From Suttonella sp. R2A3 (GTDB taxonomy: Bacteria > Pseudomonadota > Gammaproteobacteria > Cardiobacteriales > Cardiobacteriaceae), in the NCBI RefSeq assembly GCF_021513215.1, contig NZ_CP090975.1, forward strand, positions 1,419,501-1,483,500: a DNA stretch of 64,000 bases, read 5' to 3'. Numbering within the stretch: the first letter of the stretch is position 1; the number at the start of each line of letters is the position of its first letter. Positions 1-64,000 of the stretch are shown here, in pieces. The notes below the pieces were generated by a model that was not told the origin of the DNA, ran no database searches, and worked only from the letters and a program-made list of their open reading frames with translations. The translations under genes were made by a program, and so were the position numbers.

Positions 1-77
1 ATCTGGATTTTCAACATCTTAGTCAGGTTTATGACCAAAGCCATCCACGCGCACGGGCAAAGATTAAGAAGAAGTAA
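1..77 (+). CDS. possible 3' end of an upstream gene
   Basis: Frame 3 is open from the window edge to a TAA at 75-77 and would encode about 24 residues ending in a very basic tail (…HPRARAKIKKK). Such a lysine/arginine-rich end suits an RNA- or ribosome-associated protein, but too little is visible to name it. The gene would end 85 bp before the azurin start. The other frame open here only reads into azurin and is less convincing. Confidence 0.35.
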   Translation, partial: LDFQHLSQVYDQSHPRARAKIKKK

Positions 78-162
78 TCACCCCGCGGTGCACTTATTTG
101 CATTTACTCCACGAAATCTTTATATTAAATGCGAGCTTTTAACCAACTTTTGGAAGGCAATT

Positions 163-612
163 ATGAAAAAACTACTTACTTTGGCAGCTGTTGCTGCATT
201 ATCTGCTGGTGCTTATGCTGCTGATGAATGTAAAGTCGTTATCGAAGGTAACGATTCTATGCAGTACAACATCGATAACTTCGAGATTGATACTGAAGCA
301 TGTGCGGAGTTCACCATTGAACTGAAGCACGTTGGTTCACTGCCTAAAGCAGCAATGGGCCACAACGTGGTTATCTCTAAAACAGAAGATTTCCAAGCGG
401 TTGCTAACGATAGTATCGCAGCTGGCGTTGACCACGATTACATCAAGCCAGAAGATGATCGCATCATCGCACATACCGGTTTGATCGGTGGTGGCGAGTC
501 AACCGAAATCACCTTCTCAACTGAAGCGTTGGCAAAAGACGGTGAATACACCTTCTTCTGTAGCTTCCCTGGCCACAGCGCGATTATGAACGGTACCGTT
601 ACTGTTAAATAA
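163..612 (+). CDS. azu: azurin, periplasmic blue copper protein
   Basis: A 149-residue precursor of azurin, a small periplasmic electron carrier that passes single electrons between cytochromes and reductases or peroxidases. The first 19 residues are a classic Sec signal ending AYA before ADEC. The type 1 copper ligands are visible: His67 (in MGHN), Cys133 (in FFCSFPGH), His138 and axial Met142. Cys23 and Cys47 would form the usual disulfide. I chose ATG 163 because GGAAGG lies just upstream and the signal peptide starts exactly there; an upstream in-frame ATG at 31 would add an implausible N-terminus. It is transcribed alone and ends at a strong hairpin shared with the convergent gene. Confidence 0.95.
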   Translation: MKKLLTLAAVAALSAGAYAADECKVVIEGNDSMQYNIDNFEIDTEACAEFTIELKHVGSLPKAAMGHNVVISKTEDFQAVANDSIAAGVDHDYIKPEDDRIIAHTGLIGGGESTEITFSTEALAKDGEYTFFCSFPGHSAIMNGTVTVK

Positions 613-628
613 GAGGCTAGCCTTGATA

Positions 629-658
629 AAAAAACCGCAGTGTTCGCTGCGGTTTTTT
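629..658. terminator. bidirectional terminator between azurin and the DUF836 gene
   Basis: A-run plus ACCGCAG at 629-640 pairs with CTGCGGT plus T-run at 647-658 around a 6-nt loop. Both strands show a GC stem followed by T residues, so it can end both convergent genes; the minus-strand stop codon lies at its edge. Confidence 0.9.
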
Positions 659-897
659 TATGCCTGCTCGGCTAACCAGACGGCGAGTTGCTCAGTATTA
701 AACGGATAGAGCAGCTCTTGATCGCTTTCTGGACAATAAACCACTGGGACCAATACACCATAACGCGCTTGTAGCGCACTGCTTTGATCGATATCGAGCA
801 CAGTGAATACGGCATTTTGTGCACGCAACATATGTTCTGCGTGTTGGCACAGATGGCAGCCTTGGCGGCTCATGAGTTGTAAGGTTTTTTCGCGCAT
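658..897 (-). CDS. glutaredoxin-like protein (DUF836 family)
   Basis: A 79-residue thioredoxin-fold protein of the DUF836/glutaredoxin-like family. The redox motif CHLC is at residues 14-17, near the N-terminus as in glutaredoxins, and the cis-proline region (VPVV) follows in the middle. Partners are unknown. An in-frame GTG at 919-921 would add eight residues. I prefer ATG 897 because AAGGA lies about nine bases upstream. It runs convergent with azurin and divergent from uppP. Confidence 0.8.
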   Translation of the reverse strand: MREKTLQLMSRQGCHLCQHAEHMLRAQNAVFTVLDIDQSSALQARYGVLVPVVYCPESDQELLYPFNTEQLAVWLAEQA

Positions 898-930
898 CTC
901 TGTTTTATCCTTATTGAACACCGTACAATA

Positions 931-953
931 GATGTTTATTCATCATAAACATC
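931..953. repeat. perfect 9-bp inverted repeat upstream of uppP
   Basis: GATGTTTAT (931-939) and ATAAACATC (945-953) are perfect inverted arms around a 5-bp spacer, in the short gap between the divergent DUF836 and uppP genes and ending 5 bp before the uppP ATG. It could be an operator or a hairpin in the uppP leader that hides the ribosome site, since no good ribosome site is visible there. No regulator is identified. Confidence 0.5.
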
Positions 954-958
954 TGACT

Positions 959-1765
959 ATGACTCTTTTTGAAGCCACCATCCTTGCCTTGGTGCAAGGC
1001 GCCACCGAATTTTTGCCTGTTTCCAGCTCAGCACATCTGATCCTAGTACCAAAATTGCTGGGTTGGGCCGACCAGGGCTTGGCGTTTGATGTGATTGTTC
1101 ATGTGGGGACACTCACCGCGGTGCTTGCGTATTTCCGTCGTGACCTGGCGCAAATTATCGTCCATTGGTTTCAACAATTCAAACGCGATCATCACGATCC
1201 TCAAGGCTACGCACGCTTAGGCAACCTGATTATTTTGGCCACGATTCCAACCGGATTGATCGGTTTGGTGATCAATCAATATCTTGATGATGGTCTTTTG
1301 CGTCACCCTTTGGTGATTGCCGGGGCAACGTTTGTTTTTGCTTTGGCGCTATGGTGGGCGGATCGCTATGGCAAACGGCGCAAAGCGATTGAACAAACCA
1401 CGGTTAAAGCGGCGATGATATACGGGCTTGCGCAAGCAGTTGCCTTAATCCCCGGCACATCACGCTCGGGGATCACCATCACCGCCGGGCTGATGCTCGG
1501 TTTTACCCGTGAAGCAGCGGCGCGTTTTTCGTTTTTAATGTCGATCCCGATTATCGTACTGGCCGGTGGGCTAAAGCTGAAAGAATTGATCGAACAACCC
1601 GAAGCGGTGGCGGTGATGCCGTTAGTGGTTGGGTTTGTCGTATCCGCGCTATCAGCCTACGCCTGTATTGCGATTTTCATGAAATTACTCGAGCGCACAG
1701 GCATGGGTATTTATGTGATTTACCGAATCTTGCTGGCCGCTGTGCTGGTTTGGGTATTTATTTAA
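959..1765 (+). CDS. uppP: undecaprenyl-diphosphate phosphatase
   Basis: An inner-membrane enzyme that dephosphorylates undecaprenyl pyrophosphate to regenerate the lipid carrier for peptidoglycan and other cell-wall polymers; loss or overproduction alters bacitracin sensitivity. 268 residues, almost entirely hydrophobic with about eight membrane segments. Both family signatures are present: EFLPVSSSAH near the N-terminus (Glu17 catalytic region) and PGTSRSG in the second half, containing the catalytic arginine. An in-frame ATG at 932 would add nine polar residues; ATG 959 fits the family start. fabI follows after 48 bp, probably on the same transcript. Confidence 0.93.
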   Translation: MTLFEATILALVQGATEFLPVSSSAHLILVPKLLGWADQGLAFDVIVHVGTLTAVLAYFRRDLAQIIVHWFQQFKRDHHDPQGYARLGNLIILATIPTGLIGLVINQYLDDGLLRHPLVIAGATFVFALALWWADRYGKRRKAIEQTTVKAAMIYGLAQAVALIPGTSRSGITITAGLMLGFTREAAARFSFLMSIPIIVLAGGLKLKELIEQPEAVAVMPLVVGFVVSALSAYACIAIFMKLLERTGMGIYVIYRILLAAVLVWVFI

Positions 1766-1813
1766 TTGGCGCTACAATACGCAGAGAAACATAACACCAA
1801 AAAAGAGGACACT

Positions 1814-2602
1814 ATGGGTTTTTTACAAGGCAAAAAAATCTTAATTACCGGGCTTGCGAGTAATCTATCGATTGCCTACGGTATCGCAGAAGCCATGCAC
1901 CGCGAGGGCGCAGAGCTGGCATTTACCTATCAAAACGAAAAACTCAAACCGCGCGTAGAAAAAATGGGCGCAGCATTTGGCAGCGAGATTTTCTTACCCT
2001 GTGATGTGGCGAGTGATGAAGAAATCGAAGCGGTCTTTGCAGAACTCGGCAAACATTGGGACGGCTTAGATGGCTTGATTCACGCGATTGCCTTTGCCCC
2101 GCGCGAGGCGATTGAGGGACGTTTTTTAGATGGCGTGAGCCGTGAGAATTTTTCGCTGGCTCATGAAATCAGCGCCTATAGCTTTGCGGCGCTGATGAAA
2201 GGCGCGTATCCAATGATGCGTGGACGTAACGCTGCCGCCTTAGCGCTCACCTATCTTGGCGCAGTGCGTGCAATCCCGAATTACAACACCATGGGACTGG
2301 CAAAAGCCTCGCTTGAAGCCTCAATTCGTTATATGGCCGCTGATTTAGGCGAAGATGGCATTCGCGTCAATGGTGTGTCTGCTGGTCCAATTCGTACCCT
2401 TGCCGCCTCGGGCATCAAGAACTTCCGTTCGATGCTCAAAGGCTTTGAGAAAACCGCACCGCTGAAGCGTTGCGTAACCATAGAGGAAGTCGGCAATGCG
2501 GCTGCGTTCCTCTGTTCTGACCTGGCCTCTGGTATCACCGGTGAAATCACCTACGTGGACGGCGGCTATAACATCCTTTCCTCACCCATCCTCGACGATT
2601 AG
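1814..2602 (+). CDS. fabI: enoyl-[acyl-carrier-protein] reductase (NADH)
   Basis: Catalyses the last reduction of each fatty-acid elongation cycle, trans-2-enoyl-ACP to acyl-ACP with NADH. 262 residues, the standard FabI length. A short-chain dehydrogenase fold with the FabI form of the nucleotide loop ([13 protein letters not shown], residues 13-25) and the catalytic pair Tyr157-x6-Lys164. The triclosan-pocket segment [10 protein letters not shown] (93-102) aligns with FabI, not FabG. AGAGGA precedes the chosen ATG. It lies away from the main fab cluster at 48-55 kb, as is usual. Confidence 0.95.
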
Positions 2603-2621
2603 TCAGCATAAGGAGAAAACC

Positions 2622-2936
2622 ATGAGCTTAACCTTTGAGTTAAAAACCAGTAAAGACAACCAGTTTTATTTCAACCTGGTTGAAAATGGCAAAGTGCTCG
2701 TAAAAAGCGAGATGTACACGCAAAAGCGTTCTTGCGAGAACGGCATCGAGTCTGTACAAAAGAACTGCGGCGAAGACAAGCGTTACGAGCACAAAACCGC
2801 GTCTAACGGTAAAAAATACTTTAACTTGAAAGCCAGCAATGGTCAGGTGATCGCCACCAGCATGATGTTTGATGACATCGACGCTGTGGTTAAAAGCTGC
2901 AAAAAAGCCGCAAAAGCGAAAACAGTCGAAGCTTAA
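2622..2936 (+). CDS. YegP-like DUF1508 protein
   Basis: A 104-residue protein built from two tandem DUF1508 modules, roughly residues 1-52 and 53-100. Each has the pattern F-Y-F-N-L-…-G-x-V followed by a helix with a conserved cysteine (…SCENGIESVQKNC… and …VVKSCKKAAK). The fold is a small beta-sheet packed on a helix; biochemical role unknown. A strong AAGGAG site sits six bases before the ATG. It follows fabI by 19 bp and may share its transcript. Confidence 0.85.
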   Translation: MSLTFELKTSKDNQFYFNLVENGKVLVKSEMYTQKRSCENGIESVQKNCGEDKRYEHKTASNGKKYFNLKASNGQVIATSMMFDDIDAVVKSCKKAAKAKTVEA

Positions 2937-3105
2937 CGGCCCCTGTGTTTTCTGACTCTGCGTGCCACCCGGTGCGCAGGGCAGAGATTTTTATGTCACA
3001 CGTAGACCTGCACTGTGGCATAGAGGATTCCTGTTTTTTGACGTAAGGCTAAAGATTACGTTGCCCTCATAAAGTCCTGAGATAACCCGTATTTGCGGAT
3101 TCAGG

Positions 3106-3133
3106 CTTGAATATCTGTATTTAAACCCCATTT
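3106..3133 (+). promoter_or_regulatory. sigma-32 (heat-shock) promoter of hslVU
   Basis: CTTGAA at 3106-3111 and CCCCATTT at 3126-3133 match the RpoH consensus (CTTGAAA, 11-16 bp, CCCCATNT) with a 14-bp spacer. It lies 28 bp before hslV, the expected target, since hslVU is a classic RpoH operon. Confidence 0.88.
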
Positions 3134-3161
3134 CTGTGGTTCATTGACTACAGGAAGCTTT

Positions 3162-3707
3162 ATGTTTGATGCGCATTCCACCACGATTTTATCCGTCCGC
3201 CGCGGCAGCCATGTTGCGATTGCTGGCGACGGACAAGTCTCACTTGGCGATACGGTGATGAAAAGTAACGCACGCAAAGTGCGCCGGTTGTACCACAACA
3301 AAATCCTTGCCGGATTTGCCGGCGGCACAGCGGATGCTTTTACCCTATTTGAACGTTTTGAAGCCAAATTAGAAGAGCAAGACGGACAATTATTGCGCGC
3401 TGCGGTTGAGCTGGCGAAAGACTGGCGCACCGATCGTGCCTTACGTCGTTTAGAAGCGATGTTGATTGTTGCCGATCGGGAAACCACGCTGATTCTTTCC
3501 GGTAACGGCGATGTAGTCGAGCCTGAAGACAGCATTGCCGCGATTGGCTCTGGTGGGATGTATGCGCTTTCTGCGGCGCGCGCGCTCTATCACAACACCG
3601 AAATGAACTCACGCGATATCGCGGAGAAAAGCCTGCATATTGCTGGCGATATTTGTGTGTATACCAATCACAATATTATTGTTGATGAATTAAAGGACCC
3701 ATCATGA
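3162..3707 (+). CDS. hslV: ATP-dependent protease peptidase subunit HslV
   Basis: Proteolytic subunit of the HslUV (ClpQY) protease, a double hexameric ring related to proteasome beta subunits. Activity depends on an N-terminal threonine exposed by processing. Here translation from ATG 3162 (preceded by AGGAAG) gives a six-residue leader MFDAHS before TTILSVRRG, so processing must remove more than the initiator methionine, unlike E. coli, whose HslV starts MTT. The conserved [13 protein letters not shown] and GNGDVVEPE segments are present. 181 residues. It overlaps hslU by 4 bp (ATGA), implying translational coupling. Confidence 0.95.
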
Positions 3708-5065
3708 GTGAATACCGCGATTTAAATATGACCCCGCGTGAAATCGTCGAAGAATTAGACCGGCACATTGTCGGACAACGTGAAGCGAAGCGCGCGGTGG
3801 CGAACGCCTTGCGTAGCCGCTGGCGCCGTCGGCAGATTGAAGAGCCGCTGCGTAGCGAAATCACCCCGAAAAATATTTTAATGATCGGGCCAACCGGGGT
3901 TGGTAAAACCGAAATCGCGCGCCGTTTAGCGAAACTCGCCGAAGCACCTTTTGTTAAGGTTGAGGCAACAAAATTTACCGAAGTCGGTTATGTTGGCCGC
4001 GATGTTGATTCGATTATTCGTGATCTGGCGGAAACCTCAATTAAGCTCGAGCGCGAACGTGCGCGTAAAGCGGTGCAAAGTAAAGCACGTGAAGCCGCGT
4101 TGGAACGCGTGCTCGATGTGCTGGTGCCATCGGCGAAAAAGCAAACCGCTTGGAGCGATGATACGGCACAACGCAGCGACGATAACCCAGCGCGCAAAAC
4201 CTTCCGCGAGCGTATTTTACGTGGTGAGCTCAACGACAAAATGATTGAGATTGAGGTCAGCGAACAAACCAGCGCGTCGTTTGAAGTGATGGCGCCGCCG
4301 GGGATGGAAGATATGAGCAGTCAGCTCTCTGATATGTTCAAAAACCTTGGCAAAGCGAAGAAAACCACGCAAAAGATGACGATTGCTGATGCTTTAGTCG
4401 CGCTTGCCGAAGATGAAGCCGACAATCTGGTTTCTGACGATGAGATCAAACAGCAGGCGATTCGTAACGCCGAGCAAAATGGTATTGTTTTTATTGACGA
4501 GATTGATAAAGTCGCCAAACGCGCGGAAACCGGCGGTGGTGAAGTATCTCGTGAAGGGGTGCAGCGTGACCTGCTGCCGTTAGTCGAAGGCTCAACGGTT
4601 TCTACCAAATACGGCATGATCAAAACCGATCATATTTTGTTTATCGCCTCGGGTGCGTTCCATCTGGCCAAACCTTCTGATTTAGTACCGGAATTGCAAG
4701 GGCGGATGCCGGTGCGTGTTGAGCTGAAAGCGCTCGGGGTGGAAGAATTCAAGCGTATCCTTACTGAACCGGATGCGTCGCTGATCAAGCAATATACCGC
4801 GCTATTTGCCACCGAAAACCTTACGTTAGAGTTTAGTGAGGATGGGATTGCACGTTTGGCAGAGATTGCCTATCACGTGAATAAAACCACCGAGAATATC
4901 GGTGCGCGTCGCTTACATACGCTGATGGAGCGTCTCACCGATAATCTATCTTACGACGCGGCTGATCGCAGCAATGATGAGACGGTGCGCATTGATGCCG
5001 CTTATGTGGAACAAGCGCTCGGCGAGCTCTCAACCAATGAAGACCTCAGCCGCTTTGTTTTATAA
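3704..5065 (+). CDS. hslU: HslU ATPase, unfoldase of HslUV protease
   Basis: AAA+ unfoldase that recognises, unfolds and feeds substrates to HslV. 453 residues. Walker A GPTGVGKT is at 62-69, the pore loop GYVGRD at 95-100 and Walker B with DEID at 265-268, with the inserted I-domain between (about 110-250). The C-terminus EDLSRFVL is the tail that docks into HslV pockets to activate the peptidase. It starts inside the hslV stop codon. Transcription is driven by the heat-shock promoter before hslV. Confidence 0.96.
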
Positions 5066-5106
5066 TAATTAGCGGGCCATAAAAAATGCTAGCTTAGCCA
5101 GTGCTG

Positions 5107-5131
5107 AAAAAACCCATCAATGGCTGATGGG
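5107..5131 (-). terminator. terminator of betT
   Basis: Read on the minus strand, CCCATCA, a 5-nt loop and TGATGGG are followed by six T residues. It lies 14 bp past the betT stop and also separates betT from convergent hslU. On the plus strand the T-run is short (TTT), so it would work less well for hslU. Confidence 0.75.
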
Positions 5132-5144
5132 GTTTCATGGGTGC

Positions 5145-7157
5145 TTAATTATCGCCGTGGATAAAGTGCATATGACGTTCGTATTGGTTCAAGATGTCGT
5201 TGATGATTTGCTCGGTGGTATAACCCATAATGTCATAACCACGCCCGCCTTCACGTAAATACACTTCCGCGCGCCAATAGCGATCATCCCCTTTGCTTTT
5301 CGCCTTTGAGCCGCCTTGTCCGTACATAAAGACAGGCGTTGGGGCGCTCGCTGGCACGACGCGGTAAATGAAATCCATCTCAGTGTGGTGAAAAGCGCGG
5401 AACGCGATACTGTCTTGCTCTTGTGACGCTTCGATCTTTGAGGTGACGCCATTTTCTTTGAGCGCCGCACTCACCGAGCCCATCGCCTCACGCACGCGTT
5501 GGTCGATAAATTGAGTGACTTTGCGTTGACTTGGATAGCTGATAATGCGGCTGACCCGTTCACGCCAGTTTAAGCCGCCAGCAGTTGGTGCGGCAGCGAA
5601 ATCGAGCTGTTCAGCGTCTTTTTTGTTCATTTCTTCGCGCAAACTGCGGTTTAATGACCATAAATAGAGCAATAACACCACTGAGAACGGCAATGCCGCG
5701 ATCACATTGACCGCCTGCAAGGCACCAAAACCGCCAGCAAAGAGCAATCCTAAAGTGATCAGCCCCATCAGTGCTGCCCAGAACAAACGCAGACGAATCG
5801 GCGCGTCTTCTTCCGGGGTTAACCCTTTCATACTTAAATTCGCCAGCACTAAGGCGCCAGAGTCTGCTGAGGTGACAAAGAAAATTAGCCCGATAATGAC
5901 GGCAACCGATGCCCAGAATTTCGCTAAAGGATACTGGTCTAAGAGGGCGAATAAGCCCATCGCTGGATCGTTGATCGCGATATTGCCTAATTCGCTGAAT
6001 CCGCCAAGATAAAGGTCGATAGCGCTGTTACCAAAGATTGAGAACCAGGCAAAAATAAAGCCCAACGGAATAAAGAGCACGCCAAACACGAACTCACGCA
6101 GCGTACGCCCACGTGAAATACGCGCAATGAACATGCCAACAAATGGCGCCCATGCAACCCACCAGGCCCAGAAAAACACCGTCCAGCCAGATTTCCAGGC
6201 CTGACCTTCTTCGCCTTGATAGGCATAGACATCAAAGGTTTTACCGATCACAGTTTGGAAATAATCGCCAACGTTTTGCACAAAAGCGTCGAGCAAAAAC
6301 AGCGTGGGTCCCATGGCCAGTAACGCAACTAACAACAGCGCGGCCATACCCATATTGATCTCAGATAAACGTCGTACACCGCGCTCAACGCCGGTGGTGG
6401 CAGAAATAGCGGCTATAGTGATGACTAGCACAATAATGATTGTTTGAATGAGTTTGCTGGGTGCGATGCCAAAAATATGGTCTAGGCCTGCGTTAGCCTG
6501 TAAAACGCCAATCCCCAAACTGGTGGCGATCCCAAAAACGGTACACACAATACCAAAAATATCAACCGCATCGCCCATCCAGCCAGCGGTACGCTTCGCA
6601 CCGATTAGCGGCAGCAGGGCGCTACGAAGCGCAAGCGGTTGACGCTTACGGTAGGCAAAATACGCCAAGGCCATGCCGATGAGCACATAAATCCCCCAAC
6701 CGTGCATCCCCCAGTGGAGAAAGGTTTGGGTGATCGCGATGCGCGCGGCGTTGATTTCCTCAGCACGTGCGCCCGGGGCGGTTAAGAAGTGGCTGAGTGG
6801 CTCAGAAGCCCCAAAAAACAACAAATCAATACCAATCCCTGCGGCAAAGAGCATCGATGCCCAGGTGATAAAAGGAAAATCCGGTTTGGCGTGATCGGGG
6901 CCCAGCTTGATATCGCCAAACCGCGACAGGCCGATATAGATCATAAAGATTAAATAGGCGGCAACGACCAGCATGTAATACCAGCCAAGCTTGTCTGAAA
7001 TCCACGATTGCATGGTTGCCAAGACGGCACCACTTTGTTCTTGGAATGCCATGGTGAAGATGACCGAAAAGATTGTCACGGCAGTGGCGACATAAAAAAC
7101 GATTTTATTGAGTTGGGTGTTGGTGCTGAGTTGTGCATCAGCGTTTTGTGTACTCAA
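5145..7157 (-). CDS. betT: choline transporter, BCCT family
   Basis: A 670-residue inner-membrane transporter of the betaine/choline/carnitine family, close to BetT length (about 677). Twelve hydrophobic segments are visible, with the family glycine stretch AAGIGIDLLFFGASEP and the tryptophan-rich segment WTVFFWAWWVAWAPFVG. About 170 hydrophilic residues follow the last helix, as in BetT, where the cytoplasmic tail senses osmotic strength. It is the third gene of the operon betB-betA-betT, 107 bp after betA, supplying choline for conversion to glycine betaine. The minus-strand terminator follows. Confidence 0.92.
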   Translation of the reverse strand: MSTQNADAQLSTNTQLNKIVFYVATAVTIFSVIFTMAFQEQSGAVLATMQSWISDKLGWYYMLVVAAYLIFMIYIGLSRFGDIKLGPDHAKPDFPFITWASMLFAAGIGIDLLFFGASEPLSHFLTAPGARAEEINAARIAITQTFLHWGMHGWGIYVLIGMALAYFAYRKRQPLALRSALLPLIGAKRTAGWMGDAVDIFGIVCTVFGIATSLGIGVLQANAGLDHIFGIAPSKLIQTIIIVLVITIAAISATTGVERGVRRLSEINMGMAALLLVALLAMGPTLFLLDAFVQNVGDYFQTVIGKTFDVYAYQGEEGQAWKSGWTVFFWAWWVAWAPFVGMFIARISRGRTLREFVFGVLFIPLGFIFAWFSIFGNSAIDLYLGGFSELGNIAINDPAMGLFALLDQYPLAKFWASVAVIIGLIFFVTSADSGALVLANLSMKGLTPEEDAPIRLRLFWAALMGLITLGLLFAGGFGALQAVNVIAALPFSVVLLLYLWSLNRSLREEMNKKDAEQLDFAAAPTAGGLNWRERVSRIISYPSQRKVTQFIDQRVREAMGSVSAALKENGVTSKIEASQEQDSIAFRAFHHTEMDFIYRVVPASAPTPVFMYGQGGSKAKSKGDDRYWRAEVYLREGGRGYDIMGYTTEQIINDILNQYERHMHFIHGDN

Positions 7158-7264
7158 GGGATAATTCCTTTGTGTTATATGTGAGAGTCATAGCAAGGCG
7201 CTCTATGAGCACCTTGCTTGATGGTTGTTGGGCAAAGCTGCCGAGTTAGAGGGGTTAACCAGCA

Positions 7265-8923
7265 TTAATTGCGGGTTTGTCCGGCGATATAATATGGCGC
7301 ATCTGATTTTGGCAGTGGCGCGCGCTCACGAATATTATCAGCGATTTTTTCTGCCATCGCGATCACAGTGGCGTTAAGGTTGCCGGTGATGATTCGTGGC
7401 ATCAACGAGGCATCAACCACGCGTAGTCCACTCATACCGTGGACGCGACCTTGTCCGTCAACTACACAGTCATCGCCTTCACCCATTCGACATGTGCCAC
7501 AAGGATGATAGGCGGTTTCGCCGTGTTCACGCACAAACTGATCGAGCTCAGCGTCGCTTTGCAAATCAGCACTCGGGGAAATCTCTTTACCCGCATAAGG
7601 GGCTAGCGCAGATTGCGCGAAAATTTCTCGCGTGATACGGATGCCGTCGCGGAACTCCTGGCGATCTTGTTCATGGCTCATATAGTTGAACAAAATGCTT
7701 GGTGCGCGGTTCATATCGCGGCTTTTTAGCTTCACCCGACCGCGGCTAGGTGAGCGCATCGAGCCCATATGCATTTGGAAACCATGTGCATCAATGGCGT
7801 TACGCCCATCGTAGCTGACAGCCACCGGCAGGCAGTGGTATTGAATGTTTGGCCAGGCGAACTCGTCGCTACTGCGGATAAAGCCGCCAGCTTCAAACTG
7901 GTTACTCGCACCAATCCCTGTGCCAAAGAATAACCACTCAGCACCAATTGGTGGTTGGCGCCACCATTTCAACGCTGGCGCTAACGAGACAGGCTTTTTG
8001 CATTCGTATTGGATATAGAGCTCTAAATGATCTTGTAGGTTTTTGCCTACGCCATCGAGCTCGTGTACCATTTCAACGCCGGCTTCACGCAACCAGTCGC
8101 CAGGGCCGATACCGCTACGCTGCAGGAGTTGGGGTGATTGAATTGCGCCTGCGCTGAGGATTACCTCACGCTCAGCATAAACGCGATGTTTATCGCCTTT
8201 GATGAACACATCGACGCCGATCGCGCGTTTGCCGTCAAATAAAATACGATCGACCATCGCGTGGGTGGTGATGGTGAGATGCTTGCGGTGTTTGATGCGA
8301 TCAAGGTAGCTACGCGCGGTTGAAGAACGTCGTCCTTTTGGCGTAACAAAGCGGTCCATTGGCCCAAAGCCTTCTTGCTGATAGCCGTTGAGATCCTCGG
8401 TGCGTGGATAACCGGCTTGTACGCCAGCCTCGATCATCGCTGCAAATAATTCATTATTGCCCGGTTTGGGTGTCGTGACGCTCACCGGACCATCGCCGCC
8501 ATGATAGGCATTGCCGCCAATATCGCGCGATTCAGATTTGCGATAGTAAGGCAGGATGTCGTGATACGTCCAATCAGCCAGCCCGTCGCGTTTCGCCCAA
8601 TGATCGAAATCGAGCGCGTTACCGCGAATGTAGCACATGCCGTTAATCAGCGACGAGCCACCAAGGCCCTTGCCGCGACCACAATCCATGCGCCGATTGC
8701 TCATATACGGCTCGGGATCGGTTTCAAACGCCCAGTTATAACGTGTGCCTTGTAATGGGTAGGCAAGCGCTGCCGGCATCTGGGTGCGGAAATCAAAGCG
8801 ATAGTCCGGGCCGCCGGCTTCGAGTAGTAATACCGAAACCCCGGCATCTTCTGATAAGCGCGAAGCGAGCACATTGCCCGCTGATCCCGCGCCGATAATA
8901 ATGTAATCATAGCTTCTGTTCAT
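7265..8923 (-). CDS. betA: choline dehydrogenase (GMC oxidoreductase)
   Basis: Membrane-associated FAD enzyme that oxidises choline to betaine aldehyde and on to glycine betaine. 552 residues. The N-terminal FAD-binding loop [15 protein letters not shown] and both GMC signatures are present ([15 protein letters not shown] and [17 protein letters not shown]), and the substrate-domain motif HPCGTCRMG holds the catalytic histidine. It follows betB by 39 bp on the minus strand and precedes betT. No betI repressor gene accompanies the cluster. Confidence 0.94.
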
Positions 8924-8962
8924 GATTATCCTTGGGTTATAAGGTGAGTTGTGCGCTTGGCT

Positions 8963-10402
8963 TTAAAAAGCTGCCTCAAACGGTGCTAGCGCAACTTGAA
9001 TAGACTTGTTGCGAGTGTAGGCATAGAGCGTTTCAATACCGTTCTCACGACCCACGCCCGATTGTTTATAGCCACCAACCGGCATGACCGCCGGAGAATC
9101 GCCCCAGGTATTGATCCAGCAAATGCCGGCTTCGAGCTGATGAATGAGGCTGTGCGCGCGGCTGAGATCCGGGCATACTACGCCCGCAGCCAGGCCGTAA
9201 GGCGTATCGTTGGCGCGCTCGATCACCTCTGCTTCGCTGTCGTAGGCCAGGATGCTCATCACTGGGCCAAAAATTTCCTCGCGAACAATACGCATTGAAT
9301 CATCACAATTGCTAAACACGGTTGGTGCGACGTAAAAGCCACTGTCACCAATACGCTCACCGCCACAAAGCAGTTTCGCACCTTCGGCTTTACCTGAGGC
9401 GATGTAGGCGAGGGTGTTGTCTAATTGTGCGGCGCTGACTAAAGGCCCGAAATTGGTGTCCTCATCCATTGGGTCACCCACACGAATGCGTGCGACGCGC
9501 TCGAGCACCGCAGCTTCAAAACCAGCCTGCAAAGCTTTGGGGATAAACACCCGTGTGCCGTTAGTGCATACCTGACCTGAGCTGAAAAAGTTCGCCATCA
9601 CCGCAATATCTGCCGCCATGCCAATATCAGCATCGTGGGTGATAATCAGCGGTGATTTGCCGCCAAGCTCCATGGTGACGTCTTTGAGCGAGCTTTGTGC
9701 GGCGCTGGACATCACTTTTTTACCGGTTGACACACCGCCAGTGAACGAGATTTTCTCAATCTCTGGGTGTTCGCTAATCGCAGCACCTATTTTGCCATCG
9801 CCGAGGATCACATTAAATAGCCCGTCAGGTAAGCCGGCTTGTTGGTAGATTTCGGCGAGTTTTAACGCGGTGATTGGGGTGACTTCGCTGGGTTTAAAAA
9901 TCACCGCATTGCCTGCAGCGAGTGCTGGTGCGGATTTCCACAAAGCGATTTGGATGGGGTAATTCCAAGCGCCAATCATCCCGACGACACCAAGAGCCTC
10001 GCGGCGGGTATAAACAAAAGAGGCTTCCGATAAAGGCATTTGTTTGCCTTCAATGGCTGGCGCTAAACCAGCGTAATATTCCAGCACTTCAGCCCCAGTG
10101 ACCACATCAACCGCGAGTGTTTCTGAAAGCGCTTTGCCGGTATTCTGGGTTTCTAAATGCGCGAGCTCGTCGTTACGCTCATGAAGGATCGCCACTGCAC
10201 GATGTAAAATACGCCCGCGTTCAAATCCAGAGAGCGCTGCCCAGTCTTTTTGCGCTTTGGCTGCGGCGGTAACCGCTTCATCTAGCTGTGTATCGCTGGC
10301 GTAGCTCATGGTGTCAATAACGCTGCCATCAGCCGGATTGATTACTTCACCGTCTGCGCTGTTTTCAGGCGTGTAGGCGCCATTTATCCAAGATGTTAAC
10401 AT
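8963..10402 (-). CDS. betB: betaine aldehyde dehydrogenase
   Basis: NAD(P)-dependent aldehyde dehydrogenase that converts betaine aldehyde to the osmoprotectant glycine betaine. From ATG 10402 it has 479 residues. The ALDH general base lies in ELGGKSPLI and the catalytic cysteine in [11 protein letters not shown]. An in-frame upstream ATG at 10468 would add 22 residues, but a strong GGAGGA sits seven bases before 10402, which decides the start. First gene of the betB-betA-betT operon. Confidence 0.93.
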
Positions 10403-10736
10403 ATGTGCTTCCTCCGTCGAATGTAACAGCTGACGCGGTGTTGTCGCATCAAACTGCGCTAAATTCATTGTGTGTGGCTTATGTGCTATAGGGCAGGTCT
10501 TCGCGCCCTAACCAATAGGACACCGCTCAAAAAAAAGTTGTGCATTATACGCGTTTTGGCCAGTAAAAGCCATTATAGTGAACAGATGATTGTTTGATTT
10601 GCTGGGAAATGGGAGTCGCGATCAACCACATGGTGCGGTTATTGTTTGCTATGGCGTCTGTGACGTTTATGAATAAGCTAGGGGATGATGCGACGTGCAT
10701 CGTACACCTCTTATATACGTTAATGGATAGCCTTGA
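10403..10736 (-). promoter_or_regulatory. promoter region of the bet operon
   Basis: This 334-bp gap between betB and the upstream minus-strand methyltransferase contains two TATAAT hexamers on the minus strand (complement of 10544-10549 and of 10572-10577), both correctly placed to drive betB. Neither has a convincing -35 box, which would suit an activated or osmotically controlled promoter. I see no gene and no clear terminator for the methyltransferase. Confidence 0.5.
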
Positions 10737-11522
10737 TTACACAGAACGCGCGGGTAAATGGCAAAAACATACTCCGGGCATTATGTTACGAATGTGTGGA
10801 AGATGTTCGCAGATTGGAACAATGTAGCGCAACATACCGCGCGGGTATAAAAAAGTCACATTAATAGGCGTGACTGCTTTTCCTACCCAGCGTGATAGAG
10901 TGGATGCAAGATGGTTGCGGTTAACACCCCATGGCATCGGTGGCGTACGATAATACGGCGTTTTCATCCAGCCTTTTTCACTGATAGAACGCTTTGAGAG
11001 CGACACACTGAGATAATCAAACATCATTAGCGCCCTAGGGAAGCGTTCGGCAATCGCGGCAAAGAGTTTATGCAATTGCGATTCGTCAAAATACATGAAT
11101 AAACCCTGTGCCGTAATCATGACGGCACGATCAGGTGGTACGGCATCAAACCAGGCGGTATCAAGCGCACTCTTAGCGATATGAAGATGCTGTGCATCGG
11201 GTTGAATAAAACGCTCACGAAGGGCGATTGCCTCTGGTAAATCGACGCTAATCCATAATGCGTCTTCGCTGGCAATACGGTAACGCTGGGTTTCCAATCC
11301 TTCACCTAAATTCACAATCACGCCATCAGGGTGTAGGTTGAGGAATTCGCGAATTTTGTCATCAAAAAGCTGCGAGCGTACACCGTGGCTGCCATCTGCC
11401 TCACCAAAATGCCGTGTGTAGTCATAATCCAGAGCGCGATAAATTGCTAAACACATCTCATCACGAATGCAGCCGTCTTTACGCATTGCTTCGCTGGCGC
11501 GGTTATGCAGCGTCCATAACAT
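10737..11522 (-). CDS. SAM-dependent methyltransferase, LCM/PPM family (frameshifted start)
   Basis: A class I methyltransferase of the leucine carboxyl methyltransferase-like family often found with polyketide or unknown substrates. The open frame gives 261 residues starting MLWTLHNRASEA; VNLGEGLETQRYR (about residues 70-82) is the SAM-binding segment and DLPEA holds the acidic residue for the ribose. The family normally begins further upstream. The natural start appears to be ATG 11561-11563, which has AGGGA in place, but a run of seven A on the coding strand (complement of 11551-11557) puts it out of frame. One more A would give MAKKNPNVKGVPETMLWTL, a perfect family N-terminus. No ribosome site precedes the internal ATG at 11522. 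Confidence 0.75.
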   Translation of the reverse strand: MLWTLHNRASEAMRKDGCIRDEMCLAIYRALDYDYTRHFGEADGSHGVRSQLFDDKIREFLNLHPDGVIVNLGEGLETQRYRIASEDALWISVDLPEAIALRERFIQPDAQHLHIAKSALDTAWFDAVPPDRAVMITAQGLFMYFDESQLHKLFAAIAERFPRALMMFDYLSVSLSKRSISEKGWMKTPYYRTPPMPWGVNRNHLASTLSRWVGKAVTPINVTFLYPRGMLRYIVPICEHLPHIRNIMPGVCFCHLPARSV

Positions 11523-11771
11523 GGTTTCGGGGACGCCTTTAACATTTGGATTTTTTTAGCCATCGGTTTATCCCTGTAAGTAACGGTTTGATTTATAAAC
11601 AGCCAGTTAGAAAATAAACGCAGTATAAGAGGTTTAGTACCGAAAATAAATACAAATAATAACCGTTATCATTATGATGGTGTAATCACATATAACGCAA
11701 TCTTATTGACATAACTATGAGACGATTATTTGCTATGGTATCGACTAACTTTATGAACAAGGAATGATGAT

Positions 11772-12173
11772 ATGGAAGACCGTGCGCCGCGTATTGCCTT
11801 AGTAGCCCATGATGCACGCAAAGCAGCAATGCTTGAATGGGTGGAGAAACACCGCGACCTACTCGCCTGCTGCACACTTTATGGCACCGGTACCACCGGA
11901 CAACGCATTATTGATGAAACCGGGCTGAAGGTGACGTGCTTATTATCCGGTCCGCTCGGCGGCGATCAACAGCTTGGGGCGATGATTGCCGAAGGTAAGC
12001 TCGATGGCATGGTGTTTTTCCTCGATCCGATGACCGCTGTGCCGCATGATGTCGATGTTAAAGCGCTGCTGCGTATCTCGACGCTCTATCAAATCGCGGC
12101 CGCCTATAATGAGCGCACCGCGGATTTGATCATGCGTGGCTTGTTACAGGAGCGGCCGTTAGACCAAGAATAA
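11772..12173 (+). CDS. mgsA: methylglyoxal synthase
   Basis: Converts dihydroxyacetone phosphate to methylglyoxal plus phosphate, a bypass that relieves sugar-phosphate stress. 133 residues, shorter at both ends than the 152-residue E. coli enzyme but with all active-site positions: His13, the GTGTTG phosphate loop (38-43), Asp65 in SGPLGGDQQ, and His92 in VPHDVDVKALL. An AAGGA precedes the ATG. It is divergent from the methyltransferase. A weak Fur-box-like sequence (13 of 19 matches at 11658-11676) lies in the 208-bp gap; I do not rely on it. Confidence 0.93.
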   Translation: MEDRAPRIALVAHDARKAAMLEWVEKHRDLLACCTLYGTGTTGQRIIDETGLKVTCLLSGPLGGDQQLGAMIAEGKLDGMVFFLDPMTAVPHDVDVKALLRISTLYQIAAAYNERTADLIMRGLLQERPLDQE

Positions 12174-12186
12174 CTCTTAAGAAGGG

Positions 12187-13302
12187 CTATTGATACCAGT
12201 CTTTGAGCGCGAGCTGATCATCTAAACAAATAATATCAGCGCAGCGTCGGTGGCTAATGCTGGCTAGATCGGCTCTGCCGAGATAGTTTGCCGGGGTGCT
12301 GACCGCCATTTTGAGTGCGCTTTCTAAATCGGCGTGCATATAGCGGATGGCGTTATGCAAGCAGCGCAACAGCGTCACATGTGCGCCAGCGAGCGAGCCA
12401 GCTTCGTTTACCAATCGATCTTCGCGCACAAACACTTTCTGTCCAGTGAGCATAAACTCTTTAATATCAGTGCCGATGGTGTGCATAGAATCGGTCACCA
12501 GCATCAAACGCTCAGCACCAAGCAGCTGATAAGCGCTGCGCAAGGCAAACGGATGTGAGTGAACGCCATCAGCGATAATGCCGGCGTATAAATCGAGTGA
12601 GACCGCGCTGCCAATCGGGCCAGGATCACGGCCTTGCATCGGGCGCATCGCGTTATAAAGGTGGGTAATGCCGGTTAACCCTTCGCTGTTTGCGGCGATT
12701 AAATCGTCATGAGTTGCCATGCTGTGCGCCATATTGATATGCAAACCGAGCTCGTGAAATCGTTTGACCGTGCCGGCTGGGAGGCGTTCTGGAGCAAGCG
12801 AGATAATGCTGTGCTGTAGGGCCGATTGATGTTCGGCAAAACAGGCAAAATCCGCATCATCCGGGGTGCGGAAAAAGCGTTGTTGGTGGGTGCCTTTTTT
12901 CTCAGGATGGAGAAACGGTCCTTCGAAATGTCCACCAATCAGTCCGGGTATGCCTGCTTCGACGCCTTCAGCAATCGCGGCAATCGCTTGATGATAGCGC
13001 TCGGGGGTATCGGTGATAAAGGTGGGCAGCATCGCGACAGTGCCGTATTGACGGTGCGCCGCAAGCATCGTTTCAATGCCTTGACGGTCTGGTGAATCAT
13101 TAAATAACACCCCGCCACCACCGTTAGCCTGTGTTTCGACAAAGCCGGGGCTTAGTGTGCCGTTAACAGAAATCACTTCGCAGGCATCATCAAGCTGCGC
13201 CCGTGGGATAATCGCCTGGCTGACGCCGTCTTTCACCGCGAGCACCCTATCTTCTAATAAGCGGCCGCGGTCAAAAAGTTGATTGGGGAGGTAGTATTGC
13301 AT
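12187..13302 (-). CDS. nagA: N-acetylgalactosamine/glucosamine-6-phosphate deacetylase
   Basis: Amidohydrolase that removes acetate from N-acetylhexosamine 6-phosphate. 371 residues from ATG 13302, preferred because GAGG lies just before it; the in-frame ATG at 13323 would overlap agaF. Metal and substrate residues follow NagA: Gln-x-Asn (58-60) in place of the HxH motif, Glu127 in GGHFEGPFLHP, the histidines in NMAHSMAT and ITHLYNAMRPMQGRDPG, and the catalytic Asp in LVTDSMHTIG. The C-terminus stops a few residues early. As last gene of the aga operon it most likely acts on GalNAc-6-phosphate (agaA role). Confidence 0.88.
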   Translation of the reverse strand: MQYYLPNQLFDRGRLLEDRVLAVKDGVSQAIIPRAQLDDACEVISVNGTLSPGFVETQANGGGGVLFNDSPDRQGIETMLAAHRQYGTVAMLPTFITDTPERYHQAIAAIAEGVEAGIPGLIGGHFEGPFLHPEKKGTHQQRFFRTPDDADFACFAEHQSALQHSIISLAPERLPAGTVKRFHELGLHINMAHSMATHDDLIAANSEGLTGITHLYNAMRPMQGRDPGPIGSAVSLDLYAGIIADGVHSHPFALRSAYQLLGAERLMLVTDSMHTIGTDIKEFMLTGQKVFVREDRLVNEAGSLAGAHVTLLRCLHNAIRYMHADLESALKMAVSTPANYLGRADLASISHRRCADIICLDDQLALKDWYQ

Positions 13303-13309
13303 CGTGTCC

Positions 13310-13741
13310 TCAGATGCCGTCATCAGAAGTGTGTGATTTTTTTTGTTGAGATTGTTCAGAGAGGGTGGTGAGTCCTTCGCGAGCGCTTTCTACCAACATA
13401 GTCGCGAGCGTATGCACATCCGCTTCGTCTTCGCGCTCCATCGTCGCCTCAACCAGCATTTGCACATTTGCACCGCTGATCACTTCGCAATCCTCTCGTG
13501 CCATAGCGATTTTGGCGCATTCACGAAACGGCGTGCCACCAAGGATATCGGTCAGGCATAACACTGGCGATTCGCCGAGCGACTCAACAGCTTTGTTCAG
13601 TGCTGCGCTGAAATCATCGCCGCTCATGCCTTCTGAAAAATTAATCACCTGACAATCGCTTAGCTCACCGCAAAGCAGTTGCGCGGCTGAAGACAGGCCT
13701 TCAGCAAACTCGCCGTGCCCGGTTACTATGAGTTGAATCAT
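13310..13741 (-). CDS. agaF: PTS EIIA component, mannose/GalNAc family
   Basis: A 143-residue cytoplasmic phosphocarrier of the mannose-type PTS. The phospho-accepting histidine is His9 (VTGHGEFAEG) and the LTDILGGTPF loop is typical of the EIIA(Man) fold. It takes phosphate from HPr and passes it to the EIIB at 15519-16001. It carries no fused EIIB, as in the Aga system. An intra-operon hairpin separates it from the EIID gene; the deacetylase follows after 7 bp. Confidence 0.9.
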   Translation of the reverse strand: MIQLIVTGHGEFAEGLSSAAQLLCGELSDCQVINFSEGMSGDDFSAALNKAVESLGESPVLCLTDILGGTPFRECAKIAMAREDCEVISGANVQMLVEATMEREDEADVHTLATMLVESAREGLTTLSEQSQQKKSHTSDDGI

Positions 13742-13763
13742 GGTTTTTCCTATTGATTAGCTT

Positions 13764-13787
13764 GGGTTCGCAGTTGCCTGCGAACCC
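13764..13787 (-). other. intra-operon hairpin between agaE and agaF
   Basis: GGGTTCGCAG (13764-13773) and CTGCGAACCC (13778-13787) are perfect 10-bp arms around a TTGC tetraloop, in the only sizeable gap (57 bp) of the aga operon. No T-run follows on the minus strand, so it is more likely an mRNA stability or processing element than a strong terminator. Confidence 0.7.
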
Positions 13788-13798
13788 GATAATGGTTG

Positions 13799-14719
13799 TT
13801 AATAGCCCATACGGGTGCTGAGTACGGCAGGATCGATAATATCCCAACCGAAGACCATCTTAACCACGACGGGTAAGACGGTGCAGAACAGACCAAAAAC
13901 AACCGTCCAAAGCACCAAACGCAGTGGTGAACTGCCTTTCTTGATGCGCCAGAGGATAAACATCGTCCAAAGCAGTGGCAATAATGCCGGCATGATCGGA
14001 TCGATCAAGCTGCCTTGCAAGGTGTAAACAAACGGCTCGTCTGCGCCTTTAACTTCGCGCACCAACTGCAAGCCAGAGTCTAACTTAACATAGCTGGCGG
14101 TCATCGCCCCAATCACGGTTAACCCGACAATTGACGCGGCGTGCGCGAGTTTACGCGTTTGGTCTTTTAAGGTTTTAATCGCTGATACGCCCATTTTGTA
14201 GCCGTATGACGCCAAACCAAAGCGGATACCGAAATGCACTAGGTTAAATAAAACGAGGAAGAAAATTGGCCCTAACCAAGAACCATTCAACGAGAACGAT
14301 GCGCCAACCCCGCCACAAATCGATAGCAAGGTTAACCAAAACACCGCATCGCCGATACCGCCGCCTGGACCCATAGTCGAGACTTTGATCGCGCGAATGG
14401 TATCAATGCGCTCTTTAGCTTCTTCCATCGCCAGCACCAAGCCAGAGATAAAGGTGACCAGGAATGGGTGCGTGTTGAAGAATTCCAAATGCATGCCCAT
14501 TGATTTTTTCAGGTCATTTTCGTTTTTATGGATCTTACGCAGAGCTGGCATGATGGTATAAAGCCAGCCATTAGCCTGCATACGTTCGTAGTTAAACGAA
14601 GCTTGTAAGAACAACGAGCGCCACGCCATGCGACGAATATCTTTAGGCGTGATGACTTGTGGGGTTTGCTGATCTTCGTAAACGTCGTTATTGATCATAT
14701 CTTGCTGTTGTGTAGTCAT
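13799..14719 (-). CDS. agaE: PTS EIID component, GalNAc/mannose family
   Basis: A 306-residue membrane subunit that, with EIIC, forms the sugar channel of the mannose-type PTS. The N-terminal half carries the family segment TPKDIRRMAWRSLFLQASFN and the motif MGPGGGIGDAVFWLT; several membrane helices fill the C-terminal half. Its start codon overlaps the EIIC stop by one base (TAATG), implying coupled translation. Confidence 0.9.
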   Translation of the reverse strand: MTTQQQDMINNDVYEDQQTPQVITPKDIRRMAWRSLFLQASFNYERMQANGWLYTIMPALRKIHKNENDLKKSMGMHLEFFNTHPFLVTFISGLVLAMEEAKERIDTIRAIKVSTMGPGGGIGDAVFWLTLLSICGGVGASFSLNGSWLGPIFFLVLFNLVHFGIRFGLASYGYKMGVSAIKTLKDQTRKLAHAASIVGLTVIGAMTASYVKLDSGLQLVREVKGADEPFVYTLQGSLIDPIMPALLPLLWTMFILWRIKKGSSPLRLVLWTVVFGLFCTVLPVVVKMVFGWDIIDPAVLSTRMGY

Positions 14720-15516
14720 TAGATGCCCTCCTCTTCTTCGACGACGGTATTATTAGCAGTGGCTTTTTCTGGCGCACTGTCGCGCAGATAGTATTCGATC
14801 AGCGCAAAGACCAACCCGACCAAAGCAATCGCTAACAACGGCTGCTGGAAATAAGCAGCGAGCAGGAAGCCTAGCAAATAGTAGGCGATGTATTGGCGCT
14901 GCAGCATGATGTTGAGCAAAATACCAAAACCAATCGCCGGCATTAAACTACCAGCCACTTGCAGGCCGTCAGTGATCCATTTAGGAATCAAGGTGACTAA
15001 CTGTTTCGCGGCATCAGCACCAAAATAAATCACCGAAAAAGCGATGACTGAATAAAACACAAAGAGAATCGTCATGCCGAGGTAGTTCAAATTGGCGATC
15101 CCGGCAAAATTGAGGTTTTTCACATAGCGATCGGCCACACTCATCAGCGGCGAGTATGCTGTGAATAGGAAGGTGATACAAATTTGCACAAAAATCGCGA
15201 ATGGTACGGCAACGAGAATTGCTTGTTCAGCGGTCTGTCCGGTAACGATCGCAAACGCTGTCCCGATAATTCCGCCGAGCACCACGTTTGGTGGTTGTGC
15301 GCCAGCAAGCGGCACCAAGCCCATCCACATCAATTCAAATGTTGCACCGGCGATCAGCCCTTTTTCTGGGTCGCCTAAGATGAGGCCGACAATCGGGCCG
15401 GCGATAATCGGGCGGTGAATGTGCGTGAGCACGTTAAATAAATCGATCCCGGCGATCCCTGCAAAAATGGCGACGCCTAAGGCTTGCCATAAGGTGACAT
15501 CTGCTAAGGTTTCCAT
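14719..15516 (-). CDS. agaW: PTS EIIC component, GalNAc/mannose family
   Basis: A 265-residue, highly hydrophobic sugar-channel subunit (PTS sorbose/mannose IIC family). The glycine-rich segment HIHRPIIAGPIVGLILGDPE and the ELMWMGLVPLAGAQPPNVVLG loop are characteristic. It ends in a charged tail (VVEEEEGI). Gap of 2 bp from EIIB and 1-bp overlap with EIID, so the three are surely co-translated. Confidence 0.92.
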   Translation of the reverse strand: METLADVTLWQALGVAIFAGIAGIDLFNVLTHIHRPIIAGPIVGLILGDPEKGLIAGATFELMWMGLVPLAGAQPPNVVLGGIIGTAFAIVTGQTAEQAILVAVPFAIFVQICITFLFTAYSPLMSVADRYVKNLNFAGIANLNYLGMTILFVFYSVIAFSVIYFGADAAKQLVTLIPKWITDGLQVAGSLMPAIGFGILLNIMLQRQYIAYYLLGFLLAAYFQQPLLAIALVGLVFALIEYYLRDSAPEKATANNTVVEEEEGI

Positions 15517-15518
15517 GA

Positions 15519-16001
15519 TTACTCCTGGTTGATTAAAGAAAGGATAGGGGTTTTCTTGTCATCAGGCGTACCTTGTGCTGTGCAATGAACGCCTTTTTCT
15601 TCCAATGCGCGGAAACAACGAATGTCATCTTCGCTCACAGAAATAACTTTCGTGACCTGTTTTTTGCCTTCGGCATAATGCAGGTTGCCCACGTTAATTG
15701 CTGGAATCGGCACACCGCCTTCAACTAATTGCAATGCCGCTTGTGGGGTGCGAACCACCATAAAAATCTTTTGTCGATCAGCCGCTTTATGAATGACGTC
15801 GATCGTTTTTTGCAGGGTGAAATAACGCGATTCTGCGCTCCCTGAAATCGCCATGTCCATTAAAGATTGCTGTGTTTCGTCAGCAGCGAGTAAGTCATCA
15901 GCGACCAACACTAAATTAGCGCCTAACCAATTCGTCCAAGTCATGCCGACTTGTCCGTGGATCAGACGGTTGTCTATACGGGTGAGTAAAATATTGGGCA
16001 T
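15519..16001 (-). CDS. agaV: PTS EIIB component, GalNAc/mannose family
   Basis: A 160-residue cytoplasmic phosphotransfer subunit of the mannose-type PTS. His15 in RIDNRLIHGQVG is the phosphorylated residue. It accepts phosphate from AgaF and gives it to the sugar as it passes through AgaW/AgaE, delivering GalNAc-6-P or galactosamine-6-P. It follows agaS by 13 bp. Confidence 0.92.
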   Translation of the reverse strand: MPNILLTRIDNRLIHGQVGMTWTNWLGANLVLVADDLLAADETQQSLMDMAISGSAESRYFTLQKTIDVIHKAADRQKIFMVVRTPQAALQLVEGGVPIPAINVGNLHYAEGKKQVTKVISVSEDDIRCFRALEEKGVHCTAQGTPDDKKTPILSLINQE

Positions 16002-16014
16002 AGCGACTCCTGGG

Positions 16015-17184
16015 TTAGATGTGATAGGGGTAAAGGGTTACGCCTTGTACGACGCGATTAACCTGTCCACTCGGACAAGGGTTATCTGGGGAAATACCAA
16101 GCGCGATTGAGCGGCGCAGACCAAGTAGCTGCGCGTATTGCACGCCTAACACCGCCAATCCATCATCAGCGGCCTGATTGATTGCCTGAGGGTGGGTGAG
16201 GGCTGCAACGCGAGGATGCTCACGCAGCGCAGGGTAGCGGGTGAAAAATGCTTCACTCGCGATCACGACAACTTTAGCCGCCTGCTGATCTTCAGCGAGC
16301 TCATGAATAATATCGGCATCAAACTGCTGCGTGTACGCATCATTGCTGGCAAATACCGTGACAACTGTATCTTGATTGATCAATGATTTAGGCCCATGGC
16401 GCACGCCCAAAGACGTTTCCGCCATCGTTGGGATCTCGCCAGCGGTCATCTCAAGAATCTTCAGTGCAGACTCTTTGGCTGCGCCATATAGTGTGTTGCT
16501 GCCGAGGAAAATCAAACGTTTTGCTTGGGTGAGGGCATCAAAAGCAGGGCTGTCGTAGCCGGTCTTGTTGATCGCGTCGCTGACATCGGCTAGTGCGGCA
16601 ATGTCGGCCAACGGTTGTCCGCAGGCTTTACGGCAACATTGCGTGGTATAAAGCGTCATTGTTGAAAAGCTTGAAGTCATGACAAAACTTTCGTCATGTG
16701 TTTCTGGTGGCATCAACAGGCTGTAAGCACGCGTATCTTTCGCCAGTTTGCCGTTAGGATTGCAGGTAACCGCTACAGGCTGCATATCTGGCGCGATCTG
16801 AGCGATTTTCTCGATGCTGTCTAAGCTTTCTGGTGAGTTGCCTGAGCGTGCGAAGGCAAAAAACAGCCCATGTGCATCGTGAGGCAGGCAAGCACTAGGC
16901 CGACTGACGAGATCTGTGCTCGCTATTGAGTGACAGTGCGCTGGTGAGAATGTGCTCACTTCAGCCGCAGCGATATCGCCAACATACGCTGATGTGCCAG
17001 CGCCGCTAAAGCCAATCAACGCATTCGCGTCAGTCAGCACGCCGGCAAGCTGGCTAATCGCAGCCTCATCGCGTTCTAAAAGGGCGGTAATTTTGCGCCA
17101 CTGTGTGCCTTGTCCGGCGATTTCTCGTGCGGTGGCCGTTGCGCCTTTTTCGGCAAAATAGGTTGCATCATAAGCGCCGATCAT
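16015..17184 (-). CDS. agaS: galactosamine-6-phosphate deaminase/isomerase AgaS
   Basis: A SIS-domain protein of 389 residues that converts galactosamine 6-phosphate to tagatose 6-phosphate with release of ammonia. Two SIS domains are visible: LIGFSGAGTSAYVGD (about 56-70) starts the first and RLIFLGSNTLYGAAKESALKI the second, with the phosphate-loop serines in FAFARSGNSPESLDS. The ETSLGVRHGPKSLI stretch is typical of AgaS. It overlaps agaZ by 4 bp (ATGA). Annotations as tagatose-6-phosphate ketose/aldose isomerase refer to the same family. Confidence 0.9.
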   Translation of the reverse strand: MIGAYDATYFAEKGATATAREIAGQGTQWRKITALLERDEAAISQLAGVLTDANALIGFSGAGTSAYVGDIAAAEVSTFSPAHCHSIASTDLVSRPSACLPHDAHGLFFAFARSGNSPESLDSIEKIAQIAPDMQPVAVTCNPNGKLAKDTRAYSLLMPPETHDESFVMTSSFSTMTLYTTQCCRKACGQPLADIAALADVSDAINKTGYDSPAFDALTQAKRLIFLGSNTLYGAAKESALKILEMTAGEIPTMAETSLGVRHGPKSLINQDTVVTVFASNDAYTQQFDADIIHELAEDQQAAKVVVIASEAFFTRYPALREHPRVAALTHPQAINQAADDGLAVLGVQYAQLLGLRRSIALGISPDNPCPSGQVNRVVQGVTLYPYHI

Positions 17185-18467
17185 AAGGCCTCCGTAATCG
17201 CTTGATAGTAAGGGTTGAGCGCTAAACGAATGTGTTGGATGATCAACTGCTCAGCATTAGGGTTTAGCCCTTGTTCATGACAAGCCTCTAGTGCTTGTCC
17301 CAAATATTGATGTAAGACGCCATAAGGCAAAGGCTGTTCGTTGAATGCTTCAACCAGCCGCGCCAACTCAGCTTGAATCGCGTCATTTGGCCAGTAATAG
17401 CGCGCGCGATCAGACAAACTATAGCGGCGCAGTAGTGCCAGCTCATGCTTATTACCGTGGTAGTACTTTTGCCAACGACTAGGCTCGGCGCACATCACCG
17501 CCTCTAACACCGCCTCAACGTCGACCCTAGCTTCAGGGCGAAATTCGCGCAACGCGCGGCTAAGCGCAAAAACAGCCTCACGGTAAGCAAAGGTGAGTGC
17601 CGGGCCGACCTTTAAAATCGCAAAATGATCGCGTACTAGCGCTTTGAATGCGCTCGGGGTTTGATAATCGGTGGAATGCGCTTCAAATAACGCATGGTCA
17701 AACTCATCAGCCAAGGCGACCAATTCCTGGGCAGCCTCTGGCTGATAGGCGATGACTTGATGGTGATCAAATTCCACACCGGGTTGAACGACCAAACCGA
17801 CCACGCGCGACCAAACCGCCTCTAAGCCGTGTTCGGCAAAAATGTCTTGATGCACACGGTACGTCTGACGTGCATCATCAGCGCTGCTTGGCGTGAGTAT
17901 ATCAAGATCTTCTTGCGCACCACCGGGCACAGGCACTTCTGTGCCAATAATATAGACAATCTTCCCAGCGTAAGGGCTGTCTTTGCTCGCTTCTTCAGCC
18001 GCCACACACAGGCGCGCAGCGCGTTTGGCAACCGTAACATCATCCAGCGGCACAGGATCATCCGCACAGCTCATGCTGCAATCGAGGTGGATTTTCGCAA
18101 AGCCGGCTTGCGCGTATTGACGGATCAGCTCTTCAGCTAAATCCATCGCCTCGTCTGCTGGTTTATCTTGCCAGGCATTGGGACCGAGATGGTCGCCGCC
18201 GAATACAAGCCGTTCTTCGCTGACACCTTCATTCAGCATGGCATCACGCGTTTGCGTGATAAATTCGCTCGGAGTTAGGCCGGTGTAGCCACCAAATTGA
18301 TCGACTTGGTTGGAGGTTGATTCAATCAACAACAACGCATCATAGGCTTTAGCGCTGGCAGCCGCTGCGCGTAAGACCATCGGGTGCGCACTGCACACCG
18401 AGACCACACCGCCTTTGCCGCTGCGTTTGTGTTCGCCAATAATGGATTGAAGTTTGTTTTCGCACAC
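17181..18467 (-). CDS. agaZ: AgaZ/KbaZ, tagatose pathway protein (aldolase-associated subunit)
   Basis: A 428-residue member of the KbaZ/GatZ/AgaZ family, described as the non-catalytic stabilising subunit of tagatose-1,6-bisphosphate aldolase and also proposed to act as a tagatose-6-phosphate kinase. Family segments seen: GVVSVCSAHPMVLRAA near the start, FGGDHLGPNAW and IHLDCSMSCADD. I chose GTG 18467, since AAGAGGA precedes it and the next residues match the family start; ATG 18500 in the same frame would overlap agaR. No catalytic aldolase (kbaY/agaY) gene is present in the operon. Confidence 0.87.
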   Translation of the reverse strand: MCENKLQSIIGEHKRSGKGGVVSVCSAHPMVLRAAAASAKAYDALLLIESTSNQVDQFGGYTGLTPSEFITQTRDAMLNEGVSEERLVFGGDHLGPNAWQDKPADEAMDLAEELIRQYAQAGFAKIHLDCSMSCADDPVPLDDVTVAKRAARLCVAAEEASKDSPYAGKIVYIIGTEVPVPGGAQEDLDILTPSSADDARQTYRVHQDIFAEHGLEAVWSRVVGLVVQPGVEFDHHQVIAYQPEAAQELVALADEFDHALFEAHSTDYQTPSAFKALVRDHFAILKVGPALTFAYREAVFALSRALREFRPEARVDVEAVLEAVMCAEPSRWQKYYHGNKHELALLRRYSLSDRARYYWPNDAIQAELARLVEAFNEQPLPYGVLHQYLGQALEACHEQGLNPNAEQLIIQHIRLALNPYYQAITEAL

Positions 18468-18471
18468 AGTG

Positions 18472-19266
18472 TTAATCCTCTTTATTCGTTGAATCGGCAA
18501 TCATGACCTGTACATGATGTTCTTCGCAAAGCTCCAAAAAGGGCTTAGGAATCTCTTGATCAGTGATAATGCCGTTGATTTGGCTGAGAGAGAGCACATG
18601 ACGGAATGCGCGCTGTCCGAATTTGCGCACATCGGCCAGCAAATACACTTCCTCAGCATGTTCAGCCATTAATTCAGTTAGCCGGGCGTTGAGTTCGTTG
18701 CCGCTTGTGAGCGCGGCATCGGCGTCAATCCCGTCAATCCCGATAAAAGCTTTAGAAAAATGGTAGGTTTTTAGGTTGGCGTGCGCCATGGTGCCACCAA
18801 ACGCCATAATGTCTTTACGCAGCTCGCCGCCTAGGGCATACAGTTTGGTGTGTTGGTGCAAACTCAGCGCACCAAGGGCTGCGAGGCTGTTCGCCATCAC
18901 ATTAATCGGCAGATCAGGCAGGGCACGTGCCATTTCTAGCGTGGTTGTGCCGGCACCAATAATAATGGCGCCTTCTTTGCCATCGACTAAATGATGGGCG
19001 GCGTAATGCCCGATGCGTTCTTTGGCGCTTTGAATATTCGGCGTGTCTTCGCTGTCTTGTTCGGCGGTGAAAAACCGCTGACGCAGCACAGCACCGCCAG
19101 ATTTTCGCTTGGCGAGCCCTAAGGTTTGTAGGTAATCAAGATCACGATAAATCGTCATCAAAGAGACGCTAAACTCTTCAGCGAGCGCTGCCGAAGACAC
19201 GCTACCCTCATCCAGTAAACGTCTTTGGATGAGTTCGCGTCGACTCACAGAGGTTAGATGCGCCAT
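18472..19266 (-). CDS. agaR: DeoR-family transcriptional repressor AgaR
   Basis: A 264-residue DeoR-type regulator, first gene of the aga operon. The N-terminal winged helix (residues about 8-60) includes ALAEEFSVSLMTIYRDLDYL; the C-terminal sugar-phosphate sensor domain contains GAGTTTLEMARAL and the IGIDGIDADAALT segment. ATG 19266 matches the family start, although no good ribosome site precedes it; the in-frame codons further upstream give an implausible hydrophobic extension. It probably represses the operon and is relieved by an amino-sugar phosphate. The palindrome at 19343-19359 is a candidate operator. Confidence 0.88.
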   Translation of the reverse strand: MAHLTSVSRRELIQRRLLDEGSVSSAALAEEFSVSLMTIYRDLDYLQTLGLAKRKSGGAVLRQRFFTAEQDSEDTPNIQSAKERIGHYAAHHLVDGKEGAIIIGAGTTTLEMARALPDLPINVMANSLAALGALSLHQHTKLYALGGELRKDIMAFGGTMAHANLKTYHFSKAFIGIDGIDADAALTSGNELNARLTELMAEHAEEVYLLADVRKFGQRAFRHVLSLSQINGIITDQEIPKPFLELCEEHHVQVMIADSTNKED

Positions 19267-19342
19267 GTTGAAAAATGTGGAAATAAAAATATAGTTGTTA
19301 TTATATGTTAATTTATGTGTGAAATACAAATAAATCCACACA

Positions 19343-19359
19343 CCAATTGACACAATTGG
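19343..19359. promoter_or_regulatory. candidate AgaR operator palindrome
   Basis: CCAATTG, ACA, CAATTGG is a perfect 7-3-7 inverted repeat, followed shortly by CAATTTTGTGT, which echoes the half-site in TTG/CAATT terms. It lies between agaR (minus) and the divergent hydrolase (plus). The function is inferred from position only. Confidence 0.5.
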
Positions 19360-19509
19360 TTTTGCTTATCAATTTTGTGTTACGTTCATAAAGTCGCGTA
19401 AAATAAGTCACTTAGGTGACTAAAAGACACACTATGATTGGTAAAAGAGGCTTTTGACGAACAAACGTTTGATGATTATAATAAACCCTGCTTATTTTTG
19501 AGGTGCGTT

Positions 19510-20370
19510 ATGACCATCGAACCCTTAACCATTGATGCCGGCGATGGGTTATTTTTAGCGGCTACACTGTTTCGCCCCGATACTCAGGCAAAAACGGCGC
19601 TGATGATCGCGCCAGCCACTGGCATCAAGCGCACGTTCTATCAAGCGATCGCTACCTGGCTGGCCGAAGTGGGCTATGGGGTGATCACCTTTGATAACCA
19701 TGGCATCGGTGAGTCATTATCTGGTCGTCTGAAGGGTTGTCCGGCAAGTTTAGAGAGCTGGGGCAGGCAAGACATGAGTGCTGTTTTTCGCGCGCTGAAA
19801 CAGCAGTTTCCTGATTGTGCGTACCATCTGATTGGTCATAGCGCGGGTGGGCAATTGCTCGGCTTGATGGAAGGTGCGCAGGCGTTGAATTCGGCGTTTT
19901 TGGTCGCGAGTTCATCAGGCTGCTTAAAAAACATGGACCAGCCATTCAAAGCCAAAGCGCATTTCTTTATGAATGGCTTTATTCCGCTGAGCAACGCGAT
20001 TTTTGGCTACACCCAATCATCCTGGGTTGGCATGGGTGAGCCGCTGCCTAAAGCCGTAGCTGCGCAGTGGGCGACATGGTGCAACGGTCGTGGATATGTC
20101 GAAACCGCGTTTGATAAAACGGTATTCGAGCACAGCTATCACACGCTGAACCTGCCGATACAATGGATTTATCTCAGCGATGATGAGATTGCTTGTGAGG
20201 CGAATGTGTTTGATATGCAGCGTGTGTTTAGCGCCGCCGAGCATACCACAACACGTCTTGAGCCTAAGGATTATGGTGTTTCCCATATCGGGCATATGCG
20301 TTTTTTCAGCCGTAAAAGTCGCGACACGCTTTGGCCACTGCTCACCGAGTGGCTTGAAAAGCATATTTAG
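19510..20370 (+). CDS. alpha/beta hydrolase, unknown substrate
   Basis: A 286-residue alpha/beta-hydrolase-fold protein. The nucleophile elbow GHSAGGQ gives the catalytic serine; the oxyanion region is in MIAPATGIKRTFYQ and FDNHGIGES. The histidine is probably in VSHIGHMRFF near the C-terminus, with an acid in between (YLSDDE). The overall layout matches the predicted hydrolases of COG4757. ATG 19510 follows AGGTG and is preferred to a TTG-initiated extension. It is divergent from agaR and could share its regulation, but nothing links it to amino sugars. Confidence 0.75.
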   Translation: MTIEPLTIDAGDGLFLAATLFRPDTQAKTALMIAPATGIKRTFYQAIATWLAEVGYGVITFDNHGIGESLSGRLKGCPASLESWGRQDMSAVFRALKQQFPDCAYHLIGHSAGGQLLGLMEGAQALNSAFLVASSSGCLKNMDQPFKAKAHFFMNGFIPLSNAIFGYTQSSWVGMGEPLPKAVAAQWATWCNGRGYVETAFDKTVFEHSYHTLNLPIQWIYLSDDEIACEANVFDMQRVFSAAEHTTTRLEPKDYGVSHIGHMRFFSRKSRDTLWPLLTEWLEKHI

Positions 20371-20375
20371 AGCGC

Positions 20376-20861
20376 TTAATCGTTATTCGGGCGGTATTTA
20401 GGCCGCAGACGAATGTATAGCGTACGCGTCACCTCGGCAACCACTGTTCCTTTGCGATCAACAATCTGTCCGTGAATGATCGGTTCGTATTTTTCGCCAC
20501 TCTCTGTGGCCGCGCACGCTTCTTCGATAAACGCTTCGCTGATCTTCGCCTCAAAAAAGACCGGGCCATGCCCAGGGGCGATATATTCAACCGTCGCCGC
20601 GCGATCCCAAATGTAATAGCGCTGCCAACCGAGCACGCCGAGCATTAAAGTCGCATAAACCGGGTCGGTCATTGAGAACAAGCTGCCGCCGTATTGGCTG
20701 CCGTTGATGTTGCGCGTAAAGGGCGATGAGCGCAAACGCACACGAGCGTAGGTAAACTCGCGATTGATCGCCTCCACCCAAATCCCAGTGAACAAAAAAG
20801 GCGGCCAAAAATTAAACACCCAACGCAGCACGTTAGGATGACGAAACAACCAAGCTTTCAT
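20376..20861 (-). CDS. DUF4442 hotdog-fold protein (putative thioesterase)
   Basis: A 161-residue protein of the DUF4442 family, a hotdog fold related to acyl-CoA thioesterases. The helix with NINGSQYGGSLFSMTDPVYA (about 52-71) is the hotdog central helix region, followed by the beta strands ATVEYIAPGHGPVFFEAKI and VAEVTRTLYIRLRP. No catalytic residue can be assigned with confidence. It ends 5 bp from the convergent hydrolase. A TATAAT on the minus strand (complement of 20893-20898) lies about 35 bp upstream. Confidence 0.8.
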   Translation of the reverse strand: MKAWLFRHPNVLRWVFNFWPPFLFTGIWVEAINREFTYARVRLRSSPFTRNINGSQYGGSLFSMTDPVYATLMLGVLGWQRYYIWDRAATVEYIAPGHGPVFFEAKISEAFIEEACAATESGEKYEPIIHGQIVDRKGTVVAEVTRTLYIRLRPKYRPNND

Positions 20862-21036
20862 TATCAGACAATCGTTTGAATCAATCGCGCATTATAGCGT
20901 GAACGAACGCTAAATCAGTAAAACATGCCTGTATAAATGTCCATACTGCGTAATAACGCCTAAAATAATCTCTGACTTGTTGTTACACTGCTTTGATTAT
21001 CGCGGTGAATAAATTTTTGATAAAAGGATAAACCTT

Positions 21037-21636
21037 ATGTGGGATCAACGATTTAGTGGTGATGAGTACGTCTATGGACGTGAACCGAATGATTTTCTAA
21101 AAGCTGAGTATGCACACATTCCTAAAGGTGGTCGTGTGCTTTGTTTGGCCGAAGGTGAGGGCAGAAATGCTGTATTTCTCGCCAAACTTGGCTATCAAGT
21201 CACTGGGGTGGATCAATCTTCGGTTGGCTTAAACAAGGCGCAAAAATTAGCCGCAGAAAACGGCGTAACCATTATCACCAAAATTTCCGATCTCGCCGAT
21301 TATGATTTGGGCGATAACGCCTGGGACGGCATTGTTTCGATCTTTGCTCATGTACCGCCCAAGGTGCGTCAAGACCTGCATCAACGCGCGATTCGTGGAT
21401 TAAAAAAAGACGGGGTGTTTTTATTAGAGGCCTACACCGAGCGCCAATTAACCATGAGCGGCGTTGGTGGGCCACCGGCTGAGAATAAGGACTACTTAAT
21501 GTCGCTAGCTGACCTAAAAGAAGAGCTAAAAGATTTAGAATTTATCATCGGCGCAGAAGTTGAGCGCACAATCAACGAAGGGACTAATCATTATGGCGAA
21601 AGCGCCGTGGTGCAGGTGGTTGCACGCAAAGACTAA
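21037..21636 (+). CDS. class I SAM-dependent methyltransferase (TehB-like)
   Basis: A 199-residue methyltransferase of the group annotated as tellurite-resistance-like or SAM-dependent methyltransferases. Motif I is GGRVLCLAEGEGRNAVFLAK (about 32-51), then VTGVDQSS with the acidic ribose-binding residue, and the VFLLEAYTERQ motif. Substrate unknown. AAAAGGATAA precedes the ATG. It is the last gene of ordinary composition before the AT-richer island. Confidence 0.82.
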   Translation: MWDQRFSGDEYVYGREPNDFLKAEYAHIPKGGRVLCLAEGEGRNAVFLAKLGYQVTGVDQSSVGLNKAQKLAAENGVTIITKISDLADYDLGDNAWDGIVSIFAHVPPKVRQDLHQRAIRGLKKDGVFLLEAYTERQLTMSGVGGPPAENKDYLMSLADLKEELKDLEFIIGAEVERTINEGTNHYGESAVVQVVARKD

Positions 21637-21854
21637 ACTGTATTCAGTGTTTTAATTGATAGTGTATATAATATAAAAACCCTAAGATTTCCGATGAAAA
21701 ATATTTTGGTGTCTGTCCAAATTAATCTATCGATAAAAATTGAAACCAGCAAGGCTTGGTGTTATAAATAATTGTTAACAAGTGAATTATAGGGATGTTG
21801 TAGTGTGTGCCTATGAATGGTTTGTTATTTGTCTAGATCACTGTGAGGAACTTT

Positions 21855-22955
21855 ATGACGTTTCAAAGCTCAGAGATATTTATTATAGATGGAAAGAAAA
21901 TAGGTGTAGATGCTGGTTTATGCCCTGAGTTGCCTAAAAATCATCCCCGAATTTTATATTCCGCAAAATACGGAGTTGCTTCATTTTGCTGGCGAGAATA
22001 TATTGGGACTTGGGAGATAAAAAATGGGGGGTTATACCTTGTTGATCTTGGGGGCAACTACACTCTAAAAGACGGAGAGCCTATATTGGCTGAATGGTAC
22101 ACAGGCGAAATGGTCATTGAGGAACAAAAAGAAAATAGTATAGATTATTTTTTAGACTGCTTTGAGCCGTTAGACGAACCCCGGCCGAGAATCGTCATTA
22201 ATAAAGGGAAAGTTGTTGATATTTCAATGGTAGCAAACCGCCCAATTTATCCTATTCCTGATGCTGATGAAATTAAAAATTTTGTGAAAAGATGTGGGAT
22301 TTCATCGTTGATCCACTTTACAACATTCGATAATGTGGATGGGATCATAAATCATGGAATCCTTGGGAAGAAAACTATAGCAAAGAGAGGGCTGTATTCA
22401 GTATCTAATGACCCACATCGTTATGATGGTGTGGCTGATGCTGTGTGTACTTCTATATCGTTCCCTAACTATAAAATGTTCTTTAAGCTTCAAAAAAATA
22501 ATCGAGAGAAGGATTGGGCAGTGCTAAAGCTTGATCCTAGGATCTTATGGGAAATTCCTTGTGCATTTTGTGTCACTAATGCGGCATCAAGTAAAGTAAA
22601 TAAAATACCTATCGAAGAAAGAAAGAGCTTTAATTCATTTGCTGCGATGTTTGAGGATAGGCCACCAAATATTAAACGTAGTGACTTGGGTATTCCTGAT
22701 AACTATCCTACTGATCCACAAGCTGAAGTTCTTATTTTAGAACCGGTTAGCCCAAATTACATTTTAGATATCTTTGTAAAAGAAGAAGGTAAAATTCATA
22801 ATAAAGAAAGTATACGAAGCTGGCAAACTATAGAGGATTTGCCTGGTTTACATCATTTTAAAATCCGACACGACGAGTCACTTTTTAAGTACAGGAAAGA
22901 CTTCGAATATTGGAGAAATGATCAAATATCGGACGATAACATGCCCGACTTTTAA
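21855..22955 (+). CDS. darT: DarT-type DNA ADP-ribosyltransferase toxin with extra N-terminal domain
   Basis: A 366-residue protein in two parts. Residues about 145-310 are a DarT (DUF4433) ADP-ribosyltransferase domain: IHFTTFDNVDGIINHGIL (153-170) starts the NAD pocket, DPHRYDG has candidate Arg189, ISFPNYKMFF follows, and PTDPQAEVL carries the likely catalytic Glu291. DarT enzymes attach ADP-ribose to DNA bases and are toxic unless reversed. Residues about 30-110 form a second domain with WREYIGTWEIKNGGLYLVDL, typical of an uncharacterised standalone family. ATG 21855 is set by GAGGAA upstream. Composition is clearly AT-richer than the flanks. The adjacent NADAR gene is the expected antidote, which favours a DarT1-like, guanine-modifying enzyme. 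Confidence 0.82.
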   Translation: MTFQSSEIFIIDGKKIGVDAGLCPELPKNHPRILYSAKYGVASFCWREYIGTWEIKNGGLYLVDLGGNYTLKDGEPILAEWYTGEMVIEEQKENSIDYFLDCFEPLDEPRPRIVINKGKVVDISMVANRPIYPIPDADEIKNFVKRCGISSLIHFTTFDNVDGIINHGILGKKTIAKRGLYSVSNDPHRYDGVADAVCTSISFPNYKMFFKLQKNNREKDWAVLKLDPRILWEIPCAFCVTNAASSKVNKIPIEERKSFNSFAAMFEDRPPNIKRSDLGIPDNYPTDPQAEVLILEPVSPNYILDIFVKEEGKIHNKESIRSWQTIEDLPGLHHFKIRHDESLFKYRKDFEYWRNDQISDDNMPDF

Positions 22956-23016
22956 GTATAGAGAAGACTTCGAATATTGGGGAGATGATCGAACATCGAA
23001 CGGTGAAATAACTTCG
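22880..23016 (+). repeat. imperfect tandem duplication of the darT 3' end
   Basis: A 68-bp unit (22880-22947) is followed by a diverged 69-bp copy (22948-23016), sharing among others CTTCGAATATTGG (22901-22913 and 22968-22980); a third short ACTTTTATA begins at 23017. The first copy encodes the last residues of DarT and the second lies past its stop. Read in register, the second copy still encodes FKYREDFEYWGDD against FKYRKDFEYWRND, so it looks like a displaced older gene end. Confidence 0.8.
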
Positions 23017-23051
23017 ACTTTTATAACATAATCAACACATAGAAATATATT

Positions 23052-23753
23052 ATGGCCAGCAGACCAATTTTTATACCGCAAGCATCAGGAAATTTGCTAG
23101 TAAGTACAGAATACGTGGATTTTGAATGGAGTCCAGGGATGGCTGTGAGTCAAAAGCAAAAATCTATTTTATCACTGCATGATGCAGCTATGCGCCTAAA
23201 TATTTGTACAAAGCCACTTGAAATATCGAGTAAATCTAAGAACGATCTCGGTGTAAATTTAAGTGCGTTCAACTTAAAAGGAACAACAAAAAAGCGAGAA
23301 AAAGCATTCACGGTAGAGTCATTATTTCAATCTAGCAAAGTATTTGAGGAAGGGGGACCGTATCGTGATCTTTTAAATGCAAGTTCAAGAATAGCAAAAA
23401 AAGATAAACGTTTACAGGAATCGGGAAGACTTATTGAATTCGATCTGTTTAATGAAAAGTGGCCTCTTGAACCAAAAACAGCATTTTATGACTGGATTTA
23501 CATTAATACCTTGGCAAAAAATGAGGACCTTGTAGAGCAGTTAGAACAATATGACGCCTTTACAGATATAGAATTTAACCCCAAAAAATCTATAAACTGT
23601 CAAGCCTACTCGGTTGCACTTTTCAGGGCATTAACGATGCGTAATTTAATAAGTGATGTTCTCGGTGACAGTAAGGCATATTTTGATATTCTTAAAAAAT
23701 GGCCAGTAAGTAATGCAATTGAAAATACACAGAAACAACCTGGACTACTATAA
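23052..23753 (+). CDS. DarT1-associated NADAR-type antitoxin
   Basis: A 233-residue protein matching what I know as the DarT1-associated NADAR antitoxin family (formerly a DUF). NADAR proteins hydrolyse ADP-ribose from guanine and so reverse the partner toxin. Landmarks: SQKQKSILSLHDAA (33-46), LEISSKSKNDLGVNLSAFNL (56-75), the NADAR-like core ESLFQSSKVFEEGGPY (89-104), WPLEPKTAFYDW, and AFTDIEFNPKKSINCQA (169-185). It lies 96 bp after darT in the same orientation with equally AT-rich codons; ribosome site weak. Assignment rests on motif recall and on the DarT neighbour. Confidence 0.78.
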   Translation: MASRPIFIPQASGNLLVSTEYVDFEWSPGMAVSQKQKSILSLHDAAMRLNICTKPLEISSKSKNDLGVNLSAFNLKGTTKKREKAFTVESLFQSSKVFEEGGPYRDLLNASSRIAKKDKRLQESGRLIEFDLFNEKWPLEPKTAFYDWIYINTLAKNEDLVEQLEQYDAFTDIEFNPKKSINCQAYSVALFRALTMRNLISDVLGDSKAYFDILKKWPVSNAIENTQKQPGLL

Positions 23754-23808
23754 GTCTAATAGACGTTGTGAGTATAGTACATAGGAATCATCAAATGAGG
23801 AGTCGACG

Positions 23809-23982
23809 ATGTCAGAACAATGGTTAGATAGTTTAATAACCGATGGTCCACAGCAAGGCTATGAATTAGCCATCAAATTAGCGCGAATGGGCGTGAAATA
23901 CACCCAACCTTCAGCAGAAATTCGCGACAAACTAAGACCAGGTTATGGCGAAGATGCAGACAGCTTAATATGGTCTTCTTAA
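23809..23982 (+). CDS. small protein of unknown function (57 residues)
   Basis: Preceded by GAGGAG at good spacing, ATG 23809 opens a 57-codon frame beginning MSEQWLDSLITDGPQQGYEL, with balanced host-like codons, unlike the AT-rich genes before it. I do not recognise it. After the TAA the same frame stays open for 18 more codons (to a TAA at 24037-24039) with protein-like content (AINFQTVAAANNYWRD), followed by a terminator. It may be a slightly longer gene cut by a stop mutation. It lies between the DarT/NADAR pair and hsdR (opposite strand). Confidence 0.55.
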   Translation: MSEQWLDSLITDGPQQGYELAIKLARMGVKYTQPSAEIRDKLRPGYGEDADSLIWSS

Positions 23983-24057
23983 GTCATCGCCATTAATTTC
24001 CAAACCGTTGCGGCAGCCAATAACTACTGGCGCGATTAATAACAAAATAAGATGAGC

Positions 24058-24086
24058 AACCCAGTACACAGACGCTGGGTTCTTTT
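24058..24086 (+). terminator. terminator after the small ORF
   Basis: AACCCAG (24058-24064) pairs with CTGGGTT (24075-24081), followed by CTTTTT. It ends the plus-strand transcript that includes darT, the antitoxin and the small ORF before convergent hsdR. Confidence 0.8.
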
Positions 24087-24159
24087 TGGTTAGGCTTGCT
24101 CTAACGGATGCTAGGTAAAAGTGCACTCACATAAACATCTGAAGGGCGAGAAAACACGT

Positions 24160-27100
24160 CTACTGCCAGCGGCCGATGCCCTTAAATTTATCGACAAAAG
24201 CGGCGATTTTCTCGAACACACTTTGTTTTTTGGTTAAATACTCAGGATCAAGCGGGCCCATTTTTGGCAAGATTTTATTCAGCGCGGTGCCGTTTTCGCT
24301 GGCATAGCCTTTTTTCAGCGACGCTGAAATATAGCGCTTAGCTGCGTCATCATTTAAATCATTCTCTTGCACTAAGGCTTGCGCCTCATCATTCAGCTCG
24401 CCTTGGGCAAAGGTGTAAAACGCATCAATCACACTCGCAGCATCTTCTAGCGCATCAAGCTCGGTTTGGTTGATAAAAGCCATCACCAAATCTTCTTTCG
24501 CGCGGTTGTCTAAGCTGGCGCGGATAATGCGCCGCACTTCGTCTTTTAAATCATCCTTGGTTTTGAGCGCTTTGTTATGCTCGAAAATCAGCTCAAGGAT
24601 ATAGTCTAAGTTGATTTCTTGTGATTTCAGCAAATCCACTTCAAACACCACATCATCCCAATCCAGGCTAGATTGGCCTTCAGCCTCATTCGCTTTTTGC
24701 TGACGCTGCCAATCGCGGATGTCGTTATAGCTAGAGCGATAATCCTGCAGCGCACGCTCAGAAAGCACCGGAATAACCTTCAGCTTCTCAAGGTCTTCAT
24801 CTTCCAAATAATGCTCGTTTTTAAAAGCCTCCACTGCGTTTGCATCGTCTAAATCAACGCGTTGCAGCGCGCGCAAGCTGGTAAATTCATCGTAGTTCTG
24901 TAAGATATTTTCAATGCGCAAATACTCACCAAACAGCTTGGCATACGCTTTTTTGTCTTTTTCTCTCTCAATCTCGCTCGGATCAGGGAATCGGCTTGTC
25001 AGCTCTGTGACCACCTCGGTATAGCCACGCTTGGCTTGTCCAGTCGCGATATCGGTAAAGCCCTTGATGTATTCTTCAAAGCGCTTTTCTAACACCACAT
25101 TTCGCGTATTGCTCTCGCCAAACAAAGTGATCGCGTCAACGGTCGCTTGTTCAAGATCCCTAAAGGTGATGATATTGCCAAAGCTCTTGGTCGCATCATA
25201 AATGCGGTTGGTGCGCGAATACGCCTGAATCAAGCCGTGATAGCGCAGATTTTTATCGACAAACAAGGTATTTAGCTGCGGCGCATCAAAGCCAGTTAAG
25301 AACATCCCGACCACAATCAGCAAATCAATATCTTGGTTTTTAACCTTTTTCGCCAGATCGCGGTAATAATTCTGAAAACCTTTGCTATCAACGCTATAGC
25401 TTGTGCCGAACATCTCGTTGTAATCATTAATCGCTTTGCTTAAGAACTCTTTATTCGAGCTATTGAGCGCAGAAACCTCAAAGCCTTCATCGGGTATATC
25501 GCCGATCGCATCTTGCGTTTCATTCGCGGCAAAAGAAAAGATGGTCGCGATTTTCAGCGGCTTATCGCTATCTTGTTGCAGCCTATGTAGCGTTTCATAA
25601 TACAGCTTCGCCGCCTCAACGCTGCTCACAGCAAACATCGCGTTAAACCCTTTCGCACCAGGGTTTAAACGGTGCGTTTTTTGGCGGAATTTCGCTAATA
25701 CATACTGCGAGACTTCCTCAATCCGCTTAGGATGAAGCAGTGCTTTTTTGTTTTCAGCCGCGCTTAATTTTTCAACATTCTGCTCTTGCTCAAATTGCTT
25801 AAACTGCGGTCGCACATCGTTATAATCCACCTTAAACCGCAGCACCTTATCATCACGGATCGCATCGGTGATCACATAGCTATGCAGCTGTTCACCAAAC
25901 ACCGAGGCTGTGCTTTCGCTACCTAAGGCATTTTCAGGGAAAATCGGCGTGCCGGTAAAGCCAAATTGGTAGAATTGTTTAAACTTCTGCTTTAAATTCT
26001 TCTGCGCCTCGCCAAACTGACTGCGATGGCATTCATCAAAAATAAACACCACCTGCTGATCATACACCGGCAGGCTTTTTTCGCTTTTCATCAAATTATT
26101 GAGCTTTTGGATGGTGGTGACAATAATCTTATTATCATCTTTCATCAGATTCGCTTTCAGCCCAGCGGTGCTGTCTGAACCATTCACGCTATCGGGCGAA
26201 AAGCGCTGATATTCTTTCATCGTTTGGTAGTCGAGATCTTTGCGATCGACCACAAAAAACACCTTATCAATAAACTCCAGCTCGGTGGCAAGCCTTGCTG
26301 CTTTGAAGCTGGTGAGCGTTTTGCCGCTGCCTGTGGTGTGCCAAATATAGCCGCTGCCTTCATTCGTGCGCCATTTTTTCGCCTCGTACGCACTTTTGAT
26401 TTTCCACAAAATGCGCTCAGTAGCGGCAATTTGATACGGCCGCATCACCAAAAGCGTATCGCTCACATCAAACACCGTATATTGAAACAGCACATTGAGC
26501 AGGGTGTTTTTCTGGAAAAACGTCGCGGTAAAATCTTTTAAATCGACAATTAGCTTATTGTCCGATTTCGCCCAATTCATGGTGAAATCAAAGCTGTGTT
26601 TATCGCGTTTGGTGGTGTTGGCGAAATAGCGACTGTCTGTGCCGTTTGAGATCACAAACACCTGCAGGAATTTATACAACGAATTCTCGCTATTAAAGCT
26701 CTCTTTACTGTAGCGGTGAATCTGATTAAACGCCTCACGAATCGCCACGCCGCGTTTTTTCAGCTCAATCTGCACCAAAGGCAGGCCGTTGACCAAGATC
26801 GTCACATCATAGCGGTTAGCGTAGCTGCCGGTTTGCTCAAACTGCTTGATCACTTGCAGCTTATTGCGCACCAGGCTCTTTTTATCGAACAGATAAATGT
26901 TTTGAATTCGCCCATTATCAAACACAAAATCATGAATATAGTTATCATGCACTTTGCGCGTTTTCTCAACGATACCATCGCTGGGATGGTCTAAATACTC
27001 AACCACAAAGCGCTGCCATTCGCTGTTGCTAAAGCGTACTTTATTCAGCGCTTCAAGCTGCACGCGCACATTAGCAAGCATCTCTTGTGGGGTTTTGATG

Positions 27101-27255
27101 TTTGCCTGTTCATAGCCTTGATGCTGCAAATCCGCGATAAACTCGCGCTCAAGCTGATCCTCGTTTTGATACGTTTCTTGCGCCTGCCAATCGCGCTCGT
27201 AGCGATCGAGAATAATAAACTGATTACTTTCCGCGATGGTTTTGTAGCTATACAT
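24160..27255 (-). CDS. hsdR: type IC restriction enzyme HsdR subunit (EcoR124I-like)
   Basis: Restriction and translocation subunit of a type I R-M complex, 1031 residues against 1038 in EcoR124I, with near-identical runs such as [20 protein letters not shown]. The N-terminal nuclease has Asp150 and Glu164-x-Lys166, one position off EcoR124I Asp151/Glu165/Lys167. The SF2 motor follows: TTGSGKT (307-313), DECH (407-410), then [18 protein letters not shown] and QAYSRTNRI. The C-terminal helical region binds the methylase core. Last gene of the operon, 9 bp after rhuM/fic. All catalytic motifs are intact, so it should be active. Confidence 0.95.
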
Positions 27256-27264
27256 AGGTCTGTA

Positions 27265-28272
27265 TCACTCATCTTCTTTTAGTAAAATAAAATGTTCTAT
27301 GAGCCGAATCATTAATGTTTTTTGTTTGGGCAAGCTTTCAGCAACCAATAGCGCAAGCGCAACCAATGTGTTGTCATTAATAAGCTGCTCAACTGGCTTG
27401 GCTAAAAACTGCCGATTTAACTGTAGATACCATAAAAATAAAAAAGCACCGCTGCGTTTGTTGCCATCAGAAAGTGGATGATTCTTTATCACAAGATACA
27501 GCAAATGTGCCGCTCGACTTGCTATATTGGGATAGAATAATTCGCCAGCAAAACCTTGCTCTATGCTTGCCATGGCGGAGGCTAAACCATCACCACGCAC
27601 ATGCCCAAACAGTTCAGAAGCTTCACCTTTAGCCATTAAGTCTTTTTTTAACTTGGCAATAGCAGCCAAAGCATCATTATAAGAAATGGCGCACATGCTT
27701 GTGTGTTGGGTGTTATTGTCAGATAAACTTTGCTCGTCATAGCGCTGTAACAAACTCCAACTGCGTGCATACTCGCTAATAACCGACAGCACCACCGCAC
27801 CATCGTTACTGACCAGCTCTTGGTTAGCTAAAGTCTGCCTGAGTAAGTTAACAATTTGTTCAAACTCGATCCCTTGCTCTTTTAAGCGATGCTGATTGAG
27901 CGTATAACCCTCAACCAAATGCTGCTTCAAAATGCGTGTTGCCCATTGACGAAATTGCACGCCCAAAGCCGACTTTACTCGGTAGCCGACCGATATAATC
28001 ACATCTAGATTATAGTGCTGCGTTTGATAGGTTTTACCATCATCAGCAGTACGTGCAAATTTTGCACATACTGCATGACGCTCTAGCTCACCTTCCTTAA
28101 AGACATTATTGATATGCTTGGTAATCACCGAGCGTTCACGACCAAACAGTTCGCACAGTTGGTCTTGTGCCAGCCACACCGTATCATCATTAAAGGCAAC
28201 TTTTAGCTCAACCTGGTTATCGTCACTGGTAAAAATCTCAACCTGCTCAACATGGGTTTTTAGAGTGCTCAT
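27265..28272 (-). CDS. RhuM-Fic/Doc fusion protein in the hsd operon
   Basis: A 335-residue protein joining an N-terminal RhuM-type domain (about 1-135; TVWLAQDQLCELFGRERSVI resembles a winged-helix DNA-binding module) to a C-terminal Fic/Doc domain. The Fic motif HPLSDGNKRSGA (265-276) keeps His265, the acidic residue, Gly, Asn-Lys-Arg, with Leu where Phe is usual; it would transfer a nucleotide or phosphate to a protein. RhuM proteins are commonly annotated as virulence-related and recur inside type I R-M operons, but their job there is unknown. It starts one base after the upstream remnant ORF. Confidence 0.85.
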   Translation of the reverse strand: MSTLKTHVEQVEIFTSDDNQVELKVAFNDDTVWLAQDQLCELFGRERSVITKHINNVFKEGELERHAVCAKFARTADDGKTYQTQHYNLDVIISVGYRVKSALGVQFRQWATRILKQHLVEGYTLNQHRLKEQGIEFEQIVNLLRQTLANQELVSNDGAVVLSVISEYARSWSLLQRYDEQSLSDNNTQHTSMCAISYNDALAAIAKLKKDLMAKGEASELFGHVRGDGLASAMASIEQGFAGELFYPNIASRAAHLLYLVIKNHPLSDGNKRSGAFLFLWYLQLNRQFLAKPVEQLINDNTLVALALLVAESLPKQKTLMIRLIEHFILLKEDE

Positions 28273-28273
28273 C

Positions 28274-28468
28274 CTATGCCTTTGCTTCTTCAGGTTTTGG
28301 GAAGCTCAACAGCGCATCGAGGTAGTATTCGTATTGCTTTTGCCGCAGCTCGATCTCTCGCGGTAAACCTTCATTTTGGTAAGCGTATTTCGCGTTCAAT
28401 TGCCTCATATGCTTAGCTAAAGTGATCGCAATTTTAGTTTCGACTATCGCTATTGCAGTATCTGCCAT
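28274..28468 (-). CDS. 64-residue ORF ending in an hsdS 3' remnant
   Basis: The first 32 residues match nothing I recognise. From about residue 33 the sequence [17 protein letters not shown] repeats the C-terminus of HsdS (29584-30810), and the DNA agrees at 74 of 82 positions. It most likely is the tail of an older hsdS left when the present hsdS-prrC pair was inserted. Its stop lies one base before the rhuM/fic ATG, the same spacing hsdS has to prrC, consistent with an ancestral hsdS-rhuM junction. It starts 4 bp after prrC; whether it is translated is unknown. Confidence 0.6.
28291..28372 (-). repeat. direct repeat, copy A (hsdS 3' remnant)
   Basis: 82 bp matching 29601-29682 at 74 positions without gaps, including a 34-bp identical block at 28321-28354. 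The two copies lie in the same orientation 1,310 bp apart and enclose prrC. Confidence 0.92.
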
Positions 28469-28472
28469 AGTG

Positions 28473-29582
28473 CTACTCCATGTTATGCCAAAAACTATAC
28501 GTTTCTAACAAGTGCTGCAGCAAAAAGTTAACTATTTGTTGTTCTGGAGCACTTGGCGAAGCTGGTGTTTCGCTGGGTAATGTAGAGTGACTTGTAAATT
28601 GGATGATGCGATTGTAGTAATTATTTTTATCATCTGGCAATAGCTCAGACCACTTCGGATATCCCAAAAAACTCGCAGTTTTTTCATACAAATTGCGCAA
28701 CAATATAAAATGATATCTTTCTATTTCGTTGTCTGAAATTGCTTTTTTAAGTATTTTAATTAAATGTAAATGATAAGAAAAACTTTTGTTTGAATCACCA
28801 TATTTTGTATTAAGTTCATATGTACCATTTGCATGACGCTCTAACAAATAGCACCCTTCTTTTTTCCCTTTTTTATTTAGCTCCAGCTCTTTATAGAGTA
28901 CATTGTAGAATAGTGGATTATGTGTTGTGATTAAAAATTTTAACCTAGATTGAGATGAATTAATCACTTCTGACAGATTAAATGCAAGCTCGATCAAATG
29001 GTTTTGGTCGAGCGAACTCACAGGGTCATCAATAAAAATATGCTCCAGATGGTCAAACTGACTTGTCCCCCTTTCATCTTCTTTATTTAACACACTAATA
29101 ACTTCACTTAGTAGCGTATAAAAAAAGCTCCAAATAAAATTACTTTCTTCACCCCTAGAGATTTTTAGGTCGTCAGATGTCTCATCATCACCATGTTGCA
29201 GTGTAAAGGTTACCTCTGAAAAATCATCATTGAAGCGTGGCGTTAAATTCTTATCGACATATTTCTGAAAATTATTAACAACTTCTTGATCTAGCCCTTG
29301 ATCTTTGAGCATCCATTGCGTAAAAATATTGCGATGAATTTTTAGCAGAGGTGAAGCCGAGTCATTATCCCAATAAAATAAATCCTCCGTAAGCGCGTTG
29401 TAATACAGTATGTTACGATACCCCAACTCATTATTATTAGACTCCAATGACCTAGACGCAACAAGTTCTGTGTATTCACGCGATAACCGTGTTTTACCTG
29501 TGCCGTTAAAAGCATAGATAAGCTGTACTTTTTTGTCTGAGTTTCTTAGTTGCTGTGCAATTTCCTTTAGTGTGCTGCTCAT
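28473..29582 (-). CDS. prrC: anticodon nuclease PrrC
   Basis: Cleaves tRNA-Lys at the anticodon to halt translation when the partner type IC R-M enzyme is disabled, in E. coli by the T4 Stp peptide. 369 residues (E. coli PrrC 396). ABC-type NTPase: Walker A AFNGTGKT (24-31), signature SRGEES (142-147), Walker B with DDPVSSLD (185-192), His221 switch. The PrrC-specific box [15 protein letters not shown] (260-274) precedes the nuclease residues Arg296, Glu300 and His332, whose 4- and 32-residue spacing equals Arg320/Glu324/His356 of E. coli. It sits between hsdS and hsdR as in the prr locus, with a 1-bp gap after hsdS. AT-rich. Confidence 0.92.
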
Positions 29583-29583
29583 T

Positions 29584-30810
29584 TTACGTCTCTATTTTCT
29601 CAGGTTCAGGGAAGTTCAATAACGCATCACGGTAGTATTCGTATTGCTTTTGCCGCAGCTCGATTTCTCGCGGTAAACCTTCGCTGATGGAGTTTGTGAG
29701 GGTGTCGAAATTGTCTAGGATGGAAATAATACGTTGTTGCTCAGAAATGGAAGGAACTGGAAAGCGGTATTCCATTATTTTGGGTTTGTTTCCACGAGGC
29801 ATTTTTGCACCTTTAGCGTGGCGCATGTTGTACGCAAAAAACTTATCATCAGCTAAGACTTGGTACAGATAGCTTGGAATAATGGATGGATCTTTGGCGC
29901 GAACAGCGAGCACATCACCATTTGTACCGCCTTCACGATCTGCTTGCCATATTTTCTTTAAATAAGGTCTGATATTCCCTATCAAAATATCCTCGGTATT
30001 GTATTTAGTTAAATTACCATTAGTAGGAACGTGTTCAGATGGTTTTTTGCCAGCTCGATTTTGTAGAAGACTATCAACGCTTACATAGTTAGATTCATTA
30101 AGTTTTTCAAAGTTAATGCGGTCTTTTGAGTATTTAGCTACTTCCCCCAAAGTTTTCCACTCGACCTCATCATCTTCAAAGGTAAGTAATTTATCACGGT
30201 AGTAGTTGTATTGTTTTTCGCGTGCGCTAAGCTCATTGGTAAGCTCATTGGTAAGCTCATTGGTAAGCTCGGTAAAGGTATCCAAAATCCGCACAATTTC
30301 TTCTTGGACAGCAAGCGGTGGGATGGGGATTTCAAATTTTTTAAAGCCATTCATATCCACTGAGGCAAAGCTAGATTGTGTCGTATTCCTTTTGCACCAT
30401 TCAGCAAGTTTAAAGCAGTAATAAAAAATAAATTTAATTACAAATTGTTCGCTGTATTTATTTTTTAAACTTAAATTTGTAAATCTTTGATTCGATAAAT
30501 ATGGCACTGTAACAAGCGCGTGAACACCTATAGTTGCAGAAGTAGCAATGATTATTGAATTTTCAGGGAACAGCTTTCCACCTTTAATGCCAGTTTCAGC
30601 AACCTTCTGAGTAGAGTCATTTAATATTTGGCCATTCTCTCTTATATCTTCCATTCTAAACCAAGGGATTGTGCCATTTTCCCAGTATTCTTTTTTCTTC
30701 TTAGATGGTGTATAGCCATTTTTTAAATTAAAAATTTCTTCAACGGGTTGCCATTCAACCTTAACACCCTCAAGTAGCCGATCTAAAAATCCTAAGGTCT
30801 GCATGCTCAA
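29584..30810 (-). CDS. hsdS: type IC specificity subunit HsdS
   Basis: Determines the DNA target of both methylation and restriction. 408 residues: target-recognition domain 1 (about 20-150), central conserved region (about 170-220), domain 2 (about 225-365) and a C-terminal conserved region ending …FPEPEKIET. The central region has TEL followed by three TNEL units; in the EcoR124 family such 4-residue repeats set the spacer length between the two half-sites. Both recognition domains are AT-rich, as expected of exchangeable modules. Overlaps hsdM by 4 bp; prrC starts one base after its stop. The target sequence cannot be read from the protein. Confidence 0.93.
29601..29682 (-). repeat. direct repeat, copy B (3' end of hsdS)
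   Basis: The intact counterpart of copy A at 28291-28372, encoding the HsdS C-terminal conserved helix. Recombination between the copies would delete prrC and join the body of hsdS to the downstream tail in frame. Confidence 0.92.
30229..30264 (-). repeat. three 12-bp tandem repeats in hsdS
   Basis: Three perfect copies of AAGCTCATTGGT, then a partial AAGCTCGGT, encoding TEL(TNEL)x3 on the minus strand. A unit of 12 bp keeps the frame, so gain or loss changes the protein by four residues. Confidence 0.95.
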
Positions 30811-32378
30811 CCCTCTATGCTGCTGCGATCAGCGGCCTCGATCTCGGCAACGATTGCGTCAATTTCGCTGCGCAGTCGGCTGATGTTGGTTACCGTTTCA
30901 GCAAGTTCGGCATTGAGTTCGGTGATGTTAATTTTTTCGCGGGTGTCTTTCGGCGCAACATAGGCGCTGACTGAGAGGTTGTAGTCGTTATCTCTAATCG
31001 TTTCAAGGCTGACCGATTGCGCGATATGATTAACGTCTTCTTTGTCGGTAAACAGCGCTAAGATGCGTGCGATATGGTCGTTGGTGAGAACGTTATTATT
31101 GGTTTCTTTTTTGAAAAAGTCTTCGCCGCTGGCGTCAATAAACAGGGTATCGCTGTCGGGTTTCTTTTTCGAGAGCACCAAGATATTTACCGCAATTGAT
31201 GTGCCGAAAAAGAGATTCGGCGCGAGTGAGATCACGCTTTCAACGTGGTTATTTTCAATCAGGTATTCGCGGATCTTTTGCTCAGCGCCGCCGCGGTAAA
31301 AGATGCCGGGAAAGCAAACGATCGCCGCGCGTCCTTTAGCGGATAAGTAGTTCAGCGCGTGCAGCACAAAGGCAAAATCGGCTTTTGATTTGGGCGCTAA
31401 TACGCCAGCTGGGGCAAAGCGCTCGTCATTAATCAACGTGGGGTCGTCGCTGCCGATCCATTTCACCGAATAAGGTGGATTGGAGACGATTGCATCAAAG
31501 GGCTTGTCAGCGGCAAAATGCGGGTTAAGCAAGGTGTTATCGAGCTGGATGTTGAATTTGTCGTAGTTGATGTTGTGCAAAAACATATTCATACGCGCGA
31601 GGTTATACGTGGTGTGGTTGATCTCTTGCCCAAAAAAGCCTTCTTCGATGATGTGGTGGTCAAAATGCTTTTTCGCTTGTAAGAGCAGCGAGCCTGAGCC
31701 GCAGGCTGGATCATAAATCTTATTGATCGATTCTTGGCCGTGCATCACAATCTGAGCGAGCAGTTTAGAGACATGCTGTGGGGTGAAGAATTCACCACCG
31801 GATTTGCCGGCGTTTGATGCGTAGTTTGAAATCAGAAATTCATACGCATCGCCAAAGAGATCAATCTCATTGGCTTCAAAATCGCCGAAATCAATGCCAG
31901 CGATGCCTTTGAGCACTGCGGCTAAGCGGGTGTTTTTGTCTTTGACTGTGTTGCCTAAGCGTCGGCTGGTGGTGTCGAAGTCGGCGAATAAGCCTTTGAT
32001 GTCGGTTTCAGATGCGTAGCCGTTGGCTGAGTTTTCTATATCGGCAAAGATGTTGGCGAGGTCGGTGTTGAGGTTGTCGTTGGTATTCGCGCTCGCGGCA
32101 ACGTTAGCAAAAAGCTGCGATGGGTAAATAAAATAGCCTTTGGTTTTGATCGCATCATCTTTGATCGCTTCCAGTCGGCTGTCATCGTCTTTTAGCTTGG
32201 CGTACATTGCCGCGTCTCCGCCGCCTATATAGGTGGCAAAATTCTCGCTGATATAACGATAAAAAAGCGTGCCGAGCACATATTGCTTAAAATCCCAGCC
32301 ATCGACTGAACCACGAACGTCGTTGGCGATTTTCCATATTTGACGCTGCAGCGCGTCGCGTTGTTGGGTGCTGGTCAT
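30807..32378 (-). CDS. hsdM: type IC DNA methyltransferase HsdM
   Basis: Adenine-N6 methyltransferase subunit; with HsdS it protects host DNA, and with HsdR it completes the restriction complex. 523 residues. The N-terminal helical domain includes [18 protein letters not shown]; the SAM motif DPACGSG is at 223-229 and the catalytic NPPY at 300-303; the C-terminal helix bundle contacts HsdS. AAGGATC precedes the ATG. First gene of the hsdM-hsdS-prrC-remnant-rhuM/fic-hsdR operon, overlapping hsdS by 4 bp. Confidence 0.95.
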
Positions 32379-32831
32379 GGCGATCCTTTATTCGTTTTGC
32401 AGCTTAAGCTGATTATTCACGAGCGCTGTTTTTAAGCGCATTTTATTGCCCTAGAGTGTAGCATATCGGGCATCAATTAACGTCTTGAGATAGCAATCTT
32501 TTAAGCGCCTCATGGCAAAGACGGCGCAGTGGACTTTGCGCGCATTGCCTGCCAATATGTGAGGCTCAATAACTGATAAGATCGCGCGATGCTCATCAAA
32601 CCCACACCAGATACATCAGAAGACGCTTTACTCCGGTTTGTGCATGATTGGGTGAAGCTATATGCGGCACAGCCGGGCGTTGTCACAGTTGGCTTTTAAG
32701 TTCTACGCCACATGTATGGCAGAATTTTGTATTAGCGCTTGTATTGATGATACGAGCGCTAATTTTTTAGTAAAAGATGGTGGTTTGATTGGGTTTTACA
32801 CAGATCCAGTGCCAAACGTGCTCATTAACGT
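32379..32831. other. gap with probable decayed coding sequence
   Basis: These 453 bp hold the hsdM promoter side and, on the plus strand, two protein-like fragments in different frames: about 32509-32577 (…GKDGAVDFARIACQYVRLNN, stop) and ATG 32589 to TAA 32697-32699 (36 codons, starting MLIKPTPDTSEDALL). A plus-strand terminator follows. I read this as a decayed plus-strand gene at the edge of the island; no family recognised. Confidence 0.45.
32731..32769 (+). terminator. strong plus-strand terminator
   Basis: ATTAGCGCTTGTA (32731-32743) pairs with TACGAGCGCTAAT (32751-32763) with one wobble position, then a run of T. No intact plus-strand gene precedes it, which supports a decayed gene upstream. 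Confidence 0.8.
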
Positions 32832-33122
32832 TTAATCTAGCTTCCGTCGAACAAAATCGTCCCACTCATTGATGGCATTTTGAGCTGCCTTTTTGTGGTT
32901 AGCGATAGCTTCTTGTTGCTCTTCGATAAAGCGATTAATGCAAGAGAGATAGTCTTCAACTTCTGAATTGAATCGATCTTCTTGCCATTGTGTATCAAAT
33001 TGATAAGGTTTATTGGGCTCAAAGCATGTGTGGCTTGGCGTGACTATATGGGCGTGTGCTGGTAGCGCTGTTGTCATACCAAGAATGCCGATACTAAATA
33101 GTAGATTTTTAGAGAGCTGCAT
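32832..33122 (-). CDS. small secreted protein, uncharacterised family
   Basis: A 96-residue protein with an N-terminal signal peptide (hydrophobic stretch then ALPAHAHI, likely cut after AHA). The mature part has two cysteines, in HTCFEPNKPY and YLSCINRFI, which could form a disulfide, then a long charged helix (FIEEQQEAIANHKKAAQNAI). I know similar uncharacterised exported proteins but no function. It has its own promoter: TATAAT on the minus strand about 25-45 bp upstream, and AAAGGAAA as ribosome site. Confidence 0.75.
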   Translation of the reverse strand: MQLSKNLLFSIGILGMTTALPAHAHIVTPSHTCFEPNKPYQFDTQWQEDRFNSEVEDYLSCINRFIEEQQEAIANHKKAAQNAINEWDDFVRRKLD

Positions 33123-33235
33123 TATTTTTATTTCCTTTTTGCTTGAATGCTAAATTATAGCTTAATAAGTAATGAGTTAGACGATGAAAAAAAGGCAATC
33201 TGTACGACACAGCTGGGTGTAATCATATTTAGCGC

Positions 33236-34399
33236 TTAAGCGGCGTTATGTGTGTCTGTGTCGGATGATTGTTCGTTTTCGGGCTTGATGCGTCCGGTGA
33301 AAATCAGCAGTACATACGCGGCTAAGCCAAGGGCGGCGAGCGCAAATAGATAATGCAGGTTGGCGCTGATCGGTGCGTTCATTTGGTTAAAATGCACGCC
33401 GGCTTGAATCGCTGCGGTGCTTGGGGTCAGCCAACGCAAAATCAGCAGCGCGTCGGGCATGACTTCCAGCGGCCAGGAATAGCCGCTTAAAAAGAACAGT
33501 GGCAGCGAGCTGAAGGTGAGGATTTGCAGCGCGCGCTCGCGCACCTTAAACCATAAGCCGAGCAGGCAGCCGAGGGAGGCGACCGTTGGTGAGAATAGGG
33601 TAATCAGCAGCAGGTTGCCGAGCGGATTGCCGCCGTGAGCATAGCCTTGGACCATAAAGATCCAGCCGGTGTAAAACACCACCATAATCATATTAATGAT
33701 TGATAGCGCAGCGATGCGTCCTGCCCAGCCTGAGGGCGTGGCGGTCACGCGGCGTTGCTCGGTGAGCGTACCGATAAAGAGCGCCGCACCAATCAGCAGC
33801 GTCTGCTGCAAAATCAGCCAGGACACCGCAGGCACAACATAATTGCCGTAGCCTTCATTGGGGTTGTAGCGCGGATTGATTATTAGCGGTACAGGATCGC
33901 GCAATACATTGGCTTGCGCTGTGCTCAAACCTTGGGCGGCAAAGCGCGTGAGCTCGATGCCGGCAGATACTGTGCCAGTCGCGCCAAGAATACCGGTGAG
34001 CGCTGATTTACCGAGCAATAAATATGCCGAATTCACGTTCACCTCAAGCGCTGCTGGGTTGCCGAGGGTAATCGCGCGGCTTAAACCACTTGGGATGACC
34101 ACGTAGCCGTCAATCTCGCGCCGAACCAGCGCTTGATAGGCGCTGCGTTGGTCGTTAAGCGGTTGCAGCTCGGTGTATGGGCTCGCGTTGATAAAGCGCT
34201 GGATTTGTCGTGAAAGTGTGGATTTGTCTTGATCGACGATGCCGATTTGCGTTTCATAGATCAGCTGGGTGGAATACGGCCAAGGGTAATAAAAGCCGTA
34301 GAGGATGGGCGCTAAGATCAGCATCAAAATCATCGCCTTGTCGCGCGCGATCAGGCCTAAGGTGTGGATGAAACTGGCGCGGAAACCGTTACGGGTCAT
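33236..34399 (-). CDS. ABC-2 type permease, second of pair
   Basis: A 387-residue inner-membrane subunit of the ABC-2 exporter family (YhhJ-like). One membrane helix near residues 20-38, a large periplasmic domain (about 50-190) and five or six helices in the C-terminal half. It overlaps the preceding permease by one base. The two would make a heterodimeric channel working with the HlyD and TolC proteins upstream, probably exporting a drug or similar molecule. No ATP-binding subunit gene is in the cassette. Confidence 0.85.
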   Translation of the reverse strand: MTRNGFRASFIHTLGLIARDKAMILMLILAPILYGFYYPWPYSTQLIYETQIGIVDQDKSTLSRQIQRFINASPYTELQPLNDQRSAYQALVRREIDGYVVIPSGLSRAITLGNPAALEVNVNSAYLLLGKSALTGILGATGTVSAGIELTRFAAQGLSTAQANVLRDPVPLIINPRYNPNEGYGNYVVPAVSWLILQQTLLIGAALFIGTLTEQRRVTATPSGWAGRIAALSIINMIMVVFYTGWIFMVQGYAHGGNPLGNLLLITLFSPTVASLGCLLGLWFKVRERALQILTFSSLPLFFLSGYSWPLEVMPDALLILRWLTPSTAAIQAGVHFNQMNAPISANLHYLFALAALGLAAYVLLIFTGRIKPENEQSSDTDTHNAA

Positions 34400-35598
34400 T
34401 AGCGGCCACCCCAGCGCTCAGGGTGCCCTAATGCGCGATAACACATCGCGATGCTGAGCAGCATCAACACAATACTGGCGATAATGAGCCCCGCTAAGAT
34501 TGGCAAAACCGCTTGCCAGGGCGAGCCTTGCTCAAGCAGCATCACTTGAATATGTAAATAATGGGTGAGCGGTAGGGCGTTGGCGATGTTTTGCGCGCCT
34601 TCAGGCATCATTGGCAGAGGAAACGTCATGCCGCTAAAAGCGTACGCTGGCGCAGTAATCAGCGCCGCGCTCGATAGGCCCATGCGTAGTGAAATCGGGG
34701 TGGCTGCGAGCAGCACACCGAGCCACAGCGAGATGGAAATCAGCAGGTAGTAGGCGAGAAAACACAGCCACCACGCGATCGGGCTGATGGTGCTGTGTTC
34801 GCTAATCAGCGATAGGCTAAATGCACCCCAGATGGTGTAACCGATCATCGGCCAAAACAGCTTGCCGTGCAAGGCAAACATCATCCCGAGGTAGTCGTTA
34901 TGCGGTTGATGTTTCGCTGAGCCAAGCGAGCCGTAATAGCGCGTGCGCAGGGTTTTGTCGCGCAGCTCACGGCCAAAACCATACGCACCGGCAACCGTGG
35001 CGAGAATATGCAGCAGTGCAGGGATTAAGGTGGCGGCGATGAAGGATTGGTAGTTGGTAGTGGGGTTAAACGCCATCTGACTATCGCTGGTCAGCGGCAT
35101 AATCGCCGGCATGAGGTTTTGTGGCGGCATGCCTTGTGCGGTGATGAGCTGCTGTTGCACACCGGCAGAAAAGGTGGTGACCACTTGGCGTACATCGCGC
35201 TGGATGACGCCAGAATAGGTGCCGTATTGGGCGTTAATATCGGCAAGCACTGGTGAGGCCTTACCTTCGATGATGTTGCGTGAAAAATCGTGCGGGATGG
35301 TGATGATCGCGTACACGTCTGTGCTTTGCATCGCCTGCTCGGCTTCACGGGCATCGCTCGCTGACAGCGCGATATGCATGCCGGGGGCGGCATCGAGCAT
35401 CCGCGTGAGCTCGCGTGAAGCGCTGCTATGGTCCTGATCGAGCACAGCGATGGGTAATTTATGGGTGAGCCCTGCTGAGAACGTCCACCAAAGCAGGGCG
35501 ACCACCAGCAGCGGCAGCCATAAAACCATCGCTTGATCCCAGCTGTTACGCTCGAATGAGCGCCATTCTAAGATCGCGCTGCGGAAAAATGTATTCAA
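34399..35598 (-). CDS. ABC-2 type permease, first of pair
   Basis: A 399-residue paralogue of the next gene with the same layout: N-terminal helix (about 25-45), periplasmic domain containing LDQDHSSASRELTRMLDAAP, and a cluster of C-terminal helices. The shared (V/L)DQDxSxxSR start of the periplasmic domain marks the YhhJ-type group. It overlaps the HlyD gene by 4 bp and its partner by 1 bp. Confidence 0.85.
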   Translation of the reverse strand: MNTFFRSAILEWRSFERNSWDQAMVLWLPLLVVALLWWTFSAGLTHKLPIAVLDQDHSSASRELTRMLDAAPGMHIALSASDAREAEQAMQSTDVYAIITIPHDFSRNIIEGKASPVLADINAQYGTYSGVIQRDVRQVVTTFSAGVQQQLITAQGMPPQNLMPAIMPLTSDSQMAFNPTTNYQSFIAATLIPALLHILATVAGAYGFGRELRDKTLRTRYYGSLGSAKHQPHNDYLGMMFALHGKLFWPMIGYTIWGAFSLSLISEHSTISPIAWWLCFLAYYLLISISLWLGVLLAATPISLRMGLSSAALITAPAYAFSGMTFPLPMMPEGAQNIANALPLTHYLHIQVMLLEQGSPWQAVLPILAGLIIASIVLMLLSIAMCYRALGHPERWGGR

Positions 35599-36578
35599 GG
35601 GGTATCCGGCAGATTAACCAGCACACTCATACCCGGGCGCATATCTTTGATTGGCTCAAGCGGACGCGCTTTAACGGTAAAGGTGCGCATATCATAGCCT
35701 TCGCTGTTGCGCGTGGGGCGCCAGATCGCATAATCCGGCATGACGGCGCTGGTGTACACGCGAAAACGCACTTTACGGTTCTCTAACGCTGGGATCTCGC
35801 CGTTAAATTCGCTATCCAAGGCGAAGTGGCGAATATAATCTTCGCGAATATTGAGCACCAGATATTGATCGCTGAGATCAACCACGCTCACAATCGGCAC
35901 GCCTTGAGCAACGATCTCACCCACATCAGGGATCACTTCGCTAATCTCGCCGGCAACTGGACTACGCAGCCGGCTTTCATCGCGTGCAACTTCTGCTTGT
36001 GCGACTTGTGCGGCGATTGATGCGGCTTGCGCTTCAGCGGCAGCGATATCTTCGCTGCGTGCACCTTCGCGCGCCATGTCGTACTGCGCTTGTGCGGCGT
36101 CACGTTGCTCGAGGGCGTTGCGGTATTGTGCGTAGGTTTCGTCGCGTTTTTGCTTGCTGATCAGTCCTTCATCGGCCAAGGCGCTCACCCGAGCCCATGA
36201 TTGCTCGGCAAAGGTCGCGCCGGCTTGAGCGCGATCGAGTTGTGCTTTAGCCATCGCGATTTCCTGCGGTCGTGCACCGCTTTTTGCTTTATCAACTAAC
36301 GCTTGTGCCGCGTCATAGCCAGCTTGCGCTTGGGCGACTTTGGCATCAATCTCTGGCGCGTCTAAGCGCATGATCGGTGTGCCGACTTCGACTTGATCGC
36401 CTTCGCGCACTAACAGTTCGCCAATGCGCCCCGGAACTTTAGCGCCAACGCGCGTTTCTTTGGCTTCAAGCTGACCCTGAAAGACCACAGGCTGCGGTTG
36501 TGTAGCGACGGTGTAGCCATAAATGGTTGCAATAATCAGCCCGGTGAGCAGGGTGAATGCGAGTATTTTTTTAATCAT
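35595..36578 (-). CDS. HlyD-family periplasmic adaptor
   Basis: A 327-residue membrane-fusion protein linking the inner-membrane permeases to the TolC-like channel. One N-terminal helix anchors it (FTLLTGLIIATIYGY). The lipoyl-like half-motif GAKVPGRIGELLVREGDQV is followed by a long alanine/glutamine-rich coiled-coil hairpin (about 75-190) and the second half-motif LRSPVAGEISEVIPDVGEIV. ATG 36578 overlaps the tolC-like stop by 8 bp and has GAGG upstream; longer in-frame starts would read through the neighbour. Confidence 0.88.
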   Translation of the reverse strand: MIKKILAFTLLTGLIIATIYGYTVATQPQPVVFQGQLEAKETRVGAKVPGRIGELLVREGDQVEVGTPIMRLDAPEIDAKVAQAQAGYDAAQALVDKAKSGARPQEIAMAKAQLDRAQAGATFAEQSWARVSALADEGLISKQKRDETYAQYRNALEQRDAAQAQYDMAREGARSEDIAAAEAQAASIAAQVAQAEVARDESRLRSPVAGEISEVIPDVGEIVAQGVPIVSVVDLSDQYLVLNIREDYIRHFALDSEFNGEIPALENRKVRFRVYTSAVMPDYAIWRPTRNSEGYDMRTFTVKARPLEPIKDMRPGMSVLVNLPDTP

Positions 36579-38103
36579 AGAGCGCCTCATCAATGCGCAC
36601 ATCGGCACGCAGTTGATAGTCAATAAAGGTTTCAGGAATGCCTGCGCTATCAAGCAAATCGGCTAAGGCGAGCAAATAATCATAGGCAGACTGTGCGCGC
36701 TCGGTGCGCACTTTCGCAAGGTTGGTCTCACTGTCAATCGCATCTTGTGCGGTAGCGAGTCCTTCAGCGAACCCACGGCTCGCTAGTCGTGCTTGCTCAC
36801 GCGCCAGTGGCAGTTGTGCAGAATGCGCGGCAAAGCGTGCGAGTGCATCTTCGACCGCGAGATAATGCTTTTTCACCAATAGACGAATATCGGATTGCGC
36901 TTGCGCACGCACCGCACTGATTTGCTGTTGCTGTATATCCGCGGCTTCGATCATTTTTTGCCGATCAATACCGCTCCACAAGGTATAGCGCATATTAACC
37001 CCGACCATCCAATCGGCGTCGTGTGCGCGGATGTCGTGTCGCCCGAGTACGCTGATTGACGGCTTAAACGCCCCTTCGGAAAAATCTTTCATCGCGCTGA
37101 CTTGATGCTCTTTGGCGTCAATTTTCGCAAAGCCCGGGAAATGGCTGATTGCTTGGTCTTGGAAGAATTGCAGCGGTGGTAGTGGGGTGCGGTCGACAAA
37201 AATCGCGTTGGCCGGCTGAATGTCGGGCTGATTCACTAAGGCTGCTAAGCCGGCTTCTGTCAGCGCGACGCGGTTTCTCGCCTGCTCAACCTCCATTTGT
37301 GCGTCGCTAAGCGCTGCTTGAGCTTCCAGGCGCTCTTTGCGCGCGATCATGCCTTGGTCGTAAAAACGCTGCGCCATGTGGTCGTGTCCGGCGATGGTGC
37401 GCTTGGCTTGTTCGCGTACGCGCAGCGCCATTTTCGCCAGTTGCAAGCCAAAATAGCGCTCAATTAAGGTGCGCTGCAGCCCTTGTTCCACGCTGGCAAG
37501 GTTACTTTGCGCTTCTTCTGCGCGCGCGCCAACTAAGTCTTGCATCGCTTCTAAACGGCCACCGCTATAGACTGGCCACACCGCGCTTAATGCAGCGTTG
37601 GTGTAGGTGTCTTCGCGTTGCAGGTCGATCGGGTTGGGTAGCAGGTTGCCCGCTTGTGAAAAATCCGGCAACGATAAGCCCGGGATTGGTGGCAGTTGCC
37701 CTAAGAATTGATCAACTTGTCCGCCAAGCGCGTTGATGCGGTTTTGCACATCGCTGGTGTCTAAATCGGCATTCACACGATAGCGCGCGGCAGTGGCGCT
37801 GACAAAAACCCACGGTTTGTTGATGCCATCGAGTGCTTCACTTTGTAGTGTTTTCGCAGCCACATCAGCTTGTGCGGCTTGCAGCGATGGTGATTGCTGG
37901 GTGGTTTGTGCGAGCGCATCGGCAAAGGTTAGCGTGGTTAATCGTGGCGTGGGCGCGAGGGTGGAACGACTAACAGGTGCTGCGCTGCTCACAAACGCCT
38001 CTGCGGTCTCTCCCGCAGGCGGTGCGTAATCCAAGCTGCCCCAGTCAGCCAATGCAGCAAGTGGTAACAACGTGCTGAAAAAAACAAGGGTGCGAAACGA
38101 CAT
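36571..38103 (-). CDS. TolC-family outer membrane efflux protein
   Basis: A 510-residue outer-membrane factor, first gene of the export cassette. A signal peptide (LVFFSTLLPLAALA) is followed by two repeats of the TolC architecture, each with long heptad helices. A proline-rich extension (about 25-60) precedes the first repeat. ATG 38103 gives a clean signal peptide; an upstream TTG is possible. The AT-rich leader contains AAACAATCGTTT, a small inverted repeat that might bind a regulator. Confidence 0.87.
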   Translation of the reverse strand: MSFRTLVFFSTLLPLAALADWGSLDYAPPAGETAEAFVSSAAPVSRSTLAPTPRLTTLTFADALAQTTQQSPSLQAAQADVAAKTLQSEALDGINKPWVFVSATAARYRVNADLDTSDVQNRINALGGQVDQFLGQLPPIPGLSLPDFSQAGNLLPNPIDLQREDTYTNAALSAVWPVYSGGRLEAMQDLVGARAEEAQSNLASVEQGLQRTLIERYFGLQLAKMALRVREQAKRTIAGHDHMAQRFYDQGMIARKERLEAQAALSDAQMEVEQARNRVALTEAGLAALVNQPDIQPANAIFVDRTPLPPLQFFQDQAISHFPGFAKIDAKEHQVSAMKDFSEGAFKPSISVLGRHDIRAHDADWMVGVNMRYTLWSGIDRQKMIEAADIQQQQISAVRAQAQSDIRLLVKKHYLAVEDALARFAAHSAQLPLAREQARLASRGFAEGLATAQDAIDSETNLAKVRTERAQSAYDYLLALADLLDSAGIPETFIDYQLRADVRIDEALYD

Positions 38104-38175
38104 GATACGAATAAATAACAAACAATCGTTTATTTTAACAAATAAAGCGACTTAGGGCAGTGACAGATGGTTAAA

Positions 38176-38251
38176 CGAGCGCAACGGGCGCTCGAAGTTA
38201 GCGATTAAAGTGCAGCGCGGTAATCACATAAAGGTGTGTGATTACCGCGCT
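38176..38251 (-). other. two tandem hairpins downstream of putA
   Basis: A 15-bp perfect stem, AGCGCGGTAATCACA (38214-38228) with TGTGATTACCGCGCT (38237-38251) around an 8-nt loop, and a 7-bp stem, CGAGCGC (38176-38182) with GCGCTCG (38188-38194). Both lie between the putA stop and the tolC-like start. Only a short T-run follows the second, so termination or 3' protection of putA mRNA is likely but not certain. Confidence 0.7.
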
Positions 38252-38262
38252 AACGGGGTGCT

Positions 38263-41200
38263 TTAGAGCGAAAGTAGCTCGATGTTACCACCAGCGGCTG
38301 CGGTATTCACCGAAATACTCTGCTCAAAGAGCAAGTGTGCGAGCACATTCGGGTTCGCCGCGATACCTTGGCTGCCTGTTCTGATTGGCGATTCAGTTAA
38401 GCACGGCAAGATGGCGCCTTCGCGCTGTGCCCATTGCTCGCGTTGTTTCGCGCGCCAAGCTTTGCTGCCAGAGAGCATCAAAGCGCTTAAGCCAGGGTGG
38501 TTGAGGTTCACGTTTTTGCTTGAGATGCCTTGAACAACGTCTTCATCGATGCCGGCTTTAGCGAACCAATCTGCCCATTGTTGTGGTAAATCGGTGACCA
38601 GTACGCTGTTACCAGACAAGACGGCAGCCACGATTTGCAGCAAGGCTTGTGTATCGGGCTGCTCGTGCATCTGTAAGATAACGCCACGTGCATAGCAGCG
38701 CCATTCGTTGTTCTCACCAGTCACACCGGGCATCTTAACTAGGGTGCGCAATTTTGCGGCAGTTTTGCTCAGTGCGTGAATTGCTTGCGCAAATGACTCA
38801 TCGTTACCAAGATTCAGCGTTTTAGCCGAGTTTGCGAGCTGTTCAGCAATCTCAGGCGCTTGTTTAGCGGCTTTAACGTCCCAAATGCGCGCTAGCGATT
38901 GGGCGTGCTTAAACGCTTCGTCAAAGGTAATTTCCGAAGAAAGCGTTGCTGCTGTATCACCTGAGCCTTGATATTCTGGCGTGTCAGCCTGCATAAAGCG
39001 ATAGACGTATTGTGGGCCGCCGGCTTTAGGACCGGTGCCGGAGAGGCCATGGCCACCAAAAGGTTGTGAGCCGACAATCGCACCGATCTGGTTGCGGTTA
39101 ACATAAATATTGCCCACGTGCAGATGTTGCGCAAACCAGTGCTGGCGCTCTTCAATGCGTGAATGTAAGCAGCCAGTTAAGCCGTAGCCGAGATTATTGA
39201 TGCCTTCGACCAATTTTCTAATGCCACCTGATGGGAATTTGAGCACATGCAAGATTGGGCCAAACTGCTCGTCGCCCATTTCTTTGATATCGCGAATCTC
39301 GATGATCGTTGGCGCAAAAAACACCCCGGTTTGTGGCAAGCCGTTTTCGCCTTCGTGACGAATCAGCACTTGCTCAGCATGCTCTTGCACATACCCTTCG
39401 AGTTTATCGCGCGCCGCTTCGTCAATCAGCGGGCCAACGTCGATATTGTTCGCCACGGTATCGCCAATTTGACGAGCACGTAGCGCGCCTTTAATCATCG
39501 ACAGCGTTTCTTCATACACATCTTCTTGGATGCACAGGACGCGCAGCGCAGAACAGCGCTGGCCCGCGCTTTGAAACGCGGACATCATGACTGCATCAAC
39601 CACTTGCTCTGGTAGCGCGGTACTATCGACAATCATCGCGTTTTGACCGCCAGTTTCGGCAATCAGTGTGCGCTCTTGGCCATCAGCCATCAAGCTTTTC
39701 TGGATGATTTTCGCGGTTGCAGTTGAGCCAGTGAACGCCACACCACAGATCGCCGGGTTGCTGGTCAATGCTGCACCAATTTCTGGGCCACCGATCACCA
39801 ATTGGATGGCCTCACGTGGGAAGCCAACTTCGTGCATCAGGCTTACGGCGTAATGAGCGATAATCGGGGTTTGTCCGGCGGGTTTGGCGACTACCGTATT
39901 GCCGGCCATCAAAGCGGCGATGATTTGTCCGGTGAAAATCGCCAGTGGGAAGTTCCAAGGGCTGATACACACCCACACACCTTGTGCGCTCATGCCGCCT
40001 TCGGCGTCGATACGCTCGATTTCATCAGCGTAATAACGACAAAAATCAACCGCTTCGCGCATTTCAGCGACCGCGTCCCCCCACATTTTACCAGCTTCAA
40101 AGATGCACAAACGCAGCCAGTCATCCATGTGTGCCTCGTATTGATCAGCGAGTGCGCGAGTAAGGGCGGCGCGGTGTTTGGCGCTGGTTTGCGACCAAGC
40201 GCTGAAGCCTTGTTCGGCAGCGGTGATCGCTTGTTTGGCTAAGGCTTCATCAGCTTCGCACACTGTGCCAATGCGGCGGTTGCGGTCTGCTGGTGAGTTG
40301 ACGTCTTTGGCCTGGCTCATATCCGGTTGATAATCGACCACTAGTGAGGCGGCTTGCCAATCCGGCTTTTCTTTTAATATGTTGCGGAAATGCTCGATCA
40401 CCGGTGGGAAGGTGAGGTCAAAGCCTTTACTGTTCGTGCGCGTTGGGTAAATGTCGCGAGGTAGCGGGATATGCTCGTTAGTAACATTATCCAGCGCGGC
40501 AACTTTTGCTACCGGGTCGGTCAATAGCTGATCTGCGCTGACTTCATCATTACTGATGTGGTTAACAAACGATGAGTTGGCGCCGTTTTCTAACAGGCGG
40601 CGAACGAGATAGGAGAGTAAGTCTTTATGGGTGCCGACCGGGGCATAAATACGCGAAGGCACTTTACGCTCGCCTTTCTCGACCACTTCTGCGTGCAGGA
40701 CTTCGCCCATGCCGTGTAAGCGCTGGAGTTCGAATTCGAGATCTTTATCAGCGGTGATCGCTAAGATCGCAGCCACGGTGTGCGCGTTATGGGTGGCGAA
40801 TTGCGGGAAGATTTCATCTTGTGCGCCGAGCATTTTGCGTGCACATGCTAAATACGACACATCGGTATTGTCTTTGCGGGTAAAGACCGGATAGCCCGCG
40901 AGGCCTTGCTCTTGGTACCATTTGATCTCGCTATCCCAATACGCGCCTTTAACCAGGCGCACCATAAAGCGACGGTTATGCTTTTGGCCAAGTGCAATCA
41001 ACCAATCGAGCAATTCCGGGCAGCGCTTTTGATACGCTTGAACGGCTAGCCCCAAACCTTGCCAGTCTTTGAGCGATTCGTCTTCACACAGCGCTTTAAT
41101 CACATCCATCGACAGTTCTAAACGCCACGCTTCTTCGGCATCAATGGTTAAACCAATATTGTATTTTTTCGCGCGTTTACAGAGCTCAAGCATGCGCTCG

Positions 41201-41979
41201 ATTAGCTCAGGCACACACTGATCTTCGGTCATTACTTCATAACGCGGGTGAATCGCGGATAATTTGACCGACAGGCCTGAGTTATCAATCGGGTTGCCCT
41301 GGCTTTGCGCCATACCGATCGCCTCAAGCGCATTGAGATACGATTGGTAATAGCGCTCAGCGTCGCGCTCGGTGCGCGCGCCTTCACCTAACATATCAAA
41401 GGAATAGCGGTAGCCGCGCTCCTGCATTTTTTTGCCGCGCTTCATCGCGGTTTCGATGGTTTCACCAAGGATAAATTGTTTACCCATGATTTTAATCCCT
41501 TGGCGGACGGCGTTACGGATCACGGGTTCGCTGGAGTTACGCATCAAGCGCTGTAGCGTGTTGCCAAAGCGTTCCTCGTCTTCACGACCAAAATTTACCA
41601 CTTTGCCGGTAAAGAGCATGCCCCAAGTGGCCGCGTTGACCCAAAATGAATCGCTTTTACCGACGTGCGAACGCCATTTTGCGCGGCCAAATTTGTCGTA
41701 AATCAGTTCATCGAGTGTGTCAGAATCGGGCACACGCATCATCGCTTCGGCCAAACACATCAAGGCAATGCCTTCTTCGCTCGACAGGGCGTATTCTTGT
41801 AAAAACGCATCGAGAAGACCGACACCTTCACCAGCGCGAATCGCGTCAATCAAGCCGCGACCAATCTCGCTGACTCGATCAAGTTCGCCTTCTTGCCAAG
41901 CAGCAGCCTCTAATAAACGTTGTACCGCTTTAGCTTCGTCTGCTAGGTACCACTGCCGAAATGTCGCTAAATCACTCAA
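38263..41979 (-). CDS. putA: bifunctional proline dehydrogenase / P5C dehydrogenase
   Basis: Oxidises proline to glutamate in two steps with channelled pyrroline-5-carboxylate. 1238 residues. The FAD barrel has RLVKGAYWDSEIKWYQ and YAPVGTHKDLLSYLVRRLLE; the ALDH half has ETGGQNAMIVDSTALPE and the catalytic cysteine in SAGQRCSALR. A C-terminal ALDH-like flap domain ends in ISVNTAAAGGNIELLSL, the conserved tail of long PutAs. The N-terminal ribbon-helix-helix DNA-binding domain of E. coli PutA is missing, so this type B protein cannot repress its own gene. Proline, like betaine, is an osmolyte. Confidence 0.95.
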   Translation of the reverse strand: MSDLATFRQWYLADEAKAVQRLLEAAAWQEGELDRVSEIGRGLIDAIRAGEGVGLLDAFLQEYALSSEEGIALMCLAEAMMRVPDSDTLDELIYDKFGRAKWRSHVGKSDSFWVNAATWGMLFTGKVVNFGREDEERFGNTLQRLMRNSSEPVIRNAVRQGIKIMGKQFILGETIETAMKRGKKMQERGYRYSFDMLGEGARTERDAERYYQSYLNALEAIGMAQSQGNPIDNSGLSVKLSAIHPRYEVMTEDQCVPELIERMLELCKRAKKYNIGLTIDAEEAWRLELSMDVIKALCEDESLKDWQGLGLAVQAYQKRCPELLDWLIALGQKHNRRFMVRLVKGAYWDSEIKWYQEQGLAGYPVFTRKDNTDVSYLACARKMLGAQDEIFPQFATHNAHTVAAILAITADKDLEFELQRLHGMGEVLHAEVVEKGERKVPSRIYAPVGTHKDLLSYLVRRLLENGANSSFVNHISNDEVSADQLLTDPVAKVAALDNVTNEHIPLPRDIYPTRTNSKGFDLTFPPVIEHFRNILKEKPDWQAASLVVDYQPDMSQAKDVNSPADRNRRIGTVCEADEALAKQAITAAEQGFSAWSQTSAKHRAALTRALADQYEAHMDDWLRLCIFEAGKMWGDAVAEMREAVDFCRYYADEIERIDAEGGMSAQGVWVCISPWNFPLAIFTGQIIAALMAGNTVVAKPAGQTPIIAHYAVSLMHEVGFPREAIQLVIGGPEIGAALTSNPAICGVAFTGSTATAKIIQKSLMADGQERTLIAETGGQNAMIVDSTALPEQVVDAVMMSAFQSAGQRCSALRVLCIQEDVYEETLSMIKGALRARQIGDTVANNIDVGPLIDEAARDKLEGYVQEHAEQVLIRHEGENGLPQTGVFFAPTIIEIRDIKEMGDEQFGPILHVLKFPSGGIRKLVEGINNLGYGLTGCLHSRIEERQHWFAQHLHVGNIYVNRNQIGAIVGSQPFGGHGLSGTGPKAGGPQYVYRFMQADTPEYQGSGDTAATLSSEITFDEAFKHAQSLARIWDVKAAKQAPEIAEQLANSAKTLNLGNDESFAQAIHALSKTAAKLRTLVKMPGVTGENNEWRCYARGVILQMHEQPDTQALLQIVAAVLSGNSVLVTDLPQQWADWFAKAGIDEDVVQGISSKNVNLNHPGLSALMLSGSKAWRAKQREQWAQREGAILPCLTESPIRTGSQGIAANPNVLAHLLFEQSISVNTAAAGGNIELLSL

Positions 41980-42090
41980 TGTTAACTCCTGAATTGGTTC
42001 AAAAATGATGGGTTATGTAGTGTAACGCATACGATACGATAAAACAGTATCTACGTTAGTTTTTCTAAACAAGATGATACAAAAATTCTA

Positions 42091-42570
42091 TTAATACTTT
42101 TCTAATAAGGCTTTTTCAGCGTCTGACCAATGTAAGGGTTGATCGCTGCTTAACTGGATTAGCTTGAGCAGCGCTAGACTATCTAAGCCGTTAAGCTCCG
42201 GTTTACTGCTGTCGGTAATTGGCTGATGGGGGTCAGCGCCGTGATCGATTAAATAGCGAATCAACGACGCATTGGCGAAAATGATCGCGTTATTTAATGG
42301 CGATAGTCCGTATTGATCAGGCTGATGAATGTCACAACCGCGCGCCAGCGCAGCATCGAGTGCCGCGAGCACATCTTCATGGCCAACACCTGGCAGGCCA
42401 TCGCTGGCGATTAACTGCGGCAGTATCGGCAGCACTTGATCGTTATAGCTGATAAAACAGCGTGAGTCATCAACATAATCCCATTGCATCATCGCCTCAA
42501 GATGCGCATCGTTGGTGGCGAACGCCGCAGCGCTCGCCAATGTCGCCGTAATAAAAATCGCTCGGATCAT
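42091..42570 (-). CDS. exported ankyrin-repeat protein
   Basis: A 159-residue protein with a signal peptide (FITATLASAAAFA before TNDAH). Two ankyrin repeats are visible: a weak one around DVLAALDAALARGCDIHQPDQ and a clear one, GLSPLNNAIIFANASLIRYL followed by IDHGADPHQP. Cysteines at RCFISY and RGCDIH could pair in the periplasm. It overlaps the pyruvate kinase gene by 4 bp and is co-transcribed with it; partner unknown. Confidence 0.78.
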   Translation of the reverse strand: MIRAIFITATLASAAAFATNDAHLEAMMQWDYVDDSRCFISYNDQVLPILPQLIASDGLPGVGHEDVLAALDAALARGCDIHQPDQYGLSPLNNAIIFANASLIRYLIDHGADPHQPITDSSKPELNGLDSLALLKLIQLSSDQPLHWSDAEKALLEKY

Positions 42571-44021
42571 TGCGCGCGCGAGATTTGCAGGGTGTTGGTT
42601 GAGCCGGGTTTGCCCATGGTCACACCGCTGGTGATTACATACAGATCGCCGCTATCGACCACACCACGCCAACGCAGATGGGCTTCAGCTTCTTGAATCG
42701 CGGTTTGGTGATCAAGCCCGGTATCGAGCATCAACGGGCGCACCCCACGATACATGCACATTTTGCGCTGCACCAAACGGTTGCCGGTGAGTGCGTAAAT
42801 CGGGATATTAATGCCAAAACGGCTAATATGAAACGCGGTGCTGCCACTTTCAGTGAGCGCGACAATTGCTTTGGCGTTGAGCTGACGCGCGGTGAATACA
42901 GCGCCACTGGCGATACTGTGATCAATGCGCGAGGTGTTTTCGACATGGATATCCGCGCCGGTCAGTGGGTCTTGCGCCTGCTCGGCGGCTGAACAAATTT
43001 GCGCCATGCTGCGTACGGTTTCAAATGGATACTGCCCGACTGCGGTTTCTGCACTCAGCATCACCGCATCGCTGCCATCAAGCACGGCGTTTGCAACATC
43101 ACTCACCTCGGCGCGGGTTGGCACAGGATTGGTGATCATACTTTCCATCATTTGCGTGGCGGTGATCGTGAAGCGGCGCATGGCGCGCGCTTTTTTAATG
43201 ATCTTTTTCTGCAGTGAAGGAACCGCCGCATTGCCGACTTCAACCGCCAAATCACCACGCGCGACCATCACTCCATCACATAAATAAAGAATTTCTTCGA
43301 GATTCTCGATCGCCTCGGTGCGCTCGATTTTGGCAATCAGGCCTGGGCGATGGTAGCTGTGTGCGGCTTGAGCGAGTAAACGTCGCGCCAAATCCATATC
43401 AGCAGCGGATTTTACAAAGCTGATTGCGAGGTAATCGGCGCCAATCTCTACCGCGGTTTTTAAGTCTTCGTGGTCTTTATCGGTGAGCGCGCCGGCAGAA
43501 ATCCCGCCGCCTTGTTTGTTGATACCTTTATTGCTTTTCAGCACCGCGTCGTTTTGAATTTCAGTGTGAATTTCATCGCCTTCAACACTGGTGACTGTCA
43601 CAGTCAACAGACCATCGTCGAGTAATAACACATCGCCGGGTTTGACATCACGCGGCAGCGCACGATAATCGAGTCCGACGCGTTCTGCGCTGCCTTCGCC
43701 TTCAAAGGCGGCATCTAAAATGAAGTTGTCGCCTTGTTTGAGCTCCACCTTGTCGCCTTTGATTTTGCCGACGCGAACTTTTGGCCCTTGTAAGTCGGCA
43801 ATAATCGCCACTTCGCGTCCGGCGCGCTCGGAAGCCTCACGTACGCGTCGCGCGTTTTCAGCGTGTATTTCCGGGGTGCCATGACTGAAATTCAGGCGAA
43901 TGACGTTTAAGCCCACGCGAATCATATGCTCCAAGATTTCCGGCGAATTGCTGGCCGGGCCGAGGGTAGCAATGATTTTTGTGTGGTGATGAATCCGGGT
44001 GAGATCTCGATTTTTAGCCAT
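42567..44021 (-). CDS. pyk: pyruvate kinase
   Basis: Last step of glycolysis, phosphoenolpyruvate plus ADP to pyruvate plus ATP. 484 residues, in the bacterial range. TKIIATLGPASNSPEILEHM opens the barrel; IRLNFSHG, LIAKIERTEAIENLEEIL (with the catalytic lysine), VMVARGDLAVEVG and TATQMMESMI are all present, and the C-terminal regulatory domain follows. It lies 9 bp after the 5-formyl-THF cyclo-ligase gene on the minus strand. Confidence 0.95.
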   Translation of the reverse strand: MAKNRDLTRIHHHTKIIATLGPASNSPEILEHMIRVGLNVIRLNFSHGTPEIHAENARRVREASERAGREVAIIADLQGPKVRVGKIKGDKVELKQGDNFILDAAFEGEGSAERVGLDYRALPRDVKPGDVLLLDDGLLTVTVTSVEGDEIHTEIQNDAVLKSNKGINKQGGGISAGALTDKDHEDLKTAVEIGADYLAISFVKSAADMDLARRLLAQAAHSYHRPGLIAKIERTEAIENLEEILYLCDGVMVARGDLAVEVGNAAVPSLQKKIIKKARAMRRFTITATQMMESMITNPVPTRAEVSDVANAVLDGSDAVMLSAETAVGQYPFETVRSMAQICSAAEQAQDPLTGADIHVENTSRIDHSIASGAVFTARQLNAKAIVALTESGSTAFHISRFGINIPIYALTGNRLVQRKMCMYRGVRPLMLDTGLDHQTAIQEAEAHLRWRGVVDSGDLYVITSGVTMGKPGSTNTLQISRAQ

Positions 44022-44030
44022 GATTAGATC

Positions 44031-44609
44031 CTAAATAATGTTAAGCGCTTGCTCAGTAATAATGCCGTCCATGGGAATATCCCACGGCCGGGCTTGAATA
44101 CGAGTGACTTCTTGACAGGCGTAGGCCAAGCCAATGAGTAATGGCGCCTGTCCGGCTATTTTAGCCGCAAACGTACGATCATAAAAGCCACCACCCATAC
44201 CAATGCGCTGGCCGCTTTGATCCCAGGCCACTAACGGGGTAAACACCACATCAAGATGCATACCTTCTTGTGCGTATTTCGGATTATACGCTGGTGCAGC
44301 GATCCCGAGCGAATCTTTGCTTAATGCATCGCCTTGCTGGTAGGGCATCCAAACAAGCGGTGCGTTTTGCTTGCGCACGACGGGTAAATAGACTGTGCGG
44401 CCCCTTGCCCACAATTCGTGGAGTAGCGGGGTGGTGTCGATTTCTTCGTTGAGCGATAAAAAGAGACCGATAGAAGTCGCTGGGTGTTTGTCGAGCCAGT
44501 TGAGTGCGCGCTTAGCAATTGCTTTGCTCGCCTGTGTGCGTTGCTCGCCAGTGATTAGCCGACGTGCCGCACGACACGCTTGGCGCTGCTTGGCGTTTAG
44601 ATCGTCCAT
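44031..44609 (-). CDS. fau: 5-formyltetrahydrofolate cyclo-ligase
   Basis: Recycles 5-formyl-THF to 5,10-methenyl-THF with ATP. 192 residues. N-terminal basic ATP-site helix (KQRQACRAARRL), LSLNEEIDTTPLLHELWARG, and the C-terminal family signature RIGMGGGFYDRTFA with the phosphate-binding glycines. It overlaps the LysR-type regulator gene by 13 bp at its start. No 6S-RNA-like sequence is present upstream, unlike in enterobacteria. Confidence 0.9.
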   Translation of the reverse strand: MDDLNAKQRQACRAARRLITGEQRTQASKAIAKRALNWLDKHPATSIGLFLSLNEEIDTTPLLHELWARGRTVYLPVVRKQNAPLVWMPYQQGDALSKDSLGIAAPAYNPKYAQEGMHLDVVFTPLVAWDQSGQRIGMGGGFYDRTFAAKIAGQAPLLIGLAYACQEVTRIQARPWDIPMDGIITEQALNII

Positions 44610-45568
44610 GTGTTGTCTTCTTGCGCGCGGCGATAATCGGCCAAACGCTTACGGAGCTCTGCGCGGGTTGTGCCTGGAGATAGTGCGGCGATCCACTGTT
44701 CGTCGTGTTGACGCAGATGGCGCTCGGCCTGCCAGACCAGGTAGGTATTAAACGGGTCCACCCACGGTGTGAGCGGATAGGTGCGTAAGTCGCTGTCTTG
44801 CTCATCGTTAAACGCCATATCGGCGATCACCCCGAGGCCAAGGCCTTGGCGCACATAATTTTTAATCAGGTCAGCGTTGCGCGCGGTCAGCACAACCTGT
44901 GCGTTCGCGCCATGCGCGCTCATCGCTGCAGCCAGCCCCGATTGCCCTTTGTGTGAGGTGACATAAGTAATTAACGGATAATCGGCGAGCTGGCTTAGAT
45001 GATCAAAAGGCTGCTCGTTAAACGGATGATCTTTAGGAACCACCAACAGTGGCGACCACGCTTCGGTTTCCAGCACCAGTAAACCACGCAGCGCCGTGCT
45101 GTATGGGGTGAGATCTGTGGCCGAGAACCACGCGTAATCTGCCTCGTATTCCTGCACCATTTGGATATTCTGTGCGTTGCTGCCCTCAATGATGTTGAGC
45201 TGCAGCTGCGGGTGGTGTTCGCGCAAGGTTGGCAATAAACGCGCTAGGCGGTAGGTGGCGAGTGTGTTGGTGGTGGCGAGCGTCAGGGTCTGGATGTTGC
45301 GCGCATGCGGGTCGTGGGCGAGTGCGCGCACGCGGCTTACCGCTTGTACAATGTGCTCTAGCTCGGGGAGTAAGGCCTCACCGGTTTCGGTTAAGCCAAC
45401 GAATTGTTTACTCTGGCGGCGGAAAATCGGTTTACCGAGCGCTTCTTCGAACAATTTGATTTGTTTGCTGACTGCAGGCTGCGACATAAACAGCTTTTGT
45501 GCCGCTGCGGTGACGCTATAGCCCTGTTGTACCACGGCCAACACACATTCAAACTGCTTGAGCTTCAC
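44597..45568 (-). CDS. CysB-like LysR-family regulator
   Basis: A 323-residue LysR regulator with CysB length (324) and the CysB-type effector-domain phrase LIKNYVRQGLGLGVIADMAF. The N-terminal helix-turn-helix is YSVTAAAQKLFMSQPAVSKQ (about 17-36). Start is GTG 45568 with GGAGGA nine bases upstream. It is divergent from a cysteine synthase gene across 160 bp, so it probably senses a sulfur metabolite such as O-acetylserine or its derivative and controls that gene. That role is inferred. Confidence 0.8.
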   Translation of the reverse strand: MKLKQFECVLAVVQQGYSVTAAAQKLFMSQPAVSKQIKLFEEALGKPIFRRQSKQFVGLTETGEALLPELEHIVQAVSRVRALAHDPHARNIQTLTLATTNTLATYRLARLLPTLREHHPQLQLNIIEGSNAQNIQMVQEYEADYAWFSATDLTPYSTALRGLLVLETEAWSPLLVVPKDHPFNEQPFDHLSQLADYPLITYVTSHKGQSGLAAAMSAHGANAQVVLTARNADLIKNYVRQGLGLGVIADMAFNDEQDSDLRTYPLTPWVDPFNTYLVWQAERHLRQHDEQWIAALSPGTTRAELRKRLADYRRAQEDNTWTI

Positions 45569-45728
45569 AGATTATCGTCCTCCGCATGAGTTTTATCGGG
45601 TGCTTGGGTTATTACGTCTTATAAACGTTGCATATTGCCGCATCGTATCACGTTATAACCAACGGCTATTTAATTTATCACCCGCGCTGCCCTACACTGA
45701 CCCAACATTCACTAACTTAGGAACCATC

Positions 45729-46676
45729 ATGAAATACAACAATATTCTTGAAGCGATCGGCCATACACCGGTGGTACGCATTAACCGTCTTGCACCAAAA
45801 AATGTCACGATGTACGTTAAGGTGGAATCGTTTAACCCGGGTGGTTCGGTTAAAGACCGCTTGGCTTATGCGATTATTACCGATGCTGAGAAACGCGGAA
45901 CCTTAAAACCAGGGCAAACGGTGGTTGAGGCAACCTCGGGCAATACCGGTATCGCGCTAGCGATGGTCTGTGCGGCGAAAGGTTATCCATTTGTCGCGGT
46001 GATGACTGAAACATTTTCCGTGGAGCGCCGCAAGCTTATCCGTAGCTTAGGTGGCACAGTTATCCTGACGCCAGCGGCAGAAAAAGGGGTTGGCATGGTG
46101 CGTGTAGCGAAAGAGCTCGCTGAGAAAAATGGCTGGTTCTTGGCTAATCAATTTGCGAACCCGGCAAACCCGCAATATCACCGCGAAACCACCGCGACAG
46201 AGATTTTGCGCGATTTTGCAGGTGAACGTTTGGATTATTTTGTCAGCGGCTACGGCACAGGTGGCACGATTTCCGGCGCTGGTGAAGTGTTAAAAGCGGC
46301 GCGTCCTGATCTGGAAATTGTCGCAACCGAGCCACTCAATGCGCAATTACTCGCGGGCAAAGAGTGGCAGCCGCACAAGATTCAAGGTTGGACACCGGAT
46401 TTTGTTGCTGAAACGATGAACCGTGAGATTTATGATCACCTGATTGCGGTTGGCGATGAAGAATCGCGCGATACAGCGCTCTCGCTTGCCAAACAAGAAG
46501 GTATTCTCACCGGGATTTCTGGTGGGGCGACGTTTAATGCGGCGTTGCAGTTTGCCCAACAAGCTGAAGAAGGCTCGGTCATTTTAGTGATGCTGCCTGA
46601 TGCTTCAGAGCGTTATATGTCAACGTTCTTATTCGAAAGCATTAATGAAGGCTCAGACGATCATTTGCTGCCGTAA
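45729..46676 (+). CDS. cysK: cysteine synthase (O-acetylserine sulfhydrylase)
   Basis: PLP enzyme that makes cysteine from O-acetylserine and sulfide. 315 residues. Lys in NPGGSVKDR binds PLP, TSGNTG binds the substrate carboxylate, GYGTGGTISG the PLP phosphate, and GISGGATF is near the C-terminus. The PHKIQG segment is closer to CysK than CysM. ATG 45729 has AGGAA at good spacing; longer in-frame starts extend into the regulator promoter. Followed by a strong terminator. Confidence 0.88.
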   Translation: MKYNNILEAIGHTPVVRINRLAPKNVTMYVKVESFNPGGSVKDRLAYAIITDAEKRGTLKPGQTVVEATSGNTGIALAMVCAAKGYPFVAVMTETFSVERRKLIRSLGGTVILTPAAEKGVGMVRVAKELAEKNGWFLANQFANPANPQYHRETTATEILRDFAGERLDYFVSGYGTGGTISGAGEVLKAARPDLEIVATEPLNAQLLAGKEWQPHKIQGWTPDFVAETMNREIYDHLIAVGDEESRDTALSLAKQEGILTGISGGATFNAALQFAQQAEEGSVILVMLPDASERYMSTFLFESINEGSDDHLLP

Positions 46677-46698
46677 ACTTGCCAATATTCAAGTGGTG

Positions 46699-46726
46699 AC
46701 GGGCGGATTAATTCGCCCGTTTTTTT
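46699..46726 (+). terminator. terminator of the cysteine synthase gene
   Basis: ACGGGCG (46699-46705) and CGCCCGT (46714-46720) with an 8-nt loop and a run of seven T from 46720. Confidence 0.9.
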
Positions 46727-47089
46727 ACCTTAAAAAGTTAACCACATGGCCTGTGGATAAAAATGTGCATAACCGCGCAAACTATTGCTAACACAGAGCT
46801 CTCACGCGGTTAGTTAACCATTTCATTACTTGTTGTTAAAATAATAAAGTCAGCAAAAACAGAGTTATAGTAGAAATCGTTGTAATTGTAGCGTTTTTTA
46901 CCCTTGCTATTTGCCAAAGGCGCGTAACCATGCGGTTTGTGTATAACTTAGCGCGATTTATCAACCTGTTTAGCGCTAAATAAGCGGGAAATTATTGGTC
47001 AAAAAAGCCTCTCTCTAACCGGCCTGTGACAAAGCCAATCAAGCAGTCGGCGTATTCCTTTTTATCATGGCTTTTGTCACAATAGTGCA
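46727..47089. other. 363-bp gap with DnaA-box cluster
   Basis: No gene seen. Three sites fit the DnaA consensus TTATNCACA exactly, all in one orientation: TGTGGATAA (46752-46760), TGTGCATAA (46764-46772) and TGTGTATAA (46938-46946); a weaker 7-of-9 match, TTATCAACC, starts at 46958. Between them lies an AT-rich stretch (about 46820-46880). The ampD promoter must also be here. Possibly a DnaA-titration or regulatory site, or an origin. Confidence 0.6.
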
Positions 47090-47689
47090 ATGAATACGCC
47101 CTGGTTTATTAAAGACAATGGTTGGTTGAGCGGTGTCACGCACTGTCCAAGTCCGCATTATGACGTGCGCCCGCAAGATGCGGTGATCAATACATTAGTC
47201 ATCCACAATATCTCCCTGCCGCCGAAGGTTTTTGGGCAAAACTATGTGGATGCGTTGTTTTTAGGCACACTTTCCGAGCATCGAGGTGAGGATCCGTTTA
47301 TCGATAGCATTATGGATTTGCGTGTTTCGGCACATTTTTTGATTACGCGCGATGGCGCGGTCACACAATACGTGGCGAGTGTAGATCGTGCCTGGCATGC
47401 AGGGGTGTCTGAGTTTGCCGGGCAGACGGGGTGTAACGATTTTTCGGTGGGTGTTGAGCTTAATGGCGCGGATGATATCCCTTACACCTTACGGCAATAT
47501 CAGGCGCTGGTGCGCTTAACGCTTGCGCTGATGCAGCGTCATCCACACATCACGCGCGAACGCATCACCACCCACGCCCATATTGCGCCAGGCCGTAAAA
47601 CCGATCCTGGGCCGGCATTTAATGAAGCGGTTTTTTTTCGTATGCTTGATCAAGCAATCTACTTTGAATCAGCTGCCTATCGCAGTTAG
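47090..47689 (+). CDS. ampD: 1,6-anhydro-N-acetylmuramyl-L-alanine amidase AmpD
   Basis: Cytoplasmic zinc amidase that trims anhydro-muropeptides during cell-wall recycling. 199 residues. Zinc ligands by family alignment: His39 (VIHNIS), His162 and Asp172 (in THAHIAPGRKTDPG), with Glu123 in GVELNG as catalytic acid. Slightly longer than the E. coli enzyme (183), with a short C-terminal tail. An overlapping role with the next gene, a beta-lactamase-fold hydrolase, is worth noting. Confidence 0.93.
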   Translation: MNTPWFIKDNGWLSGVTHCPSPHYDVRPQDAVINTLVIHNISLPPKVFGQNYVDALFLGTLSEHRGEDPFIDSIMDLRVSAHFLITRDGAVTQYVASVDRAWHAGVSEFAGQTGCNDFSVGVELNGADDIPYTLRQYQALVRLTLALMQRHPHITRERITTHAHIAPGRKTDPGPAFNEAVFFRMLDQAIYFESAAYRS

Positions 47690-47722
47690 AATAGCGCTCT
47701 TGCTTACTTAACCTTTTTATCT

Positions 47723-48601
47723 ATGTTTAATCGTCGTTCATTGCTTTCTCGTGCCGCGCTATTGGGTGCTGGTAGTCTGGTTACGCCCAGCTTTGGCGCG
47801 GTGGGGACCACGGTTGAAGGTCTCGTTAACCGCAAAATACAAGAGCTGCGTGCGCTCGGACAAATCGCCAGTGATGAACGCACCTCTTGGGTGGTGACCG
47901 ATATTAACCGTGGGCAAAAGTTGGTTTCAATCAATGAGCCGGTGGCGATGCAATGCGCGAGTATGGTCAAGCATATGGTCATTCAGGCGTATTTGATGTG
48001 CCATTTCACCAAAGATGCCAAGCTTTATCCGCTAAGCCCACGGGTGATGAATGAAATGCGCGATATGATTGTGCATAGTAATAATGAATTTACCAACCAT
48101 ATTATTAAGCGTTTGGGCGGTCCGGAAGGGGTGCAATGGATGTTAAAAAAAGAAGCGCCGAATGTGTTTCGTGACATCCACATCGTTGAATATATTCCGG
48201 AGAACGGTCGAACCTATCTCAATCGCGCGAGCGGCGGCGACTACGACCGATTTTTGCTCGCGCTTTGGCACAATCAGTTGCCTGGCGCAGAGATTTTGAA
48301 AAAAATGATGGTTATCCCCAATCACGACCGAATTCGCAGCAATACGCGCTTTGTGACCGAAAACGCCGCGACGACGGTGTACGATAAAACAGGCTCAACC
48401 GCGATGCTCTGCGGTAATACCGGGATTATTGAATGCAAAGACCGTAATGGGAATTCGGTTGCCTACACCTTTACCGGCATTATTGAGAAAAAGCGTCGCG
48501 CTGCGAATTATAGTAGCTGGATTAGCGATAGAAGCGATGTGATGCGCTCTATTTCCGACTTGGTGTATCTTGATTTTGCGCAGCGTTATCCGCTGACATG
48601 A
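47723..48601 (+). CDS. exported serine hydrolase with beta-lactamase/PBP fold
   Basis: A 292-residue protein with all class A beta-lactamase-type motifs: Ser80-x-x-Lys83 (ASMVKH), S119-N-N121 and Lys222-Thr-Gly-Ser (YDKTGST). The Glu166 loop of true class A enzymes is not evident, so a peptidase or muropeptide hydrolase is as likely as a beta-lactamase. The N-terminus FNRRSLLSRAALLGAG has a twin arginine before a modest hydrophobic stretch, suggesting Tat export. It follows ampD by 33 bp. Confidence 0.78.
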   Translation: MFNRRSLLSRAALLGAGSLVTPSFGAVGTTVEGLVNRKIQELRALGQIASDERTSWVVTDINRGQKLVSINEPVAMQCASMVKHMVIQAYLMCHFTKDAKLYPLSPRVMNEMRDMIVHSNNEFTNHIIKRLGGPEGVQWMLKKEAPNVFRDIHIVEYIPENGRTYLNRASGGDYDRFLLALWHNQLPGAEILKKMMVIPNHDRIRSNTRFVTENAATTVYDKTGSTAMLCGNTGIIECKDRNGNSVAYTFTGIIEKKRRAANYSSWISDRSDVMRSISDLVYLDFAQRYPLT

Positions 48602-48677
48602 CGATTCCGACATGCAAAAATCACTTTTTGCCTGCTGAATATGATACGATTTTTTGACACTCAAACAGGTTAAGCGT

Positions 48678-49205
48678 ATGATGCGCCATCCAATTGACAC
48701 TCTGCCTCGCGAAATTGACCCTTGGGCGTTTGCCCGGGCCAGACAATTAGCTGACGGTGAGCTTTCACGCAAAGACTTGCCTGCGTTGAAGCAATGGACA
48801 ACGGATAATCATCCGTTAACCGCCCATTTAGAAGGTGCGATTGATGATTATCAGCAGCCTTGCTTGCAAGGTTCGCTGCATATCGATTTACAGATGCAGT
48901 GCCAACGGTGTTTGCAACCGCTGGTTATGTCTGTTGAGCGCGAATTTGCCTATGTGCCGATTCGCTCTCAAGCGTTAGAAGACCGCGTTGAAGGCGGGGC
49001 AGAAACGTTAATCTGCGACAACGAAATACTCGATGTTGCATGGTTTTTACAAGAGGAAGTCTTGCTGGCGATGCCAATGATTGCCAAGCATGATGACTGT
49101 GAACCGCCGATCAATACGGCTGAATCAGACCCTTCAGAAGAGGAGGCGTCTGAACATCCGTTTGCGGCATTAAAAGCATTAATTAATTCCAAGGAGCATT
49201 CATAA
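48678..49205 (+). CDS. yceD: YceD (DUF177) protein
   Basis: A 175-residue member of the YceD/DUF177 family, almost always found upstream of rpmF and linked to 23S rRNA and ribosome assembly. The CQRCLQPL pair of cysteines (about residues 75-82) and the C-terminal [10 protein letters not shown] are family hallmarks; two further cysteines lie in between. ATG 48678 follows AGGTTAAG. First gene of the fatty-acid cluster. The stop overlaps the rpmF start by one base. Confidence 0.9.
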
Positions 49206-49408
49206 TGGCTGTGCAAAAGAATCGCAAAACTCCGTCGAAGCGCGACAAACGCCGTACTCACGACGCTTTGGGTTATGCCACGGTTTCTACTGATGGCACC
49301 AGCGGTGAACGTCACCTGCGCCACCACGTCAGTAAAGACGGTTTTTATCGTGGTCGTCAGGCAATCGTTCGCCCTGCTGACGTTGTTGAATTCGAAGACG
49401 ACGAGTAA
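49205..49408 (+). CDS. rpmF: 50S ribosomal protein L32
   Basis: A 67-residue ribosomal protein with the typical start [17 protein letters not shown] and the [13 protein letters not shown] core. About ten residues longer than E. coli L32, through an acidic tail (VEFEDDE). It lacks zinc cysteines, as in other gammaproteobacteria. AAGGAG upstream; the ATG uses the last A of the yceD stop. Confidence 0.96.
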
Positions 49409-49419
49409 ATTCCTAAGTT

Positions 49420-50472
49420 ATGACTAAACACAACATGCCGACCATTGCCATTGATGCGATGGGCGGCGATGTCGGTTTGGACGTCACCTTAGTTGCTGCG
49501 GCGCATGCGCAAAAGCAGCACCAGGATTTACAACTCATTCTTGTTGGTGATGAGGCGATTATTCACGCACACAAAGCGTTTGCCTCGCTAGATAAATCAA
49601 GAATGCGTGTCCATCACGCCTCGCAAATCGTGGCGATGGATGAATCACCAGCAAACGTTCTACGTAATAAAAACGATTCGTCGATGTGGCAAGCGATTAG
49701 CTTGGTGCGTGAAGGCGAAGCGGATGCCTGTGTCAGCGCTGGTAACACCGGTGCGTTGATGGCGTCTGCACGTTATATCTTAAAAATGTTGCCTGGCATT
49801 TCGCGTCCGGCAATTTGTGCCACTCTTCCTACCGCACATGGTCACGTTCATTGGCTCGATTTAGGCGCCAATGTTGATGCACGCCCTGAACAATTAGAAC
49901 AATTCGCTGTGATGGGTAGTGAGCTCGCTAAAGCCGTTGATGACAACCCTTCGCCACGCGTCGGGCTGCTCAATATTGGTGAAGAAGCGATCAAAGGCAA
50001 CGATACGGTTAAAGAAACCGGTAAACGCTTGGAACAAGGCGAGCTCAACTACATTGGCTTTGTCGAAGGTAATGATATTTTCCTCAAAGAAGGGATCGAT
50101 GTGGTGGTCTGCGATGGCTTTGTTGGCAACGTTGCCTTAAAAACCATTGAAGGGATCGCAAAATTCTTACAAATTAAAACCAAGGCAGCGTTTAAGCGTA
50201 ATCCGTTTACCTTGTTTGCTGGCTTGGTCGCCTTACCCGTATTTAAAAGCCTGCGTAAAACGGTTGACCCACGCACCTATAATGGGGCAAGCTTGCTGGG
50301 CCTACAAGGCATTGTGATTAAAAGTCACGGTAATGCAGATGCTTATGCATTTGCGAATGCGATAAATATCGCACGCTTAGAAATAGAAAACGGCGTGATT
50401 GGTCGTATAGGCCAACATTTACAACAACTCGCCGACGCACACTCCACCACTGAAGAAGAACCAACGCCATGA
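49420..50472 (+). CDS. plsX: phosphate acyltransferase PlsX
   Basis: Makes acyl-phosphate from acyl-ACP, linking fatty-acid synthesis to phospholipid synthesis. 350 residues. [11 protein letters not shown] opens the protein; [23 protein letters not shown] and [14 protein letters not shown] are conserved. The start may be ATG 49420 or the in-frame ATG 49435; neither has a strong ribosome site. It overlaps fabH by 4 bp. Confidence 0.95.
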
Positions 50473-51437
50473 CCTATACTAAAATACTCGGCACCGGCAG
50501 CTATTTGCCAAAACGCATTGTGACTAATGACGAACTTAGTGAGCGCATGGAAACCACTGATGAGTGGATCCGCGCACGCACCGGCATCGAACAGCGTCAT
50601 ATGGCAGCGCCCAATGAGAGTAGTGTGGATATGGCGGAGCAGGCAGCAAGAAGAGCGATGGAAAGCGCGGGCGTGACCGGCGAAGAGCTTGATTTGATTA
50701 TCTGCGCGACTTCAACACCGGAACATTTATTCCCGAGTAACGCCACCCAATTACAAGCGCGCTTAGGCTGCCGCACGATTCCTGCTTTTGATATGCAGGC
50801 GGTATGTTCAGGCTTTGTTTATGCGCTTTCGACTGCCGATAAATTCATTAAATGCGGTGGCTATCAGCGTATTCTGGTTCTTGGTGCGGAATTATTCACT
50901 AATGCGCTGAATTGGGAAGATCGCACCACCGCGATTTTGTTTGGCGACGGCGCCGGTGCGGTCGTGGTTGGCCCATCAGAAGAGCCAGGCATTTATGGCA
51001 GTGTGCTGCACAGTGATGGTGGCTATAAAGAGCTTCTGTGGGCGCCGCAAGGCCCGGGTTCTTCGGCTGAAGACTATCCGAATCGTGGTCGCTTTATCGA
51101 GATGCAAGGGCGCGATGTGTTCAAAGTCGCGGTGCGCTCTTTGAGCAGCTTGGTTGGGGAGTTGCTTGAGCATTGTGATTTTGACGCGGCCGATATCGAT
51201 TATCTGGTGCCGCATCAGGCAAATTTGCGCATCATCAGCGCGACAGCCGAGCATTTGAATTTACCGATGGAAAAAGTCATCGTAACCGTTAACAAGCACG
51301 CCAATACCTCTGCCGCATCAGTGCCTTTAGCGCTCGATCATGGTGTGCGCAGTGGGCAAATCCAGCGTGGCCACAACTTATTATTAGAGGCCTTTGGTGG
51401 CGGATTTACCTGGGGTGGTTGTATACTGACCTACTAA
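50469..51437 (+). CDS. fabH: 3-oxoacyl-ACP synthase III (KAS III)
   Basis: Starts fatty-acid chains by condensing acetyl-CoA with malonyl-ACP. 322 residues. Catalytic triad: Cys113 ([10 protein letters not shown]), His in VPHQANLRI (about 249) and Asn in [11 protein letters not shown] (about 279). The C-terminal GGGFTWGG oxyanion region is intact. Starts inside the plsX stop. Confidence 0.96.
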
Positions 51438-51466
51438 AATATCACTAGGTATATAAGGAGAACGTG

Positions 51467-52399
51467 ATGAGCAGCGCGATTATTTTTCCCGGACAAGGCT
51501 CACAAAGCCAAGGTATGCTGGCTGAGATGGCTGGCTCGTTTCCACAGATTAAAGAACGTTTTGCTGAAGCCTCTGAAGTGGTCAAACAAGATCTTTGGGA
51601 TATTGCGCAAACCAACCCCAAAGGGCTACTCAACGCCACAGCGATTACCCAACCGATTTTATTGGCTGCCGGTATCGCAAGCTACGATATTCTTAAAGCC
51701 GAAACCGATATTAAACCGGCTTATTTCGCCGGCCACTCATTAGGCGAATACACTGCCTTATGCGCCGCTGGTTCGCTAACTTTTGCTGAAGCGATTGATC
51801 TGGTGCATCACCGTGGTGAGCTCATGCAAGACGCTGTCCCATACGGTAGCGGCGCAATGGCGGCCATTCTTGGTCTTGATGACGAGGAAGTGGTTGAGAT
51901 TTGCGCGGGTATTCGTGAGTCGGTTCAAGCGGCGAACTTTAATGCGCCAGGGCAGGTGGTCATTGCCGGAAAAACGGTTGGCGTGGAAAAAGCGGTTGCT
52001 GAGGCGAAAGCGCGCGGCGCGAAACGCGCGATTGTACTGCCAGTGAGCGTACCTTCGCATTGCACTCTCATGCGCTCCCCAGCGTCTAAACTGAGTCTGT
52101 ATTTAGACCACACCCATTGGAAAATGCCTTCTATCCCAGTGATTCATAACGTTGACGCGCAACCTCGCCATAATATCGACGGCATTAAATCAGCGCTTGG
52201 CGCACAGCTTTATAAACCAGTACGTTGGGTAGCTTGTGTTGAGGCGCTCGTTGAGCAGGGCGTAGGTCTCTGCGTTGAAGCCGCACCTGGTAAAGTGCTT
52301 AGCGGATTGAATAAGCGCATTAATTCTAAACTCACCACCTTGGCGCTGGATAGTAAGGATGGTTTGAGTGCAATAAACGAGGCTTTAGAGAGAGAATGA
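51467..52399 (+). CDS. fabD: malonyl-CoA:ACP transacylase
   Basis: Transfers malonate from CoA to ACP. 310 residues. Ser91 in GHSLGEY is the nucleophile and VPSHCTLM (about 198-205) carries the catalytic histidine; the N-terminal FPGQGSQSQGM and ITQPILLAAG are conserved. AAGGAG (51455-51460) serves ATG 51467; a GTG one codon earlier is an equal alternative. Overlaps fabG by 4 bp. Confidence 0.95.
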   Translation: MSSAIIFPGQGSQSQGMLAEMAGSFPQIKERFAEASEVVKQDLWDIAQTNPKGLLNATAITQPILLAAGIASYDILKAETDIKPAYFAGHSLGEYTALCAAGSLTFAEAIDLVHHRGELMQDAVPYGSGAMAAILGLDDEEVVEICAGIRESVQAANFNAPGQVVIAGKTVGVEKAVAEAKARGAKRAIVLPVSVPSHCTLMRSPASKLSLYLDHTHWKMPSIPVIHNVDAQPRHNIDGIKSALGAQLYKPVRWVACVEALVEQGVGLCVEAAPGKVLSGLNKRINSKLTTLALDSKDGLSAINEALERE

Positions 52400-53133
52400 A
52401 CATCGACCAACAAATTGTACTGATTACCGGCGCCAGTCGCGGGATTGGCCGTGGTGTCTTAGATGCTTTTGCTACCCGTGGGGCAACAGTCATCGGCACA
52501 GCGACCAGTGAATCCGGAGCGCAGGCGATCAGTCAGCATATTGCCGATAATGGTTGGCGAGGCACGGGTATGGCGTTACGCGTTAACGACCAGGAAGCCA
52601 TCGATGCTGCCATTAAATCCATCCGTGAACAATTTGGCGCATTAACCACGTTGATTAATAATGCAGGCATTACCGAAGATAACCTGTTGATGCGTATGAA
52701 GCCAGAACAGTGGGACGCGGTGATTGATACCAACTTAAACAGCGTCTATCGCCTGAGTAAGGCGGTGATGCGCGATATGATGAAAACGCGCTTTGGTCGG
52801 ATTATTACCATCACATCAGTTGTTGGCGTGATGGGCAATGCCGGTCAGACCAACTACGCAGCTTCAAAAGCGGGCGTTATCGGCTTTTCTAAATCGCTGG
52901 CGCGCGAGATTGGTTCGCGCGGGATTACCGTGAACACGATTGCCCCAGGTTGTATCGCCACCGATATGACCGAGCAATTGCCCGAAGCACAAAAGCAGCA
53001 ACTCATTAAAGATGTGCCTATGGCAAAACTTGGCGCGGTCGAAGATATTGCGGATGCCGCTGTATTTTTGGCTGGAGCAGCTTATATTACCGGTGAAACC
53101 TTGCACGTTAACGGTGGTATGTATATGATTTAG
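52396..53133 (+). CDS. fabG: 3-oxoacyl-ACP reductase
   Basis: NADPH-dependent reduction of 3-ketoacyl-ACP. 245 residues, standard length. GASRGIGRG is the cofactor loop, NNAGI the structural motif, and the catalytic Ser-Tyr-Lys set is in ITSVVGVMGNAGQTNYAASK. The Cys-free end NGGMYMI is typical. ATGA overlap with fabD. Confidence 0.96.
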   Translation: MNIDQQIVLITGASRGIGRGVLDAFATRGATVIGTATSESGAQAISQHIADNGWRGTGMALRVNDQEAIDAAIKSIREQFGALTTLINNAGITEDNLLMRMKPEQWDAVIDTNLNSVYRLSKAVMRDMMKTRFGRIITITSVVGVMGNAGQTNYAASKAGVIGFSKSLAREIGSRGITVNTIAPGCIATDMTEQLPEAQKQQLIKDVPMAKLGAVEDIADAAVFLAGAAYITGETLHVNGGMYMI

Positions 53134-53226
53134 TCCCAGTTTGTGGGCAAAAATCCGCAAGCTGGCAATTCACCCATAAACCTTTTACAATAGGTATTTT
53201 TCATCCCAACAAAGGAAATAGATAGC

Positions 53227-53463
53227 ATGAGCAACAGTATTGAGCAACGCGTTGTCGCTGTGATCGCTGAACAATTAAGCGTTGACGAAGCGCAAATTAA
53301 ACCAGAAGCCCATTTCATCGATGACTTAGGCGCTGACTCACTCGACTTGGTCGAATTAGTGATGTCGCTGGAAAAAGAGTTCGATTGTGAAATTCCTGAC
53401 GAAGAAGCAGAGAAAATCACCACCGTTCAAACGGCGATTGATTACGTTAAAGCCAACAGCTAA
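53227..53463 (+). CDS. acpP: acyl carrier protein
   Basis: A 78-residue acidic carrier; Ser38 in [10 protein letters not shown] receives 4'-phosphopantetheine. AAAGGAAA precedes the ATG. The 93-bp gap before it probably holds an extra promoter (a TACAAT box at 53186-53191), matching the high ACP demand. A strong hairpin follows. Confidence 0.97.
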
Positions 53464-53481
53464 ACGCTTTCGGCTTTGTAC

Positions 53482-53517
53482 AAAGCCACAGTAGTTCCGT
53501 ACTGCTGTGGCTTTTTT
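53482..53517 (+). terminator. terminator after acpP
   Basis: AAAGCCACAG (53482-53491) pairs with CTGTGGCTTT (53504-53513), then T residues to 53517. It would partly separate acpP from fabF, 35 bp further on. Confidence 0.88.
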
Positions 53518-53552
53518 ATTAGTGGTCAGATTAACCAGTCAACGAGCATATT

Positions 53553-54815
53553 ATGAGTGAAACAACCCTTTTAAAATCCGTTGCCCGCGTGGTGGTTACT
53601 GGTATGGGTATTATTAGCCCGGTCGGTTCTAACCTCAAAGACGCGTGGCGTAATATCTTAGCCGGCAAAAGCGGCATTCGTCCGATCACCGATTATGATG
53701 CGAGCGAGTTAGCCGTGCGCTTTCGTGGATCAGTCGCTGATTTCGAGGTTGAGCGCTACTTCGACGTTAAAGAAGCGCGCAAAATGGACACCTTTATCCA
53801 CTATGGTGTGGCAGCCGGTATTGATGCGATTAACGATAGTGGTTTGGATTTTAGCGATGAGGCGTTAGCCGAGCGTACCGGGATTATTATTGGTTCGGGA
53901 ATTGGCGGTCTGCCGGGCGTGCTCGAAGGATACAAATCATTTTTAGAGCAAGGCCCACGTCGGGTTTCGCCTTTTTATGTGCCGAAAAATATCATCAATA
54001 TGATCTCGGGGAATTTATCAATCCGCTACGGCATTAAAGGCCCGAACCTTGCTACAGCGACTGCCTGTGCGACAGGCACGCACTCTATCGCGCAAGCGAC
54101 ACGGATGATCCAGATGGGCGACGCGGAAGTGATGATCGCAGGTGGTGCGGAAATGGCAGGGAATGCAATGGGGATTGCCGGTTTTGCGGCCGCCAAAGCG
54201 CTTTCGACACGCAACGATGATCCACAGGCTGCTTCGCGTCCTTGGGACAAAGACCGCGATGGTTTTGTGCTCGGCGATGGTGCCGGGGTGTTGGTGTTAG
54301 AAACCTTAGAACGCGCCCAGGCCCGTGGGGCAACAATTTATGGCGAAGTGGCAGGGATTGGTATGAGCGCTGACGCGTATCATATGACTGCCCCGCTGAC
54401 TGATGGCAGCGGGGCAGCGCGCTGCATGAGCCTGGCCTTACGTGATGCGGCGCTTAATCCGCAAGATATTGACTATATCAACGCGCACGGCACATCGACC
54501 CCAGCAGGGGATACCGCTGAAACGCTGGCGGTGAAAAGAGCTTTTGGCGAGCACGCTTATGATCTGGCGATCAGTAGCACTAAATCGATGACCGGCCATG
54601 CACTCGGTGCTGCCGGTGGCCTAGAAGCAGTATTTAGCTTACTCGCTTTGCGTGATCAAGTCGCCCCACCGACAATCAACCTCGATAACCCAGGCGAAGA
54701 CTGTGATTTGAACTATGTTGCGCATCAGGCGCAAGAGCGCCCGATTCGTGCGGCGTTATCGAATTCGTTTGGCTTTGGCGGTACTAACGCCAGTTTGGTT
54801 TTCAAAACGGTCTAG
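53553..54815 (+). CDS. fabF: 3-oxoacyl-ACP synthase II (KAS II)
   Basis: Elongating condensing enzyme. 420 residues. The active-site cysteine is in TATACATGTHSI and the two histidines in NAHGTSTPAGD and TGHALGAAG; the C-terminal NSFGFGGTNASL is standard. It starts with about nine extra residues (MSETTLLKS) before the usual RVVVTGMG. Ribosome site weak (ACGAG). Confidence 0.95.
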   Translation: MSETTLLKSVARVVVTGMGIISPVGSNLKDAWRNILAGKSGIRPITDYDASELAVRFRGSVADFEVERYFDVKEARKMDTFIHYGVAAGIDAINDSGLDFSDEALAERTGIIIGSGIGGLPGVLEGYKSFLEQGPRRVSPFYVPKNIINMISGNLSIRYGIKGPNLATATACATGTHSIAQATRMIQMGDAEVMIAGGAEMAGNAMGIAGFAAAKALSTRNDDPQAASRPWDKDRDGFVLGDGAGVLVLETLERAQARGATIYGEVAGIGMSADAYHMTAPLTDGSGAARCMSLALRDAALNPQDIDYINAHGTSTPAGDTAETLAVKRAFGEHAYDLAISSTKSMTGHALGAAGGLEAVFSLLALRDQVAPPTINLDNPGEDCDLNYVAHQAQERPIRAALSNSFGFGGTNASLVFKTV

Positions 54816-54817
54816 CG

Positions 54818-55855
54818 ATGTTGGCTAAACTGCTGCGCCGCTTTGTGTTGCTGGTGCTTGTGCTTAGCGCTGTTGCAGCTGGTGTGGTCTACTGGCAATA
54901 TTTTAAGGCCATGCACCGCCCATTGGGTGGTGAATACGGCCGTACTGTCTTGCATGTGGGTAGTGATGTCTTGCATGTACCGCGCGGGTCTTCACTTAAA
55001 GCGATCAGCGCGGAATTAAAACGCCGTGGGGTCATTGAGATGCAATGGCCTTTACTGGTTTACGGCAAATGGCGTGGTGATGCAGGGGAAATCAAAGCAG
55101 GCGATTATCGTATGAGGCCAGGGGATAATATCATGGCCCTGTACCAGGATATGATCGATGGTAAGGTGATTATCCGTTCGCTAAGAGTTCTCGAAGGGTC
55201 AACGTACGCGGATTTGCGTCGTAGCCTGCGCGCTGCTGATGACCTGGAGCAAACCCTTGATGGGGTGAGCGATGAAGAACTGGCCGAGCGCTTAGGTATT
55301 GAGGGCTCATTGGAAGGGCAGTTTTTGCCAAACACCTACCATTACACCAGTGAAGACAGCGACTTCACCATGCTCAAGCGCCTACATAAGCAGCTCACTC
55401 ATGCTTTAGATGAAGCGTGGCAAGGGCGTGCGACTGATTTAGCAATCAGCACCCCGTACGAAGCGTTGATTCTCGCCTCAATCATCGAAAAAGAAACCGC
55501 TTTAGACCATGAGCGTAATATTATTTCTGGGGTGTTTAACCGGCGGTTGAAAAAAGGCATGCGCTTGCAAACTGATCCAACAGTGATTTATGGGATTCCT
55601 GATTTTGACGGCAATATCACTCGAGCGCATTTGCGCACCGATACCCCATATAATACCTACACTCGACATGGTCTGCCGCCAACGCCGATTGCTTTGCCGA
55701 GTAAAGCATCGATTGTCGCGGCTTTGCATCCTGATAGCGGTAAATCGTTATTTTTTGTGGCCACTGGCAATGGTGGGCATACTTTTACCGAAACCTATGA
55801 AGCGCATAAAAAAGCGGTGCAACAGCTGATTTCACGCAAGCGGGCTGAGCAATGA
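54818..55855 (+). CDS. mltG: endolytic murein transglycosylase MltG
   Basis: Inner-membrane lytic transglycosylase that cuts nascent glycan strands. 345 residues: short cytoplasmic start, one helix (FVLLVLVLSAVAAGVVYW), a LysM-like region, then the YceG catalytic domain with Glu in ASIIEKETAL and QTDPTVIYG. It starts 2 bp after fabF and overlaps tmk by 4 bp. Confidence 0.94.
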   Translation: MLAKLLRRFVLLVLVLSAVAAGVVYWQYFKAMHRPLGGEYGRTVLHVGSDVLHVPRGSSLKAISAELKRRGVIEMQWPLLVYGKWRGDAGEIKAGDYRMRPGDNIMALYQDMIDGKVIIRSLRVLEGSTYADLRRSLRAADDLEQTLDGVSDEELAERLGIEGSLEGQFLPNTYHYTSEDSDFTMLKRLHKQLTHALDEAWQGRATDLAISTPYEALILASIIEKETALDHERNIISGVFNRRLKKGMRLQTDPTVIYGIPDFDGNITRAHLRTDTPYNTYTRHGLPPTPIALPSKASIVAALHPDSGKSLFFVATGNGGHTFTETYEAHKKAVQQLISRKRAEQ

Positions 55856-56460
55856 ACCCTAAATTCATCACATTAGACGGCACTGAAGGCTCGGGAAAAT
55901 CGACACAGATCAACTTGTTACGTGAATGGTTTGCTGAGCAAGGTGTTGATGTGTGGTTTACCCGTGAGCCTGGTGGCACGCCGCTGGGTGAACGTTTGCG
56001 CGAATTATTGCTCGACCCCGAGACCGAGGCGTGCTCTGATAGTGAATTACTATTGATTATGGCGGCACGCTGTGAGCATATCACGCGCGAAATCAAGCCG
56101 CGTTTGGCGCGTGGACAGTGGGTGGTGAGTGATCGCTTTAACGATGCGACCTATGCTTACCAGGGCTGGGCGCGTGGGATTGACCGCTCGCGCATTGCGG
56201 CGCTCGAGAATTGGATGCAAGGCGATTTTCAACCGGATTTGCGCATTATTTTGGGTTTGGATTCTGCGGGCTCACGCGCGCGCTTGGCCGGGCGTAACGA
56301 TTATCGAGACCGCTTTGAACAAGAACGTCACGCATTTTTTGATGCGGTGAGCGAGGGCTATCGTGTGCGCGCCGAGGTGGGTAACGCGCTGTGGATTGAC
56401 GCGAATGTAAGTCCACAAGCTGTATTTGCACAGATTAAACAGGCGATTGAGGCATTATGA
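55852..56460 (+). CDS. tmk: thymidylate kinase
   Basis: Phosphorylates dTMP to dTDP. 202 residues. P-loop GTEGSGKS (10-17), TREPGGTPLGERLRELLL and the DRF motif in VVSDRFNDATYAYQGWARG. Overlaps mltG and holB by 4 bp each. Confidence 0.95.
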   Translation: MNPKFITLDGTEGSGKSTQINLLREWFAEQGVDVWFTREPGGTPLGERLRELLLDPETEACSDSELLLIMAARCEHITREIKPRLARGQWVVSDRFNDATYAYQGWARGIDRSRIAALENWMQGDFQPDLRIILGLDSAGSRARLAGRNDYRDRFEQERHAFFDAVSEGYRVRAEVGNALWIDANVSPQAVFAQIKQAIEAL

Positions 56461-57395
56461 ACACCCTTCCCTGGCTTGATCTAAACGCCCCTGTTTGTCA
56501 TGCACCGTTGCCAAATGCTCTGCTGCTGATAGACCCTCAGCGAGGAAATGCGCAGGCGTTAGCACGTTATCTGGCGCAAAAAGCCCTGTGTTTGTCAGAA
56601 GATGCGCCGTGCGGGCAGTGTAAATCGTGCCATTTAGTCAGCCAGGACACCCATCCGGATTTACAGGTTTATGAGCAGGCGTGCGCGATTGATGAGATTC
56701 GTGCACTGAACGCACAAGTGCAGCACACACCGAGTATTGGTAAAAGGCGCTTGGTGATCCTCGGTGAGCTTGACCGCTATTTAATCCCTTCTGTGAATGC
56801 GCTACTCAAAACGCTCGAAGAACCGCCAGAGCAAACCCATTTTATTTTGAGTGCGGCGAATCGCCGTGCAGTTAAGGCGACAGTAGTTAGTCGCTGTCAG
56901 ATGATCCAGGTTGTCTCACCTGATGTTGAAGCTGCCGAGCAGTGGTTGGTGCAGATGCATCAATGGACACCTGAGCAGGCGCGTCAAGCGTTGATACTTG
57001 CCCAAGGCGACCCTTTTCGTGCACTAAGTGCTTCTGAGCATCCCGACCCTGCCGCCTCAATCAACGAATGTGTGTTGTTTCTCGCCCACCCACAGCACGA
57101 ACTTGCGTATTTGCAGGTGGTTGATGGGCTAGCAAAAGAAAAGGTACTTGATAGCGTGGCTGCGCAACTGCGCGCGATCATTACCTTTATCCAGCTAGAC
57201 AGCCACGACGAATATTGGCACAATCTACTGGAGCCTCACCGTAAAGCGATTGAGGCCTTAGATGTGCATCGCCTGCATCGATTATATGCGAGAGTGTGCG
57301 AATTGTATCGCCCTGACCGCCAACAAATTGATAAAGCGATGAACATCAAGCATTGCTTGCTCGAATATGCGCAAAAAGGAGCCATCAACCTATGA
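56457..57395 (+). CDS. holB: DNA polymerase III subunit delta'
   Basis: Clamp-loader subunit. 312 residues. The N-terminal AAA+ fold has no canonical Walker A lysine, as expected for delta'. The zinc module CGQCKSCHL (about 50-58) follows the first cysteine segment, and LLKTLEEPPEQTHFIL with SRCQMI (the SRC motif) is conserved. Overlaps pilZ by 4 bp. Confidence 0.92.
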   Translation: MNTLPWLDLNAPVCHAPLPNALLLIDPQRGNAQALARYLAQKALCLSEDAPCGQCKSCHLVSQDTHPDLQVYEQACAIDEIRALNAQVQHTPSIGKRRLVILGELDRYLIPSVNALLKTLEEPPEQTHFILSAANRRAVKATVVSRCQMIQVVSPDVEAAEQWLVQMHQWTPEQARQALILAQGDPFRALSASEHPDPAASINECVLFLAHPQHELAYLQVVDGLAKEKVLDSVAAQLRAIITFIQLDSHDEYWHNLLEPHRKAIEALDVHRLHRLYARVCELYRPDRQQIDKAMNIKHCLLEYAQKGAINL

Positions 57396-57751
57396 ATGAT
57401 GCCGTGCAATCTAAACTTAAAAAAGGCGTGATTCGCCTGAATATTAATGACACACGCAATCTTTATCAGGCGTATATGCCCTTTATTGAGGGTTGTGGAA
57501 TGTTTTATCCGACCGAGGACAGCTATCAACTCGGCCAAGAGGTGTTTGTGTTTTTGCAGCTCCCCGAAGACCATGGTAAATTTGCCGTTTCCGGGCGGGT
57601 GGCTTGGTTAAACCCACCCAAAAAATCGGGTAAACGTGTGCCGGGTATCGGTATTCAATTGACTGGTCGTGACGTGTCAAAAATTCGTGAAACCATCGAA
57701 CGCGCAATCGGCAAAATGGGCGATAGCGGTCTGCCAACGATGACCCTTTAA
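57392..57751 (+). CDS. pilZ: type IV pilus assembly protein PilZ
   Basis: A 119-residue single PilZ domain required for type IV pilus formation in relatives. It has GCGMFYPT and the GRVAWLNPP strand, but no RxxxR motif ahead of the barrel, so like other true PilZ proteins it probably does not bind cyclic di-GMP. AAGGAG precedes ATG 57392. Gene order holB-pilZ is as in Pseudomonas and Xanthomonas. The presence implies a type IV pilus encoded elsewhere. Confidence 0.9.
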   Translation: MNDAVQSKLKKGVIRLNINDTRNLYQAYMPFIEGCGMFYPTEDSYQLGQEVFVFLQLPEDHGKFAVSGRVAWLNPPKKSGKRVPGIGIQLTGRDVSKIRETIERAIGKMGDSGLPTMTL

Positions 57752-57926
57752 GCGAGATTTTTATCCGTACCCGCTTTGTGTTACTGAGTCTTAACGCCAT
57801 TAGATAACCGCTTTTTCTGGGTAAACCTATGCCGCTCACAGGCCTGGTGAGTAGGGCTATCTCAATCATTAATCTATCATTCATCGTATTTTCTGATCAA
57901 TCATGCGATGATGGGACAAGCTAGCC

Positions 57927-57955
57927 CTTGAAAAAATGCACCTTGTCCCCACTTA
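57927..57955 (+). promoter_or_regulatory. sigma-32 (heat-shock) promoter of clpP
   Basis: CTTGAAA (57927-57933) and CCCCACTTA (57947-57955) with a 13-bp spacer fit the RpoH consensus, 26 bp before clpP. A matching element precedes hslV in this window. It would drive clpP-clpX-lon together. Confidence 0.82.
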
Positions 57956-57980
57956 CCTCATTCATAATTAGGAGTTTTCA

Positions 57981-58592
57981 ATGGATGTATTTAACAACAT
58001 TCCCATCCCGATGGTGGTGGAGCAAACTGGACGTGGCGAGCGAGCCTTCGATATCTATTCTCGCTTGCTTAAAGAACGCGTTGTTTTTTTAATCGGTCCG
58101 GTCAATGACGCGACAGCCAACTTGGTGGTCGCGCAGCTACTGTTTTTAGAAGCAGAAAACCCTGATCAAGATATTCATTTTTATATTAATTCACCGGGTG
58201 GTTCGGTAACTGCTGGGATGTCGATTTATGACACAATGAATTTTGTGAAGCCAGATGTGAGCACGATGGTGCTCGGTCAAGCGGCGAGCATGGGGGCATT
58301 TTTGCTTTCAGCGGGCGCCAAAGGCAAACGCTTTGCACTGCCTAATTCACGGGTAATGATCCACCAGCCGCTTGGTGGCTATCAGGGTCAGGCAACCGAC
58401 ATTGATATTCATGCACGCGAGATTTTATTTATTAAGGAGCGCTTGAACCGCTTGCTCGCCGAACACACTGGACAAGATTACGACACCATCTGCCATGATA
58501 CCGAGCGTGATAATTTTATGAGCGCTGAACGGGCATTGAAATATGGTCTAGTCGATGAGATTCTTAATGAACGCCACAGAGGCGTGGAGTAA
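57981..58592 (+). CDS. clpP: ClpP protease subunit
   Basis: Serine peptidase of the ClpXP complex. 203 residues. Catalytic triad Ser103 (GQAASMGAF), His128 (MIHQPLGG) and Asp177 (ERDNFMS). The N-terminal residues before [13 protein letters not shown] are probably processed. TAGGAG precedes the ATG; clpX starts 3 bp after the stop. Confidence 0.97.
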
Positions 58593-58595
58593 GTT

Positions 58596-59891
58596 ATGAG
58601 CAATCAAGCATCAAAATGCTCATTTTGTGGCCGTAAAGAAGCTGAAGTTAAGCGCTTAATTTCTGCCGAAGACGGCGCGATGATTTGTGATGAATGCGTT
58701 GAGGCGTGCGCACATTTACTCGGCGTGATGGTCGAGGAAGAAGATTCGCAGGATGAAGAAGTCGCGACTGACGACACACAAACCGATGCTAAAGACGAAG
58801 CACCACAACGCTTACCGACACCGAGCGAAATCAAACATTTTCTTGATGATTATGTGATTGGTCAAGATCCAGCGAAAAAAGCGTTGGCGGTTGCGGTTTA
58901 TAACCATTACAAGCGCCTGCGGATTCGCGATGAACAAGGCGCTGGGCAAGCTGATGACGGCGTCGAGATCAACAAAAGTAATATTTTGATGATTGGTTCA
59001 ACCGGTTCGGGGAAAACGCTACTCGCGCAAACGCTCGCGCGGCGTTTGGATGTGCCGTTTGCGATCGCTGATGCCACCGCCCTAACCGAAGCCGGCTATG
59101 TTGGTGAAGACGTGGAAACGATCGTGCAGAAACTGTTGCTCAATTGCGATCACGATGTGTCTAAAGCCGAGCGTGGCATTATCTATATCGATGAAATCGA
59201 TAAGATTGCCCGCAAAAGCGATAACGCTTCGATCACCCGCGATGTATCCGGTGAAGGCGTGCAACAGGCGCTGCTGAAACTCATTGAGGGTACGGTCGTT
59301 GGGGTGCCACCACAAGGTGGACGTAAACATCCGCAGCAAGAGCTTACTCAGGTTGATACCAGCAATATTTTATTTATTTGTGCGGGCGCGTTTGCCGGTC
59401 TCGATACGATTATCGCTCAGCGCACCGATCAAGGCGGTATTGGCTTTGGCGCGCAGGTACGCAGTAAATCAGCGGCCGGTCTGGAAGACAGCCGACTATT
59501 GCACGCACTCGAGCCGGAAGATTTGGTTAAATTTGGCTTGATCCCAGAGTTTGTCGGTCGCCTGCCAATTACTGCGTTGCTGGAAACCTTGGATCAAGAA
59601 GCCTTGGTACGGATTTTAACTGAACCGAAAAATGCGATTGTCCGCCAGTTCCAAACGATGTTTGGTTATGAAGAGATCGATCTGCAATTTACTGATGAGG
59701 CGCTCAAAGCGGTGGCGAAGAAAGCGATTGCGCGTAAAACCGGCGCGCGTGGGCTGCGTTCGATTGTTGAGCAAACCTTGCTCGATACGATGTTCGAGTT
59801 GCCAGATTTAGAAAATATCGCGACAGTGATCGTCGATGAACACACGATTAATGATGGCCGCGCACCCGAATTGGTTAAGCGTGCTGCCTAA
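58596..59891 (+). CDS. clpX: ClpX ATPase, unfoldase of ClpXP
   Basis: AAA+ unfoldase that selects substrates (for example ssrA-tagged proteins) for ClpP. 431 residues. Zinc-binding domain Cys8, Cys11, Cys31, Cys34; an acidic linker (about 46-70); Walker A GSTGSGKT (134-141); pore loop GYVGED; Walker [10 protein letters not shown]; sensor-2 arginine region [10 protein letters not shown]. Confidence 0.97.
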
Positions 59892-59899
59892 GAGGAACT

Positions 59900-62305
59900 A
59901 TGAGTAAAGCAACCACTTATCCTGTTTTACCACTGCGTGATGTAGTGGTCTATCCACATGTGATTATCCCGCTGTTTGTCGGGCGTGAGAAATCGATCGC
60001 CGCGCTTGATGAGGCGATGGATAACGCGCAAGAATTACTGCTTGTGCCGCAGTTGGATGCGAAAAAACGTGAACCGAGCTGTGATGATTTGCACACCGTC
60101 GCCACCGTTGGCCGCATTGTGCAGATGGCAAAACTGAGCGATGGGACAGTGAAAGTGCTTGTGGAAGGCCTAAAACGGGTTAGTGTGACGCGCTTTACTC
60201 AGGCGAAGCCGTGCATACAAGCAGAGGTGGTTGAGCTCAAAGAAGAAAATAACAGCGATCATAATGAGCTGCTAGCGATGATTGCGACCGCAATCGATCA
60301 GTTTACTGAGTATCTCAAAGTGAGCGATAAAGGTGCCGATGAGCTGATTGAAACGCTGCGTGAGCTTGATCACGCCGGACGGGTGGCTGATAGCATTACC
60401 GCCCATATCGATCTTGATATGGGTGAGCGCGTTGAGCTATTGGCGACGCTTGATATCGGTAAACGCTTGCATCAGGTGCAGGTATTGCTGGCTAAAGAAC
60501 TAGAAAAATCGGAGCTTGATGCGTCGATTCGTAAGCGGGTCAAGCAGCAAATGGAGCACAACCAGCGCGAGTATTACTTAAATGAGCAAATCAAAGCCAT
60601 CCAAAAAGAGCTTGGCGATATGGATGAGGCGAGCAATGACCTTGAGCAGTTGGAAGCCGATATCGTTGATGCACGAATGGCGCCACATGCTGAAGAAAAG
60701 GCGTTTAAAGAACTGAGAAAACTCCAGCAGATGTCGCCAATGTCTGCTGAAGCAACCGTGATACGCGGCTACCTGGAATGGCTGATTGATTTTCCTTGGT
60801 CGAAGAAAAAGCGTGCGCAATACAATATTGAGCGTGCCGAAAAAGTCTTGGAGCGTGATCACTACGGCCTGGAAGATGTTAAAGAACGTATTATTGAGTA
60901 TTTAGCGGTACAAAAGCGCAGCAAAGGCAAAAATAAAGGCCCGATTATTTGTTTGGTTGGCCCGCCAGGGGTGGGTAAAACGTCCTTGGGTAAATCGATT
61001 GCGGAAGCTACCGGTCGTGATTTTGAGCGGATTGCCCTCGGTGGGTTGCGTGATGAGGCGGAAATTCGCGGGCATCGTCGTACCTATATCGGCGCATTGC
61101 CCGGCAAAATCGTACAGAAGCTGAGTAAGTTGGGTACGAATAATCCGGTGATTTTGCTCGATGAGATCGACAAAATTGGCATGGATCACCGCGGTGATCC
61201 GGCCGCTGCACTGCTAGAGGTGCTCGATCCGGCGCAAAACCATACCTTTAACGATCATTTCTTAGAGCTTGAGGTCGATTTGAGCAAAGTGTTGTTTATT
61301 GCAACCGCGAACACACTCAACATCCCAAGTCCGTTGCTCGATCGTATGGAAGTTATTCGCCTGCCAGGCTATACCACAAAGGAAAAGCGTGAAATCGCTG
61401 AACGCTACATTGTGCCGCGGCAAATGAAAGACAACACATTAAGCAAAAAAGAGTTCTTACTCGCCGATGGCGTCATTGAAGAGATTATTGAGAACTATAC
61501 CCGTGAAGCTGGGGTGCGTAATTTAGAGCGTGAGCTGGGTAAACTGGCGCGAAAAAGCGTGCGTCGCTTGCTCGATCCTAAGGTGAAGCGTATTGACGTG
61601 ACGAGTGAGAATCTTGAGGATTTCCTTGGGGTGGCGAAATATCGTCGTAACGCAGAAGATTTGGCTGATAAGATTGGTAGTGTGACGGGGTTAGCATGGA
61701 CTTCAGTCGGTGGCGAGCTATTACAAATTGAAACGGCAGTATTTTCAGGTAAAGGAAAACTCAATCTTACCGGGCAAATGGGTGATGTGATGAAAGAATC
61801 GGTGCATGCTGCATTGTCTGTGGTGCGTGGGGTGATTGATCGTGCTGATCCAACGTTCCGTTTTAACGACCATGACATCCACATGCACTTACCGGAAGGG
61901 GCAACACCGAAAGATGGCCCTAGCGCTGGTATTGGTATGGCCACAGCGTTGATTTCTGCGCTCACCCAGATTCCAGTACGCGGCGATGTGGCGATGACCG
62001 GTGAGATTACCTTGCATGGTCGGGTGCTGGCAATCGGTGGGCTGAAAGAGAAATTACTCGCTGCGGTGCGTGGGGGGATTCGTACGGTGCTTATTCCGCA
62101 AGAAAACGTTAAGGACTTGCGTGAGATTCCTGATGAGGTTAAAGAAGCGCTTAAGATCATCCCAGTACAAGAGGTTGAAGAGGTGTTTGATCACGCGCTT
62201 GAGGGCAGTCAGTTGCCACTTAATGAGCGGATTGCGCAAAGACAAGGCATACCTTTGCCGGTATCACGCCCTCCAGCCGCGCCATTGTCCGATAAACATT
62301 GCTAA
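59900..62305 (+). CDS. lon: Lon protease
   Basis: ATP-dependent serine protease for misfolded and regulatory proteins. 801 residues: N-terminal substrate domain (about 1-300), AAA+ with GPPGVGKTS and LLDEIDKIG, and peptidase domain with catalytic Ser in [12 protein letters not shown] and Lys about 43 residues later ([10 protein letters not shown] region). It starts 8 bp after clpX, so it should share the clpP heat-shock promoter; no separate one is visible. Confidence 0.97.
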
Positions 62306-62308
62306 TCG

Positions 62309-62336
62309 CCGTTACAGAGCCGCTATGCTGTAACGG
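62309..62336 (+). other. hairpin after lon
   Basis: CCGTTACAG (62309-62317) and CTGTAACGG (62328-62336) form a perfect 9-bp stem with a 10-nt loop, four bases past the lon stop. No T-run follows, so it is either a weak terminator or a 3' stabiliser. Confidence 0.65.
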
Positions 62337-62456
62337 TTGAGAGGCATAAAAGAATAGTACAATGATTTCATAAGCTTAATAAATAAGCATAAAGTGCACT
62401 TTGTGAGCAAATCGCCAAAAAGCCGCGCTGCTAAGCGCTTGAAGTAAAAAAATAGT

Positions 62457-62485
62457 TTGACAGCGCCGCGTTTGGCCTGTATAAA
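62457..62485 (+). promoter_or_regulatory. sigma-70 promoter of hupB
   Basis: TTGACA (62457-62462) and TATAAA (62480-62485) with an ideal 17-bp spacer, 70 bp before the hupB ATG. Confidence 0.85.
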
Positions 62486-62554
62486 TTTTAACCGAAGAAG
62501 CCAATCTTGTGTTTCTCATTCCTCAACATTCAACGAAGAAGGTAAGTCAATATT

Positions 62555-62827
62555 ATGAATAAAACAGAAATGGTCGACGCAATCGCTGATTCTGCTGATA
62601 TCACGAAGGCGCAAGCAGCAAAAGCTCTGAATGCATTCATCGATGGTGTTACCGACACCTTGAAGAAAGGCGATAAAGTCACTTTGATTGGTTTTGGGAC
62701 ATTTGAAGCGCGTGAGCGTTCTGCGCGCACTGGTCGTAACCCACAAACCGGTAAAACGATCAAAATTGCTGCGAGCACGACTCCTGCATTCAAAGCGGGT
62801 AAAAAACTCAAAGATGCGTTGAACTAA
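62555..62827 (+). CDS. hupB: DNA-binding protein HU-beta
   Basis: A 90-residue nucleoid protein. [11 protein letters not shown] start, the [20 protein letters not shown] beta-arm base and the [12 protein letters not shown] end are all standard HU. AAGGTAAG upstream as ribosome site. Own promoter and terminator; placed after lon, as in many gammaproteobacteria. Confidence 0.97.
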
Positions 62828-62842
62828 GCGCACGCAGTGAGC

Positions 62843-62876
62843 AAAAAAGCGGCTTTCCCAACAGCCGCTTTTTTTA
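62843..62876 (+). terminator. terminator of hupB
   Basis: A-run plus AGCGGCT (to 62854) pairs with AGCCGCT (from 62863), 8-nt loop, then seven T. Confidence 0.9.
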
Positions 62877-62914
62877 TGCCCTAAATTCAGGCCGTTAAAA
62901 AAGCTAAAAAACGC

Positions 62915-62942
62915 TTGCAACAAAGCCTTATCTGCGTATAAT
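62915..62942 (+). promoter_or_regulatory. promoter of tRNA-Leu
   Basis: TTGCAA (62915-62920) and consensus TATAAT (62937-62942), 16-bp spacer, followed by a GC-rich discriminator (GCGCC) typical of stringently controlled stable-RNA promoters. Confidence 0.8.
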
Positions 62943-62960
62943 GCGCCTTCTGCACTTTAT

Positions 62961-63047
62961 GCCGAAGTGGCGGAACTGGTAGACGCAGCGGATTCAAAAT
63001 CCGCCGGTGGTAACACCTTGAGAGTTCGAGTCTCTCCTTCGGCACCA
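62961..63047 (+). tRNA. tRNA-Leu, anticodon CAA
   Basis: 87 nt. GCCGAAG pairs with CTTCGGC in the acceptor stem, followed by encoded ACCA. Anticodon stem GCGGA/TCCGC holds loop TTCAAAA with CAA at 62995-62997 (reads UUG). A long variable arm marks it as class II, and the T-loop TTCGAGT is present. Confidence 0.97.
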
Positions 63048-63146
63048 TCCTTCTTATACTCCTTCCTCCTTTATATAAAGCCGCTGCGCAATGGCGCCAA
63101 CAATGGTATACTTTGTGGCGTTTTAAACCCTTGATAAGGAGAACCC

Positions 63147-63632
63147 ATGAGCGACGAAAAACCACAAGTAACGTTGGAAGTTCGTAAATTATTTGTCGGT
63201 GATTTATCGGTGGAAGTTCCGGGTGCACCGGAGATTTTCAATGAAGAATTGAACCCTGAAATCAGCTTTAATGTGGCTTTTGAAAACCAAAAGTTGCCGC
63301 CGGAGCACTTCTACGAAGTAAAACTCAGCTTAACCGTGACTGCGAAAAGCGGTGATAAAGTAATCTATTTGGTTGAAGTCGCACAAAGTGGGATCTTTGA
63401 AATTGCTGGTTTAGAAGAGATGCAATTGCGTCACGCGTTGAACGTCTATTGCACTACTTTGCTTTACCCTTACGCACGCGAAGTGGTCTCTTCTGCGATC
63501 AACCGTGCCGGCTTCCCATCGCTGTTCTTACAACCAGTCAATTTTGAAGGGCTATTCCAACAAAAATTGCAGCAAGAAGCCCAACAAAAAACTCAGGAAG
63601 CAGCACCAGCTGATCCTGAAGACCTCAACTAA
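63147..63632 (+). CDS. secB: protein-export chaperone SecB
   Basis: A 161-residue tetrameric chaperone that holds preproteins unfolded and delivers them to SecA. VRKLFVGDLSVEVPGAP and the C-terminal AGFPSLFLQPVNFEGLF are conserved. The alanine/glutamine-rich tail (about 140-161) is slightly longer than usual. AAGGAG precedes the ATG; gpsA starts one base after the stop. Confidence 0.95.
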   Translation: MSDEKPQVTLEVRKLFVGDLSVEVPGAPEIFNEELNPEISFNVAFENQKLPPEHFYEVKLSLTVTAKSGDKVIYLVEVAQSGIFEIAGLEEMQLRHALNVYCTTLLYPYAREVVSSAINRAGFPSLFLQPVNFEGLFQQKLQQEAQQKTQEAAPADPEDLN

Positions 63633-63633
63633 G

Positions 63634-64000
63634 ATGGCACGTGTTGCGGTGTTGGGCGCGGGTAGCTGGGGAACAGCACTGGCGTTACAGCTGGCACGCA
63701 ATAACCATCAGGTGACGCTGTGGGGCCACCACAGCGAACATATCGCAGCACTTGATGCTGAGCGAATGAATGCCCGGTATTTGCCGGGCATTGCCTTTCC
63801 TGACAACCTCGCGTTGAGCGATCAATTAGCTGAAACTATTACCGGCAGTGAGATGGTGCTGGTGGTAGTCCCGTCGCACGCGTTTGCCGATTTGTTGCGT
63901 GCGATTAAACCGCATTTGGCCGAGCGCCCGTTGATGTGGGCGATTAAAGGATTTGAGGCAAATACCGGTCGTTTATTGAGCGATGTATTTGCCGAAATCA
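63634..64000 (+). CDS. gpsA: glycerol-3-phosphate dehydrogenase [NAD(P)+], 5' part
   Basis: The first 122 codons of GpsA, cut by the window edge. It makes sn-glycerol 3-phosphate for phospholipids. The N-terminal nucleotide loop LGAGSWGTALA (7-17) and VPSHAF with AIKGFEA are typical; the full enzyme would be about 330 residues. secB-gpsA adjacency is common in gammaproteobacteria. Confidence 0.93.
   Translation, partial: MARVAVLGAGSWGTALALQLARNNHQVTLWGHHSEHIAALDAERMNARYLPGIAFPDNLALSDQLAETITGSEMVLVVVPSHAFADLLRAIKPHLAERPLMWAIKGFEANTGRLLSDVFAEI

Follow-up and report, generated by a model that had tools for sequence, protein, structure and literature searches.

A PrrC anticodon nuclease gene in a type IC restriction operon of Suttonella sp. 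R2A3 that was probably stitched from two restriction loci

An open reading frame among the type I restriction genes of Suttonella sp. R2A3 raises the question of whether it encodes an intact PrrC anticodon nuclease, and whether its neighbors could keep such a protein latent. We analyzed this locus in a 64,000-nucleotide stretch of contig NZ_CP090975.1 (the window), the coordinates of which are used below. The ORF, hereafter prrC, occupies exactly positions 28473-29582, as originally predicted. It lies on the minus strand, which the original prediction had left unstated, and runs for 369 codons plus a stop without a frameshift or internal stop, while the plus-strand reading of the same positions contains 29 stops. 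An hmmscan search matched nearly the full protein to the PADLOC PrrC model (440 bits, E = 1.3e-132), far beyond a chance match. The product is roughly 56% identical to the 396-aa anticodon nuclease of our E. coli reference, the prr-type locus of strain B1 (L002), which is organized as hsdM-hsdS-anticodon nuclease-hsdR.

We aligned the protein with 83 homologues, including E. coli PrrC, which gave a set of 84 sequences. An ABC NTPase domain is followed by a C-terminal anticodon nuclease (ACNase) domain, and all parts of the PrrC layout that had been proposed could be located. The NTPase motifs comprise Walker A NGTGKT (residues 26-31), the ABC signature SRGEE (142-146), Walker B IDDP (184-187) and the switch TTHNP (219-223), and their columns are conserved across the alignment. 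The PrrC box spans residues 260-274 ([15 protein letters not shown]). Together with D263 within it, the box and the NTPase motifs are nearly or fully invariant. At 17 columns with at least 90% conservation the protein deviates from the family, but the named motifs are untouched except for K143R in the signature. D263, present in 84/84 sequences, aligns with D287 of E. coli PrrC, a residue in contact with the modified wobble base of tRNA-Lys (PMC3014915). The domain layout, nuclease triad, box and tRNA-contacting aspartate are thus all held in common with the E. coli prr system.

The triad R296/E300/H332 falls column for column on R320/E324/H356 of E. coli, as had been claimed, and its spacing R-x3-E-x31-H is identical in 70 of the 84 sequences. 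However, shuffled versions of the protein show the same spacing 3.8% of the time. Exact spacing alone is thus weak evidence, and we dropped it as stand-alone proof; it is the family-wide alignment that carries the assignment. Relative to E. coli PrrC the protein is 27 residues shorter. Thirty residues are missing from the N-terminal half (gaps of 16, 6, 3, 3 and 2), six are gained mid-protein and three are lost at the C end, which places most of the difference where the original prediction had put it. A length of 369 aa is within the natural span of the PrrC set analyzed here (368-469 aa); the range in the literature is 341-416 aa (PMC2610378).

The protein has no sequence relative in the PDB. 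An AlphaFold2 model computed from 77 sequences, with three E. coli rows left out, predicts an ABC-ATPase head (mean pLDDT 80.8, pTM 0.71). Its best Foldseek matches were ABC-ATPase heads from retron and Septu PtuA, Rad50, cohesin and Gabija GajA, all with low TM-scores, and no solved PrrC structure was among the matches listed. These matches are consistent with the N-terminal ABC domain of PrrC.

An ABC NTPase combined with an Arg-Glu-His anticodon nuclease also describes RloC, which has ABC motifs and a triad of the form R-x3-E-x36-52-H (PMC2610378). The protein might therefore be RloC-like, or another ABC-ATPase/HEPN defense protein that acts independently of a restriction enzyme, and the weak matches to PADLOC PDC-S06 and Pfam AAA_13 point in that direction. 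Yet PDC-S06, the next-best PADLOC family, scores 43 bits against 440 for PrrC, and the full-length PrrC alignment contradicts a placement among RloC-like or generic ATPases, the outcome that the original prediction had proposed looking for. RloC proteins are twice the size (658-897 aa), carry a zinc-hook coiled coil, are usually unlinked to restriction genes and excise the wobble nucleotide (PMC2610378). The protein here has a single cysteine and no CxxC, and it lacks both the long coiled-coil insert and the zinc hook. It does have the PrrC-only box, and type IC neighbors were universal among the loci examined. Considering score, size and the missing zinc hook, we rejected an RloC or generic ABC-ATPase identity, which is extremely improbable.

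We next determined whether the neighboring genes could form the type IC partner of PrrC. All lie on the minus strand. The methylase subunit gene hsdM (30807-32378) encodes 523 aa with the motifs DPACGSG and NPPY (TIGR00497, E = 2.8e-195), and its product is 78% identical to HsdM of the E. coli prr-type locus. The specificity subunit gene hsdS (29584-30810, 408 aa) starts at a TTG that overlaps the hsdM stop. It encodes two target-recognition domains, matched by Pfam Methylase_S in two stretches, and these are expected to differ from those of E. coli prr. The motor/nuclease subunit gene hsdR (24160-27255, 1031 aa) encodes an EcoR124-like C-terminal domain (Pfam EcoR124_C, E = 1.4e-66; TIGR00348) and the nuclease residues D150/E164/K166 ([18 protein letters not shown]). 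All three proteins are full length, with catalytic motifs kept in HsdM and HsdR, which agrees with their description as intact and EcoR124I-like. An HsdR with EcoR124_C, matching HsdM and HsdS, and 12-bp repeats in the center of hsdS place the enzyme in type IC. In those repeats a perfect 12-bp unit occurs three times and encodes TNEL x3 (HsdS residues 183-194). Three four-residue repeats are likewise found in E. coli prr, where the HsdS of EcoprrI, like that of EcoDXXI, has three TAEL repeats (PMC3874165). The triple repeat is a likely slippage site that would alter the recognition-sequence spacer, as in EcoR124I/II.

The gene order is hsdM-hsdS-prrC-orf64-rhuM/fic-hsdR. The locus has the hsdM-hsdS-prrC order and type IC partner of E. 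coli prr (hsdM-hsdS-prrC-hsdR, EcoprrI), but differs from a plain prrABCD arrangement in the two genes that follow prrC. On the hsdS side, one base separates the hsdS stop from the prrC ATG. On the other side orf64 and rhuM/fic, which the original prediction had missed, intervene and leave a gap of 1218 bp before hsdR. Since successive genes from hsdM to hsdR follow one another closely, they likely form a single operon; promoter and terminator scans gave nothing better than shuffles. The accessory gene rhuM/fic (27265-28272, minus strand) encodes 335 aa with a RhuM-type N-terminal part and a Fic/Doc domain (Pfam Virulence_RhuM and Fic), and matches the PADLOC candidate family PDC-S23 (E = 1e-160). 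Its Fic motif, HPLSDGNKR, has Leu in the usual Phe position. Beside hsdR, in convergent orientation (21843-23753, plus strand), are genes for a DarT-type ADP-ribosyltransferase (370 aa) and a NADAR-DarT1 antitoxin (233 aa, Pfam E = 7e-92), a second defense or toxin-antitoxin module within the same island.

Linkage of prrC to type IC hsd genes has been published previously (PMC2610378). All 83 fetched homologues, which span Proteobacteria, Firmicutes, Bacteroidota, Chlorobi and Verrucomicrobia, have type IC hsd genes alongside wherever the contig extends far enough, and in most of these loci hsdR directly follows prrC. Several homologues have extra genes in the prrC-hsdR slot, encoding RhuM, a YhcG-type PDDEXK nuclease, Bro-N or AAA_14/DUF4143 proteins, and in these prrC remains open. 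That PrrC/RloC-type genes can be associated with RhuM- or Fic/Doc-like toxins was described earlier (PMC3710099). One homologue locus (L028) has HsdM and HsdR matches over a second stretch, which suggests that another type IC system lies next to the prrC-containing one.

The small ORF between prrC and rhuM/fic gives an indication of how this operon was put together. The 64 residues of orf64 (28274-28468, minus strand) fall into two parts: residues 1-33 resemble an HsdR N-terminus and the remainder is an HsdS C-terminal tail. The first part scored 14.1 bits on a profile of 79 HsdR N-termini, compared with 11.7 for the best of 1906 scored shuffles, and this profile result is moderate evidence for an HsdR-like origin. 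The second part belongs to a 107-bp direct repeat (84.1% identity, E = 4.7e-30) whose copies flank prrC in the same orientation and frame. The upstream copy (29576-29682, minus strand) runs from the hsdS 3' end into the prrC start codon, and the downstream copy (28266-28372, minus strand) from the HsdS tail in orf64 into the start codon of rhuM/fic, so that each ends in the start codon of the next gene. We therefore read orf64 as a recombination scar in which an HsdR-like start was fused to a second HsdS tail.

A repeat of the hsdS tail around prrC was found at two of the 84 prrC loci, the present one and that of Advenella alkanexedens (L035). There the repeat is 77% identical, and prrC is likewise directly followed by a fusion ORF, with a clear HsdR N-terminus (45.6 bits) joined to an HsdS tail. 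The gene after it is a broken rhuM remnant in Advenella, whereas rhuM/fic is intact here. Amphritea pacifica (L038) has an operon of the same type, hsdM-hsdS-prrC-rhuM/fic-hsdR, with a RhuM-Fic protein 58% identical to the one here in the prrC-hsdR slot and an HsdR N-terminal remnant before its gene. Unlike here, however, no HsdS-tail repeat is detectable there, and no fusion ORF corresponds to the remnant.

The simplest reading of these patterns is that an hsdS-prrC-hsdR segment probably recombined into an hsdS-rhuM/fic-hsdR locus, leaving orf64 behind. We infer that the far join of this event linked the hsdR start to the hsdS tail, and the operon would thus probably have been stitched from two restriction loci. 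RhuM-Fic homologues occur in six relatives, none of them beside a comparable type IC operon, and the pre-insertion arrangement is therefore without direct support among near relatives. At one type IC locus of the same family, a RhuM-type gene is placed between hsdM and hsdS.

The in-frame repeats raise the question of whether prrC could leave by the same route. Recombination between the two HsdS tails would remove prrC along with most of orf64, and hsdS, restored to full length, would then directly precede rhuM/fic. A population could in this way lose the suicide gene without losing restriction, and RhuM-Fic would be the accessory toxin left. The recurring HsdR'::HsdS' scar in Advenella would then point to a general way in which type IC operons gain and lose accessory genes. 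We put this forward as a speculative proposal that is unlikely to be correct.

The same scar bears on whether PrrC still works with its partner. Recombination may have changed HsdR stoichiometry or contacts and left an intact PrrC uncoupled or inactive, its gene heading for loss. In favor of this are the 1218-bp gap to hsdR, the truncated HsdR-like and HsdS sequences in the scar, and the occurrence of prrC in one of 57 genomes searched, its own. Conversely, the gene has no frameshift or stop and keeps every catalytic and NTPase motif, the several homologues with an extra gene before hsdR keep prrC open, and an active, uncoupled PrrC would be expected to be lethal. On balance we find uncoupling or inactivity improbable and favor a PrrC that is still coupled to its enzyme.

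In our searches prrC was absent from phage records and had matches on 113 plasmid records. It was also missing from all 56 genomes searched besides its own, which covered relatives at the level of genus, family, order or class. The genome from the same genus lacks type IC hsdR as well as prrC, but conserves the transporter genes that adjoin the operon here. G+C content is about 35% in prrC, compared with about 45% for hsdR and 55% for the neighboring transporter genes. Considering the absence of prrC from relatives and of hsdR from the same-genus genome, together with the G+C shift, prrC was likely acquired by horizontal transfer.

We then looked at whether the host offers the expected target. 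The genome is one contig of 1.99 Mb with 39 tRNA matches, and its only tRNA-Lys gene has the anticodon UUU (L106:1501-1575, at about 453047 of G000:C1). Most pattern-matched relatives, including the same-genus genome, have two copies. A pattern match to an E. coli-type tRNA-Lys arm proved to be a chance hit, and it was the tRNA family model that identified the true gene. Separately, ARAGORN called an 87-nt tRNA-Ile with anticodon AAU (L156:98-184; G000:C1 1852730-1852813) that lies just under the Rfam tRNA cut-off and is probably a misnamed or degenerate tRNA.

The anticodon arm of the host tRNA-Lys(UUU) reads GUUGG-CUUUUAA-CCAAU, with A73. The E. coli arm has the same loop and A73 and differs solely at pair 31-39, which is A-U there and G-C in the host. 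The stronger stem beside the loop raises the possibility that the main target is another tRNA or a modified variant, as stable anticodon stems inhibit E. coli PrrC (PMC3014915). On the other hand, D263 and the surrounding box are conserved, the loop CUUUUAA and A73 are those of E. coli, and the Haemophilus and Streptococcus PrrC proteins have an activity similar to that of the E. coli enzyme (PMC2610378). A main target other than tRNA-Lys is thus very unlikely. Relatives without prrC share G31-C39, so the pair is not an adaptation.

The above results support the original reading of a PrrC with a type IC partner, and silencing, release and tRNA-Lys cutting would follow by analogy with E. coli PrrC. 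We consider it highly probable that prrC encodes an anticodon nuclease that is co-transcribed with an EcoR124I/EcoprrI-like type IC enzyme, stays latent, and cuts tRNA-Lys(UUU) after phage attack on restriction. Its observed basis is the family membership, the intact motifs, the operon linkage, the intact hsd genes and the matching sole tRNA-Lys gene; the conserved wobble-contact residue and the identical anticodon loop strengthen the functional reading. As in E. coli prr, production of PrrC would keep pace with that of HsdS, and the protein would associate with the Hsd complex and remain latent. A phage factor that disables the restriction enzyme on unmodified DNA would lead the NTPase domain to switch the nuclease on, and cleavage of host tRNA-Lys(UUU) 5' of the wobble base would stop translation and phage growth. 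The silencing, activation and cleavage steps, like phage exclusion, are extrapolated from the E. coli protein, and several points weigh against this reading. In most homologues prrC and hsdR are not separated as they are here by orf64 and rhuM/fic, and in E. coli it is HsdR that co-precipitates with PrrC (PMC3014915). The G31-C39 pair may make cutting less efficient, the protein departs from its family at the 17 conserved columns noted above, and we know of no phage inhibitor that acts in this host.

The prrC gene described here adds one well-formed member to the known PrrC family, in a host whose single tRNA-Lys gene would make a PrrC cut hard to buffer. Modestly new is the fossil of operon assembly, in which prrC is bracketed by direct repeats of the hsdS 3' end and accompanied by a chimeric HsdR/HsdS scar. 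Such a fossil suggests a way for accessory suicide genes to join, and possibly to leave, restriction operons that stay functional throughout.
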